A program made the position numbers and the translations under genes. The notes beneath the pieces are model-generated. The model was given only the letters and a program-made list of their open reading frames with translations, searched no databases and had not been told where the DNA came from. From contig PHAN01000019.1 of assembly GCA_002841695.1 (NCBI GenBank), forward strand, positions 1 through 32,458: a DNA stretch of 32,458 nucleotides, read 5' to 3'. Shown here in pieces: positions 1 to 32,458 of this stretch; the stretch's first letter is position 1; each line of letters opens with the position of its first letter. The stretch is from Elusimicrobia bacterium HGW-Elusimicrobia-1 (GTDB taxonomy: Bacteria; Elusimicrobiota; Endomicrobiia; PHAN01).

Positions 1-144
1 GAACACAAGTATTTATACAAAATAATTGTTACGAAGTTGTTACGAAGAGATAAGACGTGAATCGTGAAGGGTAAAGGGGGAAGGGTTAAAGGAAAACTAC
101 TCTTCACCCTTCACGATTTACGCTTCACGCTTCCCGCTTCACGT
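1..144. repeat. Left copy of window-bounding inverted repeat
   Basis: This stretch is nearly identical to the reverse complement of 32305-32447. The outer 46 bases match perfectly, a short stretch at 47-59 differs, and the rest matches except for one extra G and a rearranged run of the GAAGCGTGAAGC-type units. The outer part carries a tandem TTGTTACGAAG unit at about 27-48. The inner part is itself palindromic: AATCGTGAAGGGT near 60 pairs with its complement near 107-119. It lies just downstream of the permease stop and contains no gene. It is probably a dispersed intergenic repeat, and it may also be where a contig assembly broke. Confidence 0.85.
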
Positions 145-164
145 CTTTTACTATTCACACGGTT

Positions 165-1403
165 TCAGCGAAAAACCATATTCGCCAGTATACCCAGAGC
201 CACCACTTGCGGCACGGCGATAGCGACCATCCAAAGGGCGGTTTTTTTGCCTATGTTCGTCCATAAAATGCCGATTTCCGTGTAGTCGGTGGCTACTCCG
301 GCCATCAAAAATACGAAGCTGTTTCCAAGCGCTCCTGTCTGGCGGAATATCTCAAAAGCGACGGGCGCGCTGCCCTCCGAGCACACCTCTATTACGGTCG
401 CAACGCCGAGCGTGGCCAGAAGTCCCGTGAAAGTCGGGCCGAAATAGCTGTGAATGAAATGGGGCGGAACGTAGGCGGCTATCATGCTTGATATGCCCAT
501 ACCCAAAAGTATCCACCAGAGCACCATATCGGCCAGCGCGGTCGCTCCCGCAACGACGCCTTTGGCATCGTCGGTGATGTTGGCGGCGGTAAAGCGGTAA
601 TTCTTGAATCTCGCGGCGGCGTCGGCCGTTATCGAGAAGTTTGCGGCGGGCGGCGCGGCGTTGGGATTTTTTTCGACGAGATTATTTTTTTCGAGGACCT
701 GAAAGATAAGGCCGGTGATTATGGCGATGAGTATTGCCGCGGCTATTATGAAAATGCCCTTGGCGCCGAAAAATCCGATAAGCATTACCGTCATTGCAAG
801 ATTTGCCCACGGACTTGCCAGAAGAAAACTTACCACCGCCGCCGGCGAAGCGCCTTTTTTGTAAAGCTGCACCGAAAGGGCCAGCATTCCGTGGCTGCAG
901 GCGCTCATCATAAATCCCAGAATGACCGCGCGCAAAATAGTCATCGGACCCGCTCCCGAAAGAGTTTTGGTTATCCATCCCCTGGGGATGAAGCGGTCTA
1001 TGATTCCGCCAAGGACGAAACCCAGCAAAATCGCCCACCAGATTTTTTCAAGATACATCGCCAGCGCTTCCCTGAACGGGACGAGCGGAGCGAAGATATA
1101 TGAAACGGCCGTAAGTGTTATCAGGGCGGCGGAGGCCAGAAAAGATTTGTTGCCGAGCAGCCGCGCCATCGGAGATTTTTTCCGGACGCTTTCGTCCGCG
1201 CCGACGGCGCAGGACGGGCAGACATCGTTCAATGGTTTCTCGGAACCATCGGACGCGGGGGGATTTTTTGTCGCGGCGGGATTGTCTTCAAGAAATTTGT
1301 CGAGACAGCGTTTGCCGCAGAAATAATAGGTTTTGCCGTCGAGGAACGCTTTGAGTGCGGCGCTCTCGTCGACGGTCATTCCGCAAATGGGGTCTTTTGC
1401 CAT
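165..1403 (-). CDS. YHS-domain permease (DUF318/ArsP-like family), probable heavy-metal export
   Basis: This is a 412-residue inner-membrane protein. The N-terminus has a YHS-type metal-binding segment (DPICGM at residues 4-9, then an FCGKRC pair near 28-33), followed by a CPSC motif near 62. After that come about eight to ten hydrophobic segments typical of the two-repeat permease family, including SACSHGM and SPWANLAM. YHS domains bind soft metals, so the protein may receive copper or silver from the neighbouring pump genes. I chose the ATG at 1403 because GAGGAAAA lies just upstream and the YHS motif follows at once. A longer in-frame start at 1466 would begin inside a dispersed repeat. 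It is co-oriented with the cusA-like gene but separated from it by that repeat. The transported ion is inferred, not shown. Confidence 0.75.
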   Translation of the reverse strand: MAKDPICGMTVDESAALKAFLDGKTYYFCGKRCLDKFLEDNPAATKNPPASDGSEKPLNDVCPSCAVGADESVRKKSPMARLLGNKSFLASAALITLTAVSYIFAPLVPFREALAMYLEKIWWAILLGFVLGGIIDRFIPRGWITKTLSGAGPMTILRAVILGFMMSACSHGMLALSVQLYKKGASPAAVVSFLLASPWANLAMTVMLIGFFGAKGIFIIAAAILIAIITGLIFQVLEKNNLVEKNPNAAPPAANFSITADAAARFKNYRFTAANITDDAKGVVAGATALADMVLWWILLGMGISSMIAAYVPPHFIHSYFGPTFTGLLATLGVATVIEVCSEGSAPVAFEIFRQTGALGNSFVFLMAGVATDYTEIGILWTNIGKKTALWMVAIAVPQVVALGILANMVFR

Positions 1404-1428
1404 TATTTTTTCCTCAGGGGTCGAAATT

Positions 1429-1613
1429 GAGTCAATTGAAAAACCATCTTTTCCCCCGCATGTCATTCCCGAATGTTTTTATCCCCGATAAAGACATTCG
1501 GGGACGAATCCATACTACGACGGAAACTCTGGATTCCCGCTGGATTCCGTGTCAAGCACGGAATGACAAGCGGGACGGGAATGACGCAACATAGGGTTTT
1601 TCAACGGCCTCAA
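1429..1613. repeat. MITE-like palindromic element between cusA and the permease
   Basis: This element of about 185 bp has inverted ends. GAGTCAATTGAAAAACC at the left mirrors GAGGCCGTTGAAAAACC read inward from the right. Its inner arms are GTCATTCC / GGAATGAC repeats with a GGATTCCCGC-type core. The ends match those of the elements at 13138 and 30282. The flanks share AATT, a possible short target duplication. The right terminus contributes the TGA stop of the cusA-like gene. No coding capacity is seen. Confidence 0.75.
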
Positions 1614-4600
1614 TTTTTTACGTTTCTTTCTTTTATCCACGAATAAATCGTCGGAACTATGAACCACGATAGGGACGCGAATATCATTCCCGCGAACGAC
1701 GGAATCGCCATGGGAATCATAACCTCTTTGCCCGTGCCCGGGAAAATGAATATGGGAAGAAGCGCCAGTATGGTCGTTATGCTCGTCATAAACGCCGGAC
1801 GTATTCTGGCTTTGCCCGCCTCGACAACGGCTTCGGTTATCGAGTTTTTGTCCGACGGATTTCTGCGCGCGAAAACATCGTCGAGATATGTCGTCATCAG
1901 CACGCCGTCGTCGACGGCTATGCCGAAAAGAGCGATAAAGCCCACCCACACCGCCACGGAAAAATTGTACCCCGATACCGCCAGCAGAAAAACTCCGCCG
2001 GCGAAAGAAACCGGCACTGCGGCAAAAATCGCAAGCGATTTGGGGTGGGACTTGAAGTTCATGAATATCAGAAGATAACTTAAGAAAAGCGAAACCGGAA
2101 GCAGCACGGTTATGGAGCGGCGCGCGCGGACCTGATTTTCAAACTGCCCCGCCCATTCGATGGAGTAGCCGGGGGGAATTTGCCCCGCGAGTTCGGAGGC
2201 GACTTTCCGTCGGGCTTCTTCTACAAAACCCACGGAATCACGACCTTTTACGTTCATCAGCACGTATCCGCGCAGTCGTCCGTTTTCCGAGTTTATCATC
2301 GCGGGCCCCTCGATAATTCTGACCTCGGCGATTTGCGATATTCTGACGGCTGCGCCGTCGGCAAGAGGCAGCGCCAGCCGCGCGATTTTTTCGGGGGCGT
2401 CGCGGTATTCCCTGGAAAATCTCACGCGCGCCGGATAGCGTTCGCGGCCTTCGTAAATCTCTATAAGGTTTTCGCCGCCTATCGCGTTTTCCACTATTTC
2501 CATAAAATCGCCGATGGCGATGCCGTATCTGGCCAATTTCAGCCGGTCGGGAATTATTTCCACATAGGGCTTTCCGGTGATTTTTTCGGCGTAGAGATCC
2601 GCCGCGCCGGGAACGCCGGCGACGATGTCTTTTATTTTTCCGGCCAGACGCTCTATTTCAAAAGAGTCGTCCCCGAAGATTTTTACCCCGACCGAAGTGC
2701 GTATGCCGGTCGAAAGCATGTCTACGCGGTTGATTATGGGCTGAGTCCAGATGTTGGCTACGCCGGGCAGTTTCAGCGCCTCGTCGAGTTCGACGAGCAG
2801 TTTTCTTTTGCTCATTCCTTTGCGCCAGTGTTTTTTCGGTTTAAGGTTTATGATGGTTTCAAACATTTCTATGGGCGCCGGATCGGTCGCGGTTTCGGCG
2901 CGGCCGGCTTTTCCGACGACGGAATCGACCTCGGGGAATCCGCTTATGATTTTATTCTGAATACGCATTATTCTTGAGGCCTCAGTAAGCGATACCGATG
3001 GCGATACCACCGGCATAAAAAGAATCGTGCTTTCGTCGAACGGCGGCATGAATTCGCGGCCCATTTTCATGAATATCGCGCCGGCGAAAAGCACCAGCGC
3101 GGCGGAAGACGCCCAAAATATTTTGCGCCGCGCGAGCATAAATCTCAAGACCCGCTCGTACAGGAAGGCGAGTTTTTTGCCGACGGGATTTTCTTCGGGC
3201 GGCGTGAGCCGGCCTTTAAGAAAATAATAGCAAAGGACGGGAACCAGCGTAATCGCCAGAACGGCCGAGCCGACAAGGGCGAAAGTTTTGGTGTAAGCCA
3301 GCGGGCCGAAGAGTTTTCCTTCCTGGCCGGTAAGGCCGAAAACCGGTATAAAGGAAATTACCGTCGTGGCGACGGCCGTAAGAAGCGCCGGCCCGACTTC
3401 GCGCGCGGCTTTGTGGATGACTTCCGCGCGCGGACGTTTGCCTCCGTCGGCGGACAGATGTCTGTGGGCGTTTTCCGTCATAACAATGCCGGCGTCCACC
3501 AGCGCCCCTATGGCAATGGCTATTCCCGACAGAGACATAATGTTGGCGTCTATGCCGAACATCCGCATAAATATGAATGCGATTACTATGGCCACCGGCA
3601 GGACAAGCGATACTATAAGATTGGAAGCGAAATGCCACAGGAATAAAAAGACAACCGCCACCGTGGCTAGAATTTCAAGAATCAGCGTGTCGCGCAAGGT
3701 GTTAAGCGTGCGTCCTATCAGTTCTGTCCGATCGTAGAATGGGACTATTTTGACTCCGTCCGGAAGGCCGGGCGCGATTTCGGAGATTTTTTGTTTTACG
3801 CGCTTTATGACTTCGCGCGCATTCTCGCCGTACCTTACTATCACCACCCCGCCCGCGGCCTCTTGCCCGCCTCTATTGAGCACTCCCCGACGGAAATCCG
3901 GCCCGATGGCGACATTGGCGATATTTTTGACGAGAATCGGCACGCCTTCGCCGCGCAGCGCCACGACGATATTTTCTATGTCGGCCGTGTTTTTTATCAG
4001 CCCTACGCCGCGCACGATGTATTCCGTGCCGCCCCGCTCGACTACTTTGGCTCCGACGTCGACGTTGGAATTTTTTACGGCCTTGAATACCTCCGACGGC
4101 GTGACGCCGTAGGTCACCATCCTGTCGGGGTCTATGTCTATCTGGTACTGTTTTACGAAACCGCCGACCGCCGCGACTTCGGAAACGCCTTCGACCGACG
4201 AGAGTTGGTAGCGGATGTAATAGTCCTGGATACTTCTTAATTCTTGCAGATTGAGTCCGCCGCCCTCGACGGTGTACCAGAATACCTGGCCAAGACCGGT
4301 GGCATCGGGCCCCAGCGATGGCGTGACGCCTTCGGGCAGATATTTCTGGGCCTCGCGGAGTTTTTCCACGATGCGCGACCGCGACCAGTAAAAATCCACC
4401 TCGTCGCGGAATACGACGTAAACCATGGAAAAGCCGAAGGCCGACGACGCGCGGATGGTTTTTACGCCGGGCAGCCCGAACATCCGCGTGGTCAGGGGAT
4501 ACGTTACCTGATTCTCGACGGTCTTGGCGTCTCTGCCCGGCCATTCGGCGAAGATTATCTGCTGATTCTCGCCGATATCCGGTATGGCGTCGACGGGGAC

Positions 4601-4699
4601 TTTGCCCATAACGGCAACTCCCCATCCGACGACGGCCAGAGTAACGGCCAGCACCACGAATCTGTTGTCAAGACACCATTTTATGAGTTTGTCGATCAT
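1610..4699 (-). CDS. cusA: CusA-type Cu(I)/Ag(I) RND efflux pump
   Basis: This is a 1029-residue heavy-metal RND transporter, the proton-driven inner-membrane engine of a tripartite exporter. Its length is normal for the family, with an N-terminal membrane helix, two large periplasmic loops and two blocks of six helices. The TM4 region reads GALVDAGIVMTENAH, carrying the proton-relay Asp/Glu of this family. Three methionines, M562 (LFMPVV), M612 (PIEMFET) and M661 (VDMLSTGI), are spaced 50 and 49 residues apart. As I recall the E. coli CusA Cu/Ag relay residues (M573, M623, M672), that spacing is identical, which supports monovalent copper/silver over Zn/Co. The gene starts 21 bp after the adaptor gene. 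Its stop TGA overlaps the terminus of a dispersed repeat. Confidence 0.93.
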   Translation of the reverse strand: MIDKLIKWCLDNRFVVLAVTLAVVGWGVAVMGKVPVDAIPDIGENQQIIFAEWPGRDAKTVENQVTYPLTTRMFGLPGVKTIRASSAFGFSMVYVVFRDEVDFYWSRSRIVEKLREAQKYLPEGVTPSLGPDATGLGQVFWYTVEGGGLNLQELRSIQDYYIRYQLSSVEGVSEVAAVGGFVKQYQIDIDPDRMVTYGVTPSEVFKAVKNSNVDVGAKVVERGGTEYIVRGVGLIKNTADIENIVVALRGEGVPILVKNIANVAIGPDFRRGVLNRGGQEAAGGVVIVRYGENAREVIKRVKQKISEIAPGLPDGVKIVPFYDRTELIGRTLNTLRDTLILEILATVAVVFLFLWHFASNLIVSLVLPVAIVIAFIFMRMFGIDANIMSLSGIAIAIGALVDAGIVMTENAHRHLSADGGKRPRAEVIHKAAREVGPALLTAVATTVISFIPVFGLTGQEGKLFGPLAYTKTFALVGSAVLAITLVPVLCYYFLKGRLTPPEENPVGKKLAFLYERVLRFMLARRKIFWASSAALVLFAGAIFMKMGREFMPPFDESTILFMPVVSPSVSLTEASRIMRIQNKIISGFPEVDSVVGKAGRAETATDPAPIEMFETIINLKPKKHWRKGMSKRKLLVELDEALKLPGVANIWTQPIINRVDMLSTGIRTSVGVKIFGDDSFEIERLAGKIKDIVAGVPGAADLYAEKITGKPYVEIIPDRLKLARYGIAIGDFMEIVENAIGGENLIEIYEGRERYPARVRFSREYRDAPEKIARLALPLADGAAVRISQIAEVRIIEGPAMINSENGRLRGYVLMNVKGRDSVGFVEEARRKVASELAGQIPPGYSIEWAGQFENQVRARRSITVLLPVSLFLSYLLIFMNFKSHPKSLAIFAAVPVSFAGGVFLLAVSGYNFSVAVWVGFIALFGIAVDDGVLMTTYLDDVFARRNPSDKNSITEAVVEAGKARIRPAFMTSITTILALLPIFIFPGTGKEVMIPMAIPSFAGMIFASLSWFIVPTIYSWIKERNVKN

Positions 4700-4720
4700 A
4701 ATTTTTATCGCGCTCGCGCG

Positions 4721-5959
4721 TTAATGTCTGTGCGCGGGCGGCGGAGCCGGCGCCTTATCTTTTGTCGACGGAGTTTTTGCCGGAGCCGCGGTTTCCTTTT
4801 TATCGCCTATTTCTTCGGCCGCGCCCCATTGCAGAGATTGTCCCCCGCCCATCGTGGACTGCGAATCGAGCATAAAATTGCCTTCCGTAACGATTTCTTC
4901 GCCTTCGGAAATGCCGGACTTCACGTGGATATATCCGCCCGATTCCGCGCCCGCGATGATTTCCCTTGCCGCATACGATGTCGGTGTTTCGCGCACGTAG
5001 ACGATTTTTCGTTTGCCGGTGTCTATGACCGCGCTCAGCGGCACCGTCAGAAGATTACCCGATGCGTACTCGATTTCGGCTTCGGCGTAAGTTTCGTGGG
5101 GCGGTGCGCCGTCGCCGCGCGCGCGCGCTTCTATTCTGGCTTTGGCGGTGCGTGTTTTGGAGTCGATATTGGATTCAACAAAGCGTACCGTCCCGTCGAA
5201 GGTCGATGATCCGCCGTGCGGAACTACGCGGACATTCATTCCGCGTTTTATCGAAGGTATATCGCTTTCAAAGACATCGGCTATGACCCATATTTTTTCG
5301 CCCGGATAAATCAACGTTTCGTCGGGTTCGCCCTGCTCGGCGAGTTTTTTCATATCGGTTTCGTCGTAACCGAGAAGCCGCAATTTGAGTTCGGACGCTT
5401 TTAGTGTTCTTGAAAGAATATTCCCGCGTCCGTCCGGAGAACCTCTGCCTGCGGCCAGATATTCCGCCTGGGCGGTATAAAGATCGTCGTCGTGGGCGAT
5501 TTTGGCGGGCAGTCGTATTGTGGTCGAAAGTTTTCGTCTCGACGCTTTGAGTGTCTTTATGCCCGCGGCTTTGGAGGTTTCTTCGGGAACGGTTATGCCG
5601 CCCGCCGGAGCCGCTTCCACCTTTATCAGAGTCATACCGCATATAGGGCAGTTGCCGGGGCCTGCCTGACGGACTGCCGGATGCATAGAACACGTCCATA
5701 CGGATTTCGCGTGGTTGTCCGCGCCGGTTTTCGCGGGAACTATCCGCTCTTGCGATTTTGCGGACGAAGTGTCGTCCTGATTGCTATGCTCCGCGCTCGC
5801 CACGGTAACTTTGTCGACCACAGCGGCGTCTTTTTGCGTCGCCGCGCTCGCAGAATGGCAGTGGTCGGCAATCGCCGAGGGACTCGTCGCAAGCAGCAAT
5901 GCCGCCGCTATAAGTGTCGTCGATACGGCGATTGGCGCGCGTGATATAATCGTATTCAT
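4721..5959 (-). CDS. cusB: CusB-type periplasmic adaptor with heavy-metal-binding domain
   Basis: This is a 412-residue membrane-fusion protein linking the RND pump to the TolC-like channel. A signal peptide (about residues 10-32) is followed by a low-complexity stretch containing DHCHS. A heavy-metal-binding domain lies near residues 88-114 (WTCSMHP then CPICGM). The barrel-sandwich/alpha-hairpin core follows (EYLAAGR near the hairpin, YPGEKIWVIADVFESD). The C-terminus ends in Pro/Ala then HRH, a possible extra metal-binding tail. The start codon lies inside the upstream gene's end (ATGA overlap) and is preceded by GGAGG, indicating translational coupling with the channel gene. It probably collects periplasmic Cu/Ag and hands it to the pump. 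Confidence 0.92.
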   Translation of the reverse strand: MNTIISRAPIAVSTTLIAAALLLATSPSAIADHCHSASAATQKDAAVVDKVTVASAEHSNQDDTSSAKSQERIVPAKTGADNHAKSVWTCSMHPAVRQAGPGNCPICGMTLIKVEAAPAGGITVPEETSKAAGIKTLKASRRKLSTTIRLPAKIAHDDDLYTAQAEYLAAGRGSPDGRGNILSRTLKASELKLRLLGYDETDMKKLAEQGEPDETLIYPGEKIWVIADVFESDIPSIKRGMNVRVVPHGGSSTFDGTVRFVESNIDSKTRTAKARIEARARGDGAPPHETYAEAEIEYASGNLLTVPLSAVIDTGKRKIVYVRETPTSYAAREIIAGAESGGYIHVKSGISEGEEIVTEGNFMLDSQSTMGGGQSLQWGAAEEIGDKKETAAPAKTPSTKDKAPAPPPAHRH

Positions 5960-7242
5960 TGATGGCCTCCGTGACCTTGCGGGAGTTTTCCCGTTATGAC
6001 TTCAAGTTCCGCAAGGTTTTTATGATATGCGGATACCGCTTCTGCCAGCGATATCTTTTGGGCGATAAGATTTCTCTGCGTTTCTATCAAGTCGGTAAAA
6101 CCGGCTCGTCCGGCGATGTAATCGGCGCGGATTATTTCAAGCGCCTGCTCGGCGGCCGGCAGTATCGCCGTTTTGAAATTATTTACCGCCCGCGACAGAT
6201 ATACTATTCTGTGGTACAATGCCAGCGCCGAGGATTCGGCTTCAAGCAGGGCGGATTCAATATTGTTGATGGACTCGTTTTCGCTTTGCCCGGCGGATTT
6301 TACCGTCGCGGATTGTTTCGGTAACCAGAGCGGCAACTCTGCCGCCAGCATAAGGCGGGTTTCGTCCCGTGTGTCATCCATGCGGTCGATTTTGGCGCCA
6401 ACACGTATGTCGGGTATCCACGAAAGTGTCTCAAATTTTCTGCGCTCCTCTGCCGCTCTGCCGAGTTCGGACATTCTTGCCGCGTTTGCGGAATTTGCCC
6501 GCGCCGCTTCCGCGACCCGCGCGGAGTTTATTGACGGAGGAGCGATCCCGATATCGACGGAAACATCGGGCGGCGGCAGTAAGGCGTCGCCGTTTGAGCC
6601 CCTGAGCGCGTTTATTTCGGCGGCAATTTTCGCCGCTTCGGCGTCAAGACGCAAGATCTCGTTTTCTTCCATCGCCATTTCCAAGGCGGCGCGGACAAAA
6701 TCGGCTTTGGATTTTTTTCCGGAGATATAACGGGCTTCGGCGGTTGTCGCCAGAGATTCGAGCAGTTGCAGATTTTCTTTCCGTTTTTCCATCGATGTAA
6801 GCGCGAAATAATAATCCCAATACGCTTTTTTGGCCATGGAGACGACAACGCGGGTCGTCTCGTCGAGCGCCGCGGCGCCTGCCCGCGCGCGCGCTTTCGC
6901 TTCCGCGCGGCCGACCAGGAGCTTGTTGGGCGGCATGGGTATTGTCTGCTCCGCGCCGAACATAGTCGCTTTCGCGGAGTCCGACGGCGCGATTTTTTCT
7001 TCGTAAAAAATCATCGGCTGACGCGGCCATGACGCCGCGGAAGCATCGGCTGCGGCGGTTTCGTAACCGGCCCGCGCGGCTTTTATTTGCGGATTGTTTT
7101 TAAGGACATCGGTCGCGAGATTGTCGGGCGTGAGAGTTTTTGGGCGTATGCCGGTTTCCGCGGCCAACCTTGCGGTAGTTGTCGTAAAAAACAGAACGGC
7201 GGATATAAATACTTTAATCTTGCGGTAAGTTGTATTTATCAT
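5956..7242 (-). CDS. cusC: TolC/CusC-like outer-membrane efflux channel
   Basis: This 428-residue outer-membrane factor belongs to the TolC family. It has a signal peptide (about 1-28) and a long alpha-helical body made of two repeats rich in Ala, Glu and Arg. Recognisable family segments are NNPQIKAARAGYE near 50-62 and ADYIAGRAGFTDLIETQRN near 370-390. The last residues are His-rich (GHGGH), which may bind metal. The start overlaps the stop of the small DUF4190-like gene (ATGA), and its own stop overlaps the adaptor start the same way. The three pump genes therefore form one translationally coupled unit in the order C-B-A. The subfamily assignment (CusC) rests mainly on its neighbours. Confidence 0.9.
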   Translation of the reverse strand: MINTTYRKIKVFISAVLFFTTTTARLAAETGIRPKTLTPDNLATDVLKNNPQIKAARAGYETAAADASAASWPRQPMIFYEEKIAPSDSAKATMFGAEQTIPMPPNKLLVGRAEAKARARAGAAALDETTRVVVSMAKKAYWDYYFALTSMEKRKENLQLLESLATTAEARYISGKKSKADFVRAALEMAMEENEILRLDAEAAKIAAEINALRGSNGDALLPPPDVSVDIGIAPPSINSARVAEAARANSANAARMSELGRAAEERRKFETLSWIPDIRVGAKIDRMDDTRDETRLMLAAELPLWLPKQSATVKSAGQSENESINNIESALLEAESSALALYHRIVYLSRAVNNFKTAILPAAEQALEIIRADYIAGRAGFTDLIETQRNLIAQKISLAEAVSAYHKNLAELEVITGKLPQGHGGHQ

Positions 7243-7499
7243 TTTAAGCCCTTGAAAAAACCGACGATTTCATGACTTTTAAAGAAAAACAGAAGACCTA
7301 CGGTTATGATATACGCGGCGCCAAGAATTATGCCTGACATGGCCGCCCCCCGACCTGTTTTTGCCGCGTCTTTTTTGAGCTCGTTGAGAGCGAGTATGCC
7401 GAAAATTCCCGCCGCGAGTGCTTTTTCAATGCCGAATATCTGGATGAAACTAAGCGCTCCGAGCGTCAAGCTGACGATGGCATATTTGGATTTTTTCAT
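7239..7499 (-). CDS. Small two-to-three-TM membrane protein, DUF4190-like
   Basis: This 86-residue protein has two to three hydrophobic segments: about 7-23, about 28-40 and 53-72. The pattern (an IVSLTLGALSF segment, a GIFGILALNELK turn, then GRGAAMSGIILG) is the usual layout of DUF4190-type proteins, whose function is unknown. The start is supported by GAGGAAAA just upstream. The gene overlaps the channel gene by ATGA, so it is made together with the efflux pump. It could be an accessory membrane factor of the pump, but nothing in the sequence proves that. Confidence 0.7.
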   Translation of the reverse strand: MKKSKYAIVSLTLGALSFIQIFGIEKALAAGIFGILALNELKKDAAKTGRGAAMSGIILGAAYIITVGLLFFFKSHEIVGFFKGLK

Positions 7500-7550
7500 A
7501 CGCTTTTCCTCGCCATTATTTTAAATTTAGAGTTGCCTTCCGCCGCCCGT

Positions 7551-7931
7551 CTAATCGACGGCGCATTCTCCGCGGGCGCACTCTTTCCGGGCGCATTTGG
7601 CGCATTCTTCAAGCGCCGAAAAGCAGTTGTGCAGAGATGAGACGGTGCTCTGTCGCGCGGCGGGCATCGCCGCGGATACCAGAGATGCCAATGCTTTTTT
7701 GGCGTCCGGCGTTTCGGCCGCCGCCGACATTCTTAAAACCGACAGTATGACCAGCGCCAGTCCCGCCGCGGCGGAAAGAGAAAAAACTCCCGTCGGAGCG
7801 AGCACGCGAATCCTGCGCCTGTTTTCCATGGCTCTTTCGGCGGCTTCAATGCAATCCCGTCTGAATCCTGAGCCGGGATTTACCGGGCGTAAAGAGTTAA
7901 GAATGTCCTTAATATTATTGTCAGTGTTCAT
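7551..7931 (-). CDS. Single-TM Cys-rich protein, candidate anti-sigma factor or metal sensor
   Basis: I do not recognise a named family. The 126-residue protein has a charged N-terminal 45 residues, one hydrophobic segment (about 46-66) and an approximately 60-residue C-terminal part. That tail ends with five cysteines at 103, 110, 113, 118 and 123, plus H101, consistent with a soft-metal or redox site. A short N-terminal domain, one TM and a sensing tail is the layout of many membrane anti-sigma factors. The gene lies directly downstream of an ECF sigma gene and upstream of copper/silver efflux genes. GGGGGA precedes the ATG. Anti-sigma function is an inference from layout and context; a small metallochaperone-like membrane protein is the alternative. 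Confidence 0.6.
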   Translation of the reverse strand: MNTDNNIKDILNSLRPVNPGSGFRRDCIEAAERAMENRRRIRVLAPTGVFSLSAAAGLALVILSVLRMSAAAETPDAKKALASLVSAAMPAARQSTVSSLHNCFSALEECAKCARKECARGECAVD

Positions 7932-8004
7932 AATTCCCCCTGCATATACTCAACACTTGAACCGATAAAAACTTGCGGTGTCCGTCGGACGCCTATCTAA
8001 AAAT

Positions 8005-8181
8005 AGAGAACTTCCCCCTTAATAAAGGGGGAATAAAAGGGGGTTGTGCGCCTTTGATAAGGGAGAATAACAATCCCCTGGCCCTCCGATGCCTTCGGAT
8101 ACGGAGTCTGCGACTTTGTTAAGGGGGAATAAGGGAACTCTCCCCCTTTATTAAAGGGGGATACAGAGGGATTTTTGAAAT
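8005..8181. repeat. Palindromic dispersed repeat between sigma and anti-sigma-like genes
   Basis: This fills most of the gap 7932-8194. It is built from runs such as CCCCCTTAATAAAGGGGG at the left and CCCCCTTTATTAAAGGGGG at the right. Between them are related AAGGGGGAATAA units and a central CCGATGCCTTCGG hairpin. The arms are largely inverted copies. It has no coding capacity and looks like a palindromic intergenic repeat rather than a simple terminator, although its hairpins may reduce read-through from the sigma gene into the efflux genes. Confidence 0.75.
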
Positions 8182-8194
8182 AATTACGTTTGTA

Positions 8195-8779
8195 TCAGTC
8201 CTCTATATTCTTCAGTAATTCCGTCAGATTTTGTTTCGCCCTGAATATCAGCGACTCCACGGCGCTCCGGCTTTTTCCGAGTATGGCGGCAATTTCCGCG
8301 TATGATTTGTCGTCGTAAAAAGAAAGCAGGAGCGCGGTTTTTTGTTCGTGCGGAAGCGATGACAGCGCTCGTCTTACGCGTTTTTGCCTTTGCGAATCGT
8401 TATACGCGTCCTCCGGGCGCATAGATGCGGTATCCGGAAGTTCGGCGGCGGTAAAGTCGGCTTCATCCCCGCCGCCCGAGAGCGAAAATATTTTAAGTAT
8501 GCGTTTTCTTCTTAAAATGTTGAGCGCGGCGTTTGTCGCTGTTTTGTAAAGGTAGCCGCTCATTGATTCCGGCGTCGGACATTTGCGGATGTTAAGATAA
8601 GTTTTTATGAAGGCGTGCTGCGCGGCATCTTCGGCGTCGTGCAAAGATCCGAGATACTTGTAAAGATAGTTTATCAATTTTTTTTCGTGAGTTTCAAGCA
8701 ATGTCTCAAGACAGGAATCGCGCTCCGCCTCAAACCTGACGTCTTCTTGCCGGCTCTGATGATTTGACGACGAGTTCAC
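8195..8779 (-). CDS. ECF-type RNA polymerase sigma factor
   Basis: This 194-residue protein is a sigma-70-family factor of the extracytoplasmic-function class. Region 2 spans about residues 35-90 ([17 protein letters not shown], then [14 protein letters not shown]). Region 4 spans about 135-190 ([19 protein letters not shown] and the helix-turn-helix [19 protein letters not shown]). It lacks regions 1 and 3. The start is a GTG at 8779 that overlaps the pyruvate kinase stop (GTGA), so it is the last gene of the fur-feoB-dtxR-pyk operon. The next gene downstream encodes a single-TM Cys-rich protein suited to be its anti-sigma, followed by efflux genes that may be its regulon. The target promoter motif was not identified. 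Confidence 0.9.
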
Positions 8780-9861
8780 TTTTTCATCGTCTCCGAATAT
8801 TTTATTATCCTGTCCATCATTCTGACTGCCTCGGCGGGATATTTGCCGACGGCCGTCTCGCCGGAAAGCATCACGTAGTCCGCGCCGTCGAGTATGGCGT
8901 TGGCCACGTCCGAAACTTCGGCCCGCGTGGGCAGGGGGGAATTGGTCATACTCTCAAGCATTTGAGTGGCCACTATTGAAAATTTGCCCGCCGCGCGGCA
9001 TTTCTTTATTATTGATTTTTGAATGAAAGGCACTTCCCATACCGGCACGGATACGCCCAGATCGCCCCTTGCCACCATTATTCCGTCGGACGCTTTTATT
9101 ATCGAGGCGATATTGCGTATGCCTTCGCGGTTTTCGATTTTTGCTATGACGCCGGGCGCCTTTGTTCCGGACGCTGTGGCAATAGTTTCGGCGGCTCGCC
9201 GGATTTTACCGACCTGACCGGCGTCGGTTACAAAAGATTGGGCTATGAAATCCGCCCCGCGGCCGACGGCCCACCGGATTGCGGCGGCGTCTTTTTCCGA
9301 CAGTCCGCGAAAGCGCAGCCGCGCGTCTGGAATGTTTACGCCTTTTCTGGAGCGAAGGATTCCGCCGTCGACTACGACCGTCGTCACGGCGCGGCGGAAA
9401 GTTCTTGTCGCGCGCAGCATTATGCTGCCGTCGTCTATAAAAATTCCGTGGCCGGACTTGACGGCTCTCAGGTCGCCTTTGTAATCGAAATATACGATTT
9501 TTTTTGACGCGGAAAGATTTTGTTTCGACGGAACGTTCGTCAGAACGAGTGTTTGTCCCCGTCGCAGCGGCAGTTCGCCCGATGCGCCGAGTTGCCCCAT
9601 TCTTATTCTGGGGCCTTCCATATCCGCGATGACTTTTACCGCCCGCCGGCGTTTGCGGTTGAGTTCGCGCACAAGCGTCAGCCGCCTCGTGTGGTCTTCG
9701 GCGGAGCCGTGTGAAAAGTTGAATCTTGCGGCGTCGAGCCCCGCCTCGGTCATTTTTCTTAAACCCGCCGCTGTTTCCGACGACGGGCCAATGGTCGCTA
9801 TAATTTTTGCGCGCGCCGCGGAACGTTTTCCGCGCGGCGATGCGAATCGCGGCATAATCAT
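8776..9861 (-). CDS. pyk: Pyruvate kinase, catalytic core only (no C-terminal domain)
   Basis: This enzyme converts phosphoenolpyruvate and ADP to pyruvate and ATP. Clear signatures are [11 protein letters not shown] and ARFNFSHGS near the N-terminus, the B domain (about 90-170), KIENREGI carrying the catalytic Lys, [17 protein letters not shown] and [16 protein letters not shown]. At 361 residues it stops right after the TIM barrel ([14 protein letters not shown]), whereas typical enzymes continue another 100 or so residues into the C domain that forms the allosteric site. The end is not a visible frameshift, since the stop overlaps the sigma gene's GTG. The ATG overlaps the dtxR stop (ATGA). 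It is therefore probably a genuine short form, likely insensitive to the classical sugar-phosphate effectors. Confidence 0.92.
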
Positions 9862-10559
9862 CTCCTTGCAAAAATCATTTTACCGACTTCTTCTTCCAGA
9901 GCCAGCGTGGTAGCCCCGATGTTCAATACCAGCGACGGGGATTTCTGGTGAATTTTAACTACCGCGCCCGGCGCAAGTCCCAGCGACAGCAGTTTATGAA
10001 GCAGCGCGTGGTCTTTGGTATATATGTAGGATATTCTGGCTTCGTCGCCTGCGCCCAGACGGTCAAGCGTGGTTATTATCGGTCTGGCCTCCGAGGTTTG
10101 AAGTTTGCAGCATTTGCCCGCGGGTATGGGCGAGCCGTGCGGACAAAGCCGCGGATGTCCCAGAAGGGTGCAGACGGATTCTTCCACGTCGTCGGACATT
10201 ATGTGTTCGAACTCACAGGCCGACAGATGCATGGCTCCGCCGTGAATCTCCAAAACGTCGTGGAGCAGGCGTTCCGCCAGACGGTGCAGGCGTATTATTC
10301 GCGACGCCCGCTTGCGGCCCGACTCCGTGAAATCGATTTTTCCGTTGGTTTCGATAATCAGGTTTTCCGTTTTCAGGCGCTTTATTATGTCGTCGGTGTC
10401 GTCGGGCAGAGGCCTTCCGTGTCTGCGTATCCGTCCGTACTCCTGTGTCTGGCCGTCCTGCGAGAGAATCTTTTTTATTTCGGCGGCATCGGCGTTGCCT
10501 TTTTCTATTTCGGACCATATAACGGCCAAAGCTTCCTGTACGTCGCGCAAAGTAATCAT
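9858..10559 (-). CDS. DtxR/MntR-family metalloregulator with C-terminal FeoA-like domain
   Basis: This 233-residue predicted metal-dependent repressor has a winged-helix region at about residues 1-75. The metal-binding/dimerisation domain at about 80-150 contains [12 protein letters not shown] and CPHGSPIP, both typical of this family. An SH3-like FeoA domain occupies about 160-233 ([11 protein letters not shown]). No separate feoA is seen beside feoB. It starts 20 bp after feoB with GGGAGAT upstream, and its stop overlaps the pyk ATG. It probably represses iron (or manganese) uptake, including its own operon. The co-regulating ion cannot be told from sequence alone. Confidence 0.88.
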
Positions 10560-10579
10560 ATTTTATCTCCCGAAATATT

Positions 10580-12517
10580 CTAGAAATCAACCGCTTTCAG
10601 TATCGCGTTAAGCAGTCCGCCGACGGTAAACGAGAACGTTATGACAAAAGCGAATATTGCCCCCGCCACGGTTTTCCCTCGTTCTTTTATCATTACCAGA
10701 AGTTGCGCCAGGCACGGCACGAATAATGTGACCGTTACTATGCTGACTGTCGTCTGGCGGGCGTCGAGCAGACCCCGCCTTGAAAGTTCGTAAAGGCCCG
10801 CCGCGCCGTAATCCCGACGGAAAAATCCTATCAGAAATGCCTCCGCGGCTTTTTCCGGAAGACCCAGAACGCCTTTGACGGCGGGGGACATAAGTGTTAT
10901 TATCGTATCAAGCGCGCCGATTCTGTCGAGCAAAAAAAGCGCCAGCGTGCCGTAGATAAAAAGAGGAACGGCTTCCAGCAGATACCAGATTACCCGCTGT
11001 TTTACTTTCATCATAATATTTCCGGGCAGTGGCATTCTCAGAGGAGGGATTTCGATGATAAAACTGCTCGACGAGCCCGGAAGAAGCCGCGCGGCCAGAT
11101 AACCCACTCCGGCGAAAACCGAAACGATGGTGAAAAGCCATATCAGAAAAACCGCCGGACCTGCCGAGCCCAGAATTCCCAATATTACGCCGAGCTGCGC
11201 GGAGCAGGGAATGGCCAGCGCCAGCAACAGCGACGCAATTATCCGTTCGCGGGGTTTTTCGAGGATTCTCGACGTAAGCGTGGCCATTGTGCCGCACCCC
11301 AGACCCAGAACCATAGGCAGCACCGCTTTGCCGTTAAGGCCTATTTTTTTAAACAATCTGTCAAGCAGTGCGGCCAGGCGCGGAAGGTAGCCGGAATCTT
11401 CCAGCGCTCCGAAGAAAATAAAGAACGCTCCCACGATGGGAAAAACAATGGCGACGGCGTAAGTCAGAGCCATTGTTATTACGCCGTATTCGCCCACAAA
11501 AATATCCCGGAGGAAAGATCCTTCGGCCGCTCCGGCGGCGTCGAATAATCGCGTGAAAAACGGATTTATTATGTTCCCGAAAATATTTTCCTCGATAAAA
11601 TCCACCATGGTGCCCGCGGCGAAAACTCCCACGAAAAGATACATCGCGTACAGGGTGACGGCCGCCACAAGATAGCCCGGGAACGGCTTCATTATCAAAC
11701 GGCCGAAGGTTTCCGAGGCCCTCGACGATTCTTTGCGGCCGGCGGTCACGGCGCGTCCGGTTACATCCGCGGCGATGGCGTAATATGCCTCGAACAGAAG
11801 CGTCTCCGGCGGACGGATAAAACGTTTTCGTATATCGGATAAAATTCCGGCGAGTTCTTCGGCCGCCCCTCCCCCGAAGGTCTCCGAGGCCTTGGCCGCA
11901 TCCGAGCCGAGTATTATATATTCCCATCCCGCGGCCGGCGCGAACCGCTTTACGGCCTCCGCCGCGCGGTCGATTTCGGGAGCGTGCGTTACGGTTATGC
12001 CGCCTCCGGCCGACGGCTTTGCGTCGAGCGCCGCTGCAATTATTTCTTTCAGCGCGCCGACGCCTTCTCCCGTGACGGCAATGGTCGGCGTCGCGCTCAC
12101 TCCGAACGACTTTGCGATTTCGGCGACATTTATTTTAAGGCCTTCGTCGCGAGCTTCGTCGAAAAGGTTGAGCGCCATCACGAACGGTCTTTTGAGTTCG
12201 GCTATCTGCGCCGTCAGAACGAACGAGCGCATAAGATTCTTTGAGTCGCAAACCTGGACTATCAGCGCGTCGGGATTATCTTTTAACACGGCGCTCGTTA
12301 CGCGTTCGTCCTCGCTCTGATGCCAGAGAGAATTTACTCCCGGGGTGTCAATAATTTCTACGGCGTGCCGGCCGATTCCGGCCTCCGCGCTGAATATCTC
12401 TATGGTCGTGCCGGGGTAATTCGATATATTGGCGTACTGTCCCGAAAGGCGGTAAAACAGCGCCGACTTTCCGACGTTGGGATTGCCCACCAGAATTATT
12501 TTACGCGTCGAAGGCAT
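10580..12517 (-). CDS. feoB: Ferrous iron transporter FeoB
   Basis: This is a G-protein-coupled Fe(II) importer of 645 residues, slightly short for the family. The N-terminal GTPase domain has GNPNVGKS (G1), a DTPG (G3) and NLFDEA (G4). The membrane part has two Gate-like motifs (GAFFIFFGALEDSGYLPRL and the later WYLLEAVPLFIYG stretch) and LGCGTMATLTSR. I chose the ATG at 12517 because GGAG sits about 10 nt upstream. A GTG at 12526 is only 1 nt from that GGAG and is less likely. Either start overlaps the end of fur. With the neighbouring regulators it forms an iron-uptake operon. Confidence 0.95.
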   Translation of the reverse strand: MPSTRKIILVGNPNVGKSALFYRLSGQYANISNYPGTTIEIFSAEAGIGRHAVEIIDTPGVNSLWHQSEDERVTSAVLKDNPDALIVQVCDSKNLMRSFVLTAQIAELKRPFVMALNLFDEARDEGLKINVAEIAKSFGVSATPTIAVTGEGVGALKEIIAAALDAKPSAGGGITVTHAPEIDRAAEAVKRFAPAAGWEYIILGSDAAKASETFGGGAAEELAGILSDIRKRFIRPPETLLFEAYYAIAADVTGRAVTAGRKESSRASETFGRLIMKPFPGYLVAAVTLYAMYLFVGVFAAGTMVDFIEENIFGNIINPFFTRLFDAAGAAEGSFLRDIFVGEYGVITMALTYAVAIVFPIVGAFFIFFGALEDSGYLPRLAALLDRLFKKIGLNGKAVLPMVLGLGCGTMATLTSRILEKPRERIIASLLLALAIPCSAQLGVILGILGSAGPAVFLIWLFTIVSVFAGVGYLAARLLPGSSSSFIIEIPPLRMPLPGNIMMKVKQRVIWYLLEAVPLFIYGTLALFLLDRIGALDTIITLMSPAVKGVLGLPEKAAEAFLIGFFRRDYGAAGLYELSRRGLLDARQTTVSIVTVTLFVPCLAQLLVMIKERGKTVAGAIFAFVITFSFTVGGLLNAILKAVDF

Positions 12518-12948
12518 TTTGAGCACACTCCGTAGATTTCAAGCGAATGGCATTTCGGGATAAATCCTCTTTTGGCGGCGGCCGCTTCCTGTAGCGCCTC
12601 TATTTTGTCGTCGTAAAACTCTATGGACTTGCCGCACACCGTGCAAACAAGGTGGTCGTGGTGTTTGCCGGCCGTTTCGGGTTCGTATCTGGCCGTCCGC
12701 GAATCGAAGTTTATGGGACTGGCCAGATTAGCCCTGCTGAAAAGTTTGAGCGTCCTATATACCGTGGCCCAGCCGTAACGGGGATGATGTTTGCGCGCCG
12801 CCGCGTATATTTCGCGCGGACTCATATGTCCGTGGGTTTTAAGAAACAGGTCAAGCAGCACAAGGCGCTGGCGCGTGACGCGAAGGCCGTTGGCTTTAAG
12901 AAAATCGGTAAGGATCTTTTTTTGTCCGGCAATATCTTTGACGCTCAT
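12496..12948 (-). CDS. fur: Fur-family metalloregulator
   Basis: This 150-residue member of the ferric-uptake-regulator family has an N-terminal winged helix (about 15-85; GLRVTRQRLVLLDLF and GWATVYRTLKLF). The C-terminal dimerisation domain carries HHDHLVCTVCG and a final CSKC, which together supply the HxH and two CxxC metal sites. The protein could be Fur proper, or a PerR/Zur relative. Next to feoB, an iron-responsive role is most likely. Its 3' end overlaps feoB. It is the first gene of the minus-strand operon and lies behind a strong promoter with a palindrome, consistent with autoregulation. Confidence 0.92.
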   Translation of the reverse strand: MSVKDIAGQKKILTDFLKANGLRVTRQRLVLLDLFLKTHGHMSPREIYAAARKHHPRYGWATVYRTLKLFSRANLASPINFDSRTARYEPETAGKHHDHLVCTVCGKSIEFYDDKIEALQEAAAAKRGFIPKCHSLEIYGVCSKCLRRVK

Positions 12949-12966
12949 TTGCGCTCCGGTATCTTA

Positions 12967-13012
12967 TTGATATAATGTATCAATTATACAAGACGACGCG
13001 GGTGACTGTCAA
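12967..13012 (-). promoter_or_regulatory. Promoter of fur-feoB operon with 17-bp palindrome
   Basis: On the minus strand TTGACA (13007-13012) and TATAAT (12983-12988) are separated by 18 bp, which is consensus for sigma-70. Immediately downstream is the interrupted palindrome TTGATACATTATATCAA (12967-12983), placed over the expected transcription start. Its position suits an operator for Fur or the DtxR-like regulator encoded in this operon. Which protein binds it is not known. Confidence 0.7.
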
Positions 13013-13108
13013 GCCCGCCGCTAAAAAATATCCGGCTGCGCAAAGTTCGCGCGGAACCGTCTCGCGCGCGCAGTGTTTTTTCGACGGCGGTCGCGTCGGA
13101 CGGTTTCT

Positions 13109-13137
13109 TTGAAACCGCGCCGGCATTTATGTATAAT
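13109..13137 (+). promoter_or_regulatory. Promoter upstream of the Fn3 surface-protein gene
   Basis: TTGAAA (13109-13114) and TATAAT (13132-13137) are separated by 17 bp on the plus strand. The last five bases of the -10 box (ATAAT) are repeated at 13327-13331, on the far side of a repeat element. The element therefore seems to have inserted just after the -10 box. The predicted transcript would start inside the element, giving a leader of about 250 nt before the Fn3 gene. Confidence 0.55.
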
Positions 13138-13326
13138 GAAACCGTTGAAAAACCCCGCTATTTGTCATTCTGAGTCCTTCGGCGGTTGTCATTCTGAGCG
13201 TAGCGAAGAATCTCCGTCGCCTCAGGATGAACTCCGCGAAGAATCTCGTTTTCCGACGACCACCCTTCGGGTGGAGACCCTTCGCTTCGCTCAGGGTGAC
13301 ATTTTGACGACTTTTTCAATGGTCTC
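13138..13326. repeat. 189-bp MITE-like element with terminal inverted repeats and ATAAT duplication
   Basis: The ends are GAAACCGTTGAAAAA at the left and the reverse complement of GAGACCATTGAAAAA at the right. Flanking ATAAT occurs on both sides (13133-13137 and 13327-13331). The inside carries GTCATTCTGAG / CTCAGGGTGAC-type units, including a 27-bp stretch (13188-13214) that is a perfect inverted copy of 30439-30465. It contains no gene and no transposase. Confidence 0.8.
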
Positions 13327-13397
13327 ATAATTATCCGTCTAAGCGCGGCAGGGGACGCGAATCCGCGTTTTTAGAGCACATCATCCGCCTTTCGCAT

Positions 13398-16300
13398 ATG
13401 ATTAAACAGATTCCCGATTTATCTCCGACGGTCGCAGGAATGCGCTTTCTCAGCCGCGCCGCGGTTTTCTTTTTGGCGGCGTTTCTGGCCGCATCCGCGG
13501 CAAGAGCCGAACTGTCGCCGCCGTCCGGCCTGAGCGCTTTTGCCGGCGACGGCGCGGTGATTCTTGAGTGGACGATTTTAGCCGAGCCGCCGGAAGGGGA
13601 TGTAAACTATGAAATTGAAATATCTTCGTGGTCTCCGTCGAGTTTTACATTTCTGACCGCCGTGCTTCATCCCGGCGCGACCCACCTTGCGCAAAATCTC
13701 ATTAACGGCAATACTTATTATTTCAGAGTCAGAACCTCTACGGGAACCGGCCCCGATACGGTCGTAAGCGACTGGGTACAGACGAGCACGGCTCCGTGGG
13801 TCGCGCTCGGAGCGCCCGAATGGACTCTATATTCGGAGGCGGTCTCGACCGGCGCGATCAACTGGGCCTGGACTTCCGGCGTCAACGCCTCGGAGCATTA
13901 TGTTATGGCGTTTCCGTCGGGAAACGATATTTCCGGCCCGCTTGCTTCGGACGCAACATATTGGGCGCAGTCGTCGCTGACTCCCGATACATCCTCGCAA
14001 GTTTTTCTGAGAGCGGCAAACGGTTTTCTCTTTGCCGATTCCGAATCCAAACTGTTGTATACATTCGCGGCCACTCCTTCGGATTTCCGTTCCACGCTTC
14101 AGCCGGGCACCACGCAGACCACGCTCGCGTGGTCTGATGAAGGTAATCCGGAAAGTGTGAGATATCGGCTGGAGCGTTCCACCTACGGAACGGGGCAGTG
14201 GTTTCAGATAGCGGAGTTGTCCGGTGCGGGAGCCACATATTATCTTGACGCCGGGCTCTCGGAGAAAACCACATATTCTTACCGTCTCCGCGCCGTCAAT
14301 ACCGACGATATCGAGACCGCGTTCGTCGAAATATCCACCCGAACCGGCAGTATCGACCCGCAGTCGCCCGCGCTCAATCTGGCGCAAGCCGCCTCGGAAC
14401 TTTTGGACGGCCAGATAACTTTGTTTTTCGACGCGCCTTACGACGATACTCCCGCCGAGCCGGTTACCGCCTATATCATAAAATACGCCACCTACTCTCT
14501 CGACGGCGGAGGATGGGATTTGCCGACGTCGTCTACTGTATCTCAAAACATAAGCCCTGCCGCTCCGGGCGCTCCGCAGACCCGCGTGGTCACGGGGCTT
14601 TACCCGGGCACGACTTTTTATTTCGCTATGAAGGCCTTGGACGAGGCCGGCAATCAGTCGGCAATATCGGCGACAAGAAATGCGGCCGCGCAAGAGAAGC
14701 CGCCGAATCCTCCGCAGAACATAACGGCCGTGGCGACGTCCGATATTAATATAAGAGTGACGTGGTCGGCCCCGTCGGTATCGGGTTATGACGACAGAGA
14801 CAAATACTGGTTCTACCGCGGCACTTTCCCATTCACTCTCGCGGCGCAGGCGACGTTCTCTTTCGATCTGGCCACGCATAACTATCAAAACGACGACGCA
14901 GATGGCGGCGGCGACAATCCCATAAAACGCGAGACCACATATTATTACCGTCTGGCCACCTCGGATTTGGGCAATGGACCGGCCGGCACGGGGCTTTTTT
15001 CGACGGCGCTTTTTTCGGAACTTTCCGCCCTGACATCCGTGCGCACGCCCGATTTGACGGCCCCGCCCGCTGTTACGACCCTCACCGCTCTGACCGGCAA
15101 CAGCGAAGGCAGAATAAATCTTTCATGGACATCTCCGACGGACAACTCCGAACGAATCGGCGAAGGCGCGGGCGAAAACATAATCGGCGGGGCCTTTCGT
15201 CTGAGATGGACGACGAACTATGCCGAATCGTTCAGCACCTCTACGCCCAGCGTCGAAATTTCCACGACGACCTCGCCCGGCGCGCTCAATTCCTATCTTA
15301 TAACCGGACTTTCCGGCGGTGCTACATACTATGTCAGGGTGTGGACGCGCGACGAGTCGCACAACTGGTCGCCCGTTTCGACAGGAGCCACGGCTTACGC
15401 CCAAGTCGATATCTCCGCGCCCGGCGCGATAACCAAAATAATCGCGACCGCCGCCTGGCGCAGGATGAATCTTGTCTGGACCGCGCCCGGCGACGACGGC
15501 TACGCGGGAATGCTCAACGGCGGTTTCGAGATTCGTTTGTCGTCCTCCGTCGCGATAACGAATGACTCCGCCTGGAACGCGGTCTCTTCGGGGTATCCTT
15601 ACAGAATTTCATTTTCAACATCCGGCGTCTCCCCGGGTTCGAGCAGATTTCTTACCATAACCGGCCTCGCCAACTCGGTAACATACTACGCCGCGATAAA
15701 AACCGTTGACGATACGGGCAACTATTCCCCGATTTCCTCGATGAGCCCGAGCGCGTTGCCGCTGAATAGTATGCCCGCGGCTTTCTCGCTTGTCGCGCCC
15801 GCCAATGGCGCCGAAATAACGACCGATTACAGGCCGTGGCTGAGTTGGGGCGATTCATCCGACACCGATATGGCTTATGACGATTCCTTCGTCTACAACG
15901 TTTACTACTCCACCAGTCAGTATTTTGAAGTCGGGGTCACGACGGCATCGGAGAATCTGACCGTCACGAATTACCAAATCCCCCCCGGCCATTTCAACGA
16001 GGACAAAAGATATTACTGGAAAGTCGCCGCCCGCGACCTCGACGGAGCTCAGAGATTTTCCAATCAGGTTTTCTCTCTCGTCATAAATGTCGAAAACTCC
16101 ACTCCCACCGCTCCCGTCCTTCAATCTCCCGCAAACGCTTTCCGTGTGGCGACAGCGACCCCCACACTTTCGTGGACGGCTTCCGTGGATTCCGATATTC
16201 TCGATGTTCTGTATTATACGGTGCACTATACGACATCATCGGGGGCCTTTTGGCAGTACTCTTCCTCGGCCGGAATAACGTCGACGTCTTATGTCACTCC

Positions 16301-18419
16301 GGCTCTTACAGAGAACGCCACTTACTGGTGGAGAGTGTTCGTCACCGACGGCAAGTCGGCTGTCCAGGGCGACGCGACCCGATACTTCAAGGTCAACGCT
16401 GCGCCCGAGGCGCCTCGAACTTTCAATCTTATCGTTCCGTCGGAGAACTGGCGTTCGACGTCCACTATCGTTAATTTCTCGTGGGAGGCCACGACCGATC
16501 CGGATCCCGACGAAGGAGTGATTTATAACCTTATCTGGTCGCAGTCCCCGATTTTCACTTCGAGCGTTACAATCGCCGGCCTTGTATCCACGACGGCGCA
16601 GGTCTCTGTGCCGAGCGACAACTCTTACTATTACTGGAAGGTCGAGGCCGTAGGAACGGACGCGATGAAGCGGGCATCAAACCAGAGTTTCGGGCGATTT
16701 TACGTCGATATCGAAAAAGAACTGCCGCTTGGGTTTTCTTTGCTCGAACCGTCCTATGGCGTGATAATCTCGTCTACCCTGAAACCCCTTTTCAGATGGA
16801 GCGACGCCGTCGACCCCGACCCGTCCGACACGGTCAGATATTACATAGAGGTTTTGCAGAATCCCGAGTTTACCGGAGCGCAGCCGATTCCGACGGGAAG
16901 CGATACCTATTTTCAGCCGCTGTCGAACCTCATAGACCAGGCGACCTATTTTTGGCGCGTCCGCGCGGCGGGCTATCAGGGCAGCCCCGCCTCGCACGTC
17001 GACGCCGATGTCGCCGGCGGTTACACGTTTTCCTCGACGGGAACTTTCATTATTTCTATGGTGAATTACCCGCCGGATCCGTTCGCGCTCGTTTCGCCAG
17101 CCGGTAATTCGGCGGTCAATACGAAATTCCCCGTCTTTCATTGGGCGGCCGCCGCCGACAGCGATGTCGGCGCCACGGTAACTTACGCCGTGGATGTTTC
17201 GTCGCGCGCCGATTTTCTTACCGTCGCATTCTCTACTTCCGGACTTACATCAACGTCCATAACTTCTCCGGTCGGTTTGTTTGAAAATAGAACCTATTGG
17301 TGGCGGGTAACCGCTGCCGATAACAAAGGCGCTTTGACGTTATCGGGCGTTTCATCCTTCAAAATACCCGTTCTTACGATTCCACAGAGCGTTTTGGGGA
17401 TAAAAACGTCGCTTTCCGGCGACTCGACATCCTTTATGATTTTGTGGACTCCCGTGCTGCACAACGCCGACGGAAGCGTCGTGGACGACCTTGCCGGTTA
17501 CCACATTTACAAATCCATCGATTTCGACGGTTTGTTCTCGGCGGTTCCGCACGTATTCGTGGATAAATCGCGGACGTCTTTCAGCGATACCGTGTCCGGA
17601 AACTTCTTTTACAAAATAAAGTCGGTTGACACATCCGGCGTCGAGGGCGCCGATTCGCTCGTATTCAGGACTTTCGCGGGTGATGCCGCTTACGCCGAAT
17701 CGCCGGACAGGGTCTTCGTAATGGAAATACCGTCTGAAGTCGCCCGCTCTTTGGGCGCCGCGCACAACGAATACGGCACTGACCTGATGGTGAGGATTTC
17801 CACCAAATCCACAGAGGATGCGCTCAGCGAGTTTGAAATCGGCATACTGCGTCCCGACGGCACGAAACTTGACAGATATACTTTCGTCGCGGCGGTAAAA
17901 CTGAAATTTTCAATAGACAATATAAAACGCGCCGCCGCCGCGCGCGCGTCCCCGTCGATGCGCGCCATTGAATTTGCGCCGTCGGACATGGCGATTTTCT
18001 GGCATAATGGCGTGGAGTTTCTCAAGTTTCCGTCGGCCGTCGACGCCGCTGCCGGCGCGATTGTGTCCGGCATCTCCAACGCGGGAACTTACCAGGTCAG
18101 GCGGTCGATGCGATCATCCGTCGCGGCGATAACCGCGGTCAATCCTCCCAAGATTTTTACTCCGGGTGTCGCCCCTTACGAAAAGATACAATTTTTTGTC
18201 GACAATCCTTTCGCCGGGGATGTCGCGGGTGAAATTATAAATCTGCGCGGAATAAAAGTGGCTTCGCTCGTTTCCGTGGGCGATAACAAAGATATATCCG
18301 TAACACTCGAGTGGAACGGAAAGGATGCCGCGGGCTCTGCCGCGCCGAAAGGCATTTATATCTATCAGATAACAATCGGCAGCGAGATAAGAAACGGCAC
18401 CATAATAGTGGCCAGATAA
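13398..18419 (+). CDS. Giant secreted fibronectin type III surface protein with FlgD-like C-terminus
   Basis: This 1673-residue secreted protein has a signal peptide around residues 15-37, ending ASAARA. About eight Fn3-type modules follow (approximately 38-790; TYYFRVRT, TTYSYRLRAVN, TFYFAMKALDEAGN). Next come five related modules of about 105-115 residues starting near 794, 905, 1008, 1112 and 1228 with an F-x-L-x-x-P...W...D.D pattern, then another Fn3 near 1327-1425. The C-terminus (about 1584-1673) is a FlgD-like Ig domain (LEWNGKDAAG, PKGIYIYQI), of the kind often used for outer-membrane anchoring or sorting. The start could also be the ATG at 13440, which gives a compact signal peptide; neither start has a clear ribosome site. 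It is probably an adhesin or surface-layer scaffold, but its ligand is unknown. Confidence 0.85.
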   Translation: MIKQIPDLSPTVAGMRFLSRAAVFFLAAFLAASAARAELSPPSGLSAFAGDGAVILEWTILAEPPEGDVNYEIEISSWSPSSFTFLTAVLHPGATHLAQNLINGNTYYFRVRTSTGTGPDTVVSDWVQTSTAPWVALGAPEWTLYSEAVSTGAINWAWTSGVNASEHYVMAFPSGNDISGPLASDATYWAQSSLTPDTSSQVFLRAANGFLFADSESKLLYTFAATPSDFRSTLQPGTTQTTLAWSDEGNPESVRYRLERSTYGTGQWFQIAELSGAGATYYLDAGLSEKTTYSYRLRAVNTDDIETAFVEISTRTGSIDPQSPALNLAQAASELLDGQITLFFDAPYDDTPAEPVTAYIIKYATYSLDGGGWDLPTSSTVSQNISPAAPGAPQTRVVTGLYPGTTFYFAMKALDEAGNQSAISATRNAAAQEKPPNPPQNITAVATSDINIRVTWSAPSVSGYDDRDKYWFYRGTFPFTLAAQATFSFDLATHNYQNDDADGGGDNPIKRETTYYYRLATSDLGNGPAGTGLFSTALFSELSALTSVRTPDLTAPPAVTTLTALTGNSEGRINLSWTSPTDNSERIGEGAGENIIGGAFRLRWTTNYAESFSTSTPSVEISTTTSPGALNSYLITGLSGGATYYVRVWTRDESHNWSPVSTGATAYAQVDISAPGAITKIIATAAWRRMNLVWTAPGDDGYAGMLNGGFEIRLSSSVAITNDSAWNAVSSGYPYRISFSTSGVSPGSSRFLTITGLANSVTYYAAIKTVDDTGNYSPISSMSPSALPLNSMPAAFSLVAPANGAEITTDYRPWLSWGDSSDTDMAYDDSFVYNVYYSTSQYFEVGVTTASENLTVTNYQIPPGHFNEDKRYYWKVAARDLDGAQRFSNQVFSLVINVENSTPTAPVLQSPANAFRVATATPTLSWTASVDSDILDVLYYTVHYTTSSGAFWQYSSSAGITSTSYVTPALTENATYWWRVFVTDGKSAVQGDATRYFKVNAAPEAPRTFNLIVPSENWRSTSTIVNFSWEATTDPDPDEGVIYNLIWSQSPIFTSSVTIAGLVSTTAQVSVPSDNSYYYWKVEAVGTDAMKRASNQSFGRFYVDIEKELPLGFSLLEPSYGVIISSTLKPLFRWSDAVDPDPSDTVRYYIEVLQNPEFTGAQPIPTGSDTYFQPLSNLIDQATYFWRVRAAGYQGSPASHVDADVAGGYTFSSTGTFIISMVNYPPDPFALVSPAGNSAVNTKFPVFHWAAAADSDVGATVTYAVDVSSRADFLTVAFSTSGLTSTSITSPVGLFENRTYWWRVTAADNKGALTLSGVSSFKIPVLTIPQSVLGIKTSLSGDSTSFMILWTPVLHNADGSVVDDLAGYHIYKSIDFDGLFSAVPHVFVDKSRTSFSDTVSGNFFYKIKSVDTSGVEGADSLVFRTFAGDAAYAESPDRVFVMEIPSEVARSLGAAHNEYGTDLMVRISTKSTEDALSEFEIGILRPDGTKLDRYTFVAAVKLKFSIDNIKRAAAARASPSMRAIEFAPSDMAIFWHNGVEFLKFPSAVDAAAGAIVSGISNAGTYQVRRSMRSSVAAITAVNPPKIFTPGVAPYEKIQFFVDNPFAGDVAGEIINLRGIKVASLVSVGDNKDISVTLEWNGKDAAGSAAPKGIYIYQITIGSEIRNGTIIVAR

Positions 18420-18420
18420 C

Positions 18421-18600
18421 GGGGGGTAGGGTTTAGGGCTTAGGGCTTAGGGTCTAGGGGTTAGGGTTTAGTGAAATGATTAAAAAACGGAGAGTGGAAA
18501 AGACAGTGTTTAGGATTCAGGGTTTGGGGTATAGTTTTTTTGTTTTATTTATTTTCGTTTTTTTCTATACCCTAGCCCCTAGACCCTATACCCTATCTTC
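18421..18600. repeat. TTAGGG-like inverted repeat overlapping the start of the next gene
   Basis: The left part (18423-18471) is a degenerate run of TTAGGG/CTAGGGG units. The right part (18565-18598) is the inverted counterpart. The arms 18448-18466 and 18570-18588 are complementary at 18 of 19 positions. A weaker forward unit lies at about 18508-18533. The element begins two bases after the Fn3 stop and runs into the coding region of the LysM protein. Confidence 0.8.
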
Positions 18601-20419
18601 TGTCCCCTGCCTTTACGGGGCCTATGATGATTTCGGCGCGGGCGCGAGCGTTCTGGCCGTCGGCGGAGCCGTTACCGCCGTCGGCGACAATATTTACTCT
18701 TCTGCGCTGAATCCGGCGTGCCTGGCATATCTTAAAAGGGGTCAAGCGGCTTTTGAATACGGTCGTCTGCATCTTAACCTTTCCGACGGCTCCAATTTGT
18801 TCAACGGTTTCTTTGCGGCGGGATATCCTTTCATAAAATCCGAGATAGTCGAAACTCGAGTCGAGGCGTCGACCGTTGCCCTCGTATCCGTGTCATCGGG
18901 CGTTTCCGCATCGCCCGACGTCTCCACGAATGCCGCGCCGAGTCCGGCATCCGTCGATATAAAAACCGACATAAGAAGAACGCTTTCGCGCGCGCTGATG
19001 GTGAGTTATCGCTCTATGGGACTATCAGAGTATTATTCCGAAAGTGTCCTTACTCTCGGGTACGCCGGATTTTTGGGCAAAAGGATTTCGTTCGGTCTGG
19101 CCGTAAAATCATTGACGGACGCTTTTATCACGGATAAATATCTGGAGCGCTCCGCGGTTTTTGGTTATGGCGAAACTCTCTCCAAAACATCTTATACCGG
19201 CGACTTAGGGCTGATATGGAATCCCGGCCCCGGATTTTTCATCGGTATATCCGCGCTTGATTTTACTGAACCGGACATAGGGTACATTGAACACGATCCG
19301 TTGCCGGCGACTTACAGAGTGGGTGTAGGGATGAGAAGGGCGGACGCCCGTTTTGGCTGTGATTGCAGTTATGCGCCCCGCACTAAAAATACGGAAGCGG
19401 CGACCGGATTTGAAAAAAATCTGAGCGCGCTCATTGCGTTGCGCGGCGGGCTGGTTTACGGGCGGCGCGAACAATACGATTCGTGGCGAATTACCGCCGG
19501 TATGGGTTTTGAAATATCCAATTCCATCGTGCTGGATTACGCCTTTGTTTATCCGCTTACGGTTCTTAAAAACACTTACGGCTCTCACTGGATGAGTTTC
19601 GTTTACAGGTTCGGGAAAGTGCTTTCCGAAGAAATGGAGCCCGGAAGTTTGGAACGCGCCTATCAGGAACTCACTGAGGAGAAATACAGTTTAGAAACGC
19701 GCCTTGCCCGCACCGAATCGGAGAAAAGGCATCTTGAAGAAGTTCTGATAGAAGAGGCAAGTTCGCGCATCAGGGAGAGGATACGGCAGGCCAAGGAATC
19801 TTCAAAGACGGATTCCCCCGCCAGACGTGAAACCGACCCTGCCCGCATCGCCGGCGTTACCGGAGTTATGGCGTCGCGCACTCACGTAGTCCGCAGGGGA
19901 GATACGCTGCAATCGCTGGCAGAAAAATACTACAAGGATTCCAAACTCTGGATAGAGATTTATAACGCAAACCGCGCCGATATCGGGCGCGGGGGAACTC
20001 TGAGGCCCGATCAAGTTTTGGTAATACCCCCGAACCCGTCGGAGCGGTCGACTCAGCAGGCCGTTCCCTCCGCTGTTCGTCCGGCGGAAACGACGCAATC
20101 GGCCGCGCCGGAGGTAAAAGTTATTTCGCCGTCCGCGGATTCCGCGCCCGCGCCTTTCGTCGATGTCGCCGCGCCTGTCGATCCGTCGGTTTCAAAACCG
20201 TCGCCCGCGCCCAAATCCGCTGTTCCCGTCGCAAAAGAGCGCCCGTCGCCCGTAAAATCCGCCGCGCGAACGCATGTCGTCGGCCAGGGCGAAAACTTGC
20301 GCAGTATCGCCGCAAAATACTATAATGACCCCGAAAAATGGCGCGTGATTCTGGACGCCAATAAAGACAAAATAATCCGCGGTCAGGTTCGGCCCGGCGT
20401 GGAACTTTCCATACCGTAA
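18476..20419 (+). CDS. PorV-like outer-membrane barrel with coiled coil and two LysM domains
   Basis: This 647-residue protein has a hydrophobic signal-like segment at 19-34. A PorV/UPF0164-like beta-barrel follows from about 50 to 385 (GAGASVLAVGGAVTAVGDN, then SALNPACLAYL). A charged coiled coil spans about 395-445. LysM 1 spans about 468-517 (THVVRRGDTLQSLAEKYY), a Pro/Ala/Ser linker follows, and LysM 2 spans about 599-647 (THVVGQGENLRSIAAKYY). LysM binds peptidoglycan, so it likely ties the outer membrane to the wall and may serve the adjacent Fn3 protein. The N-terminal residues, including TLAPRPY (32-38), are encoded by a dispersed repeat. An ATG at 18476 inside the repeat is the only plausible start. 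Confidence 0.82.
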   Translation: MIKKRRVEKTVFRIQGLGYSFFVLFIFVFFYTLAPRPYTLSSVPCLYGAYDDFGAGASVLAVGGAVTAVGDNIYSSALNPACLAYLKRGQAAFEYGRLHLNLSDGSNLFNGFFAAGYPFIKSEIVETRVEASTVALVSVSSGVSASPDVSTNAAPSPASVDIKTDIRRTLSRALMVSYRSMGLSEYYSESVLTLGYAGFLGKRISFGLAVKSLTDAFITDKYLERSAVFGYGETLSKTSYTGDLGLIWNPGPGFFIGISALDFTEPDIGYIEHDPLPATYRVGVGMRRADARFGCDCSYAPRTKNTEAATGFEKNLSALIALRGGLVYGRREQYDSWRITAGMGFEISNSIVLDYAFVYPLTVLKNTYGSHWMSFVYRFGKVLSEEMEPGSLERAYQELTEEKYSLETRLARTESEKRHLEEVLIEEASSRIRERIRQAKESSKTDSPARRETDPARIAGVTGVMASRTHVVRRGDTLQSLAEKYYKDSKLWIEIYNANRADIGRGGTLRPDQVLVIPPNPSERSTQQAVPSAVRPAETTQSAAPEVKVISPSADSAPAPFVDVAAPVDPSVSKPSPAPKSAVPVAKERPSPVKSAARTHVVGQGENLRSIAAKYYNDPEKWRVILDANKDKIIRGQVRPGVELSIP

Positions 20420-20425
20420 ACAAAT

Positions 20426-21853
20426 ATGAACGAATACGAAGATAAGCCGGATAACACGGGACTCGAAGACAAAGCGGTTTCGGATTCATGGGACTGGGTT
20501 TCTGCCGAACTCAGAAAACTGGAAGACGAACTCTCGCCGGATTCCGAAATGCTTGAAGTGGTCGATGCCATATCCGTGGCCGATTTCTGGAAGCGTCGTT
20601 ACGACGAAGAAAGCACGCTTTGGGAACGGAAGCTTCAGATTAAAGAAGAGGAAAAATCCAACCTCAAAGAAAAGACGCAGTCGCACGGAATCGCCCTCAA
20701 AGAACTTGAATGGAAATTAAAGGAACTCGACAGACGGTGGCAGCAGGAAAAAATCGTACTTGAGGACCGCCTCAAATCGAAAGAAACGGAAGCCGAGCTC
20801 CAAAAAATAAAATTACAGTGGGAAATGCGGCTTGCCGCTCTCGAAGAAGAAAACAAACATCTTAAATCCAATATGTCGGCCGCATCGGGGGCGCCGATGC
20901 AACCGTCCGACGCCGGCTCGACGGTCGGCTCGTTTTACCCGTCTTCCGCGGGTTCCGGCGTAGCCGAGGCCAAAGTCAGGGAACTCGAAGAGAGATTGCG
21001 TCAGGCCGAGGAAGAATACCGCAAATCGTTAAAAAAACTCGATGAAGAAAAAGAGACGGTAAAACGTCAGCTTGACGGCAAGGAAGACACATTCCGTCAG
21101 GAAAAGGCGGCGTGGGAAACCCTCGAAAAAGAGGTCTCCCAGTTGAACCGTCAGATGATAGACCGTCTGAAACTTTTAAGGGAAAGAGAGCAGGATCACT
21201 TTACGGTGCTTGAAGACCTCGCCCGGGGTTTCGCTCACAGGGTGCGCAATTATCTGGGCATAATTTCGGGCACCATACAGCTTTGCGTGGCCAATTATAA
21301 GATGGACGAGGAATTGAAAGGTCAGCTTGTCATAGTCGACCAGAACGTGGCCGATATGCTCAAATCCATAGAAGAATTTCTCGCTCTGGCGCGGATACCG
21401 CAGATGTCGTTCGTTAAAATGTCCATCGCTTCCGTCGCAGATAAAGCGTTGTCCGTCGCGGCGGATAAATTCAAAGCCGTCGGCATTTCCGTGGAAAAAA
21501 ACTTTGCCGATGTGCCGGAAATAGATATCGACGAAAAACTGATGTCGGAAGCGTTGGGGCATCTTTTTTCAAATGCCGCGGAAGCGATGTCCGGCGGCGG
21601 CAATCTTACGGTTTCATTAAGTTACGAGAACGCCAAATCGCTCATAACGTTAAAAATCGCAGACACCGGCGCGGGCGTTTCCGAAGCCCACTTAAAGAAA
21701 ATATTCCAGCCGTATTTCACCACCAAGAAAAACCGCAAAGGCCTGGGATTAACGTCGGCCAAACGAATAGTCGACCTCCATGGCGCGACTCTCGCCCTTG
21801 AAAGCGTCAAAGGCAAGGGAACCGTCGTCAGCATAGTTTTTCTCGTCAAATGA
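20426..21853 (+). CDS. Soluble sensor histidine kinase with N-terminal coiled coil
   Basis: This 475-residue cytoplasmic kinase has no membrane segment. Residues 60-250 are heptad-rich coiled coil, interrupted by a Ser/Gly-rich patch near 150-180. The dimerisation/phosphoacceptor helix holds FAHRVRNYLG with His271. The ATPase domain has SNAAEAM (N box, about 380), DTGAGVSE (G1, about 413), FQPYFTTK (F box) and GLGLTSAKRIVDLHG (G2, about 440). The residue after the phosphoacceptor His is Arg rather than the usual Glu/Asp, and the NPL that normally follows is NYL. There is no response regulator nearby, so it is an orphan. Its stop overlaps the next gene (ATGA). The signal it senses is unknown. 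Confidence 0.87.
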   Translation: MNEYEDKPDNTGLEDKAVSDSWDWVSAELRKLEDELSPDSEMLEVVDAISVADFWKRRYDEESTLWERKLQIKEEEKSNLKEKTQSHGIALKELEWKLKELDRRWQQEKIVLEDRLKSKETEAELQKIKLQWEMRLAALEEENKHLKSNMSAASGAPMQPSDAGSTVGSFYPSSAGSGVAEAKVRELEERLRQAEEEYRKSLKKLDEEKETVKRQLDGKEDTFRQEKAAWETLEKEVSQLNRQMIDRLKLLREREQDHFTVLEDLARGFAHRVRNYLGIISGTIQLCVANYKMDEELKGQLVIVDQNVADMLKSIEEFLALARIPQMSFVKMSIASVADKALSVAADKFKAVGISVEKNFADVPEIDIDEKLMSEALGHLFSNAAEAMSGGGNLTVSLSYENAKSLITLKIADTGAGVSEAHLKKIFQPYFTTKKNRKGLGLTSAKRIVDLHGATLALESVKGKGTVVSIVFLVK

Positions 21854-22371
21854 TTTTCCGCATTTCCGCTCCGGTATCCGTATCAAGCGTTCCCCGCGGC
21901 CTTCGTCCCGCCGCGCGCGTCCTTCTGTCCGGCGAAGTTTTTACGCTTCGCGATATGTCTCTTGCAAAACTCCGGAAACGATCGTCGGTAGTGCCGTTGT
22001 CGGGCGCCGCCGTTTATTTTTGCGCGCCTACCCGCGGAGGCGGGTCCCGGCGCAGTCCTGTCTCCTGCGGGCCCACGACTTCCGCGCGTATGGCGGCCGG
22101 AATACCTTTTCTCGTCGGACGCGGCGTAAAAATTTTCATAGGAAAAGGACCGCTTCCGTCCGCGATCTTGCGCGTAATTGCGCGCTCCGGCGGGGTATAT
22201 CTTACCGCCGTCGGCGGATGCGGGGCGTATTATTCGCGTTTCGTAAAGAAGCTCTCCGTCGCGGCGTTTCCGGAATTGGGCGCCGAAGCCGTGCTTAAGC
22301 TCGTTGTCGGCGAAATGCCTCTTGCGGTTTCTCCGTCGGTTTCCGAGGATAAAGGATTTTCAAAAAAATAA
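21850..22371 (+). CDS. Fumarate hydratase class I beta-subunit-like protein
   Basis: This 173-residue protein matches the C-terminal/beta part of class I fumarases and tartrate dehydratases. It has GEVFTLRDMSLAKL near 29-42, GPTTSARMAAGIPFLV near 74-90, an FIGKG turn, LTAVGGCGAYYSRFVK near 117-132 and FPELGAEAVLKL near 139-150. In two-subunit enzymes this part works with an alpha subunit that binds the iron-sulfur cluster. No alpha gene is present in this window. Translation is coupled to the histidine kinase (ATGA), and its stop abuts the coaX ATG. It may pair with an alpha subunit encoded elsewhere, or have a separate role. Confidence 0.8.
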   Translation: MIFRISAPVSVSSVPRGLRPAARVLLSGEVFTLRDMSLAKLRKRSSVVPLSGAAVYFCAPTRGGGSRRSPVSCGPTTSARMAAGIPFLVGRGVKIFIGKGPLPSAILRVIARSGGVYLTAVGGCGAYYSRFVKKLSVAAFPELGAEAVLKLVVGEMPLAVSPSVSEDKGFSKK

Positions 22372-23169
22372 ATGCTTACGGCCATAGATATAGGAAACAC
22401 CAATATAACTTTCGGGCTTTTCGCCCTTGACGAAGGGCGGGCGCAAAAGGGTCCGCTGCATATGTGGCGTATGTCAACCGACGCGCGTCGCACCTCCGAC
22501 GAGTATGGAACACAGATGCTGGATTTTTTTCATTACGCATTGCTGAATAAAGAGGACGTGACGTCGGTTGCGGTTTCAAGCGTAGTTCCCGCGCTTAATT
22601 CCGTGATAGTTTCCGCTTGCTCGGATTACCTCGGGAAAAAACCGGTCGTTTTCGGCGTGCGGCATTTTGCCGCCGCCAAACTCGGCGTCAGCGTGGATAA
22701 TCCCGAGGAAGTCGGAGTAGACCGGCTTATGAACGCTTTGGCCGTCAGGGAATTTTTCGGCGCGCCTTCCATAGCGGTGGATTTCGGTACGGCCGTAACT
22801 TTCGATTGCGTCGGACGCAAGGGCGATTACGTGGGCGGAGTGATACTGCCCGGACCCTCCGCCGCCGCCGACTTGCTGGCGGCGTCGACGGCAAAATTGC
22901 CCAAAGTCGAGCTTCGTCGGCCATCGAATGTTATAGGAAAAAATACGATCGAATGCATACAGTCCGGAATACACCGCGGTTATTCGGCGATGATAAAAAA
23001 GTTTATCAAGGACATTCGCGCGGAAATAGGAAGAAATGCCAAGGTCGCGGTAACAGGGGGATTGGCGGTATTGTTCAGAGAAGACATTAAGGCGCTCGGT
23101 TCGTTCGTTCCCGAACTTACTCTGGAAGGTGTAAGGTTGCTTTGGAATAAAACTTCAAAACAGGATTAA
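22372..23169 (+). CDS. coaX: Type III pantothenate kinase
   Basis: This enzyme phosphorylates pantothenate, the first step of coenzyme A synthesis. The 265-residue length is normal. It has AIDIGNTNITFGLF at the N-terminus (phosphate-binding loop), GVDRLMNALA near 117-126, DFGTAVTFDCV near 138-148 and GGVILPG near 156-162, all typical of CoaX in the ASKHA fold. The ATG directly follows the upstream TAA, so the gene is probably translated by reinitiation. The last two codons and stop (CAG GAT TAA) are the first copy of the CAGGATTAA repeat that continues downstream, so the C-terminus has been supplied by repeat DNA. Confidence 0.94.
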   Translation: MLTAIDIGNTNITFGLFALDEGRAQKGPLHMWRMSTDARRTSDEYGTQMLDFFHYALLNKEDVTSVAVSSVVPALNSVIVSACSDYLGKKPVVFGVRHFAAAKLGVSVDNPEEVGVDRLMNALAVREFFGAPSIAVDFGTAVTFDCVGRKGDYVGGVILPGPSAAADLLAASTAKLPKVELRRPSNVIGKNTIECIQSGIHRGYSAMIKKFIKDIRAEIGRNAKVAVTGGLAVLFREDIKALGSFVPELTLEGVRLLWNKTSKQD

Positions 23170-23221
23170 AGACAGGATTAAGGATTAAGTTTTGTATTTT
23201 TTTGCTTAATCCTTAATCCTG
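23161..23221. repeat. CAGGATTAA repeat forming a 17-bp perfect hairpin
   Basis: CAGGATTAAGGATTAAG (23173-23189) is perfectly complementary to 23205-23221 across a 15-nt T-rich loop. An extra CAGGATTAA copy lies at 23161-23169 and provides the coaX stop. A second small inverted motif, CCTGAATACAGG, runs into the GGAGG ribosome site of the next gene. It could act as a terminator or as a structured leader. Confidence 0.75.
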
Positions 23222-23236
23222 AATACAGGAGGAACA

Positions 23237-23986
23237 ATGAAGAGATTTATGATGTTTTTGGCTTTCATCGTTTTTGCGGCGGTTAATACCCGCGCGGCTG
23301 CTTTCGACGAGTTCGCCTCGCAGATTCAAGGAAAAGCGGCAGCCGTAATCGAGACGCGCCTGAACGCTCTGGCCGCCGACCTCGGCGGGGCGATAGCGCA
23401 GACAAACTTTCATCAGGCCTCTACAATCGGCGGCACCCTGCCGGGTTTGGATGTTGGTGTGCACGTCGGCTATAAGGGGGTATCGTCAAAAAATGTAATA
23501 CTCAGTGAGGCGAAAGTCAGCGCGCTGACGCTTCCGGTTTTGCAGGTCGAGATAGGCATTCCGGTTATCAATCTCGACGTATTGGCGCGATATGCCGCCA
23601 TAGACAACTCGTCTTTGACCGGTGGCGGCCTGCGTTATTCGGTTTTTAAGACGATCCCGGCCGATGTCACCATCCTCGGACTCTATAATACTTTGAATGT
23701 TACCGCGTCCGGCAACGAATTTTCGGCCACTGTGCTTACCGGTTCGCTCGGTGTGAATTTCAAATTGCCGGTAGTGTCGCCCTATGTGGCCGTCAGTATG
23801 GATTCGGTCACTCTTACGCCCGATGCCGCCATAACATCGTACAAAGGGAGCGCTTCTCTTACTCGTTTGGACGCCGGCATCAATTTCGGACTGATACCGT
23901 TTACGTATATCAATATAGGCGGTTCGTATTACCTGGCCGAAGAGTCGTCCGTAGGATACCGCGCAGGTATGGGAGTCAAGTTCTGA
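23237..23986 (+). CDS. Secreted outer-membrane beta-barrel protein of unknown function
   Basis: I do not recognise a named family. The 249-residue protein has a signal peptide (about 1-21, ending NTRAAA). A helical stretch of about 40 residues follows (FDEFASQIQGKAAAV..., to about 60). After that, alternating amphipathic strands continue to a C-terminal aromatic residue (GMGVKF), the usual signal for outer-membrane barrel assembly. The start is well supported by AGGAGGAAC just upstream. It is separated from coaX by a hairpin repeat and is probably transcribed on its own. Confidence 0.75.
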   Translation: MKRFMMFLAFIVFAAVNTRAAAFDEFASQIQGKAAAVIETRLNALAADLGGAIAQTNFHQASTIGGTLPGLDVGVHVGYKGVSSKNVILSEAKVSALTLPVLQVEIGIPVINLDVLARYAAIDNSSLTGGGLRYSVFKTIPADVTILGLYNTLNVTASGNEFSATVLTGSLGVNFKLPVVSPYVAVSMDSVTLTPDAAITSYKGSASLTRLDAGINFGLIPFTYINIGGSYYLAEESSVGYRAGMGVKF

Positions 23987-24022
23987 TTGGGCCGTATGCC
24001 GGGTTTGATTGTTCGCCCCGTT

Positions 24023-24051
24023 TTGCCGTTACCGTCGGTTTTTTGTATAAT
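24023..24051 (+). promoter_or_regulatory. Putative sigma-70-like promoter for the small helical protein
   Basis: TTGCCG (24023-24028) and TATAAT (24046-24051) are separated by 17 bp on the plus strand. The spacing is ideal and the -10 is consensus. The ribosome site GGAGG and the ATG at 24081 follow within 30 bp. Confidence 0.5.
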
Positions 24052-24080
24052 CGGCTAAAGAATCCGGAGGTTGAAAGAAT

Positions 24081-24431
24081 ATGCAGATGGAATCATTGGA
24101 AAAAGAATTTAAAGAGGCGTTGTCCAGCGGCGAGCAGATCCTCGGCGCTCTTTCTAAAAAGTTTTTCCGCGCGGTCGACGTTCTTAAAGGGGATATTATT
24201 TATGGCGCGCGGCTGGGCAGTCTTAAACTCAAGGAGCAGTCCTTAAATCGCGCCAAGGCCAGAGTTCTCTATGCCATAGGGAAAATAATTTACAAGCAGT
24301 ATCTCAGGGGCGAGATTAAGGACGAGGGTCTCAAGAAACTTTGCGAACACTACGGCAAGCTCGAAGAAATATCCAGAAAATATTACGGCGCAGAGAAAAA
24401 AATTAAAAAGAATATAAAATCGCCGATATAA
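24081..24431 (+). CDS. Small charged helical protein of unknown function
   Basis: I do not recognise this 116-residue protein. It is rich in Lys, Glu, Leu and Ala with no Pro until the last few residues, so it should be almost fully alpha-helical. There is no signal peptide or membrane segment. The C-terminus is Lys-rich (KKIKKNIK), which could favour binding to nucleic acid or membrane. GGAGG about 10 nt upstream and a good promoter support expression. The ATG two codons in (24087) is an alternative start. It stands alone, upstream of a three-way-junction repeat and a tRNA gene. Confidence 0.65.
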   Translation: MQMESLEKEFKEALSSGEQILGALSKKFFRAVDVLKGDIIYGARLGSLKLKEQSLNRAKARVLYAIGKIIYKQYLRGEIKDEGLKKLCEHYGKLEEISRKYYGAEKKIKKNIKSPI

Positions 24432-24435
24432 AAAT

Positions 24436-24540
24436 AAGGATTAAGTGGTAAGTATGTAGCGGGCGAATTGCTATTCGCCGAATTTGTGGGATGGCAATCC
24501 CATCGCTACCGACGAAGTGGGCGACTTAATTCTTAATTCT
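24436..24540. repeat. Dispersed repeat folding into a three-way junction
   Basis: The outer stem GTAGCG (24456-24461) pairs with CGCTAC (24504-24509). Inside are two hairpins: GGCGAAT/ATTCGCC with loop TGCT (24462-24479), and GGGAT/ATCCC with loop GGCA (24488-24501). Flanking AGGATTAAG and CTTAATTCTTAATTCT are related to the repeat at 23161. It fills the gap between the small helical protein and the tRNA. Confidence 0.75.
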
Positions 24541-24549
24541 GTGTTTTAC

Positions 24550-24622
24550 GGGGCAGTAGCTCAATTGGTAGAGCGTCCGCTTGGCGTGCGGGAGGTCAGG
24601 GGTTCAAATCCCCTCTGCTCCA
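24550..24622 (+). tRNA. tRNA-Ala (anticodon GGC)
   Basis: The 73-nt cloverleaf can be folded by eye. The acceptor is GGGGCAG/CTGCTCC with one G-U pair, the D stem is GCTC/GAGC, and the anticodon stem is TCCGC/GCGGG. The 7-nt loop TTGGCGT gives GGC at positions 34-36, and the T arm is AGGGG-TTCAAAT-CCCCT. The discriminator base is A. CCA is not encoded; a run of seven Ts follows directly and may help end transcription. GGC reads GCC and GCU alanine codons. Confidence 0.96.
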
Positions 24623-24690
24623 TTTTTTTATTTCAAAGAAACGGCGGCGGCCCGGGAAAAATCCGTCTGTCGTGTAAATCCCCCGAATAA

Positions 24691-26325
24691 GTGTGGAAAC
24701 GCGTAAACTTCTCTCTTGCCGTCATTGTTCCTGCGGCGCTTGTACTGCTGCTCTTGTCCCCCCGTCCGCTTTTTTCTAAAAATCGCGCGTTATTTATCTA
24801 CGAAGGCGGTGCCTCTCACGACGCTGCTCTGCTCGAATTTTCCCGCCAGAAATATATTTCATTCAACGACCTTGCCCGAATATATCATCTGTCGCTTTCT
24901 TTCCGGCCCGTCTCGGGTAAAGTGAGTTTAAGCGCGTACAACCGGCGCGCGGATTTTATAATAAATTCCGACCGCTACAGCTTATCCGGTGTGTCCAAAC
25001 GGATGCGTCTTCCCGTGCGGCTTTCGCGCGGCATGGCGTACATCAGCGTCGATTTTCTTTCGTCCGATGCCTTTGCCGATTTTACGGAGACGGAAACTCT
25101 CAGTTATCCGGATACGGGCACCTATGTGGTGTCCGTAAGGCACAATGTGCTGCCGGCCAGATTTCACTCGCGGTCCGACGGCACCAAAATATTAATAGGC
25201 ACAAAAGACGGCGCGGCGCTTTCGGCCAATAAACTCTCCGCCGGCCGCCTTACTCTTGAATATTCCAGGGGAAGAGTTATAGAAGAGTCCGTGTCCGTGG
25301 ATGACGGAATGGTCAGAGAGATCCGCCATTCCAATAAGGGGCGCACGGCGTTCGTGGAGATATTTTTGAGTGAAAATGCCTCGGCTCCCGCGGTGACAGT
25401 TTCCGACGACGGCACGACCGTAGTTTTCGTTCCCCGCTCGATGATGGCTCCCGCTGCGGCGGTGATGAGCGCCCTTGCGGAAGAGACATCATCGTCTACC
25501 GACCCCGCCGTCTCGCCTTCGCCCGAACTAACCGCTTTTTTGGTATCGACCGCCGTCACCGCCGCCGCGTCCGCTCCGGTTGCGGTCAAAGCCCGTCCGA
25601 CCGTCTCATTAAGACCGGCTACGCCCACCATAGGGAAGCCCAAAACCAGAATTGTGCTCGATGCCGGACACGGCGGAGAAGACCCGGGCGCCGTAGGATC
25701 CAACGGCACACTTGAGAAAGACGTCAATCTGGCCATAGTGCTGGAACTTCAGCGGCTTTTTGCCGACGACGAAAATATCGAAATAATACTGACCCGCTTC
25801 GACGACACATTTATTCCTCTGGTCGACAGAACCACTCTGGCCAACGAAAAAACCGCCGACCTTTTCATATCGGTGCATTGTAACGCCTCGATGAAGCGCA
25901 GCGGCGGCGGCTACGAGGTTTATTTTCTCTCGGAAACGGCCTCCGATATGGAGGCGATGGCCACGCAGATTTTGGAAAACTCCGTCGTCGAACTCGAAAA
26001 AAAGAAAGACAGGAAACGAACCAAGATTCAAGAACTCCTGTGGTCTATGATAGTCAACGAATTTATCAACGAGTCGTCCGAACTCTGCTATCTGACAACC
26101 ATAGAAATACCCAGAAGAATCAAAGTCGAAAACAGGGGCGTCAAACAGGCCGGTTTTTACGTTTTGCGCGGAGCGCAGATGCCGGCTATACTGGTTGAGT
26201 GCGCTTTTTTATCGAACCCTGTCGAAGAGACAAAGCTTCGCAATCCAGCATACCAAAAGCGCATCGCCGACGGACTTTACGTGTCGGTGAAACAATATCT
26301 TAAACGCAAGGGCGGAGCCGAGTAA
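24691..26325 (+). CDS. N-acetylmuramoyl-L-alanine amidase (Amidase_3)
   Basis: This secreted zinc amidase cleaves the amide bond between MurNAc and the stem peptide. The 544 residues begin at a GTG (the only reasonable start) with a signal peptide (about 1-29). An N-terminal domain similar to copper-amine-oxidase-N/AMIN-like wall-binding modules spans about 35-260, followed by an Ala/Ser/Pro/Thr linker (about 265-310). The catalytic domain (about 318-544) has zinc ligands H327 (DAGHGG), E342 (LEKDVN) and H396 (SVHCNA), and catalytic E503 (LVECAFLSN). It is followed 32 bp later by murI, another wall gene. It probably acts in cell separation or wall turnover. Confidence 0.92.
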   Translation: MWKRVNFSLAVIVPAALVLLLLSPRPLFSKNRALFIYEGGASHDAALLEFSRQKYISFNDLARIYHLSLSFRPVSGKVSLSAYNRRADFIINSDRYSLSGVSKRMRLPVRLSRGMAYISVDFLSSDAFADFTETETLSYPDTGTYVVSVRHNVLPARFHSRSDGTKILIGTKDGAALSANKLSAGRLTLEYSRGRVIEESVSVDDGMVREIRHSNKGRTAFVEIFLSENASAPAVTVSDDGTTVVFVPRSMMAPAAAVMSALAEETSSSTDPAVSPSPELTAFLVSTAVTAAASAPVAVKARPTVSLRPATPTIGKPKTRIVLDAGHGGEDPGAVGSNGTLEKDVNLAIVLELQRLFADDENIEIILTRFDDTFIPLVDRTTLANEKTADLFISVHCNASMKRSGGGYEVYFLSETASDMEAMATQILENSVVELEKKKDRKRTKIQELLWSMIVNEFINESSELCYLTTIEIPRRIKVENRGVKQAGFYVLRGAQMPAILVECAFLSNPVEETKLRNPAYQKRIADGLYVSVKQYLKRKGGAE

Positions 26326-26357
26326 ACGAAACCGCGCCCTGCGACGAGGATTTTTAT

Positions 26358-27179
26358 ATGGATTCAAGACCTTTGGGAGTTTTTGATTCGGGAGTCGGCG
26401 GATTGACGGTAGCAAGAGAAATAATGCGACGCTTTCCGCGCGAAAGCATAGTTTATTTCGGCGACACCGCGCGGGTTCCCTACGGAACAAAATCGGCCGA
26501 GACCATAAGGCGTTACTCCGCGCAGATAGCCGATTTTCTGTTGTCAAAAAAAGTCAAGGCCATAGTCGTCGCCTGCAACACCGCCTCCGCGCTGGCTCTT
26601 CGAGCGCTGCGGTTAAAGTACAAGCTCCCGATAATCGGCGTCATAGAACCCGCCTGCCGTCTGGCCGTGTCCGGCTCTCGTCGTGGAAGGATAGGCGTTA
26701 TAGGCACGGAGGCCACCGTGCGAAGCGGGGCATATCCGTCGGCCATAAAAAAGATTTCCTCTCGCGCCGCGGTGACGGCCATGGCTTGCCCGCTTCTTGT
26801 TCCGCTGGCCGAAGAGGGACGTTTGAGCGGAAGCATTACGGAAGCAATTCTTAAAGATTATCTCAAGGGAATGACGGGCGGACGACTCGACACTCTGATA
26901 CTGGGGTGCACCCACTATCCGCTTTTGGCCCCCGCGATTAAAAAAGTCGCGGGAAAAAATATTAAAGTTGTCGATTCGGCCCGAGCCGTGGTTTCGGAAC
27001 TCGGGAAAATTCTGTCTTCCGGCGGACTCGCCGCCTCGCCCGCAGGAAAACATCCGCCGCACCGTTTTTACGTCAGCGATTCTCCCGACCGTTTTGCGAA
27101 AATGGGAAAAAGGTTTCTCCGCGCGCGTTTCAACGCTTCGGTGACAAAAGTGAATCTTAAGGAGGCGGACAGTGTATAA
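26358..27179 (+). CDS. murI: Glutamate racemase
   Basis: This enzyme interconverts L- and D-glutamate, supplying D-Glu for peptidoglycan. The 273-residue protein has all signature motifs: FDSGVGGLTV near 9-18, GDTARVPYGTK, the first catalytic cysteine C73 in ACNTAS and the second, C184, in GCTHYPLL. It lies between the amidase and queD. Its end overlaps the queD start by 8 bp, and the queD ribosome site lies inside the murI coding region, so the two are co-expressed. Confidence 0.96.
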   Translation: MDSRPLGVFDSGVGGLTVAREIMRRFPRESIVYFGDTARVPYGTKSAETIRRYSAQIADFLLSKKVKAIVVACNTASALALRALRLKYKLPIIGVIEPACRLAVSGSRRGRIGVIGTEATVRSGAYPSAIKKISSRAAVTAMACPLLVPLAEEGRLSGSITEAILKDYLKGMTGGRLDTLILGCTHYPLLAPAIKKVAGKNIKVVDSARAVVSELGKILSSGGLAASPAGKHPPHRFYVSDSPDRFAKMGKRFLRARFNASVTKVNLKEADSV

Positions 27180-27552
27180 AATATCCGTCGAGGACTCGTT
27201 TTCCGCCGCTCACCGTCTGCGCGGCTACAAGGGAAAATGCGAAAAAATGCACGGGCACAACTGGCGCGTCCGTCTGAGTGTGTCAGGGACAGAACTTGAT
27301 TCCAAAGGTCTGCTGCTCGATTTTTCCGGACTCAAAAAGATGCTCGGAAATATTCTCGCGGCACTCGACCACGAAGACCTGTCCCGCGTTCCGCCGTTTA
27401 ACAAAATAAATCCATCCGCGGAAAACATAGCCCGCCATATTTTTGACAGAGCCGCTTCGGCTCTCCCGTCAAAAAAATATCCGGGGCTGCGTATCGAGAC
27501 GGTGTCCGTATGGGAATCCGATAAAAGCCGCGCGGATTACAGCGCCGGATAA
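27172..27552 (+). CDS. queD: 6-carboxytetrahydropterin synthase QueD
   Basis: This enzyme converts dihydroneopterin triphosphate to 6-carboxy-tetrahydropterin, the second step toward preQ0/queuosine. The 126 residues include the zinc histidines in FSAAHRL (about 11-17) and MHGHNW, the catalytic Cys in GKCEKMHGH, and the later LDHEDL, NPSAEN and VWESD. The start is a GTG with AAGGAGG six bases upstream, overlapping the murI end. QueC and QueE follow, giving the last three preQ0 steps in one run. FolE for step one is not in the window. Confidence 0.95.
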   Translation: MYKISVEDSFSAAHRLRGYKGKCEKMHGHNWRVRLSVSGTELDSKGLLLDFSGLKKMLGNILAALDHEDLSRVPPFNKINPSAENIARHIFDRAASALPSKKYPGLRIETVSVWESDKSRADYSAG

Positions 27553-27583
27553 TCAGGGCAAAAATATTGAAAGCGGGCAAACT

Positions 27584-28267
27584 TTGAAAAAAAGAAAAGC
27601 CATTGTGCTTCTGTCGGGGGGGCTCGACTCGGCCACTTGTCTTTATCACGCGCTTCGACGGGGATATGACGTCGCCTGTCTCGCGTTTGATTACGGACAG
27701 CGGCACCGCCGCGAAATATCGTGTTCCCGTCGGATTGCACGCCTCAACGGGCTGAAGTTGTCGGTCGTCAAAACGGCTTTTCCGTGGAATCGCAGTTCCC
27801 TTGTGTCGGGCGGCCCGGCTGTAGCCGACGCCGTTGGCGGGATTTCGAGGATACCGTCCACATACGTTCCCGGGCGCAACACGGTTTTTCTTGCGGCTGC
27901 GCTTTCTTTCGCCGAGTCAACCGGCGCGGAGCGTATTTTCATCGGAGCCAATGCCGTGGATTTTTCGGGATACCCCGATTGTCGGCCCGCTTATTACGCG
28001 GCGTGGAACCGACTTCTGGCTTCTCTTGGCACAAAAATAAAAATCGAAACTCCGCTTCTGCGACTGAAAAAATCAGGGATCATAAAAATGGGCGTTCGGA
28101 TGGGCGTTCCATACGAGTTAACTTGGTCGTGTTATCGCGGACTGTCGAGGCCTTGCGGCAAATGTGATTCCTGCGCGATCCGCTCCCGCGGTTTTGCCGA
28201 GGCGGGTTTCAAAGACCCCGCTGTCGGATCTCGTGAGAGGCAATCTAAGAAAAATGCAAAAAAATAA
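27584..28267 (+). CDS. queC: 7-cyano-7-deazaguanine synthase QueC
   Basis: This ATP-dependent enzyme turns 7-carboxy-7-deazaguanine into preQ0 (7-cyano-7-deazaguanine). The 227 residues begin with the PP-loop [10 protein letters not shown]. The zinc site is C183, C191, C194 and C197 ([15 protein letters not shown]), with spacing like known Que[16 protein letters not shown] and [15 protein letters not shown] are also typical. I chose the TTG at 27584 because the family begins just before the PP-loop. The frame stays open back to 27443, but that part overlaps queD and is not conserved-looking. The ribosome site is weak. Confidence 0.92.
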
Positions 28268-29018
28268 ACCGTCCGGCGCGACGGCTGTTTCGCCGCGCTC
28301 GAAAAATCCCGACATCACGGCCCCCGTCAACGAAGTGTTCTTTTCTTTTCAGGGCGAAGGCCTTCGCGCCGGCGAGCCGCAGATATTCGTTCGCTTCGCC
28401 GGATGCAATCTCCGATGCCGGTACTGCGATACGCCGTCGGCCCGACATCTTTCCGCCGGAAAAAAAACCGCCGTCGCGGCGCTTGTCCGCAAAATAGCGA
28501 AAATCGCGAGCTCCGCGCGTCCCCGTCCCCGCACAATTTCTCTGACGGGAGGAGAGCCGCTGCTGTATCCGGATTTCGTCGCCGCGCTCATCGGCGAACT
28601 CAGGAAGCGCAAGTTTAGAGTTTCTCTTGAAACGAACGCCTCTCTGCCCGGAGCGTTTGAAAAACTCGTCCGTCTTGCCGACTATATTTCCGCCGATGTC
28701 AAACCGCCTTCGGCCGCGGGTAAAGACCTGTTTGCCGTTTACGCGAAAGCGTTTCCGGCGGCCGCCGGCAAACTTTCGGTTAAGTTGGTTCTCGACGATA
28801 AAACCCGCCTTTCCGAAGTTCTGACGACCGCCCGCCTGATTAAAAAATTCGCGCCTGCGGCCGGCCTTACACTTCAACCCGCCACGCCTTCGCGCAATGC
28901 CGGCACGGTCGCGCCCGCGAATTTATTCCGGTTTGTCCGCTCCGCCGAAAGTATTCTGGGCGTTCGCCGCGCGGGAATCATTCCCCAACTGCACAAACTT
29001 CTCTGGAAGGTAAGATAA
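28254..29018 (+). CDS. queE: 7-carboxy-7-deazaguanine synthase QueE (radical SAM)
   Basis: This radical-SAM enzyme rearranges 6-carboxytetrahydropterin to 7-carboxy-7-deazaguanine. The 254 residues include VFFSFQGEG near 25-33, the cluster motif C51-x3-C55-x2-C58 (CNLRCRYC), [13 protein letters not shown] for SAM binding, and SLETNAS. The start at 28254 overlaps the end of queC by 14 bp. A longer frame back to 28164 lies wholly inside queC and is unlikely to be used. The next gene begins 2 bp after the stop. Confidence 0.93.
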
Positions 29019-29020
29019 AT

Positions 29021-30313
29021 ATGGCGACAGTTGCGCCTTTCTGCGGCATAAGATACAAATCCAACAATCTCTCGCGGCTCATCTGCCCGCCTTATGATAT
29101 CGTATCCGCCGCGCGCAAAAGGGAACTCCTGGCGCATTCCAAAGATAATTTTATATCGGTGGAACTTCCAATGCCGTTCCCGTCTTCGCCCTCGCAAAAA
29201 ATAAAAAATCTTCCCGGATCATCGCGCGCGCCTTACATCGCGGCCGCCCGCGTTTTCAAAAATATGCTCTCAGGAAATATCCTCGCCCGCGATCCCGATT
29301 CGTACTACGTTTATACCCAGAAGTTCGGCGTCGGGTCAAAAAAATTTCGCAGAGACGGCCTTATGGCGGCCGTGCGCCTTGAAGATCCGCGCCGCGGAGA
29401 TATTTATCCTCACGAAAAAATACTCCCCAAGGCCATCCGCGACCGCGAGTTATTGCTTGATGCCGCGCAAGCGGCGACCAGTCCCGTTTTTTTTCTTGTC
29501 GCGTCCGAAGATTTCGGATCATTTATGAAAAAAATCAGGAACCGTTCGCGGCTTGTTTCGCGCGCCGTCCTCGACGGCGTAACGCATGAACTCTCCATCC
29601 TCAACCCTCCTGCGGATTTTGTGGCCGAATATTTTCGCGCAAAGCGGCTCTACATAGCCGACGGCCACCACCGTTACGACGTTGCCCTCAGACATTCCCG
29701 CCGAAGCCGCAATCCGTCCGCCGGATACACACTGGGATTTATCGCAGGTGCCTTCGAGCGCGGTGTCGTCGTCCTGCCCACGCACAGAATCGCGCCGGTT
29801 CCGGTCGATATAATGTCGAGAATCCGGAGTTTTGATTTAATTTCCGCCGCACAATTCAATCGCCTTGCGCGATTGGCCTCCTGTGGCCGCCGCCCTCAGC
29901 CGCTTAAAATTCGTTTCCGTCGACGCACTATGTGCTTAGCCCTGAAAAACGCGCGTGCAATAAAAGGAAAGTCGGACGCGCCGCGTTCGCTGGCATTTAT
30001 GGCGTCGGCTGTTGCCTCCACAACACTGCTTGCGGGCATCGCTCCCGACCAAATGAGATACACCAGTTCGGAACGCGAAGCCGTCCGGGCCGCCGACAAA
30101 GAAAATAAACTTGCCGTCATATTCCCGCCTCCGCCTATGAAATCCATTATAGATGTGTCGAATCATAAGTCATATATGCCTCAAAAATCAACCTACTTCT
30201 ATCCTAAGGCATACGCGGGACTTGTAATATATCCTTTTGATAAAAATCGGGTCGATGCCCACATCTCGCTCAAAATTCAGACAATTGAAAAAGTGTCCAA
30301 AATGTCACCCTGA
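29021..30313 (+). CDS. DUF1015 family protein, C-terminus altered by repeat insertion
   Basis: This 430-residue cytoplasmic protein of the DUF1015 family has the typical N-terminus (LICPPYDIVS near 20-29) and the conserved YIADGHHRYDVAL near 210-222. I do not assign a molecular function. It is downstream of queE by 2 bp. The last ten residues (after SLKIQ) come from a dispersed repeat, which also supplies the stop TGA. Joining SLKIQ directly to the right-hand copy of the 13-bp direct repeat gives KNK and a TGA overlapping the next gene's ATG, the likely original end. The protein is probably intact apart from that tail. Confidence 0.88.
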   Translation: MATVAPFCGIRYKSNNLSRLICPPYDIVSAARKRELLAHSKDNFISVELPMPFPSSPSQKIKNLPGSSRAPYIAAARVFKNMLSGNILARDPDSYYVYTQKFGVGSKKFRRDGLMAAVRLEDPRRGDIYPHEKILPKAIRDRELLLDAAQAATSPVFFLVASEDFGSFMKKIRNRSRLVSRAVLDGVTHELSILNPPADFVAEYFRAKRLYIADGHHRYDVALRHSRRSRNPSAGYTLGFIAGAFERGVVVLPTHRIAPVPVDIMSRIRSFDLISAAQFNRLARLASCGRRPQPLKIRFRRRTMCLALKNARAIKGKSDAPRSLAFMASAVASTTLLAGIAPDQMRYTSSEREAVRAADKENKLAVIFPPPPMKSIIDVSNHKSYMPQKSTYFYPKAYAGLVIYPFDKNRVDAHISLKIQTIEKVSKMSP

Positions 30314-30493
30314 ACCCTTCGCCTTTGTCACCCTGAGTGAAACGAAGGGTCTCGCTTTGGCTCAGGGCATGCTCCGTGAAGGGTCTATCTTGTCGTCGAA
30401 AGACGGGATTCCTCGCGGAGTTTATCCTGAGGCATTATGAGATTCTTCGCTACGCTCAGAATGACGCCGCCGAAGGACCCAGAATGACGCCGC
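30282..30493. repeat. MITE-like element inserted in the 3' end of the DUF1015 gene
   Basis: The element begins near CAATTGAAAAAGTG and its left 45 or so bases match the inverted right end of the element at 13138-13326. Bases 30439-30465 are a perfect inverted copy of 13188-13214. CTCAAAATTCAGA is present on both sides (30269-30281 and 30494-30506), as expected for a target duplication. Internal units are the GTCACCCTGAG/CTCAGAATGAC type. It has no gene of its own. Confidence 0.85.
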
Positions 30494-30513
30494 CTCAAAA
30501 TTCAGAAAAACAA

Positions 30514-30945
30514 ATGACAACATACAGCATTGCGCTTATCGCCTTTATCGCCCTGGCCGGATTCATCGGCTGGCGTTTCGGAGCTATCAGAATAGCGCTC
30601 ATCGCCGCCGCTCCGCTTGCCGCCGGAGCCCTTGTTCCGCTGGTTCGCGTTTGGGTTATATTAAAAATAAGTTTTTTCGACGCCAACCCGCAATTTGTTT
30701 CCGCCGCTTCGTGGATTTTCTCGCTTGCTCTTATATATCTTGTCGCCGCCATCGTCACAAAAATTGCCGATGCCCTTATGATAGGTTTGATAAACAGAGC
30801 GCTCGGCGCGGCGATATTTGCCGCCGCCGCTTTATGGCTGGCGCCTGTCGTGTCTCGTTATATTTCGTGTCCTCCCGATAAAATAGGCAAGGCGCTCTAC
30901 CCCTCGCGTATCCTTGAAACTGCGGATGTATTCGATAAAAAATAA
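30514..30945 (+). CDS. CvpA-like small membrane protein
   Basis: This 143-residue protein has four hydrophobic segments (about 5-22, 26-48, 64-85 and 95-115). It carries the CvpA-family turn GLINRALGAAIFAAAALW near 90-107. CvpA proteins are poorly understood inner-membrane proteins linked to envelope stress and colicin V export. I chose the ATG at 30514 because upstream in-frame sequence to 30337 is repeat DNA. This ATG would have overlapped the ancestral DUF1015 stop (ATGA). Family assignment is from pattern only; a generic membrane protein is the alternative. Confidence 0.62.
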   Translation: MTTYSIALIAFIALAGFIGWRFGAIRIALIAAAPLAAGALVPLVRVWVILKISFFDANPQFVSAASWIFSLALIYLVAAIVTKIADALMIGLINRALGAAIFAAAALWLAPVVSRYISCPPDKIGKALYPSRILETADVFDKK

Positions 30946-32317
30946 AAAAATATTTTACGCGACGCGGAATATCGCGTGGTCCGACCCCGCCGATTTTTTC
31001 AACGCGTTGCCGGCGGCGTCCTGCTCGTTTTTCATCGACAACGCCGGCGAGTCCGCCGGAGGAACCGTCTCGTACGTATCCGTCGGCGAACCGCTCGAAA
31101 AAATAATAATCCCCTCCCCGTCCGATTCTTCGTGCGGACTATTTTTCAAATATCTCGACAAACTCAAAAATATTGTTCCGCCGTCCGGGCCGCCGTTTCC
31201 GTTTTCCGGCGGTATGGCCGGATATTTATCGTACGAATGCCTCGTTTTTTTTGAGGACATAAAACTCCGCGCCAAGCCCGCGGCCTCGGCTCCCCTTGCC
31301 GCGTTGATGGCCCCCCGCGCCTTCGCGGCCTTCGACGCGTTTTCCCGTCGGGCTTCCCTGTTTTGCGCCGGCGCCACCCCCGCCGCCGCGCTGAAAAATC
31401 TCGCAAAAATCAATCTGCCACCCGCCCGCAAATCCGGGACGCTCCTTAATACACCGGCCGCCCCGTCGACGTCTTTGCCTGATTTCACGCCGACATCCTT
31501 CGCGCGCGCCGTGCGCGCGGTTAAAAATTACATTTCCTTCGGCGACATCTTTCAGGCCAACATCGCGCGCCGCTGGCGGATGTCCCTGCCGCCCTCGGCC
31601 GACGGGCGGGCGATGTTCCTGACGCTCCGGCGCATTAATCCGTCGCCCTACGCCTGCTATCTTAAGTTCGGCCCGACCGAAATAATATCCTGCTCCCCCG
31701 AACTTTTGGTCCGCGTTCGCGGCCGCATCGTCGAAACCCGACCCATCGCAGGCACGCGGCCCCGCGGCTCCACACCTGCGGCTGACCATCGTCTATCCGT
31801 CGCCCTGCTGGGCAGCCCCAAAGAACGCGCCGAGCACATAATGCTTGTGGATCTTGAACGCAACGACCTCGGCCGCGTCTGTCTGCCGTCGACGATTTGC
31901 GTCGACGAAAAAATGTCGCTGGAATGGTATTCCCACGTCACCCACATCGTTTCCAATGTTCGCGGAAAACTCAAAAAAAACATTTCGCGCCGCGATATCC
32001 TTCGCGCAATGTTTCCCGGCGGCACCATAACCGGCTGCCCGAAAATCAGATCAATGCAAATCATCGACGAAGTCGAGCCCGTCTCCCGCGGCCCGTACTG
32101 CGGCTCCGCCGGATGGTTTTCTCCGACGGGCGATATGGAACTTAACATATTGATAAGAACAATAATAAAGACCCCGCGCCTCGCCGAATTTTACGCCGGC
32201 GCCGGCATCGTCGCCGACTCAAATCCCCTGCGCGAATACCGCGAAACATCTCACAAAGCCCGCGCTCTCGCCGAAGCGCTCGGCGTTAAACTATTGGATA
32301 AAGGACGTGAAGCGTGA
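30926..32317 (+). CDS. pabB: Chorismate-utilising enzyme, PabB/TrpE component I
   Basis: This 463-residue enzyme aminates chorismate using ammonia from a glutaminase partner. The N-terminal domain has GGMAGYLSYE, typical of PabB. The C-terminal catalytic part has FGDIFQANIARRW, ETRPIAGTRPRG, HIMLVDLERNDLGRV, FPGGTITGCPKIRSM and GAGIVADSNPLREY. PIAGT is found in both anthranilate synthases and many PabBs, so the product (4-amino-4-deoxychorismate or anthranilate) is not settled; GYLSYE favours PabB. The start could also be a TTG at 30914. It overlaps the CvpA-like gene. The last codons (CGT GAA GCG TGA) lie in the window-bounding repeat. No glutaminase or lyase gene is visible here. Confidence 0.85.
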   Translation: MYSIKNKKIFYATRNIAWSDPADFFNALPAASCSFFIDNAGESAGGTVSYVSVGEPLEKIIIPSPSDSSCGLFFKYLDKLKNIVPPSGPPFPFSGGMAGYLSYECLVFFEDIKLRAKPAASAPLAALMAPRAFAAFDAFSRRASLFCAGATPAAALKNLAKINLPPARKSGTLLNTPAAPSTSLPDFTPTSFARAVRAVKNYISFGDIFQANIARRWRMSLPPSADGRAMFLTLRRINPSPYACYLKFGPTEIISCSPELLVRVRGRIVETRPIAGTRPRGSTPAADHRLSVALLGSPKERAEHIMLVDLERNDLGRVCLPSTICVDEKMSLEWYSHVTHIVSNVRGKLKKNISRRDILRAMFPGGTITGCPKIRSMQIIDEVEPVSRGPYCGSAGWFSPTGDMELNILIRTIIKTPRLAEFYAGAGIVADSNPLREYRETSHKARALAEALGVKLLDKGREA

Positions 32318-32447
32318 AGCGGGAAGCGTAAATCGTGAAGGGTGAAGAGTAGTTTTCCTTTAACCCTTCCCCTTTACCCTTCACGATTTACGTTTTTTCT
32401 TTTCGTAACAACTTCGTAACAATTATTTTGTATAAATACTTGTGTTC
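32305..32447. repeat. Right copy of window-bounding inverted repeat
   Basis: This is the reverse complement of 1-144 with the differences described there. It also folds on itself (AATCGTGAAGGGT near 32331-32343 with its complement near 32378-32390). It overlaps the pabB-like stop. Only 11 bases of unrelated sequence follow it in the window. Confidence 0.85.
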
Positions 32448-32458
32448 GGACTCATCGG

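Follow-up and report, generated by a model that had tools for sequence, protein, structure and literature searches.

The window analysed here, a stretch of 32,458 nucleotides spanning contig PHAN01000019.1 of Elusimicrobia bacterium HGW-Elusimicrobia-1, contains a locus in which QueD-like, QueC, radical SAM (queE-like), DUF1015, CvpA-like and chorismate-binding/pabB-like genes follow one another. The DUF1015 gene (29021..30313, + strand) encodes 430 aa with a match to PF06245; downstream lies a gene for a CvpA-like membrane protein (30514..30945, +; 143 aa), which gave no Pfam match and owes its name to an earlier sequence-only reading and to its position. Separating the two genes is an insert bounded by exact copies of the 13-bp direct repeat CTCAAAATTCAGA (30269..30281 and 30494..30506, both +), as the sequence-only reading had reported. 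That a single insert should carry identical 13-mers at its two junctions goes far beyond what chance would give (~4^-13 times a few hundred placements). The copies are spaced 225 bp start to start, or 75 codons, and since 225 is a multiple of three, the insert leaves the reading frame unchanged. The element itself (30278..30497, +) forms a strong hairpin (-92 kcal/mol, z -6.8) and retains only a left terminal repeat, CAGACAATTGAAAAAG (consensus GAGNCNNTTGAAAAAG), the tip of which is off consensus; the right terminal repeat (..GGGGTTTTTCAATTGACTC) is missing. An Rfam search of positions 26000-32458 returned nothing relevant, and a terminator scan of 30200-30600 found no terminator.

Searching the 2.06-Mb genome with the insert yielded 67 BLAST matches. 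Complete copies start with GAGNCNNTTGAAAAA and finish with its reverse complement, and the terminal-repeat pattern, allowing one mismatch, was found 149 times versus 33 in a reversed control. Directly outside most complete copies lie 5-bp direct repeats, mostly AAATT, AATTT, ATAAT or AAGTT (~20 copies, counted in the stretches read around copies). With a copy length of ~110-290 bp, below 500 bp, many copies and no transposase gene, and with inverted repeats at both ends and a fixed 5-bp duplication, the family matches the definition of a MITE, save that no autonomous partner was found; the window copy departs from it in having the left end only and a 13-bp repeat that includes AAATT. Also identified in the window was a full copy at 13138..13326 (-), with an ATAAT duplication on both sides (L070, 239-427). 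Two copies in the only same-genus relative found, G001 (L062 and L110), share the ends and duplications, as do copies in G024, a genome of a different family within the class, with 79 occurrences of the exact pattern versus 3 in the control. A literature search for the GTCATTGCGAG repeat, or for MITEs in Elusimicrobia/Endomicrobium, returned nothing on this family. It is well defined and clade-specific, new in itself but of a type already known. Together with an element-free junction in the same-genus relative, these terminal repeats and target duplications uphold the earlier proposal that a dispersed element was inserted at this locus.

At least three different palindromic cores occur between these ends. 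In a further full copy in the window (1429..1611, +), whose inner core is different, and in L088, L095, L100, L101 and L112-L122, the GAG...CTC ends and their 5-bp duplications surround differing palindromes (GTCACCCTGA.., GTCATTCCCG.. and GTCATTGCGAG..), as if one mobile frame may have captured several repeat types. A related element type with ends GCTCCTGAAAAAG/CTTTTTCAGGAGC was observed in L009 (433-679) and L081 (370-632), duplicating 10 bp (GCTAACTAAT) and 5 bp (TAATT), respectively. At its two ends (window 1-130 and 32310-32458) the contig carries a single repeat (CTTCACGATTTACG...) in inverted orientation, which probably explains why the assembly broke there.

The transposase families looked for as possible partners were PF01609 and PF01526. 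PF01609 was absent from the genome, and none of the stretches read held a long element between paired ends; widely spaced pairs such as L087 and L113 gave no transposon. Tn3 transposons generate 5-bp AT-rich duplications and have ends beginning GGGG, unlike the GAG with which the ends of the present family begin. Tn3-derived inverted-repeat miniature elements (TIMEs) resemble this family in being short, non-autonomous and equipped with terminal repeats (PMC4133298). The Tn3 DDE domain (PF01526) is absent from 40 genomes of the class, which speaks against assignment to the TIMEs.

Upon closer inspection, the 13-bp direct repeat is centred on AAATT (30273-30277 on the left, 30498-30502 on the right), which the register of other copies marks as the likely 5-bp target duplication. 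The sequence-only reading had taken the 13 bp, or about 9-13 bp, as the duplication, a view at odds with the 5 bp found in ~20 copies of the family; the 13 bp instead consist of AAATT flanked to left and right by four bases that happen to match. On the left, the element's tip reads CAGA (normally GAGN), identical to the four bases after the right AAATT; CTCA, the tetranucleotide just ahead of the right AAATT, also precedes the left one. The same pattern was seen at one end only in 2 of 24 other copies (5+4 or 5+5), namely L016, with AATTT then AAGGC on both sides, and L013, with AATTT/AGTTT then GTGA on both sides; some 0.2 such ends would be expected by chance among 48, in a comparison made after the pattern had been seen, with the register set partly by eye and with small numbers. 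These matches suggest that terminal-repeat tips may have been replaced by target sequence. A speculative extension, to which we give little credence, is that the family's transposition or repair reaction can swap the four outermost bases of a terminal repeat, at one end or at both, for target DNA, yielding direct repeats of 5, 9 or 13 bp, with the window copy changed at both ends (AAATT+4+4) and L013 and L016 at one; for the right end of the window copy, the plain alternative is an internal deletion that spared the element's last CTC. It is also conceivable, if improbable, that the 13 bp represent a true target duplication, made when an already truncated element entered by other means, for instance through a different transposase or during repair. 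The exactness and length of the repeat and the absence of the right terminal repeat would fit such an event, but the repeat is centred on the family's commonest 5-bp target, the left terminal repeat lines up with those of normal copies, and the one-ended pattern of L013 and L016 also argues against it.

Translation of the DUF1015 gene places its stop (TGA, 30311-30313) inside the insert, so that the protein closes with SLKIQ-TIEKVSKMSP. Residues 407-420 (DKNRVDAHISLKIQ) lie past the usual C-terminus of the family, and residues 421-430 (TIEKVSKMSP) are encoded by the MITE copy, as the sequence-only reading had recognised. Other long frames that enter element copies (L017, L018 and L027) end in a like peptide; the tail is the element's end read in frame, its standard reading in that frame. 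A search of the genome found no second copy of 30212-30281, and the DKNRVDAHISLKIQ stretch, being single copy, is therefore not itself part of the repeat. No similar tail was found among the C-termini of 30 relatives. In all 30 the stop falls at the conserved C-terminus or no more than about five codons later, upstream of the position of the element, the conserved stop lying ~14 codons before it. At the corresponding position in the window (30232..30242, +; CCTTTTGATAA), a TGA and a TAA are present one base out of frame. The window gene has lost the stop that its relatives share, and the data fit a loss either before or after the insertion. Had the stop been lost before, an allele coupled to the cvpA-like gene may have existed; had it been lost after, such coupling would never have been present.

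Comparison within the genus was made with a single genome, G001 (62% protein identity), a family-level search for more having returned this genome only. At the junction examined, L059, which has the same junction sequence as L030 of G001, no element lies between DUF1015 and cvpA, and the start of the window cvpA-like gene aligns with that of its counterpart. Alignment of the L059 spacer to the joined window site scored 39, compared with an average of 22 for shuffled sequences (p = 0.005); removals of 209-226 bp scored up to 42, so that the exact excision is not singled out. This element-free, weakly aligned spacer supports an insertion. The L059 DUF1015 protein ends in YPH, where relatives stop, and the cvpA ATG follows 59 nt after that stop. 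Past the stop its frame is open for 20 codons (L059, 4231-4293), up to the TGA of an ATGA that lies in frame where cvpA begins; this may be a relic or chance.

When the window flanks are joined without the insert, the DUF1015 frame reads ...HISLKIQKNK and terminates at a TGA (30515-30517) that overlaps the cvpA ATG (30514) as ATGA, exactly as the sequence-only reading had described. Its observation that this overlap is used elsewhere is likewise borne out by four ORF stops within the window (20426-21853 on the + strand; 5956-7242, 7239-7499 and 9858-10559 on the - strand). Today the cvpA start is ~200 nt away from the DUF1015 stop, with a stable hairpin in between, and coupling by overlap is consequently absent.

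From the joined sequence, the sequence-only reading concluded that the element had entered an ATGA-coupled DUF1015-cvpA pair ending in SLKIQKNK, uncoupled it and exchanged three residues for ten. In its favour are the in-frame TGA overlapping the ATG, the overlapping DUF1015-cvpA junctions of other families of the class (L033, L034, L037, L039, L041, L045, L053 and L058, others having a short gap), and the open frame beyond the L059 stop, which also reaches an in-frame ATGA. Against it, the sole same-genus relative is element-free yet stops at the conserved place and has a 59-nt spacer; no ATGA-coupled, element-free allele was found in this one genome; all 30 relatives stop before the element's position; and none has a tail like DKNRVDAHISLKIQ. 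By a simple reckoning, moreover, an open spacer with an in-frame ATGA would arise by chance with a probability of roughly 0.1-0.15. An ATGA-coupled ancestor is thus something we infer from the joined sequence, and we regard a broken coupling as possible but doubtful. Somewhat better favoured is that the element entered an ordinary non-coding spacer past the conserved stop, and that a small indel later removed the stop, so that the DUF1015 frame now continues into the element, with no coupling ever lost. The conservation of the stop position in the 30 relatives and the two stop codons one base out of frame at that very place point this way, and the same route has been described for Coxiella enhC, in which an indel joined the gene to a downstream MITE (PMC5896051). 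On the other hand, the data do not record in what order these events took place, and a spacer frame open as far as an in-frame ATGA would have to be a coincidence.

Taken together, we consider it very probable that a MITE with GAG...CTC ends inserted at AAATT between the DUF1015 and cvpA-like genes, later lost its right terminal repeat, and now supplies the DUF1015 end. A non-autonomous transposon of this kind would have been mobilised most likely by a DDE-type transposase whose gene lies elsewhere or has since disappeared, which the anatomy of the family suggests because that chemistry yields fixed-length duplications. The element would have entered the short intergenic region and then lost its right terminal repeat; the DUF1015 frame, missing its conserved upstream stop, runs 14 codons past the stop of its relatives and 10 codons into the element, to the element's TGA. 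The data show the family with its terminal repeats and 5-bp duplications, the element-free relative and the tail, while the type of transposase, the sequence of stop loss and insertion, and any effect on expression are inferred. Counting against this explanation are the missing right terminal repeat, a direct repeat of 13 rather than 5 bp, the alignment with the relative, in which removals of 209-226 bp do as well or slightly better, and the failure to find an autonomous partner in the searches for PF01609 in the genome and the Tn3 DDE domain in the 40 genomes.

Comparable elements are known elsewhere. In Coxiella burnetii, QMITE1 and QMITE2 are short repeats with terminal inverted and direct repeats in ~50 copies, some of which complete a gene by providing its last codons and its stop, as for EnhC of the Dugway strain, which gains 33 residues in this way (PMC5896051). 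The window family likewise has terminal inverted and direct repeats and provides a gene end, but differs in sequence and in its 5-bp duplications, compared with direct repeats of 2-3 nt for QMITE1 and 7-11 nt for QMITE2. The Chunjie MITE of Geobacter uraniireducens, situated within an operon, is 178-235 bp long, with conserved terminal and direct repeats and dozens of copies (PMC10969869), and is similar in operon insertion, size, repeats and copy number, a likeness drawn from its published description. Rickettsia palindromic elements and ERIC, Yersinia and other repeats are likewise small and palindromic and contribute in-frame peptides to genes (PMC10969869, PMC2229807); those of Rickettsia mostly insert inside frames, whereas the window MITE extends a gene end and carries the stop. 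As MITE-supplied protein ends are already documented in Coxiella and Rickettsia, the locus changes no general view, and offers a clear but ordinary case, in an uncultured Endomicrobiia lineage, of a gene end altered by a small transposon. The family, defined by its ends, target preference and copies in two families of Endomicrobiia, can account for many of the repeats in these genomes and for some of their contig breaks.

At the DUF1015-cvpA junction of another family of the class (L036, from G026), we also observed a GTCATTCCCGAATG...GGGAATCC repeat, apparently an independent insertion. In the window, the cvpA frame is open upstream through the element to a GTG at 30337 (30337-30513), and gene callers may report a 202-aa product including 59 element-encoded residues; the relative favours the 143-aa start.
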